Of a DNA stretch of 64,000 nucleotides, positions 1 through 64,000 are shown in pieces. Positions within the stretch are counted from its first letter, which is position 1; the number at the start of each line of letters is the position of its first letter. The notes under the pieces are model-generated. The model was not told where the DNA came from and did no database searches. It was given only the letters and a program-made list of their open reading frames with translations. This stretch comes from Pyruvatibacter sp. HU-CL02332 (GTDB taxonomy: Bacteria > Pseudomonadota > Alphaproteobacteria > CGMCC-115125). The position numbers and the translations under genes were made by a program. The stretch is from NCBI RefSeq assembly GCF_040362765.1, contig NZ_BAABWK010000002.1, forward strand, positions 992,001-1,056,000, written 5' to 3'.

Positions 1-77
1 ATTTTGGCCGCCCCTTTGGTGCCAGACAGCTGACGATGAGTATCGGCCTTCAGGGGGCCTATATCGGGCTTGCCTGA
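1..77 (+). CDS. possible 3' end of a gene cut by the window edge
   Basis: An open frame enters from the left edge and stops with TGA at 75-77. Its last residues read FGARQLTMSIGLQGAYIGLA. About two thirds of the codons end in G or C, which fits the coding genes around it, but 24 codons are too few to prove coding. I do not recognise the family. The tRNA gene begins 40 bases later. Confidence 0.3.
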   Translation, partial: FGRPFGARQLTMSIGLQGAYIGLA

Positions 78-117
78 GGTCGCTCCATGCCGCTATAACG
101 CCGCCTTCGCGTGGTCA

Positions 118-194
118 CGGAGTGTGGCGCAGCCCGGTAGCGCACCTCGTTCGGGACGAGGGGGTCGCAAGTTCGAATCTTGCCACTCCGACCA
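118..194 (+). tRNA. tRNA-Pro (anticodon CGG)
   Basis: The acceptor arm CGGAGTG pairs with CACTCCG, followed by A and an encoded CCA end. The anticodon stem CCTCG/CGAGG closes a 7-base loop TTCGGGA whose middle is CGG, which reads CCG proline codons. The T loop TTCGAAT is canonical with stem GCAAG/CTTGC. The length is 77 bases. It is a lone tRNA gene, with the 3' end of a histidine kinase gene convergent downstream. Confidence 0.95.
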
Positions 195-238
195 GTGAAA
201 CGGCGACCTACCCTATATTCTCAGCAGCACAGAGCCAG

Positions 239-1630
239 TTATGCGGCAGATGTGTCGACGTGGTTTTCCTGCTGGATGTGAAGCGGGAAAGCGATTGATA
301 CTTTTGTGCCTTCGCCCACGATGCTCTCAAGCTTGAAATCACCGGACATTATTTCTGTCAGGGACTTCGCAAGTGGAAGCCCCAGGCCGGTACCGTCTTG
401 CTGGCGGGTCATTGCATTGGCCACTTGGCCAAATGGCGCCAACACATTTGGCAGGTCCTCTTCGGGAATACCAATCCCGGTATCACTCACAGCGATGCAC
501 CAGCGGTCCATATCGTTTGCAACCTGAACGCTTACGCTGCCTCCAGGCTCTGTGAACTTCACCCCATTGGAGATAAGATTGAGCAGTATCTGCTGGAGCG
601 CACGAGGGTCAGCCATCACGGTGGCGTCTTCCGGAACATCGGAAACTCTGAATTCGACCTGCCGCTGATCAGCCTGAGGCGCAATCATGGAAGCAGTCTC
701 GTTCAAAGCTTCACTGAGACGTACCGGTTCTGGAAAGACTTCGAACTTGTTCGCCTCGATCTTTGAGAGATCAAGAATATCATTGACGAGCTTCAACAAG
801 AAACCACCGCTGCTGTGAATGTGCTGGGCGTATTCTCCGTATCGCTTGTCTCCCAGATCACCAAAAATGCGGTGCTCCATGAGTTCTGAGAAACCAAGAA
901 TAGCGTTGAGTGGTGTTCGAAGTTCATGGCTCATATTCGCCAGGAACTGGCTTTTCGCCCGGTTAGCGCCATCAGCCTGCAGCGCAGCCTTTTCTGCTCG
1001 AATGCTCGTTGCCTTGAGCAGCTCTTGCTGGCGCTCCAGGCGTTGAATGGCCCTGATACGTCGCAATTCGTTTGCCGCTCGATGGCGAATCTGAGTCATA
1101 CGGATCGCGTAGGCGAGTGATGCCAGCAATGCGCTAAAGAAGAAGTGGAAGCTGTAGTGGGCAATCATGTCACTGCCGGTGTTGGGACCCATCAATGCGT
1201 AGGAGACGCCAGCCATGCAGAGCAGGATGATGCCCACAAGGGTCATCGTAGAATGAACGACAAGACCGGCGGCAATCACTACCAATGAAAGCGTCGTGGC
1301 GATTGACGCATCAGGGTGCACGACCGCATGCACGATGGTCACAACCGAGAGTATCGTCATGACGATCGCTTCGAAGCTGCGGGTCCGTTCTGCTGCGGCG
1401 CCAATCCACGTTGAACACATCCGCATACAGAAGAACGAGCAAGAAGCCGCGAGTGAAACCGCAAACATCACCAAGTTTGCGGGATGCGGGAGGAAGAACA
1501 GGTGCATACCCATCATCACGGCATAGAACACGCCCACGCCCGTTGTCAGGTAGCGCAGGGCCTGATGGCCTTGTTCATGCTTTAGGCGCTCAATGGCCGC
1601 TGAGGGCCGGCGGCGCAAAAACCGCAACAT
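239..1630 (-). CDS. orphan membrane-bound sensor histidine kinase
   Basis: This is a 463-residue two-component sensor kinase. The N-terminal 185 residues hold about six membrane segments with short loops and no large periplasmic domain, so the signal is probably sensed in or near the membrane. A basic helical linker (about 190-225) leads to the HisKA domain, where the phosphoacceptor is His235 in MSHELRTPLNAILGF. The ATPase domain follows with an N box (LLNLISNGVKF), G1 box (DTGIGIP) and G2 box (GTGLGL). There is no receiver domain and no response-regulator gene beside it, so the partner is elsewhere. The ATG at 1630 is preferred because AAGGATG lies a suitable distance upstream; a TTG at 1663 would add 11 residues. 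The organisation recalls the DivJ/PdhS-like kinases of alphaproteobacteria, but that subgroup is a guess. Confidence 0.9.
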   Translation of the reverse strand: MLRFLRRRPSAAIERLKHEQGHQALRYLTTGVGVFYAVMMGMHLFFLPHPANLVMFAVSLAASCSFFCMRMCSTWIGAAAERTRSFEAIVMTILSVVTIVHAVVHPDASIATTLSLVVIAAGLVVHSTMTLVGIILLCMAGVSYALMGPNTGSDMIAHYSFHFFFSALLASLAYAIRMTQIRHRAANELRRIRAIQRLERQQELLKATSIRAEKAALQADGANRAKSQFLANMSHELRTPLNAILGFSELMEHRIFGDLGDKRYGEYAQHIHSSGGFLLKLVNDILDLSKIEANKFEVFPEPVRLSEALNETASMIAPQADQRQVEFRVSDVPEDATVMADPRALQQILLNLISNGVKFTEPGGSVSVQVANDMDRWCIAVSDTGIGIPEEDLPNVLAPFGQVANAMTRQQDGTGLGLPLAKSLTEIMSGDFKLESIVGEGTKVSIAFPLHIQQENHVDTSAA

Positions 1631-1781
1631 GGGTGGACATCCTTGGAGCTCGTGAAGCCCCAATGTGACCTGCCGTTGCTTAATATGGAGTAAGGCCGAC
1701 GCCTTTCGATTTACCGAAAACCGGCGCGTTTGCTGATTGCAGTGCTTAATTCCTGATCATTTTTGCCGCCGCCGCATAGCT

Positions 1782-1795
1782 TTGACCCAGATCAA
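1782..1795. promoter_or_regulatory. FNR/FixK-type box upstream of the diiron gene
   Basis: TTGACCCAGATCAA matches the FNR/FixK consensus TTGAT-N4-ATCAA at 9 of 10 specified bases. Its centre lies about 84 bases before the diiron ATG. A candidate -10 hexamer CATGAT at 1817-1822 would put the transcription start near 1830, with the box at about -41.5, the usual class II activator position. No FNR-family gene is in this window. Confidence 0.6.
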
Positions 1796-1803
1796 GGACA
1801 AAA

Positions 1804-1819
1804 ATGACGCCTGCGTCAT
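1804..1819. promoter_or_regulatory. perfect 16-bp palindrome next to the FNR-type box
   Basis: ATGACGC-CT-GCGTCAT is a perfect inverted repeat (7-bp arms, 2-bp spacer). It lies 23 bp centre-to-centre downstream of the FNR-type box and overlaps the start of the candidate -10 element. A second regulator could bind here. I cannot assign it to a family. Confidence 0.4.
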
Positions 1820-1872
1820 GATTTACCCATCACACCAACGGCTGCGTGCCGCGCTTGTGCCGGGAGGATTTC

Positions 1873-3006
1873 ATGGCCGAGACCCAAAAAGACCAGATCA
1901 CAAAAGACGAAATCTACAACACTGTGGAGCCGGATGACTTTGCAGCGATGATTGAATGCGACCGCTATCTTGAGCGGGCAAGTGCATTCGACAAAATTAT
2001 CTCGGCGACGCATGACCATTTCTGGGACCCGATGGACAAACGGTACATCGACTTCTCCGAGCCGTTCGATGTTGAGAACGAATTCATGGTCGATCCTGAA
2101 ATGACTGTTGGGTATGGGACGGCTGTCTGGGACAAGCTGTCGCCAAAGGATCGTGTGAAGCTGACCAACCTCGACACGCATTGGTCGCTTTCAAACATTC
2201 TGCACGGTGAGCAAGGTGCCATGGCACTGTCAGCATCGCTGTGTCATATCCTGCGGGACCCCGGCGCACAGGAATACGCGGCCAATCAGGCGCGCGAAGA
2301 AGCGCGGCACGTAACAGCTTTCATCGAGATTGTTCGCTCTCGGTTTGGCAAGCCGATGCCTGCTGGCCCTGTACTGCGCGACACGTTGACCGAGCTCGTA
2401 AACTCCAAGCTCGCCTGGAAGAAAATCGTCGGCATGCAGCTCCTCATAGAGGGCCTGGCAATGGGTGCCTTTGCGACATTCTACAATCGTGGCCGCGACC
2501 CCCTGATTGTGCGCCTCGCACAGCTGGCCATGACGGATGAAGCGTTCCACCACAAGTTCGGCAAGATCTGGGCGGACCGCACCATTCCTCATCTCAATGA
2601 GGAAGAGCACAACAAGATCGAAGACTGGGCATGGCAGGTGTTTTCAAACCTGCTCTACAATCTCGCATCGCCTGACCAGAAGAAGCACATCTATGTGCAG
2701 GTCGGACTCGACTGGGAGTGGGTTCAAGGCGCCTTCATGGAAGGCATGACGGATGAGAAGGTGCGTGAAAACATGCAGCAATCGTCCAACATCTTCCGTG
2801 TGCTTGTGAAGACTCTGCTCATGTGCGGGATCATCACCAAGCGTACCGCCGGTAACTATGCAGCTTACATCGATATGAAACAGCTGCAGATGGAAGGTGA
2901 TGAGATGGTTGGTGACTCGATTGCAGCGCACGGCATCGAGCAGCTCAAGAAGATCAACTCAAAGAATGAGGCGCTTCGTGCCCTTTCAGGACAAGCGGCC
3001 GACTAG
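1873..3006 (+). CDS. ferritin-like (R2-type) diiron protein
   Basis: This is a 377-residue soluble helical protein with the two EX~30EXXH motifs of ferritin-like/ribonucleotide-reductase-R2-like diiron proteins. The predicted metal ligands are Glu113 (HGEQGA), Glu143 and His146 (EEARH), Glu193 (LIEGLAMG), and Glu223 and His226 (DEAFHH). Such sites use O2 to oxidise organic substrates or store oxidising equivalents. The substrate is not evident, and an AurF-like N-oxygenase or a fatty-acyl oxidase are both possible. The ATG at 1873 is chosen because GGGAGGA sits 5-10 bases upstream; an earlier frame-open start at 1846 lacks this. The gene stands alone, with an FNR/FixK-type box upstream that suggests oxygen-responsive expression. 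All six ligands are present, so an active diiron centre is likely. Confidence 0.8.
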   Translation: MAETQKDQITKDEIYNTVEPDDFAAMIECDRYLERASAFDKIISATHDHFWDPMDKRYIDFSEPFDVENEFMVDPEMTVGYGTAVWDKLSPKDRVKLTNLDTHWSLSNILHGEQGAMALSASLCHILRDPGAQEYAANQAREEARHVTAFIEIVRSRFGKPMPAGPVLRDTLTELVNSKLAWKKIVGMQLLIEGLAMGAFATFYNRGRDPLIVRLAQLAMTDEAFHHKFGKIWADRTIPHLNEEEHNKIEDWAWQVFSNLLYNLASPDQKKHIYVQVGLDWEWVQGAFMEGMTDEKVRENMQQSSNIFRVLVKTLLMCGIITKRTAGNYAAYIDMKQLQMEGDEMVGDSIAAHGIEQLKKINSKNEALRALSGQAAD

Positions 3007-3032
3007 GTGGTCACAGATCCAGCGGTTTTGCA

Positions 3033-3058
3033 GGGCCGTGTCTCTCCAAGGACGGCCC
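3033..3058 (+). terminator. weak hairpin after the diiron gene
   Basis: GGGCCGT (3033-3039) pairs with ACGGCCC (3052-3058) around a 12-base loop, 26 bases after the stop codon. There is no T-tract, so intrinsic termination is uncertain; it could instead protect the 3' end. Confidence 0.35.
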
Positions 3059-3201
3059 CGCAGATCACGCTATTCCCTCAGCGGTTTTGTCAGGCGATGA
3101 CCCTAGCCCAGTCTGGCAGTTCTCAAGAGGGGACACGCGGCTCCAGCATCGTTTCGGCGGTGCTGGGGTCGTTGTCGTTTTGACGGGCATATGTGTGCGC
3201 C

Positions 3202-4074
3202 CTAGTGGCCCGTAAACTTTGGAGCCCGTTTCTGCACGAAATGGTCCACGCCTTCCTTGAAGTCGTCAGTTGCAAAACTCTTCTGCATTTCGCTGTCGCC
3301 GGTCGTGATGGCCTCACTCAAGGACTGGAACTTCGCCTTCCACACCTGTGCCTTCATGACGGCCACGGAGCGCGGGCTGACGGTATCGGCCATTTCCTGA
3401 GCGTAGGCGACTGCTTCATTGACGAGTTCCTGGGTCGGCACCGTCTTGTTGAGCAAGCCAATGGTTTTGGCCTCCTGCGCATCCACGCGCCGTGCTGAAA
3501 ACAACAAATCCATGGCGGCCGAGTGTCCTGCCAACTCAGGCAAGAGCCATGAAATGCCGTGCTCTGCAATGAGGCCGCGTTTTGCGAACGACGTTGTGTA
3601 GAACATGTCCTCGGCACCGATGCGCATGTCACACCAAAGGGCAAATACCATTCCAAGTCCGGCACATGGACCGTTGATTGCCGCGATTATGGGTTTGGGT
3701 ATTTGAGGCATGTACCCAAAACGCCCGCCCATATTGTCAGAGATGTCGGGGCCTAGAGAGCGATCCCAATCATAGGTTTCACCCTCATTGCCCTGCGCCA
3801 ACTCGCGCTTCTCTCCAGCGTCAGGGTCAATGCTCTGCAGGAGATTCATATCTGCGCCGGCACAAAACCCCCGGCCGGCGCCCGTCACGACGATAGCACG
3901 CACAGCGTCATCATTTGCGCATGCCGCGAGCGCCTTGCGCATGGAGTTTTGCATCGCGGCAGTCCATGCATTGAGCTTGTCCGGGCGGTCCAGGGTAATG
4001 ACCGCAACCGCACCGCGGGTCTCAAGGCTGATATCCTCAAACTCATCTGACGACATGTCTGCAACTGCACTCAT
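3202..4074 (-). CDS. enoyl-CoA hydratase/isomerase (crotonase) family protein
   Basis: This 290-residue crotonase-fold enzyme acts on acyl-CoA thioesters. The conserved blocks are GRGFCAGADMN (first oxyanion-hole loop), INGPCAGLGMVFALWCDMRI (second loop and substrate pocket), and KRGLIAEHGISWLLPELAG, which carries a Glu where hydratases keep one catalytic acid. The exact reaction (hydration, isomerisation or another crotonase chemistry) cannot be read from sequence. The ATG at 4074 has GGGAGA at a good distance; an in-frame start at 4152 would add 26 unconserved residues and run into the divergent promoter. It is divergent from a second crotonase gene starting at 4167 and probably shares the 92-bp intergenic promoter region with it. 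A role in fatty or aromatic acyl-CoA breakdown is likely. Confidence 0.88.
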   Translation of the reverse strand: MSAVADMSSDEFEDISLETRGAVAVITLDRPDKLNAWTAAMQNSMRKALAACANDDAVRAIVVTGAGRGFCAGADMNLLQSIDPDAGEKRELAQGNEGETYDWDRSLGPDISDNMGGRFGYMPQIPKPIIAAINGPCAGLGMVFALWCDMRIGAEDMFYTTSFAKRGLIAEHGISWLLPELAGHSAAMDLLFSARRVDAQEAKTIGLLNKTVPTQELVNEAVAYAQEMADTVSPRSVAVMKAQVWKAKFQSLSEAITTGDSEMQKSFATDDFKEGVDHFVQKRAPKFTGH

Positions 4075-4166
4075 TTTTGATCTCCCAGGGCGGGTTTCTT
4101 GTTGGCGCCCGCTTTCGTTTATGCTTCCAGGCAATTGCGCCTCACCCAGCACCAGAAGGCAAGCCC

Positions 4167-4973
4167 ATGTCGCAGTATGAAACCATCATTGCAGAAACAC
4201 CCGTGGAGCGTGTCCGGCTGATAAAGCTCAACAGGCCACGTCAACTCAACGCCTATTCAACGCGCATGTGCGAGGAACTCTGCATAGAAATTGATGCCTA
4301 TCTGAAGGATGATGCTCTACGTGCGCTAGTCCTCACCGGCGAGGGCCGCGGGTTCTGCGCAGGAGGGGATGTCTCCAGCGCGGATGAAGACCGGGATGAT
4401 CTGATGCAACAACAGCTGTCCCATGGTCGAGAGATGCGTGATGGAATGCACAGAGTCATTCAGGCTTTGCATCATCTGGACAAACCGGTGATCGCGGCAA
4501 TCAACGGGCCGGCGGTGGCCGGCGGACTGGCACTGGCCTTGGCATGTGACATTCGCATCGCGGACGAAGACGCGAAACTTGGAGATACCTCGGGCCGATT
4601 TGCCTTGTTGCCGGATGAAGGGGGCGCATGGCTGTTCCCGCGTGCCATGGGTCTGGATCGTGCTTTGAAAATGACCATGCTCGCTGAGACCTACCCTGCC
4701 CGCGAGGCTCAGACGCTGGGCCTGGTGACGGAAGTGGTTGCCCGTGGTGAAGCGCTGAACCAATCACTCGATCTGGCGCAACGCATTGCCGCACAATCAC
4801 CGCTCGCCGTGAGGTTGGCCAAAGGCATGATGACGACGTCCATGGATATGACGCTTGAGCAATCACAGCGTGAAGCGGCTCTTGCTGTCATGGTCGCCAA
4901 CCCGTCGAAAGACGTTGCGGAAGGCGTCAGGGCGTTTTTCAAAAAGGAAACGCCCATTTTCACAGGGCACTAG
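4167..4973 (+). CDS. enoyl-CoA hydratase/isomerase (crotonase) family protein
   Basis: This is a second crotonase of 268 residues, clearly a paralog of its divergent neighbour but not a recent duplicate. Conserved blocks are GRGFCAGGDVS, INGPAVAGGLALALACDIRIA and ALLPDEGGAWLFPRAMG, the last containing the acidic residue and glycines typical of hydratases/isomerases. The ATG at 4167 follows AGAAGG by 8 bases. The stop codon shares the tetranucleotide CTAG with the stop of the convergent TetR gene. The proximity of a TetR regulator, a VOC protein and two crotonases suggests a small acyl-CoA catabolic locus, but no substrate is indicated. Confidence 0.88.
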   Translation: MSQYETIIAETPVERVRLIKLNRPRQLNAYSTRMCEELCIEIDAYLKDDALRALVLTGEGRGFCAGGDVSSADEDRDDLMQQQLSHGREMRDGMHRVIQALHHLDKPVIAAINGPAVAGGLALALACDIRIADEDAKLGDTSGRFALLPDEGGAWLFPRAMGLDRALKMTMLAETYPAREAQTLGLVTEVVARGEALNQSLDLAQRIAAQSPLAVRLAKGMMTTSMDMTLEQSQREAALAVMVANPSKDVAEGVRAFFKKETPIFTGH

Positions 4974-5566
4974 TCCGGCTCTCTTATGCCACTCGAAATA
5001 AGACCGACGATTTCATCTGCGAATGACTGTGTAAGCGGTGCGTGAACCGTCAGTAAACGGAAGAATATCGGTCCGTAGATCAGATCCAGAGTTGTCTCAA
5101 TAGGCAGGTCTGCCCGGACTTCGCCAGACATTTGTGCACGCGCCAGGATCGCGCGCCCCTCTTCACGACCTGTCATGACCACCTGATTGCGGAAGGCCTT
5201 GAACATCTCGCTATCGCGCTCCGCTGTGGCAAGCATCAGCGCCGTTTGTTTTCCACGTGTTGTTGAAAACCGCGCGATGAGGCCACGAACGTGGGTGCGC
5301 AGGTCTGCCAACGCTGACTGGCTTTCCACGACACCAGGTGCATCCGGCATACGGGCCATAAGGGCGGCCATGGCCAACTCGCGGGCATTTGCCCAATAGC
5401 GATAGATCGTCGGCTTACCCACTTTTGCCCGAGCGGCAACGGCCTCAATGGTCAATCGCGCTGGACCAGCATCATCCAGCAATTCGCGGGCGGCCTTCAG
5501 GATAGCTGCCTCGGCCTGTGCGCTTCTTGGTCGCCCTCGCCTTTTCTGCTCCGCCATACTTTTCAT
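4970..5566 (-). CDS. TetR/AcrR-family transcriptional regulator
   Basis: This 198-residue repressor-type regulator has an N-terminal helix-turn-helix at about residues 15-60. It includes the signature TIEAVAARAKVGKPTIYRYW, followed by a variable all-helical ligand-binding and dimerisation domain. The preceding stretch (KRRGRPRSAQ) is a basic arm. It diverges from the VOC gene starting at 5620, and a palindrome at 5576-5603 lies just upstream of its own start, so autoregulation plus control of the VOC gene is likely. Two starts are possible, ATG at 5566 or ATG at 5557 (MAEQKRRG); neither has a strong ribosome site. The ligand is unknown, and acyl-CoA or an aromatic acid would fit the neighbours. 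Confidence 0.88.
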   Translation of the reverse strand: MKSMAEQKRRGRPRSAQAEAAILKAARELLDDAGPARLTIEAVAARAKVGKPTIYRYWANARELAMAALMARMPDAPGVVESQSALADLRTHVRGLIARFSTTRGKQTALMLATAERDSEMFKAFRNQVVMTGREEGRAILARAQMSGEVRADLPIETTLDLIYGPIFFRLLTVHAPLTQSFADEIVGLISSGIREPD

Positions 5567-5575
5567 CTTGCTTAT

Positions 5576-5603
5576 TTATGAAACGGTACGTAACGTTTTA
5601 TAA
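5576..5603. promoter_or_regulatory. palindromic operator in the TetR/VOC divergent region
   Basis: The 28-bp inverted repeat pairs 12 of 14 positions around its centre. The core AAACGGTACGTAACGTTT (5581-5598) matches its own reverse complement at 16 of 18 bases. It lies in the 53-bp gap between the divergent TetR and VOC genes, the classical position for a TetR dimer to repress both directions. Confidence 0.6.
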
Positions 5604-5619
5604 CATGATGGAGGAACCA

Positions 5620-6075
5620 ATGCCAGAGATACCCCTGAACTTTGCCCTGTCGCCGTACATTTCCGTCAAAGGTGCCAGCGATGCCATTGCCTTTTACACC
5701 GCGGCTTTTGGCGCGGAAGAACAGTTTCGACTGGAAGAACCCGACGGTGGGCGGATCGGCCATTCGGAAATACGGATTGGTGGGAACACCATCATGATTG
5801 CCGACGAATACCCGGATTTTGGCGCCCTTAGCCCGGACTCACTGGGCGGCTCGCCTGTGAAACTGCACCTCTATGTGGAGGATGTGGACAAGGTGTTTGC
5901 AACCGCCCTTGATGCTGGCGCCACAGAGCTGCGCGCTCTGAAGGATGAGTTTTACGGCGACAGAACCGGAACAATCATGGATCCGTTTGGGCATACCTGG
6001 ATGCTTGCCAGCAAGAGAGAGGAAGTGAGCCCCGAAGAAATGCAGAAACGTTGGCAGCAGATGATGGGCGGCTGA
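5620..6075 (+). CDS. VOC (glyoxalase/PhnB-like) family protein
   Basis: This is a 151-residue protein of the vicinal-oxygen-chelate fold, PhnB-like branch. It opens with SPYISVKGASDAIAFYTAAF and ends with the usual MDPFGHTWMLASKREEVSPE block. PhnB-like VOC proteins are small dimers, and the biochemical role of most is unknown. The ATG at 5620 follows GGAGGA at 5610-5615; the ATG at 5605 would precede that site. It is divergent from and probably controlled by the adjacent TetR regulator. A PLP-dependent decarboxylase starts 64 bp downstream and may be cotranscribed. Confidence 0.85.
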   Translation: MPEIPLNFALSPYISVKGASDAIAFYTAAFGAEEQFRLEEPDGGRIGHSEIRIGGNTIMIADEYPDFGALSPDSLGGSPVKLHLYVEDVDKVFATALDAGATELRALKDEFYGDRTGTIMDPFGHTWMLASKREEVSPEEMQKRWQQMMGG

Positions 6076-6139
6076 GGCCAAACAGGTTAGGCTTCTGGCG
6101 AAATACGTACAGCCAAAGAAACCTGCCGGAGAGAAACCC

Positions 6140-7390
6140 ATGCGCGTTGAAATGCCTTCAAACGGAACAGATTGGGACACGCTGTCCGCCCAGATGAACG
6201 AGATGGCCACCGGCGACGTGAAATGGCGCGACGGCAAGACGGCAGTCTATGTCTTCAATGCTGGTGAGGACGTCTCAAAGGTTCAAAAAGAGGCCTATAC
6301 GCGCTTCATGTCCGAGAACGGACTTGGGCCGATGGCTTTTCCAAGCCTCAAGCGTATGGAAGAAGAAATCATCCAGATGGGCCTGAGCCTTCTCCAGGCT
6401 CCGGAAGATGGCGCAGGGAACGTGACCTCAGGGGGCACTGACTCCATCACCATGGCCATCAAGACAGCACGTGACTATGCGCGCGCCACAGGCCGGCTTG
6501 CTGCTGGCAATCAACCCAACATTGTATTGCCATGGTCTGGCCACCCAGCCTTCGACAAGGCTGCTTTGATGATGGACATCGAGTTGCGGCGTATTCCGGT
6601 TACGGATGATTTTCTGGCTGACCCTCAGGCCATGTCAGATGCGGTTGATGCCGACACCATCATGATGGTGGGATCTGCTCCCTGCTTTCCATATGGACTG
6701 ATTGATCCGATTGCCGAGTTGGGCACAGTCGCTGAAGCCCACAATGTGTGGCTCCATGTGGATGCGTGCGTCGGTGGGTTCTTTGCGCCGTTTGCCCGCA
6801 TGAATGGTGCTGACCTTCCTGCCTTTGATTTTGCGGTACCACAGGTTCATTCCATATCGGCTGACCTGCACAAATATGGCTACTGCGCCAAAGGTGCATC
6901 GACCGTCATGTTCCGGTCGGAGGACCTCAGAGAGCACATGATCTTCGACACCAATGACTGGCCCGGCGGGCGCATGATAACTCCAACGCTTGCAGGTACA
7001 CGACCAGGTGGCGCCATTGCGGCCGCATGGGCTGTGATGAACTACCTTGGCGTTGATGGCTATCGCGCCAAACAGGGCCTTGTCGTGGAGACCCGCGAAA
7101 AGATTGAGGCCGGTGCCCGCGATCTTGGGTTTGAAATCATCGGGAAACCGCAACTGGGCCTTGTTGGGTACACACATCCAGAGCGGGATATGTTCGCCAT
7201 CTGGGGCAAGCTGTTTGAGCGTGGCTGGTTCACATCCATCGTGACGAAACCACACGGCATCCACCTGATGCTTTCGCCCAAACATGCTGAAGTGGCCGAC
7301 ACCTATCTGGCAGATCTAGCATGGGCGACAGAGCAGGTACGCGGCGCAAATGGGCCAAAAGATCAAAAAGAGATCCGCTATGGCGGCTGA
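6140..7390 (+). CDS. PLP-dependent decarboxylase, sphingosine-1-phosphate-lyase-like
   Basis: This 416-residue fold-type I PLP enzyme belongs to the group II decarboxylase/sphingosine-phosphate lyase superfamily. Visible motifs are TSGGTDSITMAIKTAR (phosphate-cup region), HVDACVGGF with the ring-stacking/Asp contact, and SADLHKYGYCAKGAST, whose Lys forms the Schiff base with PLP. The HKYG-x-x-x-KG pattern is that of S1P lyase rather than glutamate decarboxylase. The substrate could be a phosphorylated long-chain base or another amino alcohol phosphate. No membrane anchor is present, unlike the eukaryotic enzyme. It is 64 bp downstream of the VOC gene on the same strand. Family placement is firm; the substrate is inferred. 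Confidence 0.82.
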   Translation: MRVEMPSNGTDWDTLSAQMNEMATGDVKWRDGKTAVYVFNAGEDVSKVQKEAYTRFMSENGLGPMAFPSLKRMEEEIIQMGLSLLQAPEDGAGNVTSGGTDSITMAIKTARDYARATGRLAAGNQPNIVLPWSGHPAFDKAALMMDIELRRIPVTDDFLADPQAMSDAVDADTIMMVGSAPCFPYGLIDPIAELGTVAEAHNVWLHVDACVGGFFAPFARMNGADLPAFDFAVPQVHSISADLHKYGYCAKGASTVMFRSEDLREHMIFDTNDWPGGRMITPTLAGTRPGGAIAAAWAVMNYLGVDGYRAKQGLVVETREKIEAGARDLGFEIIGKPQLGLVGYTHPERDMFAIWGKLFERGWFTSIVTKPHGIHLMLSPKHAEVADTYLADLAWATEQVRGANGPKDQKEIRYGG

Positions 7391-7785
7391 CCTTTGGTCA
7401 GATATGCTGCGACGCACAATTTCCGTTAACCCTGCTATGCGTTGAGGTATGGCTGGTGCCCCTATTTGGCAATCAACCCACCACCCCTCTTCATAACATA
7501 CTGATTTTAATGGAATAATTGCCGTTATGAACATTTTTCATATTGTTCACTGTTTCACAAAGTCGTCGCACTTGCGGTATTGCCGTTTGAGAAGATTGGG
7601 CCCATCTTCCTCTCAGGCAAACAAATGATGCGGCGCACAACGGCTTAAAAAGCCACGTGTGGATTTGGTGGCCAATAAAAACGAGCTGTTCAAAACAGCC
7701 AATAAATCCGGCCATACCGGATTGGAAACGCGACCTGAAGGCATTGTAAGCGGCTGGGCATGTGTATTCCGGAAGGAATAGTCTC
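7391..7785 (+). other. 395-bp gene-free region with inverted repeat and three hairpins
   Basis: This gap separates the decarboxylase from the 64-residue membrane protein. It holds an AT-rich stretch with the inverted repeat TGAACA-N10-TGTTCA (7528-7549). Three short stem-loops follow: GGCTT-aaa-AAGCC (7642-7654), GCTGTT-caa-AACAGC (7685-7699, sharing one base) and AATCCGG-ccata-CCGGATT (7705-7723). GCCAATAAA occurs twice, at 7671 and 7698. I see no credible protein gene on either strand. It may be a promoter with a structured 5' leader, but no known riboswitch class was recognised. Confidence 0.45.
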
Positions 7786-7980
7786 ATGAGTGCGAATACA
7801 AATATGGCCTCCTCTTCCCTCAATGCAGCATCGGCCAGCGCTAATTCAGGGTCGGCCTTCGAACGTACGGTACGTAAGGTCAAGAACATCAAAGCTGGCG
7901 ACCTGTTCATCAATGGTTTGTGGGCGGCATTTGCCATCTATGGTCTCGTTGCAACGACCAACGTCTTCCTGACCTACTAG
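7786..7980 (+). CDS. small single-pass membrane protein, function unknown
   Basis: This is a 64-residue protein. The first 22 residues are almost all Ser, Ala and Asn, followed by a basic amphipathic patch (FERTVRKVKNIKAGD). One membrane segment covers about residues 41-62 (INGLWAAFAIYGLVATTNVF). The ATG at 7786 follows a strong GGAAGGA by 8 bases. A very stable terminator begins 59 bases after the stop, so the gene forms a complete small transcription unit with an unusually long leader. Good translation signals and its own terminator argue that it is real. It has no recognisable family and no obvious partner among its neighbours. Confidence 0.7.
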   Translation: MSANTNMASSSLNAASASANSGSAFERTVRKVKNIKAGDLFINGLWAAFAIYGLVATTNVFLTY

Positions 7981-8038
7981 GTCGAAAGACGCGATCAACT
8001 AAAGTCGGGTGGCAGATTGCGTCACCGCAGAAACAAGA

Positions 8039-8079
8039 ACGGCCCGGCACGCCTTAGACAGGCGTAACCGGGCCGTTTT
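8039..8079 (+). terminator. strong intrinsic terminator
   Basis: ACGGCCCGG (8039-8047) pairs with CCGGGCCGT (8068-8076), with an inner CGCC/GGCG pairing, followed by a short T run. It ends the small membrane protein transcript. On the other strand it could also stop the GST transcript, which ends at 8115. Confidence 0.85.
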
Positions 8080-8114
8080 CAGTTCAGCATCTCTATCAGG
8101 TCTCAATTCGCCTA

Positions 8115-8726
8115 TTAGGCGGTTGCTGATGGGCGCGCCGCAACCCGGTCATACCAGGCTTTGACGTTTGGGCAGCTGTCGGGAATGGGCTGTCCTACTG
8201 ACGCACCAAACTCCAGGAAGGCGTACAGCAAGCAATCCGCGATGGTGAAGGTATCGCCAGTCAACCAGGTTTTGCCGTCGAGCTGGCCGTTGAACCATTC
8301 CTGTCCGTTGGCTGCCATGGCTTTCAAACCATCTGCCATTTCCGGGCGACAGAGAAGACGAGACTCAAACATCGCGAGACCTTCCGCAAAACGGAAGCCG
8401 TTGGCCAACGGTTCGCAGACATACAGGTCGGCTCGACGCATCCACATGCGTGTCTCCGCACGCGCCTGCGGTGTTGTACCAACCAGGTCTGACGACCCGT
8501 TCACGTCGTCGAGATACTCACAGATCGCTGTGATCTCAGCGAGATAAGATCCATCATCAAGTTCGAGGCAAGGCAACTGACCACGTGGATTGCGCGTTGA
8601 GTAGTCGCCCTGACGGTTCTCACCCGCCATAATATCCACTTCCTCAAGAGGAACGCTAAGGCCGCGCTCGGCAAGGTACATACGCACCATTTTCGGATTT
8701 GGGCCGATGGAGTTGTAGAGTTTCAT
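8115..8726 (-). CDS. glutathione S-transferase family protein
   Basis: This 203-residue cytosolic GST has an N-terminal thioredoxin-fold domain (residues 1-80: MKLYNSIGPNPKMVRMYLAE, then NPRGQLPCLEL with the cis-Pro and LAEITAICEYLDD in place of the usual ES-x-x-I-x-x-YL). A helical C-terminal domain follows with the TLADC-like cap TGDTFTIADCLLYAF. Glutathione conjugation or isomerisation of an unknown substrate is expected. The ATG at 8726 has AGGAAA upstream. An in-frame upstream start at 8798 would add 24 residues not typical of the family. It faces a shared terminator at its 3' end. Confidence 0.88.
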   Translation of the reverse strand: MKLYNSIGPNPKMVRMYLAERGLSVPLEEVDIMAGENRQGDYSTRNPRGQLPCLELDDGSYLAEITAICEYLDDVNGSSDLVGTTPQARAETRMWMRRADLYVCEPLANGFRFAEGLAMFESRLLCRPEMADGLKAMAANGQEWFNGQLDGKTWLTGDTFTIADCLLYAFLEFGASVGQPIPDSCPNVKAWYDRVAARPSATA

Positions 8727-8911
8727 GTGAGCGTTTCCTATGGAGTTTTCAGGCTGATTTTTATTTTGACGCACGCACCATAGTGTTTCTGACGCCATTC
8801 ATCCACACAGCCATCTCTCGCCTATGCAACGCTTGCGTTTGATGGAGCGGCTTGCCATTTAGGAAGTATCCACGGTCGTCTGACTGTGGCGATTGACCTT
8901 CGGGGGCGACA

Positions 8912-9295
8912 TTGCGATCTGTCATACGCGCACTCATGATCACGCTTGGATGGCTGCTGCTTATTCCGGGCCTAGTCTTTGTAGTCCTCCCTCCTCCCTT
9001 TGCGTTTGGCATCTTCATGGTGCTGCCGGGCATCGCCATTCTTGTTGCTTACTCCAAGGGTATGCGCAGACTCATACAAGCCATTCGCGCACGTTTCAGG
9101 CCTGTGGACGGCGCGCTGAAAGCAATTGAGACGCGCGTGCCCGACCTCCTCGGCCGCAGTTTAAAGCGCACGAACCCATCAGCCATTGGACGTGCCTTAC
9201 GCCAGAAAGGGCGACAGAAACGGCGGCATAAACTAGGGCACTCTGATAAAGTGATCTCAAATCCATCTGAAACGGACACACCTCCGCATGGCTGA
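8912..9295 (+). CDS. PGPGW-type two-helix membrane protein
   Basis: This 127-residue protein has two adjacent membrane segments (about residues 9-29 and 32-50). They are separated by the Pro/Gly-rich turn VLPPPFAFGIFMVLPGIAIL, typical of the PGPGW transmembrane family, followed by a basic cytoplasmic tail rich in Arg and Lys. A TTG start at 8912 is used because GGGGGCGA lies just upstream; the first in-frame ATG (8936) has no ribosome site and would shorten the first helix lead-in. The end overlaps the next gene by 8 bases, so the two are almost certainly translated together. Function is unknown. Confidence 0.7.
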   Translation: MRSVIRALMITLGWLLLIPGLVFVVLPPPFAFGIFMVLPGIAILVAYSKGMRRLIQAIRARFRPVDGALKAIETRVPDLLGRSLKRTNPSAIGRALRQKGRQKRRHKLGHSDKVISNPSETDTPPHG

Positions 9296-10196
9296 TCTAC
9301 CACTCAACAGACAGTTCGACCCTCAATATGGCAAGATGATCGAGGTAACGCCTCTGGTCCGTCGTGTTGTTGCGCCCAATGAAAGCGCGTTCACCTTCAA
9401 AGGCACCGGTACATATGTGATCGGTCGCGGCAATGTTGCCGTGATCGACCCAGGTCCACTTGACCATGGTCATGTGCAGGCCATTCTTGATGGGCTTGAG
9501 GGGGAAACGATTACCCACATTCTCATTACCCACACACACAATGACCATTCACCGGCTGCGGCTCCCCTGAAGGAAAAGACCGGCGCACCCACTTATGGTT
9601 TTGGCCCTCATGGAATGGGCGCCGGAGCGGGTGTTGCTGAAGGCGCACGCATGGATGAAGGCGGCGACATGGCCTTTACGCCTGACCATGTCATCAAGGA
9701 CGGCGATGTAATTGAGGGTGACGGCTGGACCGCCGAATGCGTGTTCACGCCCGGTCATACCTCCAACCATATGTGCTTTGGCCTGCGCGAGGAAAAGGCA
9801 CTGTTTACAGGCGACCACGTGATGGGCTGGTCAACGGCTGTGATCGCACCGCCTGACGGTGACATGGCGCAGTACATGGCCAGCCTGCGCAAACTGCTTG
9901 AACGGGACGACGAGGTCTATTACCCGACGCATGGAGCGCCGGTGACAAAGCCGCATTCACTTGTGCGCGGTTACATTACGCACCGCAAAGCGCGCGAGGC
10001 CCAAATTCTCAATCGGCTTCAAGCTGGTGACCGCACGATTACAGACATGGTGCCTGTCATGTATGCGGAAACGGACAAGCGCCTTCACCCTGCGGCAGCT
10101 CGGTCCGTTTTTGCCCACATGAAGCAGATGGCAGAAGAAGGCCGGGTCCACACAAACGGTGTCCCGGCCATCAATGGTGAGTACTGGTTGGACTAG
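9288..10196 (+). CDS. metallo-beta-lactamase-fold hydrolase (LACTB2-like)
   Basis: This 302-residue protein has the zinc-binding HTHNDH motif (ITHTHNDHSPAAAPL), a second His in FTPGHTSNHMCF, an Asp in LFTGDHVMGWS, and a final His in YPTHGAPV, so the dinuclear site is complete. A winged-helix-like C-terminal region (ITDMVPVMYAETDKRLHPAA, residues ~245-300) matches the extra domain of LACTB2-type hydrolases. Those act on RNA or on thioesters; the substrate here is unknown. The ATG overlaps the end of the membrane protein gene by 8 bases (translational coupling). It converges with the DUF1499 gene, 9 bp away. Confidence 0.85.
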   Translation: MADLPLNRQFDPQYGKMIEVTPLVRRVVAPNESAFTFKGTGTYVIGRGNVAVIDPGPLDHGHVQAILDGLEGETITHILITHTHNDHSPAAAPLKEKTGAPTYGFGPHGMGAGAGVAEGARMDEGGDMAFTPDHVIKDGDVIEGDGWTAECVFTPGHTSNHMCFGLREEKALFTGDHVMGWSTAVIAPPDGDMAQYMASLRKLLERDDEVYYPTHGAPVTKPHSLVRGYITHRKAREAQILNRLQAGDRTITDMVPVMYAETDKRLHPAAARSVFAHMKQMAEEGRVHTNGVPAINGEYWLD

Positions 10197-10205
10197 GTCT
10201 TCTGG

Positions 10206-10964
10206 TTACGACCCAAGCTTGCCCTGCAATGCCTGCATGTACGCATCGATGCGGGCAGCATTTTTGCCAAGGTCCGAAATGCCGATGCGGCTGACTGACC
10301 GCATATCAACCAGTGTGCGCTCGGGACCGTCGTCGGCAATGCGGATGACGATGTCGTCCTTGAAGCCAAACAGCAACGTGGTGTCGGTCGCTTCTATGCG
10401 ACCGGGTTCGCCATTCTCGGGCTCGTCGGCATCAGCAACGTCCCAGCCTTGCGCATTTGCTACATCGAGCGCAGCTTCAAACACGGTGGCAATGTCGTCA
10501 GCCACTACGAGCGTCTGAAGTTGCGGGTACGCTTCGCGCTGGAGATCAGCGAGATTTGCCGGATTGGCGCGGTCCAATGGATTGCTGTCGTCGCCACGCA
10601 AAGCCACGGCAGAAACAAACTCAGGCGGGTTTTCAAGGTCAGTCGTGATGTCGTGAATTTGCGGTGCAGAACCGTTGGTCAGGGCATTGCTGATTGGAAA
10701 TGCGAGGATGGCGACACCAAGAACGGCAGCCAAGGCCGCCTGTCCCATTCCCGGCTTGCCCATCAGGCCGCGGATGATACCGATCAGGCCCAGAACCACG
10801 CCAACCGCTACAATCAGAAGACCGCCGGCAGCGCCAAAGAACCCCAATCGGCCATCCACTATCCCCAGGCGACCAATCAGCATTGCAAGAACTGAAACCA
10901 CTACACCGGCTATGACCAGTCGTACAGCAAGGCTCGCAAGCCGCGAACGTGTGTTGTCACTCAT
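10206..10964 (-). CDS. DUF1499 family membrane protein
   Basis: This is a 252-residue protein. Three membrane segments lie in the first 110 residues (about 13-33, 40-64 and 75-95), followed by a soluble DUF1499 domain (about 105-250). Family hallmarks visible are LENPPEFV near the domain start, AYPQLQTLVV, FGFKDDIVIRI and DMRSVSRIGISDLGKNAARI. DUF1499 is common in alphaproteobacteria and has no proven function. The 105 bp upstream contains short inverted repeats but no convincing promoter. The acyl-CoA ligase gene ends upstream on the same strand. Confidence 0.85.
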   Translation of the reverse strand: MSDNTRSRLASLAVRLVIAGVVVSVLAMLIGRLGIVDGRLGFFGAAGGLLIVAVGVVLGLIGIIRGLMGKPGMGQAALAAVLGVAILAFPISNALTNGSAPQIHDITTDLENPPEFVSAVALRGDDSNPLDRANPANLADLQREAYPQLQTLVVADDIATVFEAALDVANAQGWDVADADEPENGEPGRIEATDTTLLFGFKDDIVIRIADDGPERTLVDMRSVSRIGISDLGKNAARIDAYMQALQGKLGS

Positions 10965-11069
10965 TATCCACGTATCAGGACCTAACGTCCTGCCCCCTTC
11001 GCGCTGCCCCAGCGCTTGTTGTCGGCGTGTTCCGGCCCAGCCTAAATGCTGAGCCGGCGAGAGGCGTAG

Positions 11070-12722
11070 CTACTCAGCTGCGCCCTTTTTGAGATCGGAT
11101 GTTGGTAGCACGTAGTCCTTGAAGGTCTTGCGCAGTGCCAGCTTCTGGATCTTGCCTGTGGCGGTGTGCGGGATTTCATCCACGAAGGCCACGTCATCCG
11201 GCATCCACCACTTGGCAATCTTGCCTTCCATGTAGCCGAGAATGTCTTCCTTGGTCGGCGATTTTCCTTCGGCAGGAATGATGATCAGCAATGGACGTTC
11301 GTCCCACTTGGGATGAACCACACCAATCACAGCAGCTTCCTGTACGTCGGGGTGACCTACGGCAACATTCTCAAGTTCGATCGACGAAATCCATTCGCCG
11401 CCGGACTTGATAACGTCCTTGGCGCGATCCGTGATGTTCATGAAGCCTTCGGCATCGATGGTTGCGACGTCACCGGTGTCAAACCAGCCGTCCTCATCCA
11501 GAATGTTGCCGCCCTCACCCTTGAGGTATGAACCGGAGATAGCAGGACCGCGCACCATCAGGTGGCCAAATGCCACGCCATCACGGGGAAGCTCCTTGCC
11601 GTCGTCATCGGTGATTTTCATTTCCACCGAATAGATCGGACGTCCCTGCTTCACTTTGATGTCGATCTGCTTATCAAGCGGCAGATCTTCCATGCCAGCC
11701 TTCAGCGACCCAAGTGTGCCCATGGGCGACAGCTCGGTCATGCCCCAGGCATGGAACACCTGCACATCGAACTCTTTCTCAAACGCTTCAATCATGAAGC
11801 GCGGTGCGGCAGAGCCACCGATGACAACGCGATTAAGTGCAGGCAGTTTCTTGCCCTCAGCCTGCAGGTACTGCAGCAGCATCAGCCAGACGGTTGGTAC
11901 AGCAGCGGTGATGCTGACCTTTTCGGTATCGAGCAACTCAAAGATGCTCTCGCCATCCATGTTAGCGCCAGGCATCACCAGCTTGGCACCGGAAGCTGGA
12001 GCAGCGAATGCAATGCCCCAGGCATTGGCGTGGAACATGGGCACCACAGGCAGTACATTGTCGACTGAACGCATGCCGATGGCATCGGGATTGTTCACGG
12101 CCATGGAGTGCAGCACATTCGAGCGATGTGAATAGAGAACGCCCTTCGGGTTCCCCGTTGTGCCGGACGTATAGCAAAGTCCGCATGCGTCGTTTTCATC
12201 AACCTGTGCCCAGGTGAAGTCATCTGAGTTGGCGTTGATCAGAGTTTCATAGCAATGCGCATTCTTGAGCTTGGTCTCAGGCATCTTGTCTTCATCACAC
12301 ATGATGATGACGTGCTCGAGCTTCGGAAGTTGATCTTCGATGCCTTCGATGATCGGCACGAAAGTCAGATCGACGAAAATGATCCGGTCTTCGGCATGGT
12401 TGGCAATGTAAACCAACTGCTCCGGGAACAGGCGTGGGTTAAGTGTATGGCAAACGGCGCCCATGCCCATGATGCCGTACCAGGCTTCAAGGTGGCGGTC
12501 CGTGTTCCATGCCATGGTGGCAATCACGTCGCCCTGCTTCATACCAAGGCCGGTCAGCGCATTTGCAATCTTCTTGGACCGCGAATGCACCTGCTTGTAG
12601 GTCGAGCGACGGATCGGACCTTCAACAGACCGCGTCACAATTTCCCGGTCGCCGTGATACAGCGCTGCGTGATCAATGATTGAGTGGACCAGAAGCGGCC
12701 AGTCCTGCATCAAACCCTTCAT
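11070..12722 (-). CDS. AMP-forming fatty acyl-CoA ligase (AlkK-like)
   Basis: This 550-residue adenylate-forming enzyme activates medium/long-chain fatty acids to acyl-CoA. The nucleotide-binding loop is [18 protein letters not shown]. Adenylate contacts are [10 protein letters not shown] and [11 protein letters not shown], the hinge is in [17 protein letters not shown], and the C-terminal catalytic Lys lies in [17 protein letters not shown]. The overall pattern (no TM anchor, ~550 aa, MFHANAWG) matches the AlkK/medium-chain ligase group. It is monocistronic, with 227 bp separating it from the divergent amidase gene. Together with the crotonases and acyl-CoA dehydrogenase in this window it fits a fatty-acid-degrading lifestyle. 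Confidence 0.92.
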
Positions 12723-12949
12723 GGGGTAGTCTCCCTGTTTTCCGGCCTCGCGTGGCTATGCCCGCGCGCCTTAATTGATTGCATGGTCTTTTTGAGTGCC
12801 GCATGGTGGCGGCCCGACATTTGGCCGTACTTTAGGCGAGGCGGGCCTGAGGCTCAACGCGGCAATCACCTTGGATTGCACAAAATAGCTAAGGGCTTTG
12901 CACAAAGTTCAGCGGCAAAAACATATATGAATCAAGAGGAAGACCGCCG

Positions 12950-14410
12950 ATGAGCGATATTACCTTCGCGCCGGCCCATGTTCTGGCCGCCATGATCAGA
13001 CGACGCGAGATTTCATCGGTAGAGCTGCTGGATCATCTCATCAGCCGCTACAACACCCACAACCCGGCTCTCAACGCGATAGTTGCCACGGATTTCGAGC
13101 GGGCACTGGCGCAGGCCGAAGAGGCGGACCACGCCCTCTCACGTGGTGACATCTGGGGCCCGTATCATGGCGTGCCGATGACCATTAAAGATGCGCTGGA
13201 AACAGAGGGGCTGGTTACCACTGGGGGTGCCACGGATTTTGCCTCTCATATTCCAGATCGGGATGCTGACGCTGTTGCTCGCATCAAGGCCGCGGGCGCA
13301 ATTGTCTTTGGCAAAACCAACGTGCCGTTCTTCTCTGGTGATCTGCAGAGCTACAACGAGGTGTACGGAACGACCAACAACCCCTGGGATGTGACGCGCG
13401 GCCCAGGGGGGTCATCCGGCGGCGCTGCGGCGGCACTGGCTGCCGGCCTGACACCCCTTGAAATCGGCTCAGACATCGGTGGGTCAATCCGCACGCCATC
13501 GCATCTGTGCGGTGTCTTTGGTCACAAGCCGAGTTTCAACCTCGTGTCAAAACGTGGCCATGTGCCCGGCGTGCCTGGCGCACTCTTCACCGGTGACCTT
13601 TCTGTTGTTGGCCCAATGGGACGCTCGGCGCGCGATCTTGAGATTGCTCTTTCGATGATCATGGGCCCGGATGATTTTGACAGCGTTGGCATGGCACCAG
13701 CTCTCCCGGAGCCACGTGCGCGAGACCCACGCGAACTTACCATCTCCACCTGGTTTGATGATCCCTACTGCCCGGTTGAATCCGAGAACGTCAAAATCAT
13801 GGAGCGCGCCGCTGACGCTCTTGAGCAGGCCGGTGCAACAATCCATCGCGATGCCCGCCCGGATCTCTCCTTTGGCGAGGCCTTTGAAGTCTATGCGACG
13901 CTGCTGAACGGAGGGACTACCCGAGGCTTCCCGCCGCGTGTTCTTGAACGCCTACGCGAAACAGCCAAGACGCTGGACCCTGACGACAAATCCCATCAGG
14001 CCATGCAGGCGCGTGGGGCCACACTCAGCTATCATGAATGGCTGGTGTGGAAAGAAGTCCAGGCGCAGATGCGCGCCAAGTGGGCTCGCTTCTTTGAAAC
14101 CTATGATGCCGTACTCATGGCTGTCGCGCCGGTTTCAGCCTTCCCGCATGATCAACAATCCAATTTTCACAACCGCACACTGACAGTGAATGGGCAGGAC
14201 CGCCCCTATCTTGATCTTGTGAGCTGGTCAGGGTTGCCGCTTGTTTCCTATCTTCCAGGAACCGCGGTTCCGGTTGGCCGGACAGACGCTGGGTTGCCCG
14301 TTGGCATTCAGGTCGTTGGTCCCTATCTGGAAGACTTCACCACAATTGCCATCGGCAGCATGCTTGAGCGCGAGCTTGGCGGGTTTGTGGCACCGCCCAA
14401 CTTTGCCTGA
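12950..14410 (+). CDS. amidase signature family hydrolase
   Basis: This 486-residue amidase carries the Ser-cisSer-Lys triad: Lys in MTIKDALETEG, cis-Ser in GGSSGGAAAAL, and nucleophile Ser in DIGGSIRTPSHLCGVFG. It hydrolyses an amide or possibly an ester. The stand-alone gene lacks gatB/gatC neighbours, so it is not the tRNA-dependent amidotransferase subunit. The ATG at 12950 follows AAGAGGAAGA within 20 bases. The next gene (DUF6614) starts 41 bp downstream and is probably cotranscribed. The substrate is unknown. Confidence 0.9.
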   Translation: MSDITFAPAHVLAAMIRRREISSVELLDHLISRYNTHNPALNAIVATDFERALAQAEEADHALSRGDIWGPYHGVPMTIKDALETEGLVTTGGATDFASHIPDRDADAVARIKAAGAIVFGKTNVPFFSGDLQSYNEVYGTTNNPWDVTRGPGGSSGGAAAALAAGLTPLEIGSDIGGSIRTPSHLCGVFGHKPSFNLVSKRGHVPGVPGALFTGDLSVVGPMGRSARDLEIALSMIMGPDDFDSVGMAPALPEPRARDPRELTISTWFDDPYCPVESENVKIMERAADALEQAGATIHRDARPDLSFGEAFEVYATLLNGGTTRGFPPRVLERLRETAKTLDPDDKSHQAMQARGATLSYHEWLVWKEVQAQMRAKWARFFETYDAVLMAVAPVSAFPHDQQSNFHNRTLTVNGQDRPYLDLVSWSGLPLVSYLPGTAVPVGRTDAGLPVGIQVVGPYLEDFTTIAIGSMLERELGGFVAPPNFA

Positions 14411-14451
14411 TTGCCAGCATCGTGGCCGGAACGTTTTGGAGAGTATGAGAC

Positions 14452-14802
14452 GTGGATATCTATCACGGATTTTTTAACCTCACCGATGGTCAATCCGACA
14501 TAGAATTTGCGGACGACCTTGCAGGCTTCATGTCTTATCTCAAAGCCGAAGGCAGGATTGAGGGCTGGCGGCTGATGCGCCGTAAACTCGGCCTCGGCCC
14601 CAAAGAGATGGGTGAGTTCCATTTGATGATTGAGGTTACGGGCCTTGCTCAACTGGATGACGCCTTCACCCATGTATCCGGCCGTGCGGGCGACGTCGAA
14701 GGAAAGCATGCAGCAGTCAATCAGAAGATCGCTGGCATTACATTTGCGCTCTATCGCGATTTTCCCGACCAACACCGCACGCGCGGTGAAGAGAAGTTTT
14801 AG
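14452..14802 (+). CDS. DUF6614 family small protein
   Basis: This 116-residue soluble protein begins MDIYHGFFNLTDG and contains GWRLMRRKLGLGP and EFHLMIEVTGLAQLDDAF, which I associate with the DUF6614 family found in alphaproteobacteria. The pattern suggests a dimeric alpha-beta barrel-like fold. The GTG start at 14452 follows GGAGAG by 8 bases, and no in-frame ATG gives the conserved N terminus. It is likely cotranscribed with the amidase and lies 3 bp from the stop of the convergent SDR. Function is unknown. Confidence 0.7.
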   Translation: MDIYHGFFNLTDGQSDIEFADDLAGFMSYLKAEGRIEGWRLMRRKLGLGPKEMGEFHLMIEVTGLAQLDDAFTHVSGRAGDVEGKHAAVNQKIAGITFALYRDFPDQHRTRGEEKF

Positions 14803-14805
14803 GAT

Positions 14806-15618
14806 CTAGGCGTCCGCGGGAAATCCTGCCCACAAGGCTGAAACTGTCTCATCAAACTTTCCGCGTGTGCTCGCGTCTGGCACCACGCAATGAGGCTCGT
14901 TGGCCTCAATGGAGGCAATTGCACGAGCTGCCACATGCTCGACGGTCATTCCTTCATCCCGCCAGTAAGCCCCCGCTTCTTCGGGCTGATGGCGGGCACC
15001 ACCGAAGCGCTCAGGGCGCGAGCGTGCCGCATCCCATATCCGCGTGTTCACAAGTCCTGGATAGATCGTTGTCACGCCAATGCCCTTGGGCTCCAGTTCT
15101 GCCCGCACTCCCTCGGCAAGACCGGCCATGGCCTTCTTGCTGCCACCATAGGCGGCAAGGCCTTCATCCAGTGGGGCAAGGCATGCTGACGACGCAGTGA
15201 AGGCTACATGGCGCGGACCCTCGGTTTCAATCATGGCAGGCGCAAATGCGCGGGCGGTGTTGATTGGTCCGAGCACATTCACATTTAGCAGCCAGTCGAC
15301 CGCACGTTCGGACGCGCCAACATAGCCGCCGCCAATGCCCACGCCAGCATTGATGATAAGGAGTGCGACAGCCCCAAGATCATCCTCAATCTTTTGAGCA
15401 GCATCGGAGAGGCTTTTGCGGTCCGTCACGTCAGCTGCCACAGCCAACGATTTGACGCCTAGACCCTGAACGGCATCAGCCGTTGCCTGGGCCTTCTCCT
15501 CCAGAACATCAAGCACGGCAACATTGACGCCTGCCCGACCAAGCTCCAGCGCGAAGGCCGCACCGATACCATCTGCGCCCCCGGTGATGACGGCGGTCAG
15601 CCCTTTGAAACGCGACAT
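14806..15618 (-). CDS. short-chain dehydrogenase/reductase (SDR)
   Basis: This 270-residue classical SDR has the nucleotide-binding TGGADGIGAAF motif near the start, an acidic residue after beta-2 (VLDVLEE) favouring NAD(H), NAG in IINAGVGIG, catalytic Ser in FTASSACLAPLD, and YGGSKKA with the Tyr-x3-Lys pair. The specific alcohol or ketone substrate cannot be deduced. The ATG at 15618 follows AGGAGA; a start 7 codons earlier lies upstream of that site. It is divergent from the class III aminotransferase, 131 bp apart. Confidence 0.88.
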   Translation of the reverse strand: MSRFKGLTAVITGGADGIGAAFALELGRAGVNVAVLDVLEEKAQATADAVQGLGVKSLAVAADVTDRKSLSDAAQKIEDDLGAVALLIINAGVGIGGGYVGASERAVDWLLNVNVLGPINTARAFAPAMIETEGPRHVAFTASSACLAPLDEGLAAYGGSKKAMAGLAEGVRAELEPKGIGVTTIYPGLVNTRIWDAARSRPERFGGARHQPEEAGAYWRDEGMTVEHVAARAIASIEANEPHCVVPDASTRGKFDETVSALWAGFPADA

Positions 15619-15749
15619 GGACAGCTCTCCTGCTTGCATGACCTTTGGTCACATATGGGATCGAGATTACCACAGACAAGCTTTTGACTTGTCGCGGTGC
15701 AGCGTTGCTAACTATGTCCGACTCTCACACATGAGATGAGGAACGGGAC

Positions 15750-17135
15750 ATGGACCTTACCAACGCGCAGATGCGCGACATTGAAACTCTTATCCACCCC
15801 TATACCAACCTGGATGCCTTTCGACAGACAGGGCCTGTCGTCATGGAGCGTGGTGAGGGCATCCATGTGTGGGATACCAACGGCAAGCAGTACATCGAGG
15901 GCTTGTCTGGTCTGTGGTGCACGTCCCTTGGCTACAATGAACAGGAGTTGGTTGATGCTGCCATGGAGCAGTTCAGCACTCTGCCCTTCACGCATACCTT
16001 TGCCGGCAAGAGCCATGAGCGCGCGATTGAGCTTGCGGAGATGCTCAAGGAAATAGCGCCGCATGATGCCTCTAAAGTCCTGTTCTGCGGGTCCGGCTCG
16101 GAAGCCAATGATCAACAGATCAAGCTGGTCTGGTACTACAACAATGCGCTGGGACGCACGGCCAAGAAGAAAATCATTTCGCGCAAACGGGCCTATCACG
16201 GGGTAACCGTCGCGACCGCCAGCCTTACAGGCCTGCCTGCGAACCAGATGGATTTTGACCTGCCTATTGACCGCATCCATCACGTTAATTGCCCGTTCGC
16301 TTATCGAGAGGCGGAGCCTGGCGAAACAGATGACCAGTTTACAGATCGCCTGGCCGTCGAGCTGGATGAGTATATTCAGCGTGAAGGTCCCGACACTGTT
16401 GCCGCCTTCATCGCGGAACCGATTCAGGGCGCAGGTGGTGTGCTCCTGCCAGCGGAAGGCTACTTCCCCAAAATTCAGAAGGTGCTCAACAAGTACGATG
16501 TGTATCTGATTGCAGATGAAGTCATCTGCGGGTTCGGGCGTACCGGTGAAATGTTCGGGTCGCAGACCTTCGACATGAAGCCTGACACGATCTCTGTCGC
16601 GAAGGCTCTCTCATCTGCCTATCTGCCAATTGGCGCAATTACGGTTGGCGAGGATATGTACCAGGCGATGCTGGATGAAAGCCGGAAGATCGGCGTGTTT
16701 GGCCACGGCTTCACCTACACAGCTCACCCCGTATGCGCTGCCGTCGCCATCAAGACGCTGGAGATCTACAAGAAACGCAACATTGTCGGCCACGTGCAAA
16801 GGGTTGCTCCTGTCTTTGAAGGGCGATTTGCAAAGCTGGCGGATCATCCGCTTGTTGGTGATGCGCGTGCGAAAGGTCTTATCGGCGCCGTCGAGATTGT
16901 TGCAGACAAGAGTACAAAGCGCGCTTTCGATGCTTCCTTGAAGGTCGGTGCTGCGTGCCAGGCATTTGCTGAATCAGAAGGCCTCATCACCCGCGCACTT
17001 GGTGGTGACATCGTGGCTCTATGCCCGCCCCTCATCATCAAGGAAGACGAGATCAATGAGGTGTTTGACCGGCTCGAGCGCGCGATTGATGCCACTGAAC
17101 ACTGGGTCACCAAGGAAGGCCTGCGATCCGCATGA
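15750..17135 (+). CDS. class III PLP-dependent aminotransferase (omega-transaminase type)
   Basis: This 461-residue enzyme transfers an amino group between an amine or omega-amino acid and a keto acid. Landmarks are GLSGLWCTSLGY, FCGSGSEANDQQIKL (PLP phosphate site), KRAYHGVTVATASLTG, AEPIQGAGGVLLP, and IADEVICGFGRTGEMFG with the Asp that holds the pyridine nitrogen. The Schiff-base Lys is in SVAKALSSAYLPIG. Length and motifs fit the beta-alanine/putrescine-pyruvate transaminase group. The ATG at 15750 follows GAGGAACGGGAC. It converges with an SDR gene 3 bp downstream. Possible substrates include taurine, beta-alanine or putrescine, and none is singled out. Confidence 0.9.
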   Translation: MDLTNAQMRDIETLIHPYTNLDAFRQTGPVVMERGEGIHVWDTNGKQYIEGLSGLWCTSLGYNEQELVDAAMEQFSTLPFTHTFAGKSHERAIELAEMLKEIAPHDASKVLFCGSGSEANDQQIKLVWYYNNALGRTAKKKIISRKRAYHGVTVATASLTGLPANQMDFDLPIDRIHHVNCPFAYREAEPGETDDQFTDRLAVELDEYIQREGPDTVAAFIAEPIQGAGGVLLPAEGYFPKIQKVLNKYDVYLIADEVICGFGRTGEMFGSQTFDMKPDTISVAKALSSAYLPIGAITVGEDMYQAMLDESRKIGVFGHGFTYTAHPVCAAVAIKTLEIYKKRNIVGHVQRVAPVFEGRFAKLADHPLVGDARAKGLIGAVEIVADKSTKRAFDASLKVGAACQAFAESEGLITRALGGDIVALCPPLIIKEDEINEVFDRLERAIDATEHWVTKEGLRSA

Positions 17136-17138
17136 TGG

Positions 17139-17888
17139 TCAGACGTGTTGTCCGCCATTGATGTGAATTTCTGCGCCGGTGACGTAACTGGATTGCTCCG
17201 AGCACAGATAAAAGATCGTCTCAGCCACTTCTGATGGCTGACCCAGCCGACGCAGCGGAAGTTCTTCGACCAACTTGTCGGTGCCGGGCGACAAGATAGA
17301 GGTATCGATTTCGCCGGGAGCAATCGCATTGACGCGCACGCCAAGCGGGCCAAAGTCCGCTGCCATTTCGCGCGTGAGTGACGACAGAGCAGCTTTTGAT
17401 GTCGCGTAGGCGGACCCGGCAAACGGATGCACACGGCTGCCGGCAATTGATGTGACATTCACCACCGCCCCGGACGCTGCCTTGAGTTCTTCAACAAGGC
17501 CCCGCGCCAGACTGACTGGCGCGAAGAGATTGACATGGAAGACGTGCAACCAGTCGGACAGGTCGGTGTTCATCGTGCCCAGTCGACCACCATCGGGGCC
17601 TTTGGGGCTGATGCCGGCATTGTTCACCAGTGCATCAAGTCGGCTGCCCTGATCTTCGAGACGGGTGCGCATCTCAGCGACAGCACGTTCGGTATCGGCG
17701 GGGTCTGACAGGTCAACCTGGATATGATCCTCGGGGCCAGCCTCCCATGGGCAATTCTCAGGGAACGCATGACGTGAGCATGTGATCACCCGCCAGCCAG
17801 CCTGCGAAAACCGCATGACCGTTGCGTGGCCGATGCCACGGCTGGCGCCTGTGAGAATGAGCGTGCGTTTACGGGTGTCCGGTTCCAT
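17139..17888 (-). CDS. short-chain dehydrogenase/reductase (SDR)
   Basis: This 249-residue classical SDR has LTGASRGIG at the nucleotide fold and LVNNAGISPKG. The catalytic Ser is in NVTSIAGSRVHPF, followed by AYATSKAALSSL (Tyr-x3-Lys), and the protein ends with the FabG-like TGAEIHINGGQHV. It is probably NADP(H)- or NAD-dependent; Ser-Arg after beta-2 (TCSRHAF) hints at NADP(H). Its start is 9 bp after the stop of the cation-efflux gene on the same strand, so the two form an operon. Confidence 0.88.
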   Translation of the reverse strand: MEPDTRKRTLILTGASRGIGHATVMRFSQAGWRVITCSRHAFPENCPWEAGPEDHIQVDLSDPADTERAVAEMRTRLEDQGSRLDALVNNAGISPKGPDGGRLGTMNTDLSDWLHVFHVNLFAPVSLARGLVEELKAASGAVVNVTSIAGSRVHPFAGSAYATSKAALSSLTREMAADFGPLGVRVNAIAPGEIDTSILSPGTDKLVEELPLRRLGQPSEVAETIFYLCSEQSSYVTGAEIHINGGQHV

Positions 17889-17897
17889 GGCTGCAGC

Positions 17898-18872
17898 CTA
17901 AGCGTTTGCGGGCGTCGGCGCCATGGGACTTTCAGGCTGCATAGCTTCGGGCACATCTTCATGTCCGGCAGGATCCTGGTGGATCAGGATTTCAGCATCA
18001 GGGAACTCTGTCGCAATGGCGAGTTCGACCGTGTCCGCAATGTCATGGGCCTGCCGCAGAGGCATGTCGCCTGGAATTTCCAGATGAAACTGGATGAAAA
18101 CTGTGCGTCCGGCAGTTCTGGTTCGCAAATCATGGATGGTGTGCACCTGCGGATGGGACAGCGCGATTTCTTCGATGCGCAGCCGATCCTCGTGCGGCAA
18201 TTCCTTGTCCATCAACTCACTTGTGGAACGGGAGACAATTTCCCACGCGGCTCGGCCGATCCAGACGGCAAGCGCCAATGCAATAACCGGGTCGGCCCAA
18301 GGTACGTTGAACAATCCAGCGATGATCAAGGCGGCGATGACACCCAGGTTCAGCACAACGTCGCTAGCGTAGTGCAAACTGTCCGCGGCAATAGCTAGCG
18401 AGCCTGTAAGCCGCTGGACGTAACGCTGATAGGTCACAAGCGCCAACGTAAAGCCCAATGAAACAACAATGATGGCTATTCCCAATGCCGATTCAGTGAC
18501 CGGTGCCGGGTCAAGCAGACGGCCAATGCTCTCCACCGCCAGGAACAGAGCAGACGCACCGATAAGCGCAGCCTGTCCAAGACCGGCCAACGCCTCGGCT
18601 TTGCCATGGCCAAAACGATGCTGACGGTCGGCCGGTGTCAGGGCTACGCGAACCGCAATGAGGTTCACGAGAGACGCAGCGCCATCAAGCAAGGAATCAA
18701 GGAAGGTCGCGAGCAGTGCCATGGAGCCTGTTGCCCAAACCGCCCAAGCCTTCATGGAGATCAGCACCAGCGCAACAGCAACGGATGCGTAGGTCGCACG
18801 CTTCATAAGCGTGGCAGCTCGCTCCGGCGTTACATGACGGCGATAGGATGCTGGTGCTTCGGTGGATTTCAT
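17898..18872 (-). CDS. cation diffusion facilitator (CDF/FieF-like) metal efflux protein
   Basis: This 324-residue inner-membrane Zn2+/Fe2+:H+ antiporter has about six transmembrane helices (residues 25-200). The metal site comes from FLDSLLDG in helix 2 (Asp-x3-Asp) and ADSLHYASDV in helix 5 (Asp/His-x3-Asp), the FieF-type pattern. A cytoplasmic ferredoxin-like domain (about 215-300) carries HTIHDLRTRTAGRTVFIQFH and metal-contact His residues. The C-terminal tail is Pro/Ala-rich. It lies upstream of an SDR in a two-gene operon and is divergent from nothing; pdxH lies 98 bp upstream on the same strand and may read into it. Confidence 0.92.
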   Translation of the reverse strand: MKSTEAPASYRRHVTPERAATLMKRATYASVAVALVLISMKAWAVWATGSMALLATFLDSLLDGAASLVNLIAVRVALTPADRQHRFGHGKAEALAGLGQAALIGASALFLAVESIGRLLDPAPVTESALGIAIIVVSLGFTLALVTYQRYVQRLTGSLAIAADSLHYASDVVLNLGVIAALIIAGLFNVPWADPVIALALAVWIGRAAWEIVSRSTSELMDKELPHEDRLRIEEIALSHPQVHTIHDLRTRTAGRTVFIQFHLEIPGDMPLRQAHDIADTVELAIATEFPDAEILIHQDPAGHEDVPEAMQPESPMAPTPANA

Positions 18873-18970
18873 GGGCGGGTTCTATCACAGGCAGATGCGA
18901 GGCTTAAGCCTTTGATTTCAAATCATTTTTTTGAGATGCATTTGCATCTGGCGGGGCGATCCCGGGCGAT

Positions 18971-19606
18971 CTAGGGATACAGACGCTCGGTCGTCCAATC
19001 CCAGCCATTCCCCGTTACATCTCCCTGGCGGTGAAACACCAATCGGTCATGCAGGCGAAACGGCCGATCACGCCAGAACTCGATCTGCTGCGGCATGATG
19101 CGGAAGCCAGACCAGTACGGTGGACGAGGTACCTCGCCGATAGCGTGCTTGGCCGTGTAACGGGCGACTTCTTTTTCAAGTTCAAAGCGGCCTTCAAGTG
19201 GACGGGACTGCTGAGACGCCCATGCCCCTATGCGGCTATCGCGCGCGCGGGACTGAAAATACGTATCCGCCTCCTGATCACTGACCTGAGCAATGGGGCC
19301 GCGCACACGAATTTGTCGACGCATGCTTTTCCAGTGGAAACACACTGCTGCCTTGCCACTTGCCAAAAGTTCACGGCCTTTTGCGCTTTCAAGGTTGGTG
19401 TAGAAAACGAAGCCACCACGATCCGCTCCCTTCAGCAGCACCATTCTGACGTCAGGCAACCCATCTTCGTCGACGGTTGCCAGGGCCATGGCATTGGGAT
19501 CATTTCGTTCACTCTTTCCAGCAGCCTCCAACCACTCCTCGAAAAGAACTAATGGATCCTGCGACGTGAAAACGTCCGGTGTGTCGTCGAGTGTTGCGTC
19601 CGTCAT
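18971..19606 (-). CDS. pdxH: pyridoxamine 5'-phosphate oxidase
   Basis: This 211-residue FMN enzyme oxidises pyridoxine/pyridoxamine 5'-phosphate to PLP, the last step of the B6 salvage and DXP-dependent routes. Family hallmarks are [24 protein letters not shown] and [17 protein letters not shown], followed by [14 protein letters not shown] (FMN and substrate arginines), [16 protein letters not shown], and the C-terminal [12 protein letters not shown]...WTTERLYP that closes the active site. It is full length. It supplies PLP for the aminotransferase and decarboxylase enzymes nearby, although no operon link to them exists. It is divergent from the Sel1 gene. Confidence 0.97.
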
Positions 19607-19770
19607 GTGATCGACCCAGAATTATTTGGCTGGTACATCAGTGTCCTAATTTGGACAGAGAGTATTCTATCATCGCATATAGGCTGTGGCGTTCACTATG
19701 TCCTGCATGGCAGCTACGCATTCGGCGGTCTTTGTTCGATGGCAATACGAGGATTCGAATTCCAGTGCTT

Positions 19771-21012
19771 ATGTCCCGTCCACAATCCTTTCTGCTGGTT
19801 TTTGCAATAGTTTCCTCGACATTTGCCGCACCTGCCGGGAGTTTCGCGCAGAACATTGAGGGTGCCGATGGAACTCCGGAGGCATCACCCACCGTGGCCG
19901 TCACCACGGATACTGCGCCTGCTTCGAGCAATGGCAGCTCTACCAACGACACGTCCACTGCGGCCAATGAGGTTCTGGCAAAGCAGTTTCGTCAGGGGGT
20001 GAGCGCTTACGATGCGAAGAAATATGGTCGCGCCTTTGAACTGTGGCTACCTCTCGCTCAGAACGGTGACCTAGCTGCTCAGCGCAATGTGGCTCACCTG
20101 CTACGGCGCGGGCTTGGCGTGGCGCAGGACCTTCCCCGAGCCCGCAAATTCTATGAGCAATCAGCAGAATTTGGGTTCGTGACTGCACAAACCAACCTTG
20201 CCGTCATGTTGCTGGAAGGGGAAGGCGGCGAGCCGAAGCCGGAAGAGGCTGCCTACTGGCTGGATCGCGCCGCGCGCGGCGGGCACCCGATTGCCCAGTT
20301 CCATCTGGCAAGATTGTATGAAACAGGCACGGGTGTTGAACCTAACCCCGGCCGTGCCTTGGGGTGGTACGCACTGGCTTCCAGATCAGGCCACCAACCG
20401 TCTCTGGATCGCCTTGCTGAGCTGGTCATGATTTTGCCCGGCCCCAGCAACAACACGGAAACGGCTCGCGAAATCGCTGATGCTCCATCTTCTGACAACG
20501 ATGCGCCTGCAACGGCAGAAGCGCGTGATGAACCGGATCCAGTCAACACATCAACGCCGAACCCAGATGTGGAAGGTGCTGAACTGCCTATCGGAAAACA
20601 GCCAACACCGGTCACGACGCCAGCACCTAAAGCCCCATTGGAAACGACAGAGCCGGAAGCCTCGACGCAAACCGCGGAAGATGTGGTGCCCCTTAAACTG
20701 GAAGAAGCCCTATCGGCATACTCCGCACGCAGATATCAAGATGCGCAATTGCGGTTTGAAGCTCTGGCTTACAGGGGAAACAGCGAAGCTCAGTATCGGC
20801 TTGGGCGCATGCGCAATCGTGGCGAGGGTGAACCCAGAGACCCTGTGGCCGCGCTTGCGTGGTGGACAGTTGCGGCCGAAACCGGCCACGCCAAATCAGA
20901 AAAAGCCGCCAGCGACCTGAACCGGGAACTAGGGCCACGCCGGCGCGCAGAGGCTGAACGCGAAGCGGCTCAGTTCAAGGCACTTATCTCGCAGCTGACC
21001 TCGAACAATTAG
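19771..21012 (+). CDS. exported Sel1-repeat protein
   Basis: This 413-residue protein has an N-terminal signal peptide (about residues 1-26, cleavage near SFAQ). A first block of Sel1/TPR-like repeats (about 70-200) includes AAQRNVAHLLRRGLGVAQD, AQTNLAVMLLEGEGG and AQFHLARLYETGTGVE. A Pro/Thr/Glu-rich linker (about 225-300) separates it from a second Sel1 block (about 310-390: AQYRLGRMRNRGEGEPRDP). Such proteins scaffold periplasmic interactions. The ATG at 19771 is chosen because it begins the signal peptide; the open frame upstream has no family character. The ribosome site is weak. The J-domain protein gene follows 88 bp later. Confidence 0.8.
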   Translation: MSRPQSFLLVFAIVSSTFAAPAGSFAQNIEGADGTPEASPTVAVTTDTAPASSNGSSTNDTSTAANEVLAKQFRQGVSAYDAKKYGRAFELWLPLAQNGDLAAQRNVAHLLRRGLGVAQDLPRARKFYEQSAEFGFVTAQTNLAVMLLEGEGGEPKPEEAAYWLDRAARGGHPIAQFHLARLYETGTGVEPNPGRALGWYALASRSGHQPSLDRLAELVMILPGPSNNTETAREIADAPSSDNDAPATAEARDEPDPVNTSTPNPDVEGAELPIGKQPTPVTTPAPKAPLETTEPEASTQTAEDVVPLKLEEALSAYSARRYQDAQLRFEALAYRGNSEAQYRLGRMRNRGEGEPRDPVAALAWWTVAAETGHAKSEKAASDLNRELGPRRRAEAEREAAQFKALISQLTSNN

Positions 21013-21100
21013 CCGGATTTTCGTGCATTAACCCTATGGTATGGCCCGCTGCGGCAAAGTGGTCTCTGAATTTTCGATCATTTCCAGGCGAACAAGTCAT

Positions 21101-22072
21101 ATGCGCGACCCGCATCAGGTTTTAGGTGTTGCCAAAGGCGCTGACGCCGACACCGTCAAACGAGCCTATCGTCGGCTGGCGAAGCAGTATCACCCAGATA
21201 CAGCTGGCAGAGACACGCGCACCCATTCGCGCTTTCAGGAAATTACCGACGCCTATCGCGCCATCAGAGCGCTTGAAGCAAGTGAGGAACGGATCGTCGC
21301 GAGTGCGGCTGAGGCCACACGTGCCTATGAGCAGCCACGTCCGGAGCCGGAAACCGACGGGTCCGAATCTGGCAGACCTCAGTCAAAACCAGACACTTTC
21401 TCGCGCTCGCATCAGCAAGCTTCCGGTAAGCAGGATGCTGATGAAACTCAGTCTGGTGATGACCGGAAAACGCCAGGACGGGCCGCAGAGTTTTTCGAGA
21501 ATTTGCGACAAGCTGGCATCAAGCCTTTCAAGCGACGCGGCGATGATCTCGCGTGCTCGCTGCACTTGCCGTTTCTGGATGCTGCCAAGGGGGGAAGCCA
21601 CCGAGTTACCTTGCCGAATGACCGTACAGTGGACGTATCACTGCCCCCGGGCATTGAAGATGGCAAACAGGTCCGGCTTCGCGGCCTTGGTATTGAAGGG
21701 TCCGCTGGCGGCAGCGCCGGCGACGCGCTGATAACGGTCGATATTGAGCCCCATCCCTATTTCAGCCGTGAGGGCTACGATATCCGCCTCGCTCTGCCAA
21801 TTTCCATCGCGGAGGCGGTGGATGGGGCGAAAGTGCAGGTTCCGACAGTCTCAGGCCGTGTCTGGGTGACCATTCCTGCCGGGTCGAATTCAGGCACAGT
21901 TCTGCGTTTGGCGGGCAAAGGACTGGCGAATCCTGATGGCGTGCATGGACACCAGCTGATTGAGCTGATCGTCATGCTTCCTGATACGCCGGATGCTGAT
22001 TTGGCTGACTTTGTACGGCGGTGGCCGGGGGCAAAATCCCATGATCCACGCGCTGCTTTTGGCCTGAACTAG
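21101..22072 (+). CDS. J-domain co-chaperone (CbpA-like)
   Basis: This is a 323-residue DnaJ-class protein. The J domain covers residues 1-65 with the HPD motif at 31-33 (AKQYHPDTAG), which stimulates the ATPase of DnaK. A charged, low-complexity linker (about 75-150) follows. The C-terminal substrate-binding domains (about 165-315) include DVSLPPGIEDGKQVRLRG and KVQVPTVSGRVWVTIPAGSN. The Cys-rich zinc domain of DnaJ is absent, so it is CbpA-like. The ATG at 21101 starts directly at the J domain; an upstream in-frame start at 21041 adds 20 residues of no known type. Confidence 0.88.
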   Translation: MRDPHQVLGVAKGADADTVKRAYRRLAKQYHPDTAGRDTRTHSRFQEITDAYRAIRALEASEERIVASAAEATRAYEQPRPEPETDGSESGRPQSKPDTFSRSHQQASGKQDADETQSGDDRKTPGRAAEFFENLRQAGIKPFKRRGDDLACSLHLPFLDAAKGGSHRVTLPNDRTVDVSLPPGIEDGKQVRLRGLGIEGSAGGSAGDALITVDIEPHPYFSREGYDIRLALPISIAEAVDGAKVQVPTVSGRVWVTIPAGSNSGTVLRLAGKGLANPDGVHGHQLIELIVMLPDTPDADLADFVRRWPGAKSHDPRAAFGLN

Positions 22073-22243
22073 GGCTCACAGCGGCTTCAGGCCCCACCCT
22101 CGCCATATTTGCTTACATTCCGTGATTTGCTTGTGCTGGTCAGCCCTTGCCGGATCGGCTATGGCATTGGTTCAATTTATACAAATGGCGCGTTTCCGCG
22201 ATTTTGCGGGAAAGCCCACAAGAGCAAAAAAGACGAGGTCTAG

Positions 22244-23053
22244 ATGAGCGGGACGGGGCTGATGGCGGGAAAACGCGGCCTGATTATGGGGGTCGCCAAT
22301 GATCGCTCCATCGCATGGGGCATCGCCAAGGCTGCAGCAGATGCAGGCGCCGAGCTGGCTTTCACCTATCAGGGTGATGCCCTGAAGAAGCGGGTAGCCC
22401 CGCTGGCAGAAGGTGTTGGTGCCAATCTTGTTCTGCCGTGCGATGTGACCGATGCGGCATCCATGGACTCTGTCTTTGAGACCATCGAGAAGGAATGGGG
22501 CAAACTGGACTTTGTGGTTCACGCCATTGCCTTTGCAGACAAGGAAGAGCTCAAGGGCCGGTATGTTGATACCAGCCTCGACAACTTCCTGATGAGCATG
22601 AATATCTCCTGCTACTCCTTCACGGCGATTGCGCAACGTGCGGAAAAGCTGATGACCGATGGCGGCTCGATGGTGACCCTCACCTATTACGGCGCTGAAA
22701 AAGTCATGCCGCATTACAACGTGATGGGCGTTGCCAAGGCAGCACTTGAAGCGAGTGTTCGCTATATGGCCGAAGATCTCGGCAAGAAGGCCATCCGGGT
22801 CAACGCGCTTTCCGCTGGACCGATCAAGACCCTTGCTGCCAGCGGCATTGGCGACTTCCGCTATATTCTCAAGTGGAACGAGTACAACGCACCATTGCGC
22901 CGGACTGTGACGATTGATGAAGTTGGTCAGTCAGCTCTGTATCTTCTGTCCGACATGGGCCGCGCTGTAACCGGCGAAGTGCATCATGTGGATGGCGGCT
23001 ACCATGTCGTCGGGATGAAGGCAGAGGACGCCCCGGACATCGACGTAACCTGA
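22244..23053 (+). CDS. fabI: enoyl-[acyl-carrier-protein] reductase (NADH)
   Basis: This 269-residue enzyme catalyses the last reduction in the type II fatty-acid elongation cycle. The FabI-specific SDR variants are visible: [15 protein letters not shown] at the cofactor site, the FabI-style [15 protein letters not shown] block, and the catalytic Tyr-x6-Lys pair in [18 protein letters not shown]. Triclosan-site residues around [15 protein letters not shown] follow the family pattern. The ATG at 22244 has a GACGAGG site upstream. It is followed after 37 bp by aroC, a gene order I would read as a small operon. Confidence 0.96.
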
Positions 23054-23090
23054 CGCGCATGCGCAGGCTGCCTGTTCAGACGAAGTACCC

Positions 23091-24218
23091 ATGAGCCACA
23101 ACACATTTGGACATCTGTTTCGCGTAACGACCTGGGGCGAATCCCACGGGCCGGCGCTTGGCTGTGTTGTTGATGGATGCCCATCGGGTATTCCGCTTAC
23201 GGAAGAAGACATCCAGGTGTGGATGGAAAAGCGTAAGCCGGGGCAGAACAAATACACCACCCAAAGGCGCGAGCCGGATCAGGTCCGCATTCTTTCAGGC
23301 GTTTTTCCAAATGCCGACGGCGTGCAGGTGACAACAGGCACGCCAATCAGCTTGATGATCGAGAACGTCGATCAGCGCTCCAAAGACTATGGAGACATCA
23401 AGGACAAGTTCAGACCCGGTCATGCGGACTACGCCTATTATGCCAAATACGGCATTCGCGATTATCGCGGTGGCGGGCGGCAGTCTGCGCGTGAAACGGC
23501 TGCCCGCGTCGCAGCTGGCGCCATTGCACGCAAGGTTCTTGAAAGTGTCCTTGGTGACGTCACCATTCGCGGTGCCCTTGTCCAGATGGGTCCCCACAAG
23601 GTGCCCAAATCCCGCACCAAATGGGACTGGGACATCATCAATGACAATCCATTCTGGTGCCCGCACGCTGAAACAGCAGACAAATGGGCGGACTATCTCG
23701 ATGGCATTCGCAAGGCGGGGTCATCATGCGGGGCTGTGATCGAAGTTCAGGCGTCGGGCATTCCTGCCGGCTTGGGTGCGCCGATCTATGGCAAGGTGGA
23801 TGCCGAACTCGCCGGTGCCCTAATGAGCATCAATGCCGTGAAAGGCGTTGAGATTGGCGATGGCATGGAAGCCGCCAAACTGACCGGCGAAAAGAATGCT
23901 GACCAGATGCGCATGAAGAATGGCGAACCCATCTTCAAGTCCAATCATGCCGGTGGCGTGCAAGGCGGTATCTCCACGGGTCAGGACATTGTTGCCCGCT
24001 TCGCGGTGAAGCCTACGTCATCCATCCTCACGCCGCGCGATACCGTTGACCTGTCTGGCGACGAAACTGACATCGTAACCAAAGGACGGCATGATCCGTG
24101 TGTCGGCATTCGTGCCGTACCAGTGGGTGAAGCCATGATGGCGTGCGTGCTCGCAGACCAGTTACTTCGGCATCGCGCTCAGACCGGGCGCCATGACGGC
24201 TTGCCGCTTGGTGACTAA
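23091..24218 (+). CDS. aroC: chorismate synthase
   Basis: This 375-residue enzyme converts EPSP to chorismate, the seventh step of the shikimate pathway, using reduced FMN. The N-terminal signature [20 protein letters not shown] and the later [40 protein letters not shown] and [21 protein letters not shown] are all intact. Length and motifs are standard. It is probably cotranscribed with fabI and possibly with the small membrane protein gene 35 bp downstream. Confidence 0.97.
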
Positions 24219-24253
24219 GACACGTTCAATCCATCAATCAAGGATCCACGGCC

Positions 24254-24805
24254 ATGAGCGGAACTGACCCTTTCGAGGACAACGCCCCCAAGGCAGCGGC
24301 TCTCGCCACCACCTATCAACGCCAGGCCGGTGAGATGATGGTGTATGGCGGCACGTTTTTCGGGCTGTTTTTTCTGCTTGGCGGCGTCATGTCGGGCACG
24401 CTTGCCTTGTTTGCGCTCGCCGCAGCCATGCTAGGCGCGGCCTTCTACTTCTATCCGATGATCCGCACTGAAAAGGCGCAGCTGCGCGTCGAGGCGAAAG
24501 GCTTCTTTCTCGATGGGCTAGGCTGGCTGCCATGGACAGGCATTCGGGACGTACGGATGTATGACCGATCAGTCCGCACCATCCGCAATGCGCATCTGGA
24601 ACTGACGCTTGCGGCCCCCGTAGAAGAGATTTTGCTGTCGGACGACAAGCCGGATTCCATCCGTGTGCTGATGGCAAAAACCTGGACCCTCAAGCGCAGT
24701 AAGGACGGCGCCGCCAATTCCATGATCGTGATCCGTCTTGAATCGCTAAGAGCAACTCCGGAAGAGATTCTGGCCGCCATGCGACGCTATCTTCCAGGCG
24801 CATAG
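24254..24805 (+). CDS. two-helix membrane protein of unknown function
   Basis: This 183-residue protein has two closely spaced membrane segments (about residues 34-54 and 58-76: YGGTFFGLFFLLGGVMSG and LALFALAAAMLGAAFYFYPM). They are followed by a cytoplasmic part with a PH-like alternation of short strands (EKAQLRVEAKGFFLDGLGWL, PWTGIRDVRMYDRSV) that resembles bacterial PH-domain membrane proteins. That comparison is tentative. A start codon at 24254 follows a GGATCCACGGCC stretch without a strong site. It lies 35 bp after aroC, so cotranscription is plausible, and converges on the methyltransferase gene 6 bp away. Confidence 0.65.
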   Translation: MSGTDPFEDNAPKAAALATTYQRQAGEMMVYGGTFFGLFFLLGGVMSGTLALFALAAAMLGAAFYFYPMIRTEKAQLRVEAKGFFLDGLGWLPWTGIRDVRMYDRSVRTIRNAHLELTLAAPVEEILLSDDKPDSIRVLMAKTWTLKRSKDGAANSMIVIRLESLRATPEEILAAMRRYLPGA

Positions 24806-24811
24806 GGCGCG

Positions 24812-25879
24812 CTAGCGTTTCTCAAACACCATGACCTTGGACAGGAAGGCAGGCGTCTCGCTCAGCTGGTCGAGCCCTGTCTTTTCAAACAGGCCGGTAA
24901 AGTCTTCCTTGGTGTAGGACGCGAAATATGGCTCATGGAATGCCCATGGGAAGAAATCCAGCAGCATGTCGAGTGAGGCCTTGTCACCTTTTTGCAGGGC
25001 GTCTGTGAAAATCAATCGCCCGCCCGGCTTGAGCACACGGGCAATTTCTGACCCCACCACCCGCCTGATTTTTGGGGGCAGCTCATGAAAAAGGTAGATG
25101 CAAGTCACGACATCCTGGCTCGCATCCGCAACCGGCAGTTTTTCAGCGTTTGCATTGAGGTACGACACATTGCGCCACTTGCTCAGTGTACGGCGCGCCT
25201 TTGCCAGATAGTTGGGTGACAGATCAACAGCCGTCAGATTCAACCGGGGATAATTGTCACACACAAATGTGAGAAACCGCCCCGTTCCGCAGGCAACATC
25301 AAGAGCATTCACTTCACGCTGGTCGCGCCCTTGCAGCGCTTGTGCCAGCGGCACCAAGGCTTGACGCCGCATGGCATCCGCTGTCCCGGTGAACAGGACT
25401 TCGACTTGGGTGTCGTAGATGTCTGCTGATGCATCATCCAGCCAGCCACCGGTCTGGTAGTGGAAGTTTTGAAGGTAGTATCGCGGAAAGCGGTTGCGTC
25501 GCTCCTCATTCAAGACTTCTGAATGGGCCTTTGCGCGACGGCGACCATCCACCTTGGGAACATCGGCCAGATAAGCCCTTGCCTTGCTGATGCCCTTCAG
25601 CACACGAGGCGCCATGTCATGGGGAGCGGCGTAAACGCCTCGCTCCACATTCCGCCAGTCCGCCGCAAACAGGTCTGCGACTGCTTTCAGAAGCTGCCTG
25701 CGGTCAGGTGCTTTGGATGATGAGCGACGGGGCCTGCCGGACTCATCGCTTAGCGGACCGACCATGCGGCGCGTAACAACTGACTGCCCCAGATACCAAG
25801 CAACACGGACGCCCTGGCTCAAGCCATAGGCAAGCCGCAGGGCTGGTTTGGTGTTTGGTCGGGAGTGCGTTTCGCTCAT
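24812..25879 (-). CDS. class I SAM-dependent methyltransferase (UbiE/Coq5-like)
   Basis: This is a 355-residue protein. An N-terminal helical region of about 150 residues with no known domain precedes a Rossmann methyltransferase core (about 185-330). The SAM site is LDVACGTGRFLTF (motif I), TAVDLSPNYLAKAR (acidic residue after beta-2) and VVTCIYLFHELPPKIRR, followed by LKPGGRLIFTDALQKGD. That arrangement is closest to UbiE/Coq5-type small-molecule or lipid methyltransferases. It is the last gene of a minus-strand cluster; its start is 10 bp from the stop of the RNA methyltransferase gene, so cotranscription is likely. The substrate is unknown. Confidence 0.82.
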   Translation of the reverse strand: MSETHSRPNTKPALRLAYGLSQGVRVAWYLGQSVVTRRMVGPLSDESGRPRRSSSKAPDRRQLLKAVADLFAADWRNVERGVYAAPHDMAPRVLKGISKARAYLADVPKVDGRRRAKAHSEVLNEERRNRFPRYYLQNFHYQTGGWLDDASADIYDTQVEVLFTGTADAMRRQALVPLAQALQGRDQREVNALDVACGTGRFLTFVCDNYPRLNLTAVDLSPNYLAKARRTLSKWRNVSYLNANAEKLPVADASQDVVTCIYLFHELPPKIRRVVGSEIARVLKPGGRLIFTDALQKGDKASLDMLLDFFPWAFHEPYFASYTKEDFTGLFEKTGLDQLSETPAFLSKVMVFEKR

Positions 25880-25889
25880 ACAGGTAAAT

Positions 25890-27140
25890 CTAGGCCCGTT
25901 CGAACAGTGCGACCACCTCTATGTGGGCGGACCACCGGAATTGATCAACTGGCGTTACGGCCCCGATCTTGTAGCCCCCATCGATCAAGATACGCGCATC
26001 ACGCGCAAAGGTGGCCGGATTGCATGACACGGACACGACAGCCGGTACTTTGGACTTTGCCAATTGCTCCGCCTGAGCCTGACCGCCAGCTCGCGGGGGA
26101 TCCAGAACCGCCAGATCATAGTTTTTGAGGTCCAAAGCAAAAACCGGGCGGCGAAAAAGATCTCGCCGTTCAGCAACCAGCGGCTTCAGGCCCTGGAGGT
26201 TTCTGGTCGCCTGGTCCAGAGCGGCAATTGCCGCGGGATCGCTGTCAAAAGCATCGACTTTTGCCAGCCGCGCCAGTGGCAGCGAAAACGCACCACACCC
26301 TGAGAACAAGTCAATCACGCGCTTGAGGCGTTTTCGACCCTTCGCAGCCTCGATGATGTGTTGGCGCAGTGTGTCTTCTGCATGCGCCACTGCCTGCAAA
26401 AATCCCCCAGCAGGAGGCACGCACTCCAACCCGTCGAACGAAATGACCGGGGATCGCCATTCGGCCACCTGCTCGTTGTTCCACGACAGGCGAGCAAGAC
26501 CGGCGGCCTGCCCTGCATTGGAGAGCTTGGACAGAAGTTGGCCTGTCAGCGCCTTGCCCGGCATGTCCACAGCAACGTCCAGGCCGTTCTGTGTCGTCGT
26601 GACGGCAACCTTGGCTTCACCACGGCGTGTCAGCCCGTCTTCCAACATCGCCGCAATGCCCGGCAGTGCCTTGGTGAGCGAGGGATCTGCGATTTCACAT
26701 TCGGACACGTCAACAATGTGCTGCGATGCTTTTTCGTGGAACCCGATCACCACTCCTGCGCCACCCCGCCGGGCGGCAAAGGTTACCCGCCGCCGCGAGC
26801 GGGCGGGCGATGTGATGGTAGGCTTCACGTCTGTCTCGATGCCGCGATGGGCCAGCGCGGCAATGACCTGGCTGCGCTTCCAGTCAGCAACATAGGCATA
26901 GTCTATGTGTTGAAGGGAACATCCGCCGCATTGACCAGCCTTGGGGCATGGCGGTGTAACGCGATGGGCAGAGGGTTCGTGCACAGCCACGATGCGACCG
27001 CGTGAGCCCGATATATCAAGGCTCACGACATCTCCCGGCACACCGCCTTCGACGTAAACCTGGTCGCCATCAATGTCAGCGACCGCATCACCCTTGTGTG
27101 CGAGGTCAGCAATTGTGGCGCGCGTTACAGCTTCAGCCAT
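25890..27140 (-). CDS. TrmA/RlmD-family RNA (uracil-C5) methyltransferase
   Basis: This is a 416-residue enzyme. An N-terminal TRAM domain (about 5-55) is followed by the Fe-S cluster cysteines of the RlmD type (CPKAGQCGGCSLQH, with a fourth Cys in SECEIAD). The C-terminal SAM domain has LFSGCGAFSLPLA (motif I), VLDPPRAGGQAQAEQL and the catalytic Cys in VSVSCNPATFARD. It methylates a uridine in rRNA or tRNA; RlmD-like specificity is favoured by the cluster but not proven. The ATG at 27140 overlaps the tlyA stop region by 8 bases (translational coupling); further upstream ATGs (27170, 27200) would sit inside tlyA. Confidence 0.9.
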   Translation of the reverse strand: MAEAVTRATIADLAHKGDAVADIDGDQVYVEGGVPGDVVSLDISGSRGRIVAVHEPSAHRVTPPCPKAGQCGGCSLQHIDYAYVADWKRSQVIAALAHRGIETDVKPTITSPARSRRRVTFAARRGGAGVVIGFHEKASQHIVDVSECEIADPSLTKALPGIAAMLEDGLTRRGEAKVAVTTTQNGLDVAVDMPGKALTGQLLSKLSNAGQAAGLARLSWNNEQVAEWRSPVISFDGLECVPPAGGFLQAVAHAEDTLRQHIIEAAKGRKRLKRVIDLFSGCGAFSLPLARLAKVDAFDSDPAAIAALDQATRNLQGLKPLVAERRDLFRRPVFALDLKNYDLAVLDPPRAGGQAQAEQLAKSKVPAVVSVSCNPATFARDARILIDGGYKIGAVTPVDQFRWSAHIEVVALFERA

Positions 27141-27864
27141 CCTTGCGTGCTCCCAGTAGAAATTCGACATTGCCGCTTCCCCCGGCAATCGGGCTTTCAA
27201 CGCAGCCTGTCACGGTCCAGCCGTTCATGGCTTCCACGGCAGCACTTACGGTCTCAATCGATTTTTCCCGCGCTGCACTGTCTTTCACGATGCCACCTTT
27301 GCCGATGGCCCCGCGCCCAACTTCAAACTGCGGCTTCACCAACACGACCAGACGTGCTGCATCACCGGCGAAGCTGCAGGCATGGGGCAATACTTTGGTT
27401 GCCGATATGAACGATACGTCGCACACGATCAGATCAACGGGAACAGGGATCTGATCGGGTGTCAGAGCGCGTGCATCCTGTCCTTCAAGCGAGACGACGC
27501 GGTCATCCGAGCGAAACTTGGGAGATAGCTGATCCCGTCCCACGTCGACCGCAAAAACCTGAGCGGCACCGCGCGTGAGCACAACGTCTGTGAACCCACC
27601 TGTGGACGCACCGACATCAAGCACAGTTTTGTCTTTAGAGGGAATGCCGAACTGATCGAGCGCATGTGCCAGTTTCAAACCCGCGCGTGAGACGTATGGG
27701 ATAGCGGGATCTTCCAGCGTAATTTCAGTGTTGGCCTCAAACTCCTGGGCGGGTTTTGCAGCAGTCACCCCACGCACCAGCACCCGCCCTGCCTTGATTT
27801 CGGCCTGTGCGCGGGCGCGCGATGGGGCCAGCCCCCGCTCCACCATAAGCAGATCAAGCCTCAC
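27133..27864 (-). CDS. tlyA: TlyA-type rRNA 2'-O-methyltransferase
   Basis: This 243-residue protein has an N-terminal S4 RNA-binding domain (residues 1-60, RLDLLMVERGLAPSRARAQ) and an FtsJ-like methyltransferase domain (about 62-235). The SAM motif is VLDVGASTGGFTDV. The catalytic tetrad reads Lys (VSRAGLKLAHA), Asp (VCDVSFIS), Lys (VKPQFEVGRG) and Glu (GNVEFLLGA). It 2'-O-methylates cytidines in rRNA. In many alphaproteobacteria tlyA follows dxs in this neighbourhood; here it follows xseB directly, with only 65 bp between. Confidence 0.93.
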   Translation of the reverse strand: MRLDLLMVERGLAPSRARAQAEIKAGRVLVRGVTAAKPAQEFEANTEITLEDPAIPYVSRAGLKLAHALDQFGIPSKDKTVLDVGASTGGFTDVVLTRGAAQVFAVDVGRDQLSPKFRSDDRVVSLEGQDARALTPDQIPVPVDLIVCDVSFISATKVLPHACSFAGDAARLVVLVKPQFEVGRGAIGKGGIVKDSAAREKSIETVSAAVEAMNGWTVTGCVESPIAGGSGNVEFLLGARKDG

Positions 27865-27929
27865 TGATATTCTCCGCAGTCAATCGTGGAGGTACAGTTG
27901 ATGAATTCGTGTGGATCGCCTTGGCGAGC

Positions 27930-28187
27930 CTAGTCAACATCAAGGTTAGCCGCTGCGGACCCTTTGACAGCTCCAGATGACCCCAGCGTAATCTTCTCAA
28001 CCTTCATTTCGGCTTCACGCAACTTGGCCTCACAATGGGCCTTGAGGGCAGTACCGCGTTCATAGACTTGGATCGATTTTTCGAGGTCCACGTCACCTGC
28101 TTCCAGCTCACTGACAATCGTCTCAAGCTCCTGAAGCGCGGCTTCGAAGGAGAGCTTCTTGATATCAGCGGGAATTTTGTCAGCCAT
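27930..28187 (-). CDS. xseB: exodeoxyribonuclease VII small subunit
   Basis: This 85-residue, almost all-helical protein has the family signature [27 protein letters not shown] followed by [25 protein letters not shown]. It binds the large subunit XseA (not in this window) to form the single-strand-specific exonuclease VII. The start at 28187 is 28 bp after the HDAC-family gene stop on the same strand, consistent with an operon. Confidence 0.95.
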
Positions 28188-28215
28188 CTGGGATTCCTAG
28201 CAGGGTGTCGTTCAG

Positions 28216-29145
28216 CTATGCAGCCATAAGTGCCTTCACGTGTGCGCGCGAGGCGCTGGCGAGGGCGTTTAGATCATACCCCCCTTCCAGTAGCGATACG
28301 ACACGCCCACCGCAACACTTGGATGCAATGTTGCAGAGCTCCCTGGTCACCCACCCATAGTCATCATCTTCCAGATCCATCTGCGCCAGGGGATCACGCC
28401 GATGGCCGTCAAACCCTGCTGAAATGATCATCAGATCCGGGTCAAACGCCTCAAGGGCTGGAAAAATACGGTTGGCATAGGCATCGCGAAAGTCTGATCC
28501 GGCGGCATGGGCCGGCAGGGGCGCATTTACGATATTGTTGTCGACACCCGTCGTACTCGCTGATCCGGTGCCAGGATAAAGCGGGTGCTGGTGCGTGGAG
28601 GCGTACATGAGAGAGCCATTGGTCAGGAAGGCTGCCTCGGTGCCATTGCCGTGGTGCACATCAAAATCCACCACCGCGACGCGGGACAGGCCATGCTGCT
28701 CCTGCGCGTGCCGCGACGCAATTGCTGCATTTGAGAAGAAGCAAAAACCCATGGCGCGGTCTGGCTCCGCATGGTGGCCGGGAGGGCGTGTCGCGCAGAA
28801 CGCGTTTTTGACGCTCTTGCTGACCACCATGTCCACTGCCTGAATGGCAGCACCGGCGGAGAGAAGAGCAGCGTCAAAGCTGCGCGCTGACATCACGGTG
28901 TCTTCGTCCACAAAATGGTAGCCATCCTCAGGCACGCTCCCTTTCATGGCATCAATATGGGACTGCGGGTGCACGAGCAAAAGATGATCTGAGGTGGCGG
29001 CAACAGCCTGATGGCGTTGCAGGGCCTCAAATTCTCTGCCTTCCAGTCCACCAAGGACTGCTTGCAGGCGCGCCGGGCTTTCCGGGTGCCGAGCGGGTGG
29101 TTGATGCAGCGCACAATCGCTGTGGGTGATCAATGCAGTTGTCAT
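28216..29145 (-). CDS. histone deacetylase/acetoin-utilisation family deacetylase
   Basis: This 309-residue zinc-dependent amidohydrolase is of the HDAC class II-like bacterial type. Visible active-site elements are RPPGHHAEPDRAMGFCFFSN (tandem His charge relay), VVDFDVHHGNGTEAAF (zinc Asp and His), and IISAGFDGHRRDPL (second zinc Asp). It ends with SLLEGGYDLNALA carrying the Gly-Tyr near the catalytic site. It may deacetylate polyamines, acetyl-lysine or other acetyl-amides. The ATG at 29145 starts the conserved MTTALITHSDCALHQPP; a frame-open extension to 29388 lies over the zntB promoter and is rejected. First gene of the minus-strand cluster. Confidence 0.9.
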   Translation of the reverse strand: MTTALITHSDCALHQPPARHPESPARLQAVLGGLEGREFEALQRHQAVAATSDHLLLVHPQSHIDAMKGSVPEDGYHFVDEDTVMSARSFDAALLSAGAAIQAVDMVVSKSVKNAFCATRPPGHHAEPDRAMGFCFFSNAAIASRHAQEQHGLSRVAVVDFDVHHGNGTEAAFLTNGSLMYASTHQHPLYPGTGSASTTGVDNNIVNAPLPAHAAGSDFRDAYANRIFPALEAFDPDLMIISAGFDGHRRDPLAQMDLEDDDYGWVTRELCNIASKCCGGRVVSLLEGGYDLNALASASRAHVKALMAA

Positions 29146-29232
29146 AGTGCCATTGTGCCCCACCTGCCCGCCGCTGCAAACTCGAACCAGAGGCGAATCA
29201 AACAGGCCTCTTTTTTGGGGGAGGGCTGCGAT

Positions 29233-30249
29233 ATGGCAGCGGAAGATCACGCGGTTGACATGGATCCGCAACAAGACGATGGCGGCCTCGTTTGTGCCTA
29301 CCTGATTGATGGTAAAGGTGGCGCCCGGCCAATTGGCTGGAGCGAGGTTATTGGCTGGACGCCCGCTGACGGGGAGATTTGGGTCCATCTTGACTACACC
29401 CAGGCTTCGGCCGTCACCTATTTGCGGGACCAGTGCGGCATCAATCCCATTGCGTCTGATGCATTGGTCGCCGAGGACTCACGCCCAAGGGCCATTCCCT
29501 TTGACGAGGCTGTGTTGGTGACCCTGCGCGGAGTGAATCTCAACCCAGGTCAGAGACCAGAAGACATGATCTCAATCCGGTGCTGGATTGAAAAAGGACG
29601 GCTGATCACCACCCGTCACCGACGTCTTCAGAGCATTGATGCCCTGCGTGAGCGTCTAGCCGGTGCGACAAAACCCAAAAACGTGAATGAGCTCTTCCAT
29701 TTGCTTGCAGACCGACTTTCAGCGCGTGTCGATGATGCCGTCAGCCTGATTGATGAAACGGTCGATAGTCTTGAGGAGGCGGCTTTGGAAGATGCTACTG
29801 CGTCAGGCCGCGGACTTGAAAGAGAACTGGGTCAAATGCGCCGCCGCGCCATCACACTTCGGCGCTTTCTGGCTCCACAGCGCGAGGCCCTTGGTTCACT
29901 GCAATCCGGCATTGGTCCGTTTACTGATCGCCAGCGGGCACACCTGCGTGAGATCGCAGACCACAATTTGCGCATTCTGGAAGACCTTGATGCCACCCGG
30001 GAGCGCGCAGCGGTTGTTCAAGAAGAGCTGATGCATCGCGCGTCTGATCAGATGAACCGCAACATGTACATGCTGTCAGTCATTGCTGCGATCATGCTGC
30101 CACTTGGCTTCATAACCGGCTTGCTCGGCATCAATGTTGGCGGACTGCCCTTGGCCCATAGTGGAAACGGATTCTGGATTGTCGTTGGATCGCTAGTCGT
30201 GCTGGTGGCGATTCAGGTCTACATCTTCCGTCGACGTAAATGGCTGTAG
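29233..30249 (+). CDS. zntB: CorA-family zinc transporter (ZntB-like)
   Basis: This 338-residue inner-membrane protein has a large cytoplasmic funnel domain (residues 1-270) with long helices (DDAVSLIDETVDSLEEAALE, QMNRNMYMLSVIAAIMLPLG). Two C-terminal membrane helices (about 280-300 and 312-332) follow. The pore-entry signature GINVGGLP replaces the GMN of CorA, as in ZntB. It probably mediates Zn2+ transport; direction (uptake by proton symport in characterised ZntB) is inferred. The ATG at 29233 follows GGGGAGG; earlier in-frame starts overlap the divergent deacetylase promoter. Confidence 0.87.
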   Translation: MAAEDHAVDMDPQQDDGGLVCAYLIDGKGGARPIGWSEVIGWTPADGEIWVHLDYTQASAVTYLRDQCGINPIASDALVAEDSRPRAIPFDEAVLVTLRGVNLNPGQRPEDMISIRCWIEKGRLITTRHRRLQSIDALRERLAGATKPKNVNELFHLLADRLSARVDDAVSLIDETVDSLEEAALEDATASGRGLERELGQMRRRAITLRRFLAPQREALGSLQSGIGPFTDRQRAHLREIADHNLRILEDLDATRERAAVVQEELMHRASDQMNRNMYMLSVIAAIMLPLGFITGLLGINVGGLPLAHSGNGFWIVVGSLVVLVAIQVYIFRRRKWL

Positions 30250-30262
30250 CAGAACTGAGCTC

Positions 30263-31336
30263 CTAGCCAACACGCTCATAGCGCGCAATGCCATCCTCAC
30301 CCAGGAAACGCCGGGCCAATCCACGTTCGATCAGACAATTCAGGTGCGCGATACTTTCACCGGTTGCCATATGGACCAGATCGTCAGTGATTGGTCTTCG
30401 GAACAAAGCACCGAACACCTCGTTTGGGCGCTTGGGCTCGCCGATCAATTCTTCGAGCTTACCCAGATCGGTTTCGTGTTCATCGATCAAGTCCTGGAGC
30501 CGAACCTTGAGACCATAAAAGGGCTCGTTGTGTGCTGGACCAACGAGCGTGTCGGCTGGCAACTGGTCACGGATACGCGCGCAACTTTCCAACCAGTCAG
30601 ACAGCGGGTCTGCCTGAGGTTCAGTGGGATGAACGCTGATATTTGACGAAATGCGCGGAAGCACCTGATCCCCGGACAGGAGGACGGCAGCGTCAGGGCA
30701 CCACAGGCACATATGCTCCGGGGCATGACCGCGCCCCTCTACGGTCTGCCAGATGCGTCCGCCGATCTCGAGCTGTTGGCCGCCAACAAGACGCCGAAAG
30801 CTCTGCGGCATGGTTGACACATCACGCCCGAAACCACCAAACCGTCGTCGATAGGTTTCAATCTGGGCGTCGTTAAAACCGGCCTCCCGATAGAACCGTA
30901 CGCCCTCATCCGGGGCATCGGTGCCGGTATCAAGCACAAGATTGCAGCACATCAGATAGTCGGTACGCGACATCCACAGTTCGACACCGAAACGACGGCA
31001 CAACCAACCGGCAAGACCCACGTGATCGGGATGCAGATGGGTGACGATGACCTTGGTAACCGGTCGCCCACCCATGACACCCGCAAAGTGCTGCTCCCAA
31101 AGATCGCGGACTTTGGATGTATTCACACCCGTATCGACGATCACCCAGCCATCTCCGTCTTCAATGAGATACAGGTTGATGTGGTCCAGCGAATAGGGGA
31201 GCGGCATCCGCAGCCAGTGAATGCCTGGAGAAATCTCAATCGTCTCTCCAGGCGCTGGAAACTCTTTCAGGCCGTGGGGGTAAGTGATTTCTGTCGGCGT
31301 CTGCGTTGGCTTTTGGGGTGCTGCGGTATTGGACAT
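30263..31336 (-). CDS. metallo-beta-lactamase-fold hydrolase
   Basis: This 357-residue protein has the complete zinc motif THLHPDHVGLAGW and a later His in GRGHAPEHMCLW. An Asp follows in LLSGDQVLPRISSN, and GPAHNEPFYGLKVR supplies the final His. A C-terminal helical extension (about 270-355) may define substrate choice. Members of this subgroup hydrolyse glutathione thioesters, acyl thioesters or phosphodiesters; none is indicated here. It converges on zntB with 13 bp between the stops. The upstream gene on the same strand is an acyl-CoA dehydrogenase, 64 bp away, so a shared transcript is possible and a thioesterase-type role would fit. Confidence 0.82.
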   Translation of the reverse strand: MSNTAAPQKPTQTPTEITYPHGLKEFPAPGETIEISPGIHWLRMPLPYSLDHINLYLIEDGDGWVIVDTGVNTSKVRDLWEQHFAGVMGGRPVTKVIVTHLHPDHVGLAGWLCRRFGVELWMSRTDYLMCCNLVLDTGTDAPDEGVRFYREAGFNDAQIETYRRRFGGFGRDVSTMPQSFRRLVGGQQLEIGGRIWQTVEGRGHAPEHMCLWCPDAAVLLSGDQVLPRISSNISVHPTEPQADPLSDWLESCARIRDQLPADTLVGPAHNEPFYGLKVRLQDLIDEHETDLGKLEELIGEPKRPNEVFGALFRRPITDDLVHMATGESIAHLNCLIERGLARRFLGEDGIARYERVG

Positions 31337-31400
31337 TGTTGCTCCTGTTCACCAATGGGGTACGTGACGCTGACGTAAGCGTCAACGCTCCCGCATTGGT

Positions 31401-33197
31401 CTAGGAGGCGAGCAAATCCGTGCTGAGAGCGTAAAGGCCTGCTGCCCCCGACGTCACGGGCGCCTTTAGGCCCGCTGCCTGAGGCAGGATATTTGTTGCG
31501 TAGAACGCGGCCATCTCGACTCGACCAGCGAGATAACTGTCTTCACCAGCCTTGGGATGGGCTGCGAGCGCACCCTTGGCGAGATAGGCGCCGCCGGCCA
31601 CGGTCCCGATCATTTTGAGGTACGGCGTTGCACCGCCCAGAGCGTCGGTTGCTTCTGATTTTAGAGCTTCCAACAGCCAGTCCGTGGTTTCGCGCAATGT
31701 GGCATTCGCTTGCGACAATTCACGACCAATCGTGACCAGTTTCTCATCATTGGAGGCAGAGCAGGACTTGGCTGTCTCATCGATCTCTTCGAGGAAATCA
31801 GCAATGACTTTGCCACCGTCCATGGTCAGCTTACGGCTGACAAGATCGATGGCCTGAATGCCATTGGTGCCCTCATAGATGGGCGCAATGCGGCTGTCGC
31901 GCAGATGCTGAGCAGCACCCGTTTCTTCAATGAAGCCCATGCCACCGTGGATCTGGATGCCGATGGAGGCAACATCTACACCGACATCAGTTGAAAAGCC
32001 TTTTGAAATTGGCGTGAGAAGAGCAGCACGTCCCTGCCCCCATTTTTGCTTGTCTTCGTCTTCACCATTGTGCTCGAGATCAAGCGCTACCGCGTTTGCA
32101 TAACAGATGCCCCGCGTTGCTTCAGTCATCGCTTTCATGGTGAGGAGCATGCGACGTACATCAGGATGATCAATGATGGGAGACATGCCGTCCGGCTTGT
32201 CCGTATACGGTGTGAATGCTTTGCCCTGCTTGCGCTCCATCGCGTAGTCAAGCGCCTGCTGGTAGGCCCGCTCAGCGATACCGACGCCCTGCATGCCTAC
32301 ATTGAGGCGCGCATTGTTCATCATGGTGAACATGCAACGCATGCCCTTGTTTTCTTCGCCAATGAGCCAGCCGATGGCGCCTTCTTCCTCGCCATAGGCC
32401 ATGACGCAGGTCGGGCTGGCATGAATGCCCAGCTTCTTTTCAAGGCCGATGCACTTTACGTCGTTGCGGTCACCCAGAGATCCGTCATCATTGACGAAAA
32501 ACTTCGGTACGAGGAAAAGTGAAACGCCCTTGGTACCTTCGGGTGCGTCCGGCAAGCGGGCAAGAACCAGATGAATGATGTTCTCCGCCATGTCGTGGTC
32601 GCCCCACGTGATGTAGATCTTCGTGCCCTTGATCTTGTAGCTACCATCACCCACGGGCTCGGCTTTTGCCTTGAGCGCACCAACGTCGGAGCCAGCCTGC
32701 GGCTCCGTCAGGTTCATGGAGCCTGTCCACTCGCCGGACAGGAGTTTGGGCAAGTATTTGTCGCGCAGCTCGTCTGAGCCGTGCTGCGTCAGGCTCTCTA
32801 CGGCACCCTGACTGAGCATGGGGCACAGGCCGAAAGCCATGTTGGCCTGATTGATGTATTCCTGCACGGCAACGGCCAGGGACAGAGGCAGGCCCTGTCC
32901 GCCATAGTTGACGTCGCCGGGAATGGAGCACCAGCCCGCTTCAAACCACTGTTTGTAGGCGTCGGCAAATCCATCCGGCGCCTTCACGCCTTCGGCACCC
33001 AGCTGAGAGCCCTGCTGATCGCCGGTCCAGTTGAGAGGGGCTAGCAGATCGCCCGCCATGCGGCCGGATTCCTCAAGCACCTGCTCAATCAGATCAGGCT
33101 CCAGATCGGGAAAAGCCTTGGAGCCGCAAAGCTCCTTGAGGCCTGCAATCTCATTGAGGGCAAAGGACATGTCACGAACGGGTGGGCGGTAGGTCAT
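31401..33197 (-). CDS. acyl-CoA dehydrogenase with C-terminal extension (DmdC/AidB-like)
   Basis: This 598-residue FAD enzyme is of the longer acyl-CoA dehydrogenase type. The N-terminal helical domain is followed by MNLTEPQAGSDVGALKAKAE (middle domain), IHGGMGFIEETGAAQHLRD, and IAPIYEGTNGIQAIDLVSRK, where the Glu is the catalytic base. An extra helical region of about 130 residues (about 465-598) matches the C-terminal domain of 3-methylmercaptopropionyl-CoA dehydrogenase-like enzymes (DmdC group). Whether it uses DMSP-derived, fatty or aromatic acyl-CoAs is not decidable. It is divergent from the Sua5 gene at 33335. Confidence 0.9.
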   Translation of the reverse strand: MTYRPPVRDMSFALNEIAGLKELCGSKAFPDLEPDLIEQVLEESGRMAGDLLAPLNWTGDQQGSQLGAEGVKAPDGFADAYKQWFEAGWCSIPGDVNYGGQGLPLSLAVAVQEYINQANMAFGLCPMLSQGAVESLTQHGSDELRDKYLPKLLSGEWTGSMNLTEPQAGSDVGALKAKAEPVGDGSYKIKGTKIYITWGDHDMAENIIHLVLARLPDAPEGTKGVSLFLVPKFFVNDDGSLGDRNDVKCIGLEKKLGIHASPTCVMAYGEEEGAIGWLIGEENKGMRCMFTMMNNARLNVGMQGVGIAERAYQQALDYAMERKQGKAFTPYTDKPDGMSPIIDHPDVRRMLLTMKAMTEATRGICYANAVALDLEHNGEDEDKQKWGQGRAALLTPISKGFSTDVGVDVASIGIQIHGGMGFIEETGAAQHLRDSRIAPIYEGTNGIQAIDLVSRKLTMDGGKVIADFLEEIDETAKSCSASNDEKLVTIGRELSQANATLRETTDWLLEALKSEATDALGGATPYLKMIGTVAGGAYLAKGALAAHPKAGEDSYLAGRVEMAAFYATNILPQAAGLKAPVTSGAAGLYALSTDLLAS

Positions 33198-33334
33198 GCG
33201 GTTTCTCTCATCTCGGCAGTCGAGGAAGGATCGTTAGGCAAACAGATAGCAGAAATGGCGGGCATATCCAGCCGCAGGGTATTTATGCCTCTTTTGCACT
33301 TTTGAAGACGGGTCGGTCGTGGCAGGTTGCCGCC

Positions 33335-34300
33335 ATGACACCCCCTGCCACCCTTACCCCGACAATAGCTGACAACGACGCGATCGACCGCGCGTCCCAA
33401 TGCCTGCTTGTGGGCGGACTTGTCGCCTTTCCGACCGAGACGGTTTATGGACTTGGCGCTGACGCAACCAGTGACCAGGCGGTGGCTCGGATTTTTGAGG
33501 CCAAGGGGCGACCCCAGTTCAACCCGCTTATCAGCCATGTATCGGGCGTGGAGATGGCTGGGCAGCTGGGTGAGTTGAGCGGCCTGGCGCTAAAGCTCGC
33601 TCATGCCTTCTGGCCAGGGCCTTTGACGCTTGTGGTGCTCCGAGCTCCCAATTGTCCCGTATCGCTTCTGGCGTCCGCAGGGTTGGATACCATCGCCATA
33701 CGCATGCCGAACCATCCGGTGGCACAAGCCCTGATCGGACGTGTTCAACGACCATTGGCTGCTCCAAGCGCTAATCCGTCCGGCCGGGTAAGCCCTACCA
33801 CGGCACAACATGTAACTGAGGGCCTCGATGGCAGGATCGACATGGTCCTTGACGGAGGCCCGTGCACGGTTGGGCTTGAATCAACGGTTGTGTCAGTCGT
33901 GTCCGATCAGGTGCGCCTCCTTCGACCCGGGACCATCACCCGTGAGCAGTTGGAAGCCGTGTGCAGCGTAGTCGAGGATACAAATGGTGCGGCGATTGAG
34001 GCACCGGGGATGCTGGCAAGTCACTATGCGCCGAACGCATCGGTACGCCTCAATGTTTCAGCCCCTGCCGACAACGAAGCTCTTTTGGGGTTTGGGCCGG
34101 ATCTGCCTCAACACGATGGCCCGGTTGCGAATCTGAGCCCCACGGCTGATCTGGTAGAAGCCGCCGCCAATCTCTTCGCCAAGCTGCGGCAGCTTGATGC
34201 CACAAGCCCGCACGGTATTGCGGTGATGCCCATTCCAACTGATGGAATTGGTGAAGCGATAAACGATCGGCTCAAAAGAGCGGCAGCGCCCAAAACCTGA
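33335..34300 (+). CDS. sua5: L-threonylcarbamoyladenylate synthase (Sua5 type)
   Basis: This 321-residue enzyme condenses Thr, bicarbonate and ATP to the intermediate of tRNA t6A37 synthesis. The YrdC domain (about 15-205) shows GLVAFPTETVYGLGADATS, the KGRPQFNPLISHV ATP-binding block and LAAPSANPSGRVSPTTA. A Sua5 C-terminal domain (about 220-321) follows, joined by the linker with PGMLASHYAPNASV. Presence of that domain distinguishes Sua5 from TsaC. The ATG at 33335 is supported by the start of the conserved region; upstream frame-open sequence overlaps the acyl-CoA dehydrogenase start. It is followed after 54 bp by the FAD oxidase. Confidence 0.93.
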   Translation: MTPPATLTPTIADNDAIDRASQCLLVGGLVAFPTETVYGLGADATSDQAVARIFEAKGRPQFNPLISHVSGVEMAGQLGELSGLALKLAHAFWPGPLTLVVLRAPNCPVSLLASAGLDTIAIRMPNHPVAQALIGRVQRPLAAPSANPSGRVSPTTAQHVTEGLDGRIDMVLDGGPCTVGLESTVVSVVSDQVRLLRPGTITREQLEAVCSVVEDTNGAAIEAPGMLASHYAPNASVRLNVSAPADNEALLGFGPDLPQHDGPVANLSPTADLVEAAANLFAKLRQLDATSPHGIAVMPIPTDGIGEAINDRLKRAAAPKT

Positions 34301-34354
34301 TGACATGACCAGTGGGCTTTGACGGGTGCGCCAATCGGCTCTACGTCAGTGGGT

Positions 34355-35779
34355 ATGAATATGAGTAAACCATCAGCAGACACGCTTTCGAGGCTGGCAG
34401 ATGCTGCCGGACCCGGCGGCGCCCTGCGGGCGGGTTCTGATGATCTTGCACGATACCTGGTGGAGTGGCGCGGTCTGTTTCATGGGGACACTCCCCTTGT
34501 GCTGCGGCCGGCAGGTGTTGACGCTGTTGCTGCGATTGTCCGCATTGCTCACGAAACCAATACAGGTCTTGTGCCGCAGGGCGGCAACACCGGGCTTGTC
34601 GGCGGGCAGATACCCGACATGTCCGGCAACCAGGTGATTGTTTCGCTCGAGCGCATGAATTCTGTGCGGGCTGTGGATCCGCTTAACAACACGATGATTG
34701 TGGATGCCGGGTGTACGTTGCAGTCCATCCAGGAGGCAGCTGCCAGCAATAACCGGCTTTTTCCTTTGAGCCTTGCATCGGAGGGGTCGTGCCAGATTGG
34801 CGGCGTCATATCCACGAATGCCGGGGGCACAGCAGTATTGCGCTATGGCTCCACGCGTGACCTGGTTCTGGGGCTGGAGGCGGTCCTGCCAAATGGCGAA
34901 ATCTGGAATGGGCTCTCCGGACTTCGAAAGGACAATACAGGCTATGACCTGACCCGCCTTCTGGCCGGCGCCGAGGGGACCTTGGGCATCATTACCGGGG
35001 CGGTTCTGAAGCTGTTTCCGACACCCACGGCGACTGAAACCGCGTTTTCTGCCATACCAGACCCACAGGCTGCCGTTGAATTGCTTGCACGACTACAAGA
35101 TGCCAGCGGCGGACTCGTCTCAACATTCGAGATCATCAGCCGCAGTGGTTTTGAACTCACACTCCGGCATTTTGAAGGTGCCAAAGACCCGCTGTCCCAA
35201 CCTTCCAATTGGTATGTGCTCGCAGAAGTGACGGCTGGTACCGATGGCTGGCTGCGCGCCATGCTGGAGACAGCTCTTGGCAGTGCCATAGACGATGGCC
35301 TTGTACTGGACGCGACGCTTGCTGGGAGCGAGAGCCAACGAGATGCGCTGTGGGCGCTTCGGGAAAACATGTCTGAAGCTCAGAAGCTGGAAGGCGCAAG
35401 CATCAAGCACGATGTGTCAGTCCCCGTTTCCAGCGTTCCTGCGTTTCTTCAGCAGGCGACGGACGCGGTCATTGAGGCGATGCCTGGTGTTCGGCCTGTT
35501 CCGTTTGGCCATATTGGCGATGGCAATATCCACTTCAATCTCAGCCAGCCGATGTCCATGGACCCGCAAGCGTTTCTAAGTCAGTGGCAGGCCATGAATG
35601 ACATTGTGCATGGGATCGTCGTATCGCTGGGCGGCTCGATCTCGGCTGAACATGGGATCGGCACGCTTAAGCGTGACGAGATCAAGACTTACAAATCCGA
35701 CGTTGAGCTTAATGTGATGCGCGCGATAAAGGCCGCGCTGGATCCCAAGGGCATCATGAACCCCGGCAAGCTGCTCTAG
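34355..35779 (+). CDS. FAD-binding D-2-hydroxyacid dehydrogenase (GlcD/D2HGDH-like)
   Basis: This is a 474-residue flavoprotein. The PCMH-type FAD-binding domain (about 30-215) has VPQGGNTGLVGGQ and SEGSCQIGGVISTNAGGTAV. The C-terminal domain (about 230-474) has FGHIGDGNIHFN and SAEHGIGTLKRDEI, the metal and substrate region of D-2-hydroxyglutarate/D-lactate dehydrogenases. It probably oxidises D-2-hydroxyglutarate or D-lactate and passes electrons to an ETF or quinone. Start codons at 34319 (TTG), 34355 and 34361 (ATG) are all in frame; the 34355 ATG is a compromise. The stop shares CTAG with the convergent CNNM gene. It lies 54 bp after sua5 and may be cotranscribed. Confidence 0.9.
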   Translation: MNMSKPSADTLSRLADAAGPGGALRAGSDDLARYLVEWRGLFHGDTPLVLRPAGVDAVAAIVRIAHETNTGLVPQGGNTGLVGGQIPDMSGNQVIVSLERMNSVRAVDPLNNTMIVDAGCTLQSIQEAAASNNRLFPLSLASEGSCQIGGVISTNAGGTAVLRYGSTRDLVLGLEAVLPNGEIWNGLSGLRKDNTGYDLTRLLAGAEGTLGIITGAVLKLFPTPTATETAFSAIPDPQAAVELLARLQDASGGLVSTFEIISRSGFELTLRHFEGAKDPLSQPSNWYVLAEVTAGTDGWLRAMLETALGSAIDDGLVLDATLAGSESQRDALWALRENMSEAQKLEGASIKHDVSVPVSSVPAFLQQATDAVIEAMPGVRPVPFGHIGDGNIHFNLSQPMSMDPQAFLSQWQAMNDIVHGIVVSLGGSISAEHGIGTLKRDEIKTYKSDVELNVMRAIKAALDPKGIMNPGKLL

Positions 35780-37116
35780 CTGGCCTTGCTTGCGGTGCTC
35801 CGCAGACCTGCGATTGGAATGTTGCGAAGCGGGGCAATCACCACCTTGTCGATACGGGTCCCGTCAACATCGACGATCTCAAAACGATAGCCGTCCCACA
35901 CAAACTCATCACCCTCGGTTGGCAGTCTGCCGAAGAAATGCAGCATGGCACCGGCAAGGGTATTGAAATCCTCGGAGTCTTCGCCCGGCAGGGACTGAAG
36001 GCCAAGCACCTCTTTGAGCTCATCCACAGCAGCACCGCCTTCAACAAGGAACGAGCCATCCTTGCGGCTGACAACGTTCATGCGTGGTGCGCTGCCGTCG
36101 CCGGTTACGTCTCCGACCATTGCCCGGAAAATTTCCGCCATGGTGATCGCGCCCTGCACTTCGCCAAATTCATCCACAACGAGCGCCATGAACTTGTTTT
36201 CCGACTGCATGGTGCCGAGCACCTGAAGCGCTTTCGCGGTCTCAGGCACATAGAGCGGTGCACTCATGCTGGCAAAAATATCAAACTCAAGATCAGTGGG
36301 AAGCGCAGCGAGCACGTCCTCAGCCCGTACAACACCTACGGGAACGCGCGTGGGACCCTGACCAACCACGTAGCGCATCGACTGAGCTTCGCGAATGATC
36401 TCTGCATTCACTTCAAGGGAGGCATCCAGATCAAGCCAGGGCACCTGACGTCGTGGTGTCATGATGTCGTAGGCCATCTTGTCACCGAGCCGGAACACGC
36501 GATGGACAATGTCGCGCTCGACATCTTCAATTGCCCCAGCTTCGGCACCCTCCACCACAAGCTGCCGGATCTCTTCCTCGGTTACATGGCTGACGTTTTC
36601 GGCTGATATGCCGAGCACCCGCAATGTCAGATCGCTGAGCACTGACAAAAGGTCAACAAGCGGCGAGAAGACCTTGGAGAGGCCCAGCATCGGTCTGGCA
36701 ATGCCGCTGGCAATATATTCAGGATTGCCCAGCGCAATGCGCTTGGGGACCAACTCGCCGATAACAAGAGTGAGGATCGTGACGACAACAACGACCAGGC
36801 CAAGGGCCACGGGTTGTCCATAGCTACCAATCCACTCGACGGCGGACAGCATTTCTCCAAGCGGTTCGGAGACGGTGGCGGCACCAAAGGCCCCGGACAA
36901 AACACCGATCATGGTAATGCCGATTTGAACCGTCGACAGGAAGCGTTCGGGCTTCTCGCGCAGCTGTGCCGCCACCTTCGCACCATTGGCACGACGGTCT
37001 CCCTCCGCAAGTGATTGCAGACGAGCAGAGCGCGACGAGACGACTGCCATCTCCGACAAGGCGAAGAAGCCGTTTAATCCAACCAGCGCTAGTAGAATGA
37101 AGATGTCGAGTGCCAT
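35776..37116 (-). CDS. CNNM/CorC family membrane protein (hemolysin-related)
   Basis: This 446-residue protein has an N-terminal DUF21/CNNM transmembrane domain (about residues 1-160, starting LDIFILLALVGLNGFFALSE with GELVPKRIAL). A pair of CBS domains (about 215-330: DIMTPRRQVPW, FMALVVDEFGEVQGAIT) and a C-terminal CorC/HlyC domain (about 350-435: GYRFEIVDVDGTRIDKV) follow. Members export Mg2+/Co2+ or regulate divalent cation transport. It converges on the FAD enzyme gene and diverges from ypeA with 103 bp between starts. Confidence 0.9.
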   Translation of the reverse strand: MALDIFILLALVGLNGFFALSEMAVVSSRSARLQSLAEGDRRANGAKVAAQLREKPERFLSTVQIGITMIGVLSGAFGAATVSEPLGEMLSAVEWIGSYGQPVALGLVVVVVTILTLVIGELVPKRIALGNPEYIASGIARPMLGLSKVFSPLVDLLSVLSDLTLRVLGISAENVSHVTEEEIRQLVVEGAEAGAIEDVERDIVHRVFRLGDKMAYDIMTPRRQVPWLDLDASLEVNAEIIREAQSMRYVVGQGPTRVPVGVVRAEDVLAALPTDLEFDIFASMSAPLYVPETAKALQVLGTMQSENKFMALVVDEFGEVQGAITMAEIFRAMVGDVTGDGSAPRMNVVSRKDGSFLVEGGAAVDELKEVLGLQSLPGEDSEDFNTLAGAMLHFFGRLPTEGDEFVWDGYRFEIVDVDGTRIDKVVIAPLRNIPIAGLRSTASKAS

Positions 37117-37219
37117 CAGGAATCCAAGCCGACCCTATTCAATTAATATAGGGCCTTGTAACGTGATTTGCTCGTTTTTGCGGGCGTTCCCGCCAAAACT
37201 TTAGCGGAAGGCGCGCAAA

Positions 37220-37663
37220 ATGGCGGAAAATCACACACAAATTCCTATCCGGTTCGGTCCTGCAAAGCCAGAGGATCGCGCAAAAGTCACCGAATTGTGG
37301 GAGATATGCGGCCTCACGCGACCCTGGAATGACGCCAACGCGGACTTCGATTTCGCATTGGCCGGGCCTGCCTCCACCATTCTGGTCGGGTTGATCGATG
37401 GGGATATCGTTGCGAGTGCGATGGTGGGCCATGATGGGCACCGAGGGTGCGTCTACTATGTGAGTGTCCACCCATCTTTCCGCGACAAGGGTCTGGGCGC
37501 GCTAGTCATGAGAGAAGCAGAGCGTTGGCTTCAGGCACTCGGCGTGCCCAAGATGAACCTGATCGTGCGATCCGGGAACGACAAGGTCGTGGGCTTCTAC
37601 GAGTCCATTGGCTATCAGGTGGAGCCAAATACGCAGATGGGCAAGAGGTTCGACGGGGATTGA
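37220..37663 (+). CDS. ypeA: GNAT-family acetyltransferase (YpeA type)
   Basis: This 147-residue N-acetyltransferase has the acetyl-CoA pyrophosphate loop in VSVHPSFRDKGLGALVMREAE and the closing NDKVVGFYESIGYQVEP block. The AEDRAKVTELWEICGLTRPWND-like N terminus is specific to the YpeA group. The substrate of YpeA in vivo is uncertain. The start ATG at 37220 follows GGAAGG. It converges on the SRAP gene with 13 bp between stops. Confidence 0.87.
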   Translation: MAENHTQIPIRFGPAKPEDRAKVTELWEICGLTRPWNDANADFDFALAGPASTILVGLIDGDIVASAMVGHDGHRGCVYYVSVHPSFRDKGLGALVMREAERWLQALGVPKMNLIVRSGNDKVVGFYESIGYQVEPNTQMGKRFDGD

Positions 37664-37676
37664 ATTTCCGCGACGC

Positions 37677-38414
37677 TCAAAAGAGCGTCATCTGGTCGTC
37701 AGGCTTTTTGTCCTGCTTCGCTTTTGCCTGCGGCTCCGCCTGAACGGGGTCGACTTCGTCCTGAAGAGCGGCATCGTCATTGGCGACCGCGTTGACGCGG
37801 GTGGAAACCGGAACGATATCCAGCAAGTCATCAGCAGACGGAACAAGCAGTTTCAATGCTGCCTTGCCCAAAGTCTCTGATGTGTCGGTCCATGTTTCCC
37901 AGTCTGCTTCATTCAGGATGACCGGCATTCGGTGATGGATGGGTGCCAGCGTAGCATTGGCTTGTGTCGTAATGATGCTGCAGCTTTCAAGCTCGGACCC
38001 TTCCGGAGACTGCCAATGTTCCCAAATGCCTGCGAATGCCATAGGCGCCCGGTCGCGCCTTCGGATCAGATAGGGTTGTTTTGGCTGAGCACTCCCTGGC
38101 TTCCACTCATAAAACCCATCCGCTGGAACAAGACATCTGCGGCGCTTGAATGCGGATCGGAAAGCGGGTTTCTCTGCGACCGTCTCACCGCGCGCGTTGA
38201 AGAGAGGTTTTGAGCCCACCTCGCGCGCCCAATCAGGCACCAGCCCCCACCGCACAAGCACGAAATGGCGTTGCCCGTCAGCTCCCTGCCGGATGATGGG
38301 AACCGGTTGGGTTGGGGCGATGTTCCATCGAGGCGGAAAGTTCGGCTGCTCTGGAAATTTGAACAGTGCCGCCATTGCCTGAGGGGGTGTCGTTATTGAA
38401 TATCGTCCGCACAT
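37677..38414 (-). CDS. SRAP-domain abasic-site DNA-protein crosslinking protein (YedK/HMCES-like)
   Basis: This 245-residue protein protects abasic sites in single-stranded DNA by a thiazolidine crosslink through Cys2. The full active-site set is present: MCGRYS start with Cys2, Asn and Arg in FNARGET, Glu in PADGFYEWK, and His-Arg in APIHHRMPVIL. The SRAP fold covers about residues 1-215. A disordered charged tail follows and ends in DDQMTLF, where QMTLF (241-245) resembles the bacterial beta-clamp-binding pentapeptide (consensus QL-S/D-LF). The tail is not part of the catalytic fold. No SOS-type operator is seen upstream. Monocistronic, convergent with ypeA. Confidence 0.93.
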   Translation of the reverse strand: MCGRYSITTPPQAMAALFKFPEQPNFPPRWNIAPTQPVPIIRQGADGQRHFVLVRWGLVPDWAREVGSKPLFNARGETVAEKPAFRSAFKRRRCLVPADGFYEWKPGSAQPKQPYLIRRRDRAPMAFAGIWEHWQSPEGSELESCSIITTQANATLAPIHHRMPVILNEADWETWTDTSETLGKAALKLLVPSADDLLDIVPVSTRVNAVANDDAALQDEVDPVQAEPQAKAKQDKKPDDQMTLF

Positions 38415-38501
38415 GGGACGCGATACTATGCATGGATCATTAACTGCTCCAGTGGCAAAACGCTGACTATCCAGCCGTTTGAGACTGTTCAGGAGACATC
38501 C

Positions 38502-38825
38502 ATGCGCTTTGCTTGCCTATGCACCGCCACCCTCTCGCTTACTTTGGCTAGTCTCGGCTTTGGCACAGCGTTCGCTCAGAACGGCTCCGACATCCAAAGA
38601 CATGGGCCTTTTGTCAAAACAGACGAGATGCTGGGCAGCCTGCTGGAACAGGGTTACGAGATCAAAGGCATTCTCGGGGGCGCTCTGATTTTGGTCCAGG
38701 ACGCGAAAATGTATAGCTGCGCGCTCGTGCCGGACCATGAGGCGTTGAGCTACAAAACTCAGTTTGAATGCTCCGTTCTTGACGAAATCAGCTCGTCAAA
38801 CTCTGCGAAAAGCTCTGAAAACTAG
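38502..38825 (+). CDS. small exported protein of unknown function
   Basis: This 107-residue protein has a classic signal peptide (residues 1-25, MRFACLCTATLSLTLASLGF, cleavage near AFAQ). The mature part is about 80 residues with two Cys (MYSCALVPDH, FECSVLDE), which could form a disulfide, and a predicted short beta-rich core (GYEIKGILGGALILVQD). AGGAGA precedes the ATG by 6 bases. I do not recognise the family; a role in the periplasm is implied. It is followed by a second unknown gene 97 bp downstream on the same strand. Confidence 0.72.
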   Translation: MRFACLCTATLSLTLASLGFGTAFAQNGSDIQRHGPFVKTDEMLGSLLEQGYEIKGILGGALILVQDAKMYSCALVPDHEALSYKTQFECSVLDEISSSNSAKSSEN

Positions 38826-38922
38826 GCTTTTTTCGCAGTTTTGCTGGTAAGTCGCCAGTAAGGATCGCCTGTTAGTCTGCAACCCTAAGTGGCAACACTC
38901 AAGTTTATGCAGGCAGGATTCC

Positions 38923-39462
38923 TTGGCCCCGATTGATGCCCTCTGTGATGTGCAAACTGCGCAGAAGCCCAAGCAAATGGGCTGGCCGCGGACGCTCGGC
39001 TTGCTGGCAGGCGGCAAAAACATCAATCCTGAGACACTTCTAGCCACCGACTACCTCAACCACTTCAATGAAGTTGTCATGCTGATTGAAATGTCAGCGG
39101 ACATGCCGGATTGCATTGAGGACATTGCTGAATGGGAGCCGCTTAGCTACCAGGAACACTTTTTGCGGTCAGCTTTCGCTGACAAGGACCTGGCCATTCT
39201 GGCTTACGAGAATGCTCCTGAAAAACACCGAGAGCCGTTTGACGCTATTGTGGAACAAGCCAACCGGCTGGCAGGCGAAGCCGCAGATGCTCTGACCAAG
39301 GCAATTGGCAACGGTGAAGATTTCGATGCGACTGTCGTTTCTGAAATGGCGACGAAGTATACCGGAACATTGCGCCGCCTCGTCGATATGGCCAGCGGCG
39401 TCATTAATGGACAGGGCCTGCGGATAGACCAATCGGAAATTGACGCCATACTGGCTGAATGA
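38923..39462 (+). CDS. helical protein of unknown function, coupled to a Nudix gene
   Basis: This 179-residue protein has no recognised domain. It is rich in Glu, Ala and Asp with several predicted amphipathic helices (FNEVVMLIEMSADMPDCIED, PFDAIVEQANRLAGEAADAL, YTGTLRRLVDMASGVINGQG) and no signal peptide. Translation probably starts at TTG 38923, 5 bases after AGGCAGGA, because no in-frame ATG covers the N terminus. Its last codon overlaps the next start as ATGA (39459-39462), so translation of the two is coupled. That suggests a functional link to the Nudix hydrolase, but the nature of the link is unknown. Confidence 0.65.
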   Translation: MAPIDALCDVQTAQKPKQMGWPRTLGLLAGGKNINPETLLATDYLNHFNEVVMLIEMSADMPDCIEDIAEWEPLSYQEHFLRSAFADKDLAILAYENAPEKHREPFDAIVEQANRLAGEAADALTKAIGNGEDFDATVVSEMATKYTGTLRRLVDMASGVINGQGLRIDQSEIDAILAE

Positions 39463-39893
39463 CCGATCACTCATCTGTACCACCGCCCTCCACAGCATCT
39501 CGCACAACTTCATCTTCTGAAATCATCAATGCTGCAAGCGTTGCAGTGATGCACGGTGAGCTTGTGCTGCTCGTGCTCAGAAGTGCCGGTGAGAATGCAG
39601 GCGTCTGGGCATTTCCAGGTGGCAAGGTGGAGACAGATGAAACCTTCCAACAAGCCGCACACAGGGAGTTGCTGGAGGAAACTGGCGTCACTGCAACCAT
39701 TGTAAGTGAGCTGGGCCGGTTTTCGATTGATGCCGACTCGAAGCGATATGCGCTCGTTGTTTTCAAGGGCCACTATGCACGAGGGGATGCCGTCGCTGCT
39801 GATGACGCGGCCGGCGTTCGCTGGATCACACCAAAGGACGCCTTGGATCTCCCCTTAGCGCAGCATATGGCGGAAGCGCTTGGCGCGTTATAG
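39459..39893 (+). CDS. Nudix hydrolase (ADP-ribose pyrophosphatase/MutT-like)
   Basis: This 144-residue enzyme hydrolyses a nucleoside diphosphate linked to another moiety. The Nudix box is complete: G at GGKVETDETFQQAAHRELLE, then ETGV, with RE and EE placed as required for Mg2+. The short (about 20 residues) Ser/Pro-rich N terminus is variable in the family. The gene overlaps the upstream unknown gene by 4 bases (ATGA). The substrate could be an NDP-sugar, NADH or an oxidised dNTP; no substrate motif is evident. Confidence 0.88.
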   Translation: MTDHSSVPPPSTASRTTSSSEIINAASVAVMHGELVLLVLRSAGENAGVWAFPGGKVETDETFQQAAHRELLEETGVTATIVSELGRFSIDADSKRYALVVFKGHYARGDAVAADDAAGVRWITPKDALDLPLAQHMAEALGAL

Positions 39894-39948
39894 TGCAGGA
39901 GAAAACGCACTCAGCGTCAAAAGACAACAAGCATTTGAGGAAGCAATC

Positions 39949-40734
39949 ATGGCTTACAATCCGTTTGATCTGACCGGCAAGGTTGCCTTGGTAACAGGTG
40001 GCAATGGCGGCATCGGTCTTGGCATGGCTGACGCCATGGCTCAGTCCGGTGCTGACATCATGATCTGGGGCACCAACGAAGAGAAAAACAAGAAAGCTGT
40101 CGCGCAGCTTGAGTCCCACGGCCGCGGCAAGATTGCTGCGATGCGTGTGGACGTATCTGACGAAGATGCGGTCGTGAGCTCAATGGTCAAGACCGTCGAG
40201 CAGATGGGTCGCATTGATGCGGTCTATGCGAACGCGGGCATCGGATTTGGTGCGAACTCGTTTTTGAACATCACGACCGAAATGTATCGCAAGGTTCTTT
40301 CGGTCAATCTGGACGGCGTATTCTGGACCTTCCGCGAGGCCTGCCGCCATATGGAAGAGCGCTCAAAAAACGGCGACCCAGGTGGCTCGATTGTGGGCAT
40401 TGCAAGTCTTGCTGCCATCGAAGGTGCTGGACGCAATGAACACTATGCGGCCACCAAGGGTGCTGTGATTTCGATGATGAAAGCGGTGGCCGTCGAGTTT
40501 GCCAAACACGGCGTGCGTGCGAATGCCATTCTGCCCGGCTGGATTGCAACTGACATGACATCTGCAGCGCAAGACGCACCTGCCTTTGCCGAGAAAGTCA
40601 TCCCACGTGTGCCCGCACGTCGTTGGGGCGAGCCTGAAGACTTTGGTGGCGTTGCCGTTTACCTGGCATCCGATGCGTCCACCTATCACTCCGGAGACAC
40701 GTTTGTGATCGACGGCGGTTACGCGATCTTCTAG
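39949..40734 (+). CDS. short-chain dehydrogenase/reductase (SDR)
   Basis: This 261-residue classical SDR has LVTGGNGGIGLGMADA at the cofactor site and NAGIGFGANSF. GIASLAAIEGAGRNEHYAATKGAV has the catalytic Ser and Tyr-x3-Lys, and the ending TFVIDGGYAIF is typical of 3-oxoacyl-reductase-like members. The ATG at 39949 follows GAGGAAGC; a frame-open start at 39880 lies inside the Nudix gene. A strong terminator begins 17 bp after the stop, so the transcript ends here. The substrate is unknown. Confidence 0.88.
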   Translation: MAYNPFDLTGKVALVTGGNGGIGLGMADAMAQSGADIMIWGTNEEKNKKAVAQLESHGRGKIAAMRVDVSDEDAVVSSMVKTVEQMGRIDAVYANAGIGFGANSFLNITTEMYRKVLSVNLDGVFWTFREACRHMEERSKNGDPGGSIVGIASLAAIEGAGRNEHYAATKGAVISMMKAVAVEFAKHGVRANAILPGWIATDMTSAAQDAPAFAEKVIPRVPARRWGEPEDFGGVAVYLASDASTYHSGDTFVIDGGYAIF

Positions 40735-40750
40735 GAGCTTGATGCAACAA

Positions 40751-40786
40751 GGGCCGGAGCGTGTTGCCGCTCCGGCCCCTATTTTT
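40751..40786 (+). terminator. strong intrinsic terminator
   Basis: GGGCCGGAGCG (40751-40761) pairs perfectly with CGCTCCGGCCC (40768-40778) around a 6-base loop, followed by TATTTTT. It ends the SDR transcript. It also sits 15 bases from the stop of the minus-strand secreted-protein gene, so it may stop both directions. Confidence 0.92.
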
Positions 40787-40800
40787 GCTGACGGTCAGTC

Positions 40801-41397
40801 TTAGTTGATCGGTACGTTGCGGTTGGCATAGGCCAGTTCACACTGGGCATAAAGCTCGCTGCCAACAGCATAGCCTTCACCCTCATAGCAATGCTGCATG
40901 GCCTCCCAGAAGTGCCCCGGTCGAGCAAACTCTTTCAACTTCTGGTCGTGCGGCAGGCCGTCCCAGTATTCCTGCACTTCCTCACGCAGGTCTTCGTCGA
41001 CACATACAAGCCGCCCGAATTCATCTGTTCGACCGCGTGCTTCACACTCCGCTGACGGCCCTCGGAAAGTACCGTCCGCATTCCACTGGCTGGCATTTTG
41101 CTGCCAGCTCTCGGTGCGCATGGCGACACATTTGTCGCTTTGAGCCGTGCCAGCGCGAAAGCCCAGAAAATCGCAATAGATAACGGCTCGCCATTCTTCA
41201 AATGGCGCATCATGAAGTGAGCTCTTAAAATAGCTGGGCATATCCCGCCACCATCGCTCAAAGCGCTCCTTCTCCACGTCGTTCATGGTGGTCATGAACG
41301 CGCGTAGCTCTGGTGTGTAATCGGCTGCGCTTGCAGAAGGCGTGGCAAACGCCATCATTGCTGCCAGAAGAGATAGAAAACCAAAACGCAATCGCAT
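40801..41397 (-). CDS. secreted protein with FERWW/WNADG domain (long paralog)
   Basis: This 198-residue protein has a signal peptide (residues 1-24, cleavage near SASA). The first 120 mature residues contain ERFERWWRDMP, WRAVIYCDFLGFRAG, QWNADGTFRGPSAECEARGR and FGRLVC, four blocks that recur in the next gene. A further 65-residue region with a Cys pair (MQHCYEGEGY, YAQCELAYAN) has no counterpart there. The even number of Cys and the export signal suggest a disulfide-stabilised periplasmic protein. The ATG follows GGGAGGAA. It lies 46 bp after its paralog on the same strand and is probably cotranscribed with it. Confidence 0.72.
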   Translation of the reverse strand: MRLRFGFLSLLAAMMAFATPSASAADYTPELRAFMTTMNDVEKERFERWWRDMPSYFKSSLHDAPFEEWRAVIYCDFLGFRAGTAQSDKCVAMRTESWQQNASQWNADGTFRGPSAECEARGRTDEFGRLVCVDEDLREEVQEYWDGLPHDQKLKEFARPGHFWEAMQHCYEGEGYAVGSELYAQCELAYANRNVPIN

Positions 41398-41443
41398 CAG
41401 ATGTTCCTCCCAGAAAATTCAAGCCGCCGAGGCTAGTTTGATG

Positions 41444-41845
41444 CTAGCCGCAAATCAGGCGGCCCCATTTGTCGGTCTTGTTGCGGGCAAGACATTCTTC
41501 TGACGGGCCCTTGTAGGATCCATCAGCGTTCCATTGGTCCGATGTGGCCATACGTTCCTTGTATTTGGTCTCGCGGCATTCAGCGCCTTCTGCGGAACCA
41601 ATACGAAAGCCAAGTACGTCACACACAACCGTGGGCCTCCATTTGCCCAGTGGTTGGCTGGATAGTTCGGACTTCATGGATGCTGGTGCCTGTGACCACC
41701 ACCGCTCAAACCTCTCTTCCGTCATGCCCAATTCGGTGGCGATGTCAGAAAGGGGATGAGGGTAACTTTGAGCATTTGACGGTGTCGAAACCGCACCAAC
41801 CAGCAGTACTGACGCCAAAAAAGCGGCTGTAAACAGATTACGCAT
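41444..41845 (-). CDS. secreted protein with FERWW/WNADG domain (short paralog)
   Basis: This 133-residue protein has a signal peptide (cleavage near SNAQ). The mature part is just the shared domain: ERFERWWSQAP, WRPTVVCDVLGFRIG, QWNADGSYKGPSEECLARNK and WGRLICG at the very C terminus. It aligns end to end with the N-terminal part of the downstream gene product, so the two are tandem paralogs. GGGAGGAA gives the ATG at 41845. Two palindromic operators (41876-41938) and a -10/-35 pair lie directly upstream. No known family was recognised. Confidence 0.75.
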   Translation of the reverse strand: MRNLFTAAFLASVLLVGAVSTPSNAQSYPHPLSDIATELGMTEERFERWWSQAPASMKSELSSQPLGKWRPTVVCDVLGFRIGSAEGAECRETKYKERMATSDQWNADGSYKGPSEECLARNKTDKWGRLICG

Positions 41846-41859
41846 ACTTCCTCCCTTTA

Positions 41860-41873
41860 GGGCGTGCACGCCC
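41860..41873. repeat. perfect 14-bp palindrome in the 5' leader
   Basis: GGGCGTGCACGCCC reads the same on both strands. It falls between the predicted transcription start (near 41879) and the ribosome site of the short paralog gene, so it could be an operator or, in RNA, a self-complementary element. Confidence 0.45.
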
Positions 41874-41875
41874 AC

Positions 41876-41896
41876 TTAGTAAGTTATCCTAACTAA
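41876..41896. promoter_or_regulatory. 21-bp operator over the -10 region (site B)
   Basis: TTAGTAAG-TTATC-CTAACTAA is an 8-5-8 inverted repeat, 7 of 8 pairs matching. On the minus strand the -10 hexamer TAGGAT (41886-41891) overlaps its centre, and a -35 hexamer TTGCAC (41908-41913) lies 16 bp upstream. Confidence 0.6.
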
Positions 41897-41917
41897 ATTT
41901 GCGGAGGGTGCAAACAC

Positions 41918-41938
41918 TTAGTAAGTCCGTCTTACTGA
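41918..41938. promoter_or_regulatory. 21-bp operator upstream of -35 (site A)
   Basis: TTAGTAAG-TCCGT-CTTACTGA has the same 8-5-8 design as site B, 7 of 8 pairs matching. Its centre is exactly 42 bp (four helical turns) from site B. It overlaps the stop codon of the VOC gene. Confidence 0.6.
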
Positions 41939-42351
41939 TTGAGATCAGGAGGCCCCTTGAGCTCCACCGTGTTGCCGTCCGGATCTGACAGATAGAGGGA
42001 GGGGCCAAAACCTCCCGCCCCGTAGCGCCGGGCTACATCACCCACTTCCACACCATTGGCCTTGAGCCAGTTGCGGATGTCCTGTTCGTCAAACTCAGCA
42101 AGCGCCAGGCAGAAATGGTCCATGTTGTTGCCGGATGATCCAGGAGCAGCACCGCCGGCGCGGCCAAGCTCGCTGTCCACATCGACCAGATCCACCAGAC
42201 TTGCACCGGCGCGCAGCTGGACAAGGCCAATGTCCAAACGACGCTCGACTTGCATACCGAGCACACCCTCATAAAAGGCTATTGAGCGCTCCATATCCAC
42301 AACGCGAAGAACGACATGATCAATGGCAACAAAATCCAGCATTTCGGGCAT
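41932..42351 (-). CDS. VOC (glyoxalase-fold) family protein
   Basis: This 139-residue protein is of the glyoxalase/dioxygenase fold. It opens with AIDHVVLRVVDMERSIAFYE (first metal His) and has NNMDHFCLAL (second His). It ends with GFGPSLYLSDPDGNTVELKG, which carries the metal Glu. It is of the small virulence/lactoylglutathione-lyase-like type, with no specific substrate apparent. The start at 42351 (MPEMLDF) follows GAGGT; an ATG at 42363 is four codons earlier. Its stop overlaps an operator that serves the downstream genes. Confidence 0.85.
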   Translation of the reverse strand: MPEMLDFVAIDHVVLRVVDMERSIAFYEGVLGMQVERRLDIGLVQLRAGASLVDLVDVDSELGRAGGAAPGSSGNNMDHFCLALAEFDEQDIRNWLKANGVEVGDVARRYGAGGFGPSLYLSDPDGNTVELKGPPDLNQ

Positions 42352-42428
42352 GGCAGACCTCATTTAATTGTCTGAGATGAGCGTATCAGGCTTTGGCAGA
42401 CCTTCACGCTGAGGCATAATCGCTTGTG

Positions 42429-42821
42429 ATGACAATTGTTGCACCAAGACGGTTTTTGCAATGCGTGTTGATCGCCCTGTCATTAATGACAGTGGCGGTT
42501 GCTAATCCTGCGCGGGCGAATCCGATACTGGAAGATGGCCTGTCGCGTCTGGCGGGAACTCTTGGGGCTGTTCACTATCTGCGTACACTTTGCCGACCCA
42601 GCGAGGGTCAACAATGGCGCAACAAGATGCTGGATATTCTGTCATCGAATGACATTGATCAGTCATCACGCAACGCCCTTATTGGCGCGTTCAATGCCGG
42701 CTACTCGCGACAGCAGTCAGCGCACAGCCGGTGCACTGCAGCAGCAGCAAATCTTGGAAACACTTATGCCCGCCAAGGGGCGCAGCAGGCGCGCCAGCTG
42801 GCAGGTCGGCTGGGCGGTTAA
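42429..42821 (+). CDS. TIGR02301 family exported protein
   Basis: This 130-residue protein has an N-terminal signal peptide (about 1-29, ending NPARAN). The mature domain pattern is LSRLAGTLGAVHYLRTLC, WRNKMLDIL, RNALIGAFNAGYSRQQ and HSRCTAA, which I recognise as TIGR02301, an alphaproteobacterial family of unknown function with two conserved Cys. The ATG at 42429 is used; a GTG three bases earlier is also in frame. It converges on the GspE-like gene with 2 bp between stops. Confidence 0.75.
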   Translation: MTIVAPRRFLQCVLIALSLMTVAVANPARANPILEDGLSRLAGTLGAVHYLRTLCRPSEGQQWRNKMLDILSSNDIDQSSRNALIGAFNAGYSRQQSAHSRCTAAAANLGNTYARQGAQQARQLAGRLGG

Positions 42822-42823
42822 GT

Positions 42824-44902
42824 CTAAAGACGTGCGGCCAGATCCACCGCCCGAGCAAGCTCACCCGGGCTGACTTCACCGTGCAGTACTTTGCGCACAC
42901 CATCATCAGCCAATGACTGGAAACCTTTGTCGGCGGCCGTTGTGCGAAGATCGGCAATGCTTGCACCTTCGGCAATCAGGTCATTCATTTCATCATCAAT
43001 GATCAGAACTTCCGAAATCACCGTCCGCCCGCGGTAGCCGGTCGAGCGGCACGACGGGCACCCGTTGGGATGGTAGACGGTGGGTCGATCAGTTGGATCA
43101 AGCCCAAAGATAAAGCACTCATCTGCACTGGCGGTGCGTGATTGTTTGCACACGGAGCAAAGGCGGCGAACAAGGCGCTGCGCCATGACTGTCGTTATCC
43201 GTCCTGCTAGGTGACGCGGGTCATCGACCATACCGATGAGCTCGATCAACGCTGACAGGGAATCCGGAGCGTCCATGGATGTCAGAACCAGGCGCCCTGC
43301 CGATGCAGCATTTGCCAAAGACCGCGCAGCGGCTTTGCCGTCGATCTTATCGAACAACAAAACATCAGGATCCTGTGCAACAACATCCTCAATCAGTGTC
43401 TGCGGATTGTTTGCCTGCTGGGTGGTAACTTCAAGCTGGCTGACCAATGGCAGGCGATAGCCGATGCGGCGCTCCACGGTGAAAATGGAGCGCTCTGCCG
43501 CTTTCATTTCACCCAGCATGCCGTAGAGGCTGGTTGTGCGACCAGACGCGCGGCCACCAGCGACAACCACCATGCCCGATGGCCGAACCAGTGAGCGCAA
43601 CACCAAAGCAGATGAATGGTCTGACAGTCCGATTTCACCAAGGGACATCGGGTCGCGCGCGATCTCGCCCATGCGGATCGTCATGCGTTCGCCATTCAAG
43701 GTGTCGAATGTCTTCAGCGAACAGACAAAAAAGCGATCACCGAGGCGCATGGTGAATTCGCCAGGCTCCGCACCCTCCTGACCCAATGCGCCATCCAGGC
43801 CTGCAAGATTGCGCATATGTGTCGCGATAGGCTGCCAGAAGCGCTTATCGATCGATGATGACTGCTGCATGGCACCGTCAACCCGGTAGCGAAGTCGGAC
43901 ATAGCCATCTACTGGCTCGAAGTGAGCATGACTGGCATCTGCCCGAATAGCATCAAGCAGGGCTGCATTGACGAGTCGGACGGCAGGATCAGCCCAAACA
44001 GTAGCATCCGCACCGCGTTCTTCGGTTCCGTGTGCGAGACCCTTGAGAATGCCCTCCGCAGACATTTCATGGTCGAGGACGGCCTCGATCGTTTCCTCCA
44101 AGGCGTCATTTGGCCAGAAGCATGGCTCGACACGCGTGCCTGCGGGAAGGTAGGGACGCAGGTCTTCGATGCGATCGATGTCTTTGGGGTGAGCAATCGC
44201 CACCATGATGGCGCCATTGCCACGGGACACCGGAAGTATCTGCGCTGAGCGGATCAGATCCTGCGGCGCAACCTGAATGGCTTCCGGGTCAATAAGGGTG
44301 TGCAGGGGATCATGGCCTGCGTTGTCAGATGCGTGTTCCTGCTCACCTTCAAACAGATCAAGATCAGACAGGATGCGGCCCAGCAGTTTGTGCGGGCTGC
44401 GTTCCTGTTCGGCAATGGCAGCATCAAGACCTGTACGGCTGACATAGCCCAGCTCTACCAAGCGCTCGCCAATGGGCCGCTGCATGTCACCAAGAGCAGC
44501 CTTTGAGCGAATCCTTGATGAGGCGTCCGCGATCTCCACCTGTTCGGCAATTTCGGGATCGGTGACCTTGATTGCCGGACTTGGCATTGCTGAGACGGCT
44601 TGTTCGGTAGATTGCCCATTGGCTGCTTCTGGCATTCCAGCCGCGCTGATGGGTGTGACACTAGCTGAAGGCGTTGCGCGTTTGGGTGGAGTAACGCCTG
44701 CAGAGCGGATCAGGCGCTCAATGCCACGATCCACGTCGTCGGGCGCGTCCAGTTCAACGAATTCCTCAGCAGCAACATCCACATCAATACCAAGGTCATG
44801 GATGTTCAACGAAGACGCATCGCGCGGCTTGGCCCGATCAGCAGGTGGCTGACCGCCTGTTTCAGAGTTACCGGTATTTTTCTTGTCGAAGGTCATGCTC
44901 AT
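42824..44902 (-). CDS. GspE/PilB-like protein with degenerate ATPase site
   Basis: This 692-residue protein is of the type II/IV secretion ATPase family. A disordered N terminus (about 1-115) is followed by a T2SSE/MshEN-type N-domain (about 125-290: IGERLVELGYVSRTGLDAAI, LIRSAQILPVSRGNG, MVAIAHPKDID). The C-terminal RecA-like domain carries the family scaffold and a zinc tetracysteine (CSVCK and CPSCRS). The key residues are altered. Walker A reads GGRASGRTT with Arg455 instead of Lys, and Walker B reads DVLLFDKIDG with Lys519 where the catalytic Glu (GEIRD) belongs. The His box STLHTN is TSMDAP. So it may not hydrolyse ATP. No other secretion genes are nearby. Start at 44902 or 44896 (both ATG) after GGGGGCG. 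Confidence 0.85.
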   Translation of the reverse strand: MSMTFDKKNTGNSETGGQPPADRAKPRDASSLNIHDLGIDVDVAAEEFVELDAPDDVDRGIERLIRSAGVTPPKRATPSASVTPISAAGMPEAANGQSTEQAVSAMPSPAIKVTDPEIAEQVEIADASSRIRSKAALGDMQRPIGERLVELGYVSRTGLDAAIAEQERSPHKLLGRILSDLDLFEGEQEHASDNAGHDPLHTLIDPEAIQVAPQDLIRSAQILPVSRGNGAIMVAIAHPKDIDRIEDLRPYLPAGTRVEPCFWPNDALEETIEAVLDHEMSAEGILKGLAHGTEERGADATVWADPAVRLVNAALLDAIRADASHAHFEPVDGYVRLRYRVDGAMQQSSSIDKRFWQPIATHMRNLAGLDGALGQEGAEPGEFTMRLGDRFFVCSLKTFDTLNGERMTIRMGEIARDPMSLGEIGLSDHSSALVLRSLVRPSGMVVVAGGRASGRTTSLYGMLGEMKAAERSIFTVERRIGYRLPLVSQLEVTTQQANNPQTLIEDVVAQDPDVLLFDKIDGKAAARSLANAASAGRLVLTSMDAPDSLSALIELIGMVDDPRHLAGRITTVMAQRLVRRLCSVCKQSRTASADECFIFGLDPTDRPTVYHPNGCPSCRSTGYRGRTVISEVLIIDDEMNDLIAEGASIADLRTTAADKGFQSLADDGVRKVLHGEVSPGELARAVDLAARL

Positions 44903-44992
44903 CGACGCCCCCAGAATCCTGCTGCAATTGCCGAGTTGTATATCCAACCGGCCACACAAACCTTGTGCCGGGCAGCAAGGCGCGTCTCAAAA

Positions 44993-45037
44993 CCGGCCTT
45001 TGCCCGGACCATTCATGCACGAATATGCAAAGGCCGG
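44993..45037. repeat. 45-bp inverted repeat upstream of the GspE-like gene
   Basis: CCGGCCTTTGC (44993-45003) is perfectly complementary to GCAAAGGCCGG (45027-45037) around a 23-base loop that itself contains ATTC-N6-GAAT. There is no T-tract. It lies within the roughly 300-bp gene-free stretch (44903-45201) upstream of the GspE-like gene and after the ThDP-enzyme gene, so it could end that transcript or bind a regulator. Apart from this repeat I see nothing in that stretch. Confidence 0.5.
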
Positions 45038-45201
45038 GCCGATCCCCATCAAGGCAAGCACGCACCAGGCTACCCCTGCCCGACCCGCAGATCGTAACAG
45101 CAAAGATGCTTTTTGCACCAGTTACTTAGCTGGTTAATCCGTATCCGGCTCAGATGACCGACCCAAACCAAGCATTTGCCCCGGAGTGGCTGGATTTGAC
45201 G

Positions 45202-46746
45202 CTAGATCATGGCCTCAATCAGGAATGGCCCTTTGCGGGACATTGAAGACTTGAAGGCGTCATTGAATTCCTCAGCGGTTTCACAGCGCACAGCTTCCAC
45301 GCCCATACCATTGGCGAGCTGGGTCCAGTTCAGTTCCGGATTATGAAGATCCAGCATGGACAGCGCCTTGGGGCCGGGATTTTCAGCTCCCACACGCATC
45401 AGTTCGATGTTGAGGATGGCGTATGAGCGGTTGGACAAAATGACAGTCACCACATCCAGCTTTTCACGTGCCATGGTCCAAAGTGCCTGCAGCGTGTACA
45501 TGGCGCCGCCGTCGCCATGGAAGCAGACTACTTTTTGATCCGGACAGGCAAGCGCCGCACCGGCAGCCAGCGGAAGTCCTTGACCGATGGCACCGCCAGT
45601 AAGGGTCATGTGGTCGTGCGGAGCTGCGGTCTCCGTATAGATGTTTGTAAAGAGGCCGGCTGTTGCTCCTTCGTCCGACACAACTGCGCCATCGGGAAGG
45701 AAATGAGCGATCGCTCGGCCTACCCCATCCGCATCAAGAGTACCGGACCCAAGGTCAGGCTTCGCGAGCGCAACATGCTCTGGTGCCTGCGCGGGTGCGC
45801 CAACGGCGTCTGCAAGAGCTTCAAGAGCTGCCAGGCTGTCCTCTTCCGGGCGCGCAAGAACAAGTGTTTCTGCGTCCGGTGGTGTCAGCCAGCTTTCCTT
45901 GCCGGGATAGGCGAAGAAGGCAACGGGGTTCTGTGAGCCACACAGGATCAGCTGTTCGACTTCAGCAATGTGCTCAACGGCCTGTTCTGCAAAATACGGA
46001 ATGCGTTCGATCTTCACGCGGCCTGCACCACGCTGCATGCGTGGTGTGAAGGTGTCACACAGAATACGCGCCCCTGTTGCTGCCTGAATGCGTCCGGCAA
46101 GTTCAAGGCCGTCTGCCAGCAGCGTGCGACCGCGCAACAGGATCGCAGATTTCTTTCCATTCTTGAGTGCAGCGGCGACCTTGTCGATCGTGCCACCATC
46201 GACTTCGCTGAACCCGGCAATCTCAACCGGGTCTGCTGCGCCGTCAGCATCAAGCCAGGCGGTATCAGCGGGAAGGATAAGAGTGGCAATGCCGCCCGGG
46301 GCGCTCATGGACGCAGCGTAAGCCCGCGCACCAGCAGCAGCCACTTCAGTGGCCTCCTCCGGCGTTTCCATCCAGACAGAGTTCGGGCGGGCCACACTGG
46401 CGATATCAGACGCCAGCGGCGCATCATATTGCCGGTGGTATGTCGCGTGCTCACCCACAACGTTGATGATTGGCGTTGCCGCGCGGCGGGCGTTGTGCAG
46501 ATTGGCAAAACCATTGCCGAGGCCGGCACCAAGATGGAGAAGAGTTGCTGCAGGTTTTCCGGCCATGCGGCCGTAGCCATCGGCGGCACCAGTCACAACG
46601 CCTTCAAACAGACCGAGCACCGGCCGGATGCCGTCTATCCGATCAAGAGCTGCCACGAAATGCATTTCGGATGTGCCAGGGTTCGAGAAGCAGACTTCCA
46701 CGCCGCAATTGACGAAAGTCTGCACAAGGCTCTCTGCACCATTCAT
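45202..46746 (-). CDS. ThDP-dependent acetolactate synthase/decarboxylase-like enzyme
   Basis: This 514-residue protein is of the thiamine-diphosphate family. The N-terminal PYR domain has the catalytic Glu in LGLFEGVVTGAADGYGRM. The PP domain has FHGDGGAMYTLQALWTMARE and ILSNRSYAIL, the GDG-x-N signature binding Mg-ThDP. A middle domain (about 190-330) lies between. It is shorter than IlvB (about 560-590) and there is no small regulatory subunit nearby, so branched-chain synthesis is unlikely; a benzoylformate or oxalyl/acyl decarboxylase-like role is possible. The upstream gene on the same strand is a LysE exporter, 57 bp away. Confidence 0.85.
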   Translation of the reverse strand: MNGAESLVQTFVNCGVEVCFSNPGTSEMHFVAALDRIDGIRPVLGLFEGVVTGAADGYGRMAGKPAATLLHLGAGLGNGFANLHNARRAATPIINVVGEHATYHRQYDAPLASDIASVARPNSVWMETPEEATEVAAAGARAYAASMSAPGGIATLILPADTAWLDADGAADPVEIAGFSEVDGGTIDKVAAALKNGKKSAILLRGRTLLADGLELAGRIQAATGARILCDTFTPRMQRGAGRVKIERIPYFAEQAVEHIAEVEQLILCGSQNPVAFFAYPGKESWLTPPDAETLVLARPEEDSLAALEALADAVGAPAQAPEHVALAKPDLGSGTLDADGVGRAIAHFLPDGAVVSDEGATAGLFTNIYTETAAPHDHMTLTGGAIGQGLPLAAGAALACPDQKVVCFHGDGGAMYTLQALWTMAREKLDVVTVILSNRSYAILNIELMRVGAENPGPKALSMLDLHNPELNWTQLANGMGVEAVRCETAEEFNDAFKSSMSRKGPFLIEAMI

Positions 46747-46803
46747 GTGCCCTACTCCCTTAGTTTGTTCTAGGGCGAAACGCCCGGATTTCTAGCCCTT
46801 GGC

Positions 46804-47445
46804 CTAGACCAGTGAATTGTAAATCAACCGTCCGATGACAAAGAGACCGAACGATACAATCAATACGCCAGATACGCGATTGATCAGAATCAGCGCCTGA
46901 TCTGTCATGCGATGACGCAGCAACCCTACGGTCATGGTAACACCCAGCCACCACAATGCTGACCCGATGAATACCGCTGCCACGAGAAGTGTGGCAGTCA
47001 GTAGACTTGGCTCGGTTGTCACCAGGCCTCCAACGCCGCCGAAGATCGCGACAAAACCCAGCATGGTGGCCGGGTTGGTAATTGTGAGCACGAATGTTGC
47101 CAGAACTGCCGCCGCAAGCTTGCTGCTGGTATTGGTTGCTACAGTCTCGTTGTCAGCAGGCTTGCTCAAATAGGTGTGGATGCCCAGCGCAATGAGAAAA
47201 ATCCCGCCAAAGGCCTGCAGCCAATCACCAACCGAGACCAGCATGGAAGCAGCAGCCGTCAGGCCAAACGCTGCAACGATTGCAAATACAGCATCCCCCA
47301 CCGCAGCACCCAGACCGGATAGGAATCCGTTGAGACGTCCATAGGCCAGTGTGCGGCGAATACAGATCAGGTTCACCGGGCCGATGGGCGCCGCAACCAC
47401 GATGCCGATAAGCACACCGTTCAATACTAGATACCAGTCGGGCAT
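46804..47445 (-). CDS. LysE-family amino acid exporter
   Basis: This 213-residue inner-membrane protein has about six membrane helices and the family motif GIVVAAPIGPVNLICIRRTL near the start, then FVLTITNPATMLGFVAIFGG. LysE-type proteins export basic amino acids, threonine or related molecules. The start codon at 47445 and the neighbours' spacing are consistent with it being read with the ThDP gene that follows. The substrate is unknown. Confidence 0.87.
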   Translation of the reverse strand: MPDWYLVLNGVLIGIVVAAPIGPVNLICIRRTLAYGRLNGFLSGLGAAVGDAVFAIVAAFGLTAAASMLVSVGDWLQAFGGIFLIALGIHTYLSKPADNETVATNTSSKLAAAVLATFVLTITNPATMLGFVAIFGGVGGLVTTEPSLLTATLLVAAVFIGSALWWLGVTMTVGLLRHRMTDQALILINRVSGVLIVSFGLFVIGRLIYNSLV

Positions 47446-47505
47446 TCAGGGCCTTGTTCTAAGAGCAGCTGGATGTTGTCCACTCATGTGCCTGAACGTA
47501 GCTGC

Positions 47506-49371
47506 TTAGACAACCACCACGTCGTTGCCGGGGGGATCTGTAAACAGCTTGTCGACCATGTCTTTGCGCCGGGTCAATGACACGGACTGGTTGATGTATC
47601 CCTTGTCTGTGAGTTCCCCAGCATCAAGCGAAGGCGGTTCTGCCAGCAACAAAGCGCGGCGGATTTGCGTGGACGATCCGGGGTTTCGTGAATTGTGCTC
47701 CCTCAGACCTTCGGCAATCCGCTCAAGGACACCCGGCGCACGCACGACATCATCTGCCGGTGTATCATCCGCAAGCCCCGCAGCCTTGCGACATGCAGGC
47801 AGGTTGGGAAAACCAAGAACGCCCACATATGGCTCATCGAGTCCTGCCACGAGGCAATCATTGATGAGGCCGCCGCCTGCTTCCACAGCCTGGACACGCA
47901 TGCGGCCAGCATTGACCCACGTCCCGCTGGAGAGTTTGAAATCCTCGACAACACGACCGTTGAAAACGATGCCCTGCTTGGGATCATTTTCGTCCACAAA
48001 CTTGGCCGCATCGCCGAGCTTGTAGAAGCCTTCTTCATCGAAGGCGTCAGCTGTTTTTTCTGGGTTCTTGTAATAGCCCGGTGTGATGCAGTCGCCTTTA
48101 ACGCGGACTTCCATCTTGAGGCCCGCTGGCACCAATTTGATCTGGACACCGGGAAGCGGCAGGCCAAGCAGGCCCATGCGCTCTGTTTCCCAATGGGTGT
48201 TCATGATCGTGGGCGCGGTTTCCGTCGCGCCATAGCCTGACGTAAACAAGATGCGCTCACCGGTGATGCGGATGGCAACAGCCTGCATGCGCTCAGCAAG
48301 ATCCTGATTCAACGCCGCGCCGCCATAGCCCATGGAGCGAAGCTGGGAAAAGAAGTTCTTCGCCAGCACGTCATCGCGTTCCAGCTCTTCGATCAGCATC
48401 ACATAAGCAGCGGGGACGTTGGTGTAGGTGGTTGGAGCCACCTCTCGCAGGTTCTGCACTGTCTCAGCGAACTGACCAGCCACGGGCCGACCGCCATCAA
48501 TGTATAGCGTGCCACCTGCCGTCAGCAGATTGTTGAGCACCGCGTTGCCACCGAAGACGTGGTTCCAAGGCAGCCAATTGACGAGAGTTGGTGGCGGATC
48601 GTCGGGCCCTTCTTCAATGAGCTTGGTGCCCATAACGGCATTCACACACATCATGCGATGGGTGGTGATGACAGCTTTCGGCATTCCAGTGGAGCCGGAC
48701 GTGAAGAGGTATTTTGCGACCGTGTCGTAGTCGAGCGCCTCATAGGCGGCATCTACGGCATCTGTGGGCTCGGTCTTCAGCACGTCGTCATAGGACGTCG
48801 ACCCATGGAACGCCGGACCCGGGTTTTCCACGTGAATAAGACTGAGGTTCTCAACATCGAGAGCGCCCATGGCCTTCTCGAACATAACGCCGTCCTGCAC
48901 GAAAATGGCCTGCGGCTCGATGAGCTCAAAGACATAACGCAGCTTGGCGTAGTCAGACGATATGAGGCTGTAGCTTGGTGAGACAGGAACCGCGGCGGCC
49001 CCTGTCGCCATGGCGCCGTAGGTCATCATGGCGTGCTCAAGGGAATTACCTGAGAGGATCATCAAAGGCTTGCCCGGCCCTACGCCGCGATCAATTAGCG
49101 CCTGAGCAATACGGCACACGCGATCATAGGCCTGTGCGTAGGTAATCGTCTCCCACTCACCGAACTCCTGGCCGGGTTCCGGCGTGCGGCGCTTGGCGAG
49201 CCAGACGCGATCAGGGGCTTCTGCCGCCCATTTTTTCAGTGGCTCAATAACGTTAGCTGCCGGGTCTCCCATGGGATGCGGGTTTTCCAGCACTATGGAA
49301 CCATCGTCCCGACGCTCCACGTCCACACGGGTTTCAACGAAGTCGACTTTTCTGAATGGCGGCAATGACAT
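47506..49371 (-). CDS. feruloyl-CoA synthase-like acyl-CoA ligase
   Basis: This 621-residue adenylate-forming ligase of the feruloyl-CoA synthase type activates a hydroxycinnamic or related aryl acid. Motifs are YLFTSGSTGMPKAVITTHRM (nucleotide loop), NWLPWNHVFGGNAVL, TSGYGATETAPTIMNTHWE and YKLGDAAKFVDENDP. The C-terminal half has the usual FNGRVVEDFKLSSGTWV hinge. No hydratase/aldolase or vanillin dehydrogenase genes are adjacent, so the ligase probably works with enzymes elsewhere, or on another acid. It lies 68 bp after acuI on the same strand. Confidence 0.88.
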   Translation of the reverse strand: MSLPPFRKVDFVETRVDVERRDDGSIVLENPHPMGDPAANVIEPLKKWAAEAPDRVWLAKRRTPEPGQEFGEWETITYAQAYDRVCRIAQALIDRGVGPGKPLMILSGNSLEHAMMTYGAMATGAAAVPVSPSYSLISSDYAKLRYVFELIEPQAIFVQDGVMFEKAMGALDVENLSLIHVENPGPAFHGSTSYDDVLKTEPTDAVDAAYEALDYDTVAKYLFTSGSTGMPKAVITTHRMMCVNAVMGTKLIEEGPDDPPPTLVNWLPWNHVFGGNAVLNNLLTAGGTLYIDGGRPVAGQFAETVQNLREVAPTTYTNVPAAYVMLIEELERDDVLAKNFFSQLRSMGYGGAALNQDLAERMQAVAIRITGERILFTSGYGATETAPTIMNTHWETERMGLLGLPLPGVQIKLVPAGLKMEVRVKGDCITPGYYKNPEKTADAFDEEGFYKLGDAAKFVDENDPKQGIVFNGRVVEDFKLSSGTWVNAGRMRVQAVEAGGGLINDCLVAGLDEPYVGVLGFPNLPACRKAAGLADDTPADDVVRAPGVLERIAEGLREHNSRNPGSSTQIRRALLLAEPPSLDAGELTDKGYINQSVSLTRRKDMVDKLFTDPPGNDVVVV

Positions 49372-49439
49372 GCACGCACCCTCCCCAGAGCAACCGGTCA
49401 GCCCTCTATGGTGGGGCCGATCCGGATCATGTTTGATTT

Positions 49440-50432
49440 CTAGGCGTTGACGTCCACGACGAGACGGCCACGCACTTTGCCTGCCATGATATCGGCCGCA
49501 GCGCCTTCAACACCAGACAGTCCGATGGTGTTTGTCATGGCGTTGAGCTTGTCGAGATCAAGATCACGGGCCAATCGGCTCCACGCTTCTTCCCGGATGC
49601 CACGTGGCGCCATTACGCTGTCGATGCCCGCCAGCGTGATGCCACGCAGAATAAAAGGATAGACGGAGGACGGCAGGTCCATACCGCCAGCAAGTCCGCA
49701 TGCCGCAACGGTTCCGCCGTATTTCGTCTGCGAAATGACATTGGCCAGTGTCGTGCTGCCGACAGAATCAATCGCGCCAGCCCACCGTTCCTTGCCGAGC
49801 GGCCGTCCGGGTTCGGAGAATTCCTTGCGATCAATCACATCAACGGCGCCAAGGCTCTTGAGGTAGTCGGCTTCTTCCGGGCGACCAGTTGACGCGACAG
49901 GGCGATAGCCGAGCTTGGCAAGCAGGGCGATGGCTACGGAGCCCACACCACCGTTGGCGCCGGTTACCAGAATGTCCCCGTCCTTGGGACCAATGCCATG
50001 CTTCTCAAGCGCCAGAACGCAGAGCATAGATGTGTACCCTGCCGTACCGATGGCCATTGCGTCTGCGGCGGAAAAGGCGTCGGGGCGTTTCACAAGCCAG
50101 TCACCATTGACGCGGGCACGCTGCGCGTATCCGCCACTGTGGCCTTCGCCGACACCAAAGCCATTGAGAACGACCTGGTCGCCGGGCTTCCAGTCAGCGT
50201 GATCGGATGAAATGACCTCGCCGGAAAAATCGATGCCCGGAATGATAGGCGACGCGCGCAGAATTGGCGCTGAACCCGTGATAGCCAGGCCATCCTTGTA
50301 GTTCACAGTGGAGTGGCTAACGGCAACCGTCACGTCACCATCCATAAGCTCCGCGTCAGTAATGTCTTTTAATTCAACGGATTGGCCATCATCGGTCTTG
50401 GTGACCATGAGGGCGCGGAATGAGTCAGCCAT
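49440..50432 (-). CDS. acuI: acrylyl-CoA reductase (AcuI/YhdH) family MDR oxidoreductase
   Basis: This 330-residue NADPH-dependent enzyme is of the zinc-free medium-chain dehydrogenase family. The cofactor site is VTGANGGVGSVAIALLAKLG, with STGRPEEADYLKSLGA (NADPH phosphate Arg). YhdH/AcuI specifics include HSTVNYKDGLAITG, IPGIDFSGEVISSDH and GMDLPSSVYPFILRGITLAG. AcuI reduces acrylyl-CoA to propionyl-CoA, a toxic intermediate of DMSP and 3-hydroxypropionate metabolism. Marine DMSP users often carry it, and the DmdC-like acyl-CoA dehydrogenase at 31401 is of interest in that light. Function is inferred from family. Confidence 0.87.
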   Translation of the reverse strand: MADSFRALMVTKTDDGQSVELKDITDAELMDGDVTVAVSHSTVNYKDGLAITGSAPILRASPIIPGIDFSGEVISSDHADWKPGDQVVLNGFGVGEGHSGGYAQRARVNGDWLVKRPDAFSAADAMAIGTAGYTSMLCVLALEKHGIGPKDGDILVTGANGGVGSVAIALLAKLGYRPVASTGRPEEADYLKSLGAVDVIDRKEFSEPGRPLGKERWAGAIDSVGSTTLANVISQTKYGGTVAACGLAGGMDLPSSVYPFILRGITLAGIDSVMAPRGIREEAWSRLARDLDLDKLNAMTNTIGLSGVEGAAADIMAGKVRGRLVVDVNA

Positions 50433-50536
50433 AAAGTGAGTCTCCTGAAAGCGTACTACTGTTGTGGTGTTTTCGGGCGCAACGGGACCCTATCGCTGGC
50501 GGGGCGTCAAGTCTGGCGTAGGGGATACGGCTCATA

Positions 50537-52306
50537 CTATGCAGAAAGCGCTTCTTCCACCGTGCCGTCGGATGGCAATCCGAGCACATGGTGTTGATGC
50601 CAGAGGGCGAAGAAAAGCAGTATCCAGGCAGCCTGACCGTCGCGCTTTGCTGGCGTTGAGCCCAATCCGGCAAACAGAGCTTTAACACGGTCGGGATTGC
50701 ACATCTCTTGAATGCCAGGCTGCTCGGCGACCAGCGATGCAAGACGTGACCCACGCCCTGCGATCCACTCCCCGACCGGCACCGTAAAGCCCCGTTTGCG
50801 CGCAAAGGGCTCTGCCTCCGGCAGATGCTTGGCAAGCCACGCGCGAAGCATGTACTTGCCGACACGGCCTTTGAGCTTGAGCGAATCCGGCAGAAGGAAC
50901 GCAGCCTGCGCAATCGCGGGGTCGAGGAGCGGTGTGCGGCCCTCCAAACTGTGCGCCATCAAGCAGCGGTCAAGCTTGATAAGCAGATCATTCGGCAGCC
51001 AGTCGGCGCAATCAACGGCCTGTGCGCGCTGGAGACGGGAGCGTTTGCCACCATCCTTCTTGTTCCAGGCCGCAGCGATCCCATCGCGCCAATCCGGCGT
51101 CTCATTGCGAAGTAGCTTCAGGCTATCAAGCGCGCCACGGGCCCGCATGGCGCGCCCGCCCAGCCATGTGGGACGGGTTACGGCACGGTACCGGCCATAG
51201 CCAGCGAAGAGCTCGTCTCCGCCCTCACCGCACAAAACGACCTTTACGTCCTGGGCGGCAACGGATGCCAGCTTGAAGGTGGGAATGATGGCATAGTCCG
51301 CCGTCGGATCATCCACAGCTGCTGTAATGGCGGGAAGCGTGGTCCAGAAGTCATCTTCGGTCACATCAATGCTCACATGGTCGGCGCCGGTTGCAGAGGC
51401 GACGTGGGCTGCATGCTCGCGCTCGTCCTTTACCTTCGTGCCGGAAAAGCCAGCGGTATAGCAGCGCACGGGTTGATCGTTCAGACGCGCCATGCAGGCA
51501 AGGATGACAGAACTGTCGATGCCGCCGGACAGAAACATGCCGTAGGGAACGTCGGAGCGCTGGTGCACACGCACGCTGTCGATCAATGCATCTTCCAGGG
51601 CGACAAGGGCGCGTTCCTCGCTGACCGCCACCGGAGCGCCAGACGGCAATGCGGCACGTCGAAGACGCTCAATGACGCGACCACGCTCAATGACGAGTGT
51701 CTCACCCGGCAGTACGCGCAGGATGCCTTTGAAAGCTGTGCGGCGTCCGGTTGTGAACTGTAGTTGCAGCAGTTCGCCTGCGGCAGAGGTGTCCATGTCC
51801 CGGCTAACCAGCGCGGTGGCCAGAAGAGCCTGCGGTTCGGAAGCAAATATCAGACCTTCAGATGTCTCAGCGTAGTAGAGGGGCTTGATGCCGAATGGGT
51901 CACGGGCCAGCAAAAGCCGTTCGCCGTCGGGATCGTACATCGCGATGGCATACATGCCGCGCAAGGCGTCAGCAAAGTGATTGCCATCACGGCGATACAG
52001 CTTCAGCGGCGTTTCGCAGTCGGAGTTGGTGGTGAAAGTGTGCTCACCGAACTCGGAACGCAGCTCCAGATAATTGTAAATCTCGCCATTTGCCACGAGG
52101 GCGAGACCTTCGTCATCAAATAGCGGCTGATCACCTGTTTCCAGATCGATGATGGCGAGGCGTGTCTGGACGAGGCCGGTGGCGCCGGAAACGAAATTGC
52201 CTTCGCCGTCTGGCCCGCGATGTGTCAGTGCATCCGACATGACATCAAGCACGGACGAGGACGGCGCCTGCCCGCTTGTTGTCTGCATACCCGCAATTCC
52301 GCACAT
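50537..52306 (-). CDS. asnB: glutamine-hydrolysing asparagine synthetase-like amidotransferase
   Basis: This is a 589-residue protein. The N-terminal class II glutaminase domain has Cys2 nucleophile (MCGIAGMQ), LTHRGPDGEG, LAIIDLETGDQPLFD and VANGEIYNYLEL. The C-terminal synthetase domain has the ATP pyrophosphatase loop FLSGGIDSSVILA and CGEGGDELFAGYGRYR. Because it is the last gene of an operon with two glycosyltransferase genes (33 bp after the second), it may amidate a sugar or glycan acid in a surface polysaccharide rather than make free asparagine. That alternative is common in exopolysaccharide loci and is inference here. Confidence 0.88.
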   Translation of the reverse strand: MCGIAGMQTTSGQAPSSSVLDVMSDALTHRGPDGEGNFVSGATGLVQTRLAIIDLETGDQPLFDDEGLALVANGEIYNYLELRSEFGEHTFTTNSDCETPLKLYRRDGNHFADALRGMYAIAMYDPDGERLLLARDPFGIKPLYYAETSEGLIFASEPQALLATALVSRDMDTSAAGELLQLQFTTGRRTAFKGILRVLPGETLVIERGRVIERLRRAALPSGAPVAVSEERALVALEDALIDSVRVHQRSDVPYGMFLSGGIDSSVILACMARLNDQPVRCYTAGFSGTKVKDEREHAAHVASATGADHVSIDVTEDDFWTTLPAITAAVDDPTADYAIIPTFKLASVAAQDVKVVLCGEGGDELFAGYGRYRAVTRPTWLGGRAMRARGALDSLKLLRNETPDWRDGIAAAWNKKDGGKRSRLQRAQAVDCADWLPNDLLIKLDRCLMAHSLEGRTPLLDPAIAQAAFLLPDSLKLKGRVGKYMLRAWLAKHLPEAEPFARKRGFTVPVGEWIAGRGSRLASLVAEQPGIQEMCNPDRVKALFAGLGSTPAKRDGQAAWILLFFALWHQHHVLGLPSDGTVEEALSA

Positions 52307-52339
52307 GCCGTCGCTAAGTCCTAGTTGTCCGCGCCAAAA

Positions 52340-53371
52340 TCAGGCACGCGCTTCTTGTACCTGTCTGAAGACGGAAAGGTAACGCTCAAGGCAGGCTGAT
52401 TGTGAAAATTCCGCTTTCGCGCGTTTGGCCCCTGCCGCCACAAGTCTGTCTACCAAAGCTCTGTCAGATGTGAGCTGCGAGATGGCCGCTGCCACAGCGG
52501 GCGCGTTGTCGCGGGGCACGAGCAATGCATCCTCACCCGGACGCACCAGCCACTCAGGACCCGTTGCATTCGCTGTAATCACAGGCGTCCCATGGGCCCA
52601 TGCGGCAATAATGACGTTGCCGAACGGCTCAACCCGAGACGGGAAGACGCAGATGTCTGCCGTGCGCAGGAGACGGCCGGGATCATCCCGCCAGCCAAGC
52701 CAGCGCACACGGGAGCCAAGCCCCAGTTCCCGTGCCTGGTTCTTGAGGTCGGCCTCAAGCGGGCCCGCGCCAGCAATCCATAGATAAGCGCCCGGCGTTG
52801 CCGCAAGCGCGTCCAACGTCACGTCAAAGGCTTTGGCGTCATGCAACCGACCCATGGCCAGCAGCAGCGTTGCATCTTCAGGTGTGTCGAAATCGCTTCG
52901 CGACAGGGCGGGACGCGGGTCAACCGGCGTGAAGTTTGGGATGAAATGCACTGTTGATGGATCAAATCCACCATCGGTGAGATAGCGGACAAGGTCAGGT
53001 GTGTTGCAAATCTGCGCGTCAAACCCGCGGAACGATTTGTAGTTGTAGTAGCCACCGTGACGCGCCACCCGGCCATAGGGTCCTTCAGGGGTCGCGCGTG
53101 AGGCTCGGCCCATCCATGACATGACGATGTCCGCATTCATGTTGCGGGCAGTCGAGCCAATTGTGCGGGACGTCTTGAAGTCCAACCAACGCCCGAACGG
53201 GACATCCACGTGAGGTACGCCGGCTTCGTCCAGCAAACGACCACGCGCCTCATTCGGACGCATGACGGCTCGCGACCCGTGTCCTTCATTCTTGAATGCA
53301 ATTGCAAGATCAACGAAGAACCGCTCGGCACCACCAACGGGGCCACCAGCTATGGTGTGAAGAATGTTCAC
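52340..53371 (-). CDS. glycosyltransferase family 4 protein
   Basis: This 343-residue GT-B glycosyltransferase has an N-terminal acceptor domain (GGPVGGAERFFVDLAIAFK) and the donor-binding C-terminal half with LAMGRLHDAKAFDVTLDAL, WIAGAGPLEADLKNQARELG, and VFPSRVEPFGNVIIAAWAHG, where the Glu-x7-Glu pair of GT4 becomes E-P-F-G-N-V-I-I-A-A, so the second Glu is absent. The GTG start at 53371 overlaps the upstream fusion gene stop by 4 bases (GTGA). It probably adds a sugar in lipopolysaccharide core or surface glycan assembly. Confidence 0.85.
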   Translation of the reverse strand: MNILHTIAGGPVGGAERFFVDLAIAFKNEGHGSRAVMRPNEARGRLLDEAGVPHVDVPFGRWLDFKTSRTIGSTARNMNADIVMSWMGRASRATPEGPYGRVARHGGYYNYKSFRGFDAQICNTPDLVRYLTDGGFDPSTVHFIPNFTPVDPRPALSRSDFDTPEDATLLLAMGRLHDAKAFDVTLDALAATPGAYLWIAGAGPLEADLKNQARELGLGSRVRWLGWRDDPGRLLRTADICVFPSRVEPFGNVIIAAWAHGTPVITANATGPEWLVRPGEDALLVPRDNAPAVAAAISQLTSDRALVDRLVAAGAKRAKAEFSQSACLERYLSVFRQVQEARA

Positions 53372-55125
53372 TTCCGGTCGCTCTCATTGCCGTCCGTATA
53401 GTGCTCAGGCTCTAGCGTGGCCTTGAGGTAGGACACCACCGGGTAGAGACCAGCAAGAATCCCGACAAGGAAACCATAGCCACCTTCGCGATACCCTTTG
53501 CGGCGGACATAGGCCTTGTAGAAGCGAGAGGGGATGCGGCGAATGTTGCGCCGTAGTGTTTCTTTTTCGACCTTGCCTGATGAGATCAGGTCGCGCGCAT
53601 TGCCTGTGGTGTAGCGATCAAAGCGCGCCAGCATGTCGGTAATGTTGTCATCTACCAGGTGGTCAACACGGGTTTCCAGCATGCCAAGGCGCGGGCCCAG
53701 TTCAAGCGCCGGGTGCACGCGCTGGCGGCCCCATTTTTTGGTGCCGCGCGCAAAAAGGCGCGGTGCTGCGCTCGCGCCAATATACGCACCCCAGCCGTAG
53801 CGCACCCGGGTCTTGCCCACATAATTGTCGAACTGGATAAGGTAGTAGCCTGATGGTGACGCAAGCGTGACAGCATCAATCTCACGGGCAAGGTCAGCCG
53901 GCACGCGCTCATCGGCGTCGACTTCCAGCACCCACTCACCTTTGCAAGCCTCGATACCTGCATTGCGGCGGTCGCCTTCAATGGGCCACGCGCCTTCGAT
54001 AATGGTGTCAGCCCCAGCTGCCAGCGCGACGTCCTTCGAGCGATCCGTACACCGATCAAGCACCACGACACGTTCATCGGCAAAGGACAGCGCCTCAAGA
54101 CAGGCCTTGAGATTATGTTCTTCGTTGTGAGCAACGGTGAGGGTAGAGAGCTTTGGGCTTTTGTTCATCGCCTGCGCATCAATTTTTGCCTTCAGCGCGC
54201 GCGCTGCCTCATAAGCATCATGCACGCTAAGGCCGGTCATTTCACTTTTTGTGGACCGGAAATCATATGTGGGGTCAGAAATGATGTCTTCAAAACTGCG
54301 CGCCCCACGAATGCTTGCGCATTTGGGTCCCCACGGGCCGTAGCGCGCCTCCGGGCTGGGACCGAACAATCCAAGCGTCGGCAGGCCCACGGCGGCGGCC
54401 ATGTGCATGGGGCCCGAGTCGTTGCCGACATAGAAATCTGCGCGTTCCAAACATGCAGCCGTCTGGGGCAGATCCGTCTTGCCGACAAGGTCAATCACAC
54501 GATCGGGCGCAAATGCATTGATGACCGGCAGCGCCGCGTCTCGCTCCGCTGCGGCTCCAATAATCATAATGCACGCATTAGGCAGAACACCATCAGCGGC
54601 TGTCAGGCGTTCGACCAGTTCTATGAACCTTTCAGCCGGCCATGCCTTACCGGCCCAATTTGCTGTCGGTCCAACGGCAAGAACTGGGGTGCCATCGGGA
54701 ACCAGGCCAGTCGCTGTCTCTCGGGATTTCGCGCCGGTTGCCAGTCGCGGCGTTGGCGGCGGTGTGAGACCCAAAACAGTTGCGATGTGGGGAACCCGAT
54801 GCAGCGACGTATCCTGTCTCAAGACATGACGGGACTTGGCACGCAGCAAGTAGGAAATGAGGGACGCGCGGAGGTCCACCACCATGTCCCAATTCGTGCC
54901 GACGGTCTGTTTCCACAAAGAAAACCAATGACCAGACCGCTTCTTTTTTGCCATCTCGATGATGCGCACGACACCGGGTTGGTCGCGAAAGAGTGTGGCT
55001 GTTGCAGGCCCGCAGGCCACTGTGATTTCTGCGTCCGGATACCGGTCGGCCAGCCAGGACAGCACACCGCTCGACAGCACGGCGTCGCCGATACGGTTGT
55101 AGGTGACGAAGAGGATCTGCTTCAT
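53368..55125 (-). CDS. GT9-GT2 fusion glycosyltransferase (heptosyltransferase-like + WaaE/KdtX-like)
   Basis: This 585-residue protein joins two glycosyltransferases. Residues 1-315 are a GT9 heptosyltransferase-like domain (ILFVTYNRIGDAVLSSGVLS, FYVGNDSGPMHMAAAVGLPT, LGLFGPSPEARYGP). Residues 321-560 are a GT2 domain of the WaaE/KdtX-type beta-glycosyltransferases (LSTLTVAHNEEHNLKACLEA, VLDRCTDRSKDVAL, VLEVDADERVP with the DxD). An in-frame ATG at residue 320 (54168) would start the GT2 domain on its own, but its ribosome site is weak. It is the first gene of a three-gene operon with a GT4 and asnB. Its products likely act on lipopolysaccharide core. Confidence 0.88.
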   Translation of the reverse strand: MKQILFVTYNRIGDAVLSSGVLSWLADRYPDAEITVACGPATATLFRDQPGVVRIIEMAKKKRSGHWFSLWKQTVGTNWDMVVDLRASLISYLLRAKSRHVLRQDTSLHRVPHIATVLGLTPPPTPRLATGAKSRETATGLVPDGTPVLAVGPTANWAGKAWPAERFIELVERLTAADGVLPNACIMIIGAAAERDAALPVINAFAPDRVIDLVGKTDLPQTAACLERADFYVGNDSGPMHMAAAVGLPTLGLFGPSPEARYGPWGPKCASIRGARSFEDIISDPTYDFRSTKSEMTGLSVHDAYEAARALKAKIDAQAMNKSPKLSTLTVAHNEEHNLKACLEALSFADERVVVLDRCTDRSKDVALAAGADTIIEGAWPIEGDRRNAGIEACKGEWVLEVDADERVPADLAREIDAVTLASPSGYYLIQFDNYVGKTRVRYGWGAYIGASAAPRLFARGTKKWGRQRVHPALELGPRLGMLETRVDHLVDDNITDMLARFDRYTTGNARDLISSGKVEKETLRRNIRRIPSRFYKAYVRRKGYREGGYGFLVGILAGLYPVVSYLKATLEPEHYTDGNESDRK

Positions 55126-55334
55126 CTGAGGCGGCTGGCTCGCAAGAAGTTGGTGGCAGGCAGTAAATCAGGTCTCTGCCTTATAGGTTGGCATGAGGGG
55201 GAAAGCCAATATGGCCTCGCTCCACGGCACCAAGACAGGTACAAAGGGTAAACATTCCTCTTGAAGCATGATAGCGAAGACACCACCCTCGAGGGGTGTC
55301 CCTTCTTGTCATGACTGAAATGCGAGCCCACGTA

Positions 55335-56219
55335 ATGAGTAGTCCCCACCGTGCCCTGCTGGATGACCGTGCCGTTCTTCGTGCTTCCGGGGCCGACATG
55401 TATGAGCTTCTGCAACGCCTGGTGACCGGCAATCTGGACCAGGTGACGCCAGGCAACGGTGTGTACTCGCTGCTTTTGACACCCCAGGGCAAATTTCTGT
55501 TTGATTTCTTCATGGTCGGTGACCCTGCGGATGAAGGCGCAATGCTGATTGATTGCGCCAAGACACGCGTCGCCGACCTTCAAAAACGCCTGACCATGTA
55601 CAAGCTGCGCGCGGACGCAGCCTTTGATGATGTGAGCACCGAGTTTCGGGTGATCGCGCACTGGGGCGATGGGGCATCTGTCCTTGATGGAGCGCCATGC
55701 TATCCGGACCCGCGCGATGCGCGTCTGGGCTATCGCTGCATTGTTCCTGCCTCAGATGCTTCTGTGGTGATGGATAATTCGCAAAGCGCGGCGGCTTCGG
55801 CTGAAGACTACCGGGCGTTTTGTGTGAGCCTGGGTGTTCCCGACGGGTCACTTGATATTGGAGCCGACAAGGATTTCCCGATTGAGAGCAATCTGGACCT
55901 GCTGAATGGCATTGATTTCCACAAGGGGTGCTTTGTGGGGCAGGAAGTCGCGTCGCGGACACATCGCAAAGGCAAGGCACGCAAGCGACTGGTTGTTGCT
56001 GCGTTGGACGGAGACGCACCGGAGCCAGGGTCGGATGTCCTCATTGGCAATGCCAAAGTTGGCAGCATTGCCGGCAGTGCCGGTGGCAATGCGCTCGCCC
56101 TAGTGTTCACCGACAGGGTCGCAAAAGCCCAGAGCCTCGAGGCACAGGCAGGCGATAGCAAACTGACCTTAAGTGTGCCGCCTTATGCCTCGTTCTCCCT
56201 TGAAGGAGATAGCGCGTGA
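55335..56219 (+). CDS. ygfZ: YgfZ/GcvT-fold folate-binding protein
   Basis: This 294-residue tetrahydrofolate-binding protein supports Fe-S cluster enzyme maturation and repair. It has RALLDDRAVLRASGADMYEL at the start, QGKFLFDFFMVG, and the family signature FHKGCFVGQEVASRTHRKGK with the conserved Cys. The start is uncertain: ATG at 55335 gives the length closest to homologs, while ATG 55311 and GTG 55296 are in-frame alternatives. The stop overlaps the GTG start of tag by 4 bases, so the two are translationally coupled. Confidence 0.88.
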   Translation: MSSPHRALLDDRAVLRASGADMYELLQRLVTGNLDQVTPGNGVYSLLLTPQGKFLFDFFMVGDPADEGAMLIDCAKTRVADLQKRLTMYKLRADAAFDDVSTEFRVIAHWGDGASVLDGAPCYPDPRDARLGYRCIVPASDASVVMDNSQSAAASAEDYRAFCVSLGVPDGSLDIGADKDFPIESNLDLLNGIDFHKGCFVGQEVASRTHRKGKARKRLVVAALDGDAPEPGSDVLIGNAKVGSIAGSAGGNALALVFTDRVAKAQSLEAQAGDSKLTLSVPPYASFSLEGDSA

Positions 56220-56815
56220 GTAAGCAGCCCCGCAAGAAAGAAGACCGCTGCGGCTGGTGCGGCGATGACCCGTTTTATGTCGCCTATCATGACGACGAGT
56301 GGGGCGTGCCGGAATATGATGACCGCGCGCTGTTTGAGAAACTGATCCTCGACGGGTTTCAGGCTGGCCTTGCCTGGATCACGATCCTGCGCAAGCGCGA
56401 CAACTTCCGCAAAGCGTTTCACGGTTTCAAGCCGGAAAAGATTGCGCGGTATACGGACAAAGACGTGGAGCGCCTTCTTGGCAATGAAGGCATTATCCGT
56501 CATCGCGGCAAAATCGAAGCGACGATTGGCAATGCCAAGGCATATCTTGAAATCATGGACAAAGAGCCTGACGGCTTTGCCGGATATCTGTGGGACTATG
56601 TGGATGGTAAGCCACTGGTTTCCAAGTCAAAGAACTGGAAAGACATGCCCGCTGCCACGCCCATGAGCGAAGCGCTGTCGAAGGATTTGAAAAAGCGTGG
56701 CTTCAAATTCTGTGGACCCACCATCGTCTACGCCTTTGCCCAGGCGGTGGGTATGGTGAATGACCACCAAACCTCCTGCCCACGCCATAAGGCGTGCCAA
56801 GAACTCGCTCGCTGA
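56216..56815 (+). CDS. tag: DNA-3-methyladenine glycosylase I
   Basis: This 199-residue base-excision enzyme removes 3-methyladenine from alkylated DNA. It has the zinc Cys in DRCGWCGDDPFYVAYHDDEW, FEKLILDGFQAGLAWITILR, RDNFRKAFHGFKPEKIARY, and the C-terminal NDHQTSCPRHKACQEL with zinc His/Cys ligands. The GTG start at 56216 overlaps ygfZ by 4 bases. The coupling of ygfZ to tag is a gene order found in other proteobacteria. It converges on a flavin oxidase-like gene 45 bp away. Confidence 0.95.
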   Translation: MSKQPRKKEDRCGWCGDDPFYVAYHDDEWGVPEYDDRALFEKLILDGFQAGLAWITILRKRDNFRKAFHGFKPEKIARYTDKDVERLLGNEGIIRHRGKIEATIGNAKAYLEIMDKEPDGFAGYLWDYVDGKPLVSKSKNWKDMPAATPMSEALSKDLKKRGFKFCGPTIVYAFAQAVGMVNDHQTSCPRHKACQELAR

Positions 56816-56860
56816 CCTTGAATGCTGCCTGGGCCTGCTGAGTGAGCCCGCTAGAATTGC

Positions 56861-57523
56861 CTACGGAATGACCCAGCTCTTTGTCTTGGCAACATAGTCA
56901 AACTGGGCGCGTCGATGCCCGTTGCTATCGAGATAAAGCCAGTCAATCGCCTCGACACTGAAGCGGATGACGGCGAAGTTCTTCATTCCTGCTTCCAGTT
57001 TGTCAGGGGCCACGCGCTGTCCCAGGTCGGCGTAGTCTGGGAGACCCGATGTCGGCGCATCCTGATCCGTGCCCGGTGCGCCTTGGGCCAGATAACAGAC
57101 TTTGCTGCCGGGCATGGACGTTGCCCATGCTTCCGTTCGCGTTGGCCCATCTGTGATCAGTTCCGCGTTGGCTGTCACGCGGATCTGCACCTTGGCGGAG
57201 ACATCATAAAACAATAGCTGAACGCGCGAATCGTTGGCCATTTGATGGGCCTTTGGCGCGCGTTGATCTGTGTTTCCGCGCAACATGCGCGCGCCTCGGT
57301 CAGCTTCGCGCATAACAATTGTGCGCGCCTGAGGGGCACCGTCTGCTGCAACCGTTGCCAAAACGGGGGTGTGAAATGGCAGCTTTGCCGAACCAGCACC
57401 CTTCTCCAGCATGTCCCAGGCCATGTTTTCCGCTGCGTCAAGCTGGGAATAATAGTCAGGCAGACCAGTAGTTATGTCTGGTTCAGACCCGTTCTGACTG
57501 TCGGAAATGGTGGTATCGGTCAC
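56861..57523 (-). CDS. pyridoxamine-phosphate-oxidase-like flavin protein (Alr4036 type)
   Basis: This 220-residue protein has a split-barrel FMN-binding fold. It has the sequence FHTPVLATVAADGAPQARTI and READRGARMLRGNTDQRAP, then VQLLFYDVSAKVQIRV. FAVIRFSVEAIDWLYL and HRRAQFDYV follow near the C terminus. Unlike pdxH, the substrate-closing WTTERL ending is missing, so it belongs to the Pyridox_oxase_2/Alr4036-like group whose activity is not established. Expected role: FMN-dependent redox or F420/heme-related binding. Monocistronic; nothing in the 213 bp to the KAS III gene suggests another gene. Confidence 0.8.
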   Translation of the reverse strand: MTDTTISDSQNGSEPDITTGLPDYYSQLDAAENMAWDMLEKGAGSAKLPFHTPVLATVAADGAPQARTIVMREADRGARMLRGNTDQRAPKAHQMANDSRVQLLFYDVSAKVQIRVTANAELITDGPTRTEAWATSMPGSKVCYLAQGAPGTDQDAPTSGLPDYADLGQRVAPDKLEAGMKNFAVIRFSVEAIDWLYLDSNGHRRAQFDYVAKTKSWVIP

Positions 57524-57736
57524 TTTGGATCCTTTGTGGGGCGGTGCGGCATTGCTGGATGTTCACCAATTCGCGCGGGTTACGCTGGCATGGCGTGCCG
57601 CGTTCCCCTAAATTATCTCATTAATCAGCGCTGGCTACCGTCCTTGAGGGGCGAAAAGCTGGTGTTAGAGGGAATGAAACACGTCACTTCCACGCCATTG
57701 TGCCCGCAAACGGTCAGGCGTGCGTGACAAACTCAG

Positions 57737-58867
57737 GTGGTACGGTTGACCAAAGTTGTCATCAGCGGAACCGGCGTTTTTACGCCCGAAGACACAATCA
57801 CCAACGAAGAGCTGGTTGAAGCGTTCAACGCGTATGTCGCCAAATTCAATGCCGACAACAAGGACGCGATTGAGCGGGGGGAAGTTGAAGCGCTTACGGA
57901 CTCCAGTGTGCCGTTCATTGAAAAAGCGTCCGGTATTCACCGCCGCCACGTCATGAACAAGTCCGGCATTCTCGACCCGAACATTATGGCTCCGCGACTG
58001 CCGGAACGCCCAAACGAAGAGCCCTCCATCCTTGCTGAAATGGCAGTTAAAGCCGCCAAGGATGCCATGAAGCAGGCAGGCAAGACGGCAGCAGACATTG
58101 ATGCAGTTGTAGTGGCCTGTTCAAACCTTGAGCGCGCCTACCCGGCTATCGCGATTGAAGTGCAGGACCTGCTTGGCATTGACGGCTTCGCGTTCGACAT
58201 GAATGTCGCCTGTTCGTCGGCCACCTTCGGCATCCAGCAAGGCTATGACATGGTGCGGTCTGGCTCTGCCAAATGCGTACTTGTGACAGATCCTGAAATC
58301 TGTACCGGCCATCTCAACTTCCGCGATCGCGATAGCCATTTTATTTTCGGGGATGTGGCAACGGCTATCATTCTTGAAGCCAAGGACACTGCGACAGCTG
58401 AGCATCCGTTTGAAATCATCGGCACACGCCTCAAGACACAGTTCTCAAACAACATCCGCAACAATTTTGGGTTCTTGAACCGCACAGCGCCGGAAGGCAT
58501 TGGTGCCAAGGACAAGCTGTTTGTTCAGGAAGGCCGAAAGGTCTTCAAGGAAGTGGTGCCGATGGTATCCGCCATGATCCTTGAACATCTTGCTGAAGAG
58601 AATATTGGCAACAACAATCTGAAGCGCATGTGGCTGCATCAGGCGAATGCCAGCATGAACGACCTCATCGGCAAGAAGGTGATGGGTCGTCCGCCATCTG
58701 AAGAAGAACAGCCGAATATTCTCAAGGAATATGCGAACACAAGTTCGGCCGGGTCGATCATCGCTTTCAATCAGTACAGCGAAGACCTCGAGCCAGGCGA
58801 TGTTGGTGTCATCTGCTCGTTCGGCGCAGGGTACTCGGCAGGCAGTGTGCTTGTGCGCCGGGTCTGA
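57737..58867 (+). CDS. 3-oxoacyl-ACP synthase III-like enzyme
   Basis: This is a 376-residue thiolase-fold condensing enzyme. The catalytic triad is complete: Cys159 (MNVACSSATFG), His301 (WLHQANASMND) and Asn334 (YANTSSAGS). Compared with E. coli FabH (317 residues) it has an insertion of about 60 residues, largely in residues 30-95 (NAYVAKFNADNKDAIERGEV, MNKSGILDPNIM). This form is widespread in proteobacteria and may initiate fatty-acid synthesis with longer or unusual primers. GTG 57737 is taken as the start; TTG 57746 is an alternative. It ends in a strong terminator and stands alone, away from the fabI gene. Confidence 0.85.
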   Translation: MVRLTKVVISGTGVFTPEDTITNEELVEAFNAYVAKFNADNKDAIERGEVEALTDSSVPFIEKASGIHRRHVMNKSGILDPNIMAPRLPERPNEEPSILAEMAVKAAKDAMKQAGKTAADIDAVVVACSNLERAYPAIAIEVQDLLGIDGFAFDMNVACSSATFGIQQGYDMVRSGSAKCVLVTDPEICTGHLNFRDRDSHFIFGDVATAIILEAKDTATAEHPFEIIGTRLKTQFSNNIRNNFGFLNRTAPEGIGAKDKLFVQEGRKVFKEVVPMVSAMILEHLAEENIGNNNLKRMWLHQANASMNDLIGKKVMGRPPSEEEQPNILKEYANTSSAGSIIAFNQYSEDLEPGDVGVICSFGAGYSAGSVLVRRV

Positions 58868-58892
58868 TGAACCTCCGACATCATTGAAAAGC

Positions 58893-58926
58893 AAAAGGCC
58901 CCGGCGGTACTGCCGGGGCCTTTTTT
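58893..58926 (+). terminator. strong intrinsic terminator
   Basis: AAAAGGCCCCGGC (58893-58905) pairs with GCCGGGGCCTTTT (58912-58924) around GGTACT, with a run of six T. It closes the KAS III transcript. With its A/T flanks it can also act for the minus-strand gene ending at 58947. Confidence 0.95.
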
Positions 58927-58946
58927 GTTTCGTGCGCGGCTGCGAC

Positions 58947-59315
58947 CTACGGATAAGGACGTACCGCCACCACCTTGAAGGTATGCATCTCGCCGTCGCT
59001 TTCAGTGATAGAGACGTATTCGCCTTCGGCCAGTTTGTGGCGATCCAGCTTGAATAGCAGCTCGTCATCCTCGTCGTCGGACTTGTCGTAGTCGAATTTC
59101 CAGCCTTTTCCCACATGACGCAGGTGACCGCGCAAGTCTGCTTCATCTTCCCAGAAGCGATGCACCGTGCAGTCTTCCTTGTGGTTCTTCCATGCTTCAG
59201 GATCAAGCTGCATTTGCCCGTCCAGGGGCACGATGAACTCATATCCGCATTCAGACGAACCCGACGGGTATTGCTCGGATCGAGCGACATTGAGATGCAC
59301 GCGATAAAGCGCCAT
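58947..59315 (-). CDS. acidic small protein of unknown function
   Basis: This 122-residue soluble protein has no signal peptide and no recognised domain. It is rich in acidic residues (DKSDDEDDELLFKLDRHKL) and has a beta-strand-like pattern at both ends (ALYRVHLNVARSEQYPSG, SITESDGEMHTFKVVAVRPY). It is a complete, conserved-looking frame: the ATG at 59315 follows AAAAGGAGT on the minus strand, and it ends 21 bp from the shared terminator. The upstream gene (USP) ends 26 bp away on the same strand, so the two may be cotranscribed. I do not recognise a family. Confidence 0.65.
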   Translation of the reverse strand: MALYRVHLNVARSEQYPSGSSECGYEFIVPLDGQMQLDPEAWKNHKEDCTVHRFWEDEADLRGHLRHVGKGWKFDYDKSDDEDDELLFKLDRHKLAEGEYVSITESDGEMHTFKVVAVRPYP

Positions 59316-59341
59316 GGAAGTACTCCTTTTCAGTTGGCTCC

Positions 59342-60208
59342 CTAGTGAGCCATCAAGACTGGAATTGTTGCATGGGAGCGAATATGCCGGGTGACACCTC
59401 CCAGTACGAGTTCGCGCAGACGCGAGTGGCTGTAGCCGCCCATCACAAGCAAATCGGCCTTGAGATTGCCTGCCTCTTCCAGCAGGACCTCACCAGTGTT
59501 GCGGCTGTCTTCAGGCACGAGGTGGATTTCGGCTTTGACACCATGAAGCGTCAGATACTCAGCCAGCGCGCGGGCACCGGGCGCATCGGTGATGCCGTCC
59601 TCGTCAACGCAGACGATTGTGACTTTGGCCGCTGACGTGAGAAACGGCATGGCCGCTGTCACTGCATTGGCAGCTTCGCCACTTTCGTCCCAGCCGATGG
59701 CAACACTGGTGCCGACCGTTGTGGTTTCCTGCGCCGGGGCCAGAAGCACCGGGCGGCCTTCAGCCAGCATGCATGTTTCAAGTGCATTGGGGCCAGACGT
59801 CTGATCCCTTGCCGACGCGTCCGCAACGATGACCAAATCTGCCAGGCGGCTTTCGGCTGCAATGACTTCAGCCGCACGACCTGCCTTGACCCGGATGCGG
59901 GCGGAGGCAGTGCCGGGCTGCGTGTCATCGGACAAAACCAGGCCGGCGTCCTCGGCGGCCTTGGATGCTGATGCGCGGCACTGCTCTTCTGCGGAATCAG
60001 CCGCTTTTCGAGCCGTGTCGATGATGTCCTCAACGATAGGTCCGGATATGCCTTCCCCTAGATAGGGCAATGCATCTGTCGGATTGGGCCGCACAAAAAT
60101 AATGTCTGCCTGCGCCTCAAACCGCTTGGTAAGGGCAAGTCCGGTATTGAGAGCGCCCATGTCGGAGGCGGAACCGTAGAGGGGACATAAAATGCGTTTG
60201 ATGGACAT
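59342..60208 (-). CDS. tandem universal stress protein (UspA fold)
   Basis: This 288-residue protein has two Usp domains (about 1-150 and 155-288). The C-terminal half has the ATP-binding G-x2-G-x9-G-S/T region as MGGYSHSRLRELVLGGVTRH, and GTSVAIGWDESGEAANAV marks its start. The N-terminal domain starts IKRILCPLYGSASDMGALNT and lacks a clear Gly-rich ATP loop. Usp proteins help survival in growth arrest or stress. The start ATG at 60208 has ACAATCTC upstream with no strong site. Monocistronic or paired with the small acidic protein gene below. Confidence 0.85.
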   Translation of the reverse strand: MSIKRILCPLYGSASDMGALNTGLALTKRFEAQADIIFVRPNPTDALPYLGEGISGPIVEDIIDTARKAADSAEEQCRASASKAAEDAGLVLSDDTQPGTASARIRVKAGRAAEVIAAESRLADLVIVADASARDQTSGPNALETCMLAEGRPVLLAPAQETTTVGTSVAIGWDESGEAANAVTAAMPFLTSAAKVTIVCVDEDGITDAPGARALAEYLTLHGVKAEIHLVPEDSRNTGEVLLEEAGNLKADLLVMGGYSHSRLRELVLGGVTRHIRSHATIPVLMAH

Positions 60209-60426
60209 GAGATTGTTCCGTTCGATGCTCGTGGAAATGGCTAGATCAAATTTGAAAACAGTCTAACCGATGCCACCCCTACAATGTGAAGCCCAGTGGG
60301 TTTTCCTGCCATGATTTGGGTCAAGCCGGGCTATTTGCGCAGACTCACTTCAGCATCTGCAATCGACAAGCGGTTGCGAATTATCTACTCAGGTCCCTTG
60401 AACCATCGCCCACTGGGAGACCCGCC

Positions 60427-61044
60427 CTGCCCCCTCGCAAAAAGACCGAAGCCCCGCGCGCCTGGCAGCGAATGCTGAGCGGGCGACGGCTCGACCTCAT
60501 CGACCCGTCTCCACTGGATGTGGAAATCGAAGACATTGCCCACGGTCTTGCCCGCGTTGCGCGATGGAATGGCCAGACAACCGGTGATCACGCCTATAGC
60601 GTTGCCCAACACTCGCTGCTGGTCACAGACCTTGCGCAAGCATTTGCGCCGGACTGGGACCAGACAAAGCTTCTGGCCGCTTTGCTTCACGACGCCCCTG
60701 AATATGTAATTGGCGACATGATCAGCCCCTTCAAGGCGGCACTGGGCGTTGACTACAAGGACTTTGAAGGGCGACTGGAGGCGGCGATTCACGTGCGGTT
60801 TGGCATTCCAGTTCAAACGCCCAAGCATGTAGAACGGACGATCAAGCGGGCGGACATTGTGTCCGCATATCTGGAAGCCGTTGAGCTTGCCGGATTTGAG
60901 CCTGATGAAGCTTCAAAGATTTTTGGCCGTCCAAGGCTGACATCGGCACAGTCCCGAGCCGCACGGCGGTGGATCAAACCGATGCCTGCGAGCGACGCGC
61001 AAGCGGCCTACCTCAAGCGATTTGCGACCCTGGCGGCAAAATAG
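60427..61044 (+). CDS. HD-domain phosphohydrolase (YfbR-like)
   Basis: This 205-residue protein of the HD superfamily has a metal and phosphate site formed by GDHAYSVAQHSLLVTDLA (His), LLHDAPEYVIGDMIS (HD) and RADIVSAYLEAVE (Asp). It probably hydrolyses nucleotide monophosphates, as YfbR does. The start is unusual. The conserved N terminus LPPRKKTEAPRAWQRM begins at a CTG (60427) preceded by GGGAGA with 6-base spacing. The other in-frame choices are GTG 60286, which adds 47 unconserved residues, and ATG 60472, which would remove the conserved segment. I chose CTG with low confidence in the exact codon; the gene itself is clear. Confidence 0.8.
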   Translation: MPPRKKTEAPRAWQRMLSGRRLDLIDPSPLDVEIEDIAHGLARVARWNGQTTGDHAYSVAQHSLLVTDLAQAFAPDWDQTKLLAALLHDAPEYVIGDMISPFKAALGVDYKDFEGRLEAAIHVRFGIPVQTPKHVERTIKRADIVSAYLEAVELAGFEPDEASKIFGRPRLTSAQSRAARRWIKPMPASDAQAAYLKRFATLAAK

Positions 61045-61081
61045 CGGCACAAAATTGCCTTTCAGAATCAATGCCTTCATA

Positions 61082-61098
61082 ATGCTGAAAGTGAGCAA
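61082..61098. promoter_or_regulatory. predicted NadQ operator at the nadQ promoter
   Basis: ATGCT-GAAAGTG-AGCAA, a one-mismatch version of the palindrome ATGCT-N7-AGCAT found twice before nadA. It overlaps a candidate -10 hexamer CATAAT (61078-61083), with a -35-like TTGCCT 17 bp upstream (61055-61060). Suggests autoregulation. Confidence 0.55.
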
Positions 61099-61174
61099 AA
61101 GGTGTCGCGCGCGTGTTACGAAAACCCGCAATAGTGAGACCGGCTGGCTCTATATCAACTGAAAGGGTGGCTGC

Positions 61175-62245
61175 ATGGCGGCGGCATCAGATGCACTGGC
61201 ACCAAGTGGGCCAGCGTCGTTTGGAGATACATCGACCGCAGTGGTCGTTGGGTTGAATGCTGCCATTGTCACCGTCGCGGAGCAGGAACCGCGCACGCTT
61301 ATTGTCCGCTCACCTGACGAGGGATCGCCCTACAGCTCCGACAGGTGGGACGCCCTTCCCTTCGGACCGTTCGATCCGCTGGTCCACCGGACAATGGCGA
61401 CAGGACTGCATGCGTGGGTGCAGGAACAGACCGGACTTGATCTTGGATATGTCGAGCAGCTCTACACCTTTGGTGACCGGGGCCGGAACCGATTGCCTGA
61501 CGATATCGGCCCGCACATCATTTCGGTTGGATATCTCGCGCTGGTCAGCGCCGATGATCTTGGAGAAGATGCGTCCGCACCTGAAAGCGGATGGCGCGGC
61601 TGGTACAGCTATTTCCCGTGGGAAGACTGGCGGCAAGCCCGGCCGCGGATCATTGATGAGGCAATTGCGCCACTTGTGAGTGCATGGGCGCAGAGTGCCG
61701 ACACGCCAGCAGTGAAGTCAGAGCGCACTCAGCGTCTGAACCTGTGCTTTGGGCTTGGCGGCATCTCGTGGGATGAGGAAAAAGTTCTGGAGCGGTTTGA
61801 ACTGCTCTATGAAGCCGGACTTGTGGATGAAGCTGCCCGAGACGGACGCCGCAATGCACAGCGCAAACTGAATACGCCCGAAGGTGAGCAGGATGTGCCA
61901 CCGCTTGGCGACCCGATGCAGCATGACCACCGGCGCATTCTCGCCACAGCCATGGGCAGACTGCGCGCCAAGCTCAAGTACCGCCCGGTTGTCTTTGAAC
62001 TGATCATGGAAGAGTTCACGCTGACGGAATTGCAGCGCACCGTTGAAGCCGTGATGGGCGTGAAACTGCACAAGCAGAATTTCCGACGTCTTGTTGAGAA
62101 AGCTGGCCTGGTAGAACGCACCGGACACATGACCACTAACACGGGCGGCCGACCGGCTGAACAATTCAGGTTCCGTCGCGAAGTCGTCACCGAGCGCGCG
62201 GCGCCGGGCATGCGGGTGGGTGTGCCACGTCGCAGCACATCATGA
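61175..62245 (+). CDS. nadQ: NadQ-type transcriptional regulator of NAD biosynthesis
   Basis: This 356-residue regulator of the alphaproteobacterial NadQ family is built on a Nudix-like ligand domain fused to a winged helix. The Nudix-like part (about residues 20-220) lacks the catalytic Nudix box, so it should sense an NAD-related effector rather than hydrolyse it. The winged helix lies at about 265-345 (FELIMEEFTLTELQRTVEAV, HKQNFRRLVEKAGLVERTG, TNTGGRPAEQFRFRRE). The nadA gene lies two genes downstream and carries two matching operators, consistent with repression of nadABC. A similar site lies before nadQ itself. The ATG at 61175 follows GAAAGGGTGG. Confidence 0.87.
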   Translation: MAAASDALAPSGPASFGDTSTAVVVGLNAAIVTVAEQEPRTLIVRSPDEGSPYSSDRWDALPFGPFDPLVHRTMATGLHAWVQEQTGLDLGYVEQLYTFGDRGRNRLPDDIGPHIISVGYLALVSADDLGEDASAPESGWRGWYSYFPWEDWRQARPRIIDEAIAPLVSAWAQSADTPAVKSERTQRLNLCFGLGGISWDEEKVLERFELLYEAGLVDEAARDGRRNAQRKLNTPEGEQDVPPLGDPMQHDHRRILATAMGRLRAKLKYRPVVFELIMEEFTLTELQRTVEAVMGVKLHKQNFRRLVEKAGLVERTGHMTTNTGGRPAEQFRFRREVVTERAAPGMRVGVPRRSTS

Positions 62246-62348
62246 CGACATGCAGCGGGGGCAGCTGGCCTGTCTGGAGACACACACGTTCTGGCAGACA
62301 CGTCTTCCATGCCTGAACCAAGTGGACCTCAGTGGCCCAAGTCGGTGC

Positions 62349-62966
62349 CTATTCGGTTTGAGATGGACTGAGAGATCTTGTCAGAGTTGTTCGCCGCAGC
62401 AGTAAGATCGCAACGAACATCACGCATGCAGTGCCTACGGCCGCTGGGAACAGAACCGTTGTCCACGAATAGTTTTCTAGAGCGGCCACCACAAAGCCAT
62501 TGCGTAGAGCACCAAGGGCGAAGAAAAGCGCGTTCTCTTCATAAGGCGAGGCGTAGGCTTTTCTGACGGAGGGGCCAAAGCCCAGAAGGTCAACAATTGT
62601 CAGAATAAGGACGGCGAGAAACGGGTTTGCCGTTGCAAACCAAAGCGGCAGCGCGCTGAGGGCCAACGCAAGAAAGACCCAGTCGATGGGGATAATGCTC
62701 CTGTCGGCGGACTTGGCGAGCGCGAGCACAGCAACAAAGAACGTGATGACACCGGAGATGCCGATGGGCCAGGCACCAATCCCTGCACCATCAGCAAGCT
62801 GCGCAAAAAAGACGATGACAGTCCCCGCGGCCCAGATCATCCACGAAAACACATGCGGCTTCGTCTCCTCGCGCAAGATGGAGCGGATGTAGGGATAAAA
62901 GGCCACAAAGGTCAGAAGCAGGGCGAGCGCGCTAAGGATGGCTTTTGCTGTGGGAATGTCTTCCAT
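62349..62966 (-). CDS. six-helix membrane protein of unknown function
   Basis: This 205-residue protein has about six hydrophobic helices spanning its length. A repeated Pro/Trp pattern (FVAFYPYIRSILREETKPHV, PHVFSWMIWAAGTVIVFFAQ and WTTVLFPAAVGTACVMFVA) resembles PQ-loop or SemiSWEET-type small transporters, but the match is weak and I do not assign the family. The ATG at 62966 starts the clear sequence MEDIPTAKAIL; a start at 63035 would reach into the nadA promoter region. It lies on the opposite strand between nadQ and nadA and is likely unrelated to NAD regulation. Confidence 0.6.
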   Translation of the reverse strand: MEDIPTAKAILSALALLLTFVAFYPYIRSILREETKPHVFSWMIWAAGTVIVFFAQLADGAGIGAWPIGISGVITFFVAVLALAKSADRSIIPIDWVFLALALSALPLWFATANPFLAVLILTIVDLLGFGPSVRKAYASPYEENALFFALGALRNGFVVAALENYSWTTVLFPAAVGTACVMFVAILLLRRTTLTRSLSPSQTE

Positions 62967-63114
62967 GCGGGGAGCAAAGCATAGCTGTTGGACCTGATTG
63001 CATGGCCAAAAACAGATATCGCCATTGCGCCGCAAGATGCGCCCCGGGTTTCACGGGATAAATCGCAACGAAGGTCGCCCTTGACGGCGACCTATTTCAG
63101 GCCATTTACTCTAC

Positions 63115-63143
63115 TTGACAGGAGTAATGCTCATATGTAGCAT
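63115..63143 (+). promoter_or_regulatory. predicted nadA promoter
   Basis: A perfect -35 TTGACA (63115-63120) is separated by 17 bp from -10 TAGCAT (63138-63143). The first NadQ-type operator covers the spacer and the -10 hexamer. The predicted start lies near 63150. Confidence 0.65.
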
Positions 63144-63148
63144 TACTC
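63122..63148. promoter_or_regulatory. predicted NadQ operator 1, over the nadA -10
   Basis: GAGTAATGCT-CATATGT-AGCATTACTC is a perfect inverted repeat with 10-bp arms and a 7-bp spacer. Its inner part ATGCT-N7-AGCAT is shared with operator 2. Confidence 0.65.
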
Positions 63149-63194
63149 AAGAAATTTACAGAGCGGAGTTGTGTCCGCCTTTTTTGCGGCCCCC

Positions 63195-63217
63195 TTTATG
63201 CTCTAAATGAGCATAAA
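63195..63217. promoter_or_regulatory. predicted NadQ operator 2, in the nadA leader
   Basis: TTTATGCTC-TAAAT-GAGCATAAA is a perfect inverted repeat with 9-bp arms. It has the same ATGCT-N7-AGCAT core as operator 1, 71 bp centre-to-centre away and about 55 bases after the predicted transcription start. Confidence 0.65.
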
Positions 63218-63247
63218 CCGCATACCAGCCCCAAGGGAGGCCTGGCT

Positions 63248-64000
63248 ATGACGATTGTGTATGAACGCAGCGCGTATGATGTCAGTGCAAATGACGGCAT
63301 AAAGAGCGCCAAGGCCAAAAAGCCTGTGGCGAAGAAGCCTGTTCCGGACTTTGACGTGCCGGAATACACGCCTGGTCTGGCCAAGGAGATGGCGCCGATG
63401 TACGCGCGCCTTTCCAAGGTAATTCCGTCTGTGGAGTGGCCGTTCTTCGCGCCATACATTCACGAGATCAACCGGATCAAGAAGCAGAAGAACGCTGTGA
63501 TCCTGGCGCACAACTACATGACACCGGAAATTTTCCATGGTGTTGCGGATATTGCCGGTGACAGCCTGCAGTTGGCCATTGAGGCCACCAAGGTTGAAGA
63601 ACAGGTGATTGTTCAGTGCGGTGTGCACTTCATGGCGGAAACGTCAAAGCTGCTGAACCCGGAAAAGACCGTCATCATTCCTGATGAGATGGCTGGCTGT
63701 TCGCTGGCGTCTTCCATTACAGGTGCTGATGTCCGCGCCATGCGTGAGGCCTATCCCGGCGTGCCGGTTGTCACCTACGTCAATACGTCCGCCGATGTTA
63801 AGGCGGAGACGGACATCTGCTGCACGTCTTCCAATGCGCTGAAGGTTGTTGAGAGTCTCAACGCCCCGCGCGTGATGTGCATTCCCGACGAGTATCTCGC
63901 ACGCAACGTGCAGAAGGATACCGATGTCGAGATCATCACCTACAAGGGATCCTGCGAAGTGCATGAGCGCTTTACGCCGGAAGAGCTGCGCGAGTACCGG
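63248..64000 (+). CDS. nadA: quinolinate synthase A, 5' part (runs off the window)
   Basis: The frame stays open from ATG 63248 to the right edge (251 codons). The ATG is preceded by AAGGGAGG at 63233-63240 with 7-base spacing. NadA condenses iminoaspartate with dihydroxyacetone phosphate to quinolinate, using a 4Fe-4S cluster. Visible family blocks are [55 protein letters not shown] with the first cluster Cys, and [20 protein letters not shown] with the second. An N-terminal extension of about 50 Lys/Pro-rich residues ([14 protein letters not shown]) precedes the core. It is regulated by the operators just upstream. Confidence 0.93.

Follow-up and report, generated by a model that had tools for sequence, protein, structure and literature searches.

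The complementary strand of the window (the whole stretch of DNA that was analysed, 64 kb) encodes at 42824..44902 a 692-amino-acid protein, P0001, which its translation, Pfam matches and orthologs mark as a predicted catalytically dead member of the PilB/GspE family. Our preferred reading, to which we give a probability of about 0.6, is that P0001 is a dead, selected and pilus-derived scaffold or regulator, that is, a neofunctionalised pseudo-ATPase. Judged by sequence, it is kin to pilus motors, has lost its catalytic residues, is left with no recognisable pilus partners and is under purifying selection. Most likely it has also lost its activity, still folds, assembles into a ring and serves a regulatory role, with the fold and the ring argued from homology.

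Domains and genomic surroundings of P0001

P0001 is a single open frame of 692 residues with its ATG at 44902. Pfam T2SSE (PF00437) matched residues 305-682 with an E value of 7.3e-61 (206.3 bits), and Pfam MshEN matched residues 201-281 above its cut-off (7.9e-8, 32.6 bits). The solved structures that matched P0001 best in phmmer were PilB proteins (6olj_C, E value of 1.1e-56 over residues 143-684). The NCBIfam models for GspE (TIGR02533, 261 bits) and PilB (TIGR02538, 256.8 bits) scored nearly equally, below equivalog cut-offs of 630.25 and 675.65 bits, respectively; three intact relatives (482-501 bits) also missed these cut-offs, which do not separate dead from intact proteins. An AlphaFold2 model built from two sequences had a mean pLDDT of 35, too low for the model to be of use. 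The N-terminal tail (residues 1-137; 44492..44902, complementary strand) contains a stretch that is conserved in alignments of the genus (LNIHDLG...VDxGIERLIRSAG), has no Pfam match and is probably disordered.

A promoter scan of positions 42400-45400 gave no sigma-70-type promoter site. Genes for a TPP-dependent enzyme, a LysE-type translocator and an AMP-binding enzyme lie upstream of the P0001 gene, and downstream come those for a glyoxalase-family protein and for two small proteins that Pfam did not match. This order is common to the three fully read loci of the genus, and a short fourth contig shares its downstream part. The neighbouring genes suggest no function for P0001.

Orthologs and comparison set

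The gene was present in all four genomes of its GTDB order, which belong to one genus (80, 86, 98, and 100% identity; one genome is 81% complete). All four frames are open and share the catalytic losses described below, and this agreement rules out a sequencing or assembly error as their source. A search of genome contigs returned one ortholog only, in a MAG of Candidatus Phaeomarinobacter (record L012). This genus was described from cultures of brown algae (PMC4110880), and a text search of that paper, on the Candidatus Phaeomarinobacter ectocarpi genome, brought up no mention of a pilus or secretion system in the text covered. No plasmid record matched at 60% identity or more, and the best placed of the 1663 records with a match reached 28.9%.

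As a comparison set we used 154 other alphaproteobacterial homologues. A sample of 385 genomes of the class contributed 126 of them (26 loci and 100 fetched regions, with the weakest listed rows and one contig-edge row left out), and the 30 best matches among 262 sampled genomes of one order contributed another 28 after the duplicates L166 and L186, which are second copies in genomes G305 and G113, had been dropped. The class search scored up to three candidates in each genome at an E value of ≤1e-20; strongly diverged dead copies, and copies outside the rows that were listed and fetched, may therefore have escaped it. The identity of P0001 to its 11 best intact relatives was 29-37%.

Loss of catalytic residues

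Sites known from Geobacter PilB were mapped by hand through the alignment of P0001 with 6olj_C, with the chain numbering reduced by 20, an offset set so that E357, E395, H413 and H420 met the expected residues. All 154 comparison homologues keep K455, E519, E481, R395 and H544, and the four orthologs have lost every one of them; all features given here lie on the complementary strand and were aligned with intact homologues. The Walker A box (residues 449-457, GGRASGRTT; 43532..43558) has R455 instead of the P-loop Lys in all four orthologs, and its P-loop also carries T451R and G452A. The Asp box (residues 475-482, TVERRIGY; 43457..43480) has G481 in the four orthologs at the position of PilB E357, a residue described as Mg coordinating in Geobacter PilB (PMC5424180), together with D478R and P479R. 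Walker B (residues 511-522, DPDVLLFDKIDG; 43337..43372) has K519 in place of its catalytic Glu (PilB E395) in all four (LLFDKIDG). The two histidines of the His box (PilB H413 and H420; residues 535-547, AGRLVLTSMDAPD; 43262..43300) are R537 and D544 throughout the orthologs; position 537 is less strict than position 544, with His in 150 of the 154 other homologues, Arg in three and Ser in one. The position of PilB T411 is A535 in the four orthologs and Thr or Ser in all others. At the first arginine finger (PilB R271), P0001 has Ser395 (43718..43720), and the position reads S/S/A/A across the orthologs.

Other parts of the domain are retained. The second arginine finger (PilB R286) is kept as R410, and the zinc tetracysteine is present in all four orthologs, as two half-sites, C582-x2-C585 (43148..43159) and C615-x2-C618 (43049..43060). 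G449, G454, T456, T457 and E477 are also kept, and since these residues and R410 remain, P0001 may still bind a nucleotide. Further conserved positions are lost, for example, R382, R509 and R554, and with one arginine finger gone as well, the hexamer may not form. The 26 intact rows share 91 conserved columns; the four orthologs keep 54 of these (including the zinc cysteines and R410) and differ in 37 (including positions 455, 481, 519, 535, 544 and 395).

The preliminary description, which was made from the letters of the DNA, had named R455 in GGRASGRTT, K519 in place of the catalytic Glu and the loss of the His box, and all three hold, with correct coordinates and residue numbers. It had also stated that the scaffold, the zinc tetracysteine and the N-domain remain, in agreement with the T2SSE and MshEN matches and the four cysteines, and had proposed to look for the same substitutions in orthologs, where they were found in four genomes. 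The changes in the Asp box, at the arginine finger (S395/A395) and at P-loop positions 451 and 452 are additions to it. Its suggestion of a pseudo-ATPase gains support from the sequence, with key residues lost, the losses fixed in four genomes and the gene under purifying selection.

Selection on the gene

The genome of the window and that of the nearest species form an unsaturated pair, in which the whole gene gave a dS of 0.42, a dN of 0.010 and an omega of 0.025. In the same pair, the catalytic domain (residues 426-692) had 1 nonsynonymous versus 68 synonymous differences and an omega of 0.004, the lowest in the protein, a pattern that may also hold in intact motors. Synonymous sites in the remaining ortholog pairs were near saturation (pS of 0.71-0.74 for the whole gene), and in these pairs pN was 0.05-0.07 in the catalytic domain versus 0.24-0.31 in the N-terminal tail. 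Across the four orthologs, 340 of the 402 residues from 291 to 692 were invariant. The P0001 gene is under strong purifying selection, and the two omega values and the low pN of the catalytic domain rule out ordinary decay. As the catalytic residues are gone and the protein is nevertheless tightly preserved, it probably has a new, nonmotor job.

Intact relatives and descent

We read the neighbourhoods of 12 intact relatives. A PilC-type platform gene adjoined the ATPase gene in 11 of them and, in the twelfth genome (G305), lay about 84 kb off on the ATPase contig. Other proteins recurred, one of about 540 amino acids in 10 neighbourhoods, an ABC-type ATPase in nine, proteins of about 210 and 170 amino acids in eight and seven, respectively, and a prepilin-like protein in five. 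When ten proteins of one locus (L045) were compared with Pfam, we obtained T2SSF, two N_methyl prepilins, a secretin and T2SSE with MshEN, and no Pfam match for the proteins of about 540, 206 and 147 amino acids. The secretin came closest to MshL, a protein of the MSHA pilus, with 204.1 bits against a cut-off of 250.2, and at the two loci tested for PilT-family genes (L048 and L052) these scored 476 and 470 bits, over the NCBIfam cut-off of 319.1. With an MshL-like secretin and PilT genes, the loci of the intact relatives look like type IV pilus loci and perhaps represent an MSHA-like pilus. A relic of type II secretion was considered as another origin and rejected on the basis of these neighbourhoods, since the intact relatives occur with PilC and, at the two loci tested, with PilT.

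In a 35-row tree, the four dead rows belonged to a 25-row clade (100/100), together with all 12 ATPases whose neighbourhoods were read; the chosen outgroup of this tree did not form one side of a branch. The exact position of the dead rows differed from tree to tree. They fell inside a 14-row clade, which forms part of the 25-row one, in a 130-row tree from a quick search (SH-aLRT of 99), and an AU test of the 14-row clade on the 35-row tree gave a P value of 0.061, which neither rejects nor establishes it. A 29-row tree with a far outgroup, from which the fragment L041 (counted among the other homologues) was left out, placed them just outside 22 intact pilus-type rows (85/90), and in a 46-row tree without L166 and L186 their place was free among 43 rows. 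The stem of the dead rows was long (1.0 to 2.9 changes per site and 10 per column in the 46-row tree), and their tips were short. By sequence, P0001 groups with extension ATPases of the type IV pilus type, a claim of descent that leans only on the wider 25-row grouping, in trees that contain no rows tested as GspE.

Missing pilus machinery

The genome (3.45 Mb in three contigs) encodes only two T2SSE proteins, P0001 and one of the TadA/CpaF type. The motifs of the CpaF-type protein are intact (GGTGSGKTT, CEDAAELQ, VGEVRG and TLHANTP), and its best NCBIfam model was the TadA family, with 341.4 bits, just under the cut-off of 373.15. The two T2SSF proteins and the sole secretin of the genome are encoded within about 6 kb of its gene, and the searches yielded no second or pilus-type secretin. 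T2SSF occurs in each of the four genus genomes only as two Tad-sized proteins of about 336 amino acids; T2SSF searches gave none of PilC/GspF size in these genomes, and all 10 tested genomes that bear an intact relative have a two-domain PilC of about 400 amino acids. An N-methylated prepilin was absent from the genome of P0001 at an E value of ≤0.001, and an alignment search run without a positive control gave no match there to the pilus-operon protein of about 540 amino acids. As PilC, a prepilin and a pilus-type secretin were not found, P0001 seems to live without its machine and, by sequence, appears to have outlived it.

No pilus or secretion gene was recognised by eye in the window, and the genome searches placed no other match there, which bears out the earlier statement that the gene lies away from any secretion operon. 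The assignment to the GspE/PilB family in the preliminary description also stands; the word paralog is not quite apt, since the genome retains no PilB or GspE besides P0001.

MshEN domain and charge of the former ATP site

The c-di-GMP signature of MshEN is described as two 24-residue motifs with a spacer of about 5 residues, and a relaxed form has been published (PMC5013675). Pattern matching with this form located motif I of P0001 at residues 143-166 (44405..44476, complementary strand), with Pro at the first position, as the only match in the protein, so that the two motifs of the signature are not both present; the relaxed pattern found both motifs in just 1 of 26 intact rows. By alignment and pattern, motif II is vestigial (residues 173-196; 44315..44386, complementary strand), with LLG kept and the Lx3Lx2Q helix gone, and this stretch is variable among the four orthologs. 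The NCBIfam c-di-GMP model NF053729 scored P0001 at 31.2 bits over 40 of its 53 positions (cut-off, 38) and was passed by all three intact relatives tested (52.3, 55.4 and 58.7 bits over 52 positions). The scores of these relatives suggest that the ancestor may have bound c-di-GMP and that the P0001 lineage lost the second half-site. Sensing of c-di-GMP by P0001 is unlikely from its sequence, and the earlier proposal that the protein senses a nucleotide through its MshEN-like N-domain is weakened.

The former ATP site has changed its charge. Over 39 motif positions, the net charge was +1 to +2 in the four orthologs versus a mean of -1.78 (standard deviation, 0.46; maximum, 0) in the 154 others, and over the rest of the domain it was -4 to -6 versus a mean of +0.81 (standard deviation, 3.72). 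Mg-binding acids have been swapped for bases at the old site, in the Asp box most of all; the Walker B segment was not more basic (-2 to -3 in the orthologs versus -1.95 in the others). Taken from the sequence, the basic site may serve Mg-free anion binding or may form salt bridges.

Discussion

The history that we propose would begin with a PilB/MshE-type extension motor that served a type IV pilus in Alphaproteobacteria. The lineage, a small group of marine bacteria, would have lost the pilus genes and retained the motor, and the retained motor would have passed through a burst of change that removed key ATP-hydrolysis residues and then have frozen. P0001 most likely still has a PilB-like fold and probably forms a hexameric ring, which the zinc sites and those subunit-interface residues that remain would hold together. 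Such a ring could act as a nonhydrolysing scaffold or regulator that is permanently near the nucleotide-free state of PilB, since a motor unable to run its ATP cycle would stay in the nucleotide-free signalling state or would answer another ligand. Envelope polysaccharide or the Tad-type motor CpaF as its output or partner are guesses.

How such a protein might work can be stated only tentatively. One possible form of the scaffold or regulator is a pilus motor ring that persisted after its pilus was lost and was turned into a signalling device, either through a basic pocket that recognises a phosphate-bearing ligand without Mg or through a locked nucleotide-free state. P0001 might then be, by an equally tentative analogy, a natural and genus-wide counterpart of the dead Myxococcus PilB mutant that switches on exopolysaccharide. 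This Walker A mutant is reported to be deficient in ATP hydrolysis and pilus assembly and to support exopolysaccharide without a pilus (PMC5544727), and in vitro work on the Thermus equivalents is described as pointing to nucleotide-free PilB as the likely signalling state (PMC5544727; review PMC11656802). The pocket by itself, as an anion sensor in which a phosphate-bearing ligand (ADP, ATP, (p)ppGpp, another nucleotide or nucleic acid) binds without Mg and switches the state of the ring, is a possibility of the same modest order. The motif positions are net positive in the orthologs and the remainder of the domain has not become more basic, T456, T457, G449, G454 and R410 are kept, and a Thermus PilB Walker A mutant is reported to still bind MANT-ATP at 1.23 µM (PMC5544727). 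However, the putative pocket is read from the motifs, the changes of Gly452 to Ala and Thr451 to Arg could leave the site filled, the basic residues perhaps do no more than form salt bridges, and the Walker B segment is no more basic than in other homologues. It is more doubtful that P0001 is a regulatory or mixed-ring subunit of the Tad-type motor CpaF, the one candidate in this genome for the preliminary suggestion that P0001 may regulate another secretion ATPase. The CpaF-type protein, with its intact motifs, is the sole other T2SSE member found in the genome, Tad-sized T2SSF occurs in all four genus genomes, and two-hybrid contacts between different motor ATPases are on record (PMC11656802), but the P0001 gene is unlinked to the Tad cluster, which lies on a different contig, and the CpaF-type gene has no MshEN match and scores far higher with TadA/VirB11 models than with PilB models.

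The remaining explanations have still less in their favour. That P0001 is a c-di-GMP receptor is improbable: a Pfam MshEN match above the cut-off, a motif I intact in the relaxed sense and an ancestor that may well have bound the ligand, given three intact relatives over the NCBIfam cut-off, are set against a variable motif II without its helix and a score short of the cut-off, and GSPII-A of Thermus PilF, a similar domain in which one motif is good and the other degenerate, is reported not to bind c-di-GMP (PMC11731258). It is highly improbable that P0001 is a fossil, a pseudogene on its way out after loss of the pilus. The missing machine, the lost catalytic residues and the variable N-terminal tail would fit, but the frame is open in all four genomes at 80-98% identity, residues 291-692 are largely invariant, and the omega of 0.025, lowest in the dead catalytic domain, argues strongly against it. 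That P0001 is an ATPase that still works, with its catalytic residues moved elsewhere, is hardly to be expected either. Acidic residues do lie near the site (D518, D521 or E521, and D544), and the P-loop Lys can perhaps sometimes be weakly replaced by Arg, which would count in its favour, but the P-loop Lys, the Mg-binding Glu, the catalytic Glu, one arginine finger and both histidines are gone together.

The case for nonmotor jobs of pilus motor ATPases has so far rested largely on laboratory mutants. Direct regulatory inputs of PilB are, according to a 2024 review, reported only in Myxococcus xanthus (PMC11656802), and among the open-access matches listed (titles and abstract openings; subscription journals fall mostly outside) we saw no case of a pseudo-ATPase or degenerate motor of the PilB/GspE family. 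Here, a genus keeps a motor that by its sequence should burn no ATP, for which no pilus was found and whose dead domain is strongly selected. A deletion phenotype of P0001 should reflect a nonmotor role, and the question is therefore directly testable.

Compared with known systems, P0001 resembles the PilB/MshE extension ATPases in its MshEN-N2D-CTD order, its tetracysteine zinc site and its second arginine finger, and it differs from them in having lost a key residue of every catalytic box and half of the c-di-GMP motif, in a genome where no PilC, prepilin or pilus-type secretin was found. GspE belongs to the same superfamily, and the GspE and PilB models score almost alike; however, the intact relatives of P0001 sit with PilC and, in the two tested loci, with PilT, of the pilus-retraction family, and the genome of P0001 has yielded no GspF-size T2SSF or second secretin. 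With the MshE/MshEN receptors of c-di-GMP, P0001 shares the MshEN match and motif I but not the second half-site. The hydrolysis-dead PilB of M. xanthus is reported to act on a nonpilus output, apparently in the nucleotide-free form (PMC5544727); it is a laboratory mutant in a piliated species, whereas P0001 is a natural form for which no pilus was found. Overall, the best reading by analogy is that P0001 is most like this nucleotide-free, signalling PilB of Myxococcus.

Small proteins encoded downstream of the dead motor

Downstream of the gene for the catalytically dead PilB/GspE-family protein, two adjacent minus-strand genes, delimited as open reading frames, encode small proteins of 198 aa (window 40801-41397) and 143 aa (41444-41875). 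The two have motifs in common, such as RFERWW and WNADGxxxGPSxECxAR, and by eye their N-termini resemble signal peptides. Neither matched Pfam. They fall into a single BLAST cluster, which was found in all four genus loci examined.

Other MshEN proteins and intact ATPases

Besides the dead motor, the same genome (G000) has two MshEN proteins, both family-2 glycosyltransferases: L010 (contig C1, near 1203000; 805-aa frame) and L057 (C1, near 1988000; 717-aa frame). L010 scored 76.7 bits against the NCBIfam c-di-GMP-motif model (cut-off, 38), making it a candidate c-di-GMP-controlled polysaccharide enzyme.

Among the intact relatives, the pilus-type ATPase of genome G305 (L046, 9557-11344) is solitary, with a PilC gene about 84 kb away on the same contig, and may represent an early step towards an orphan motor. 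The alphaproteobacterial type IV pilus operons at L045 (361-15432) and at the equivalent loci L043, L044, L047, L048, L050, and L052 encode PilB and PilC, followed by an ABC-type ATPase and by proteins of about 540, 206, and 147 aa, for which a check of the L045 copies gave no Pfam match. Also encoded at L045 are TPR and AAA proteins together with a secretin resembling MshL, a gene content that suggests an MSHA-like pilus.
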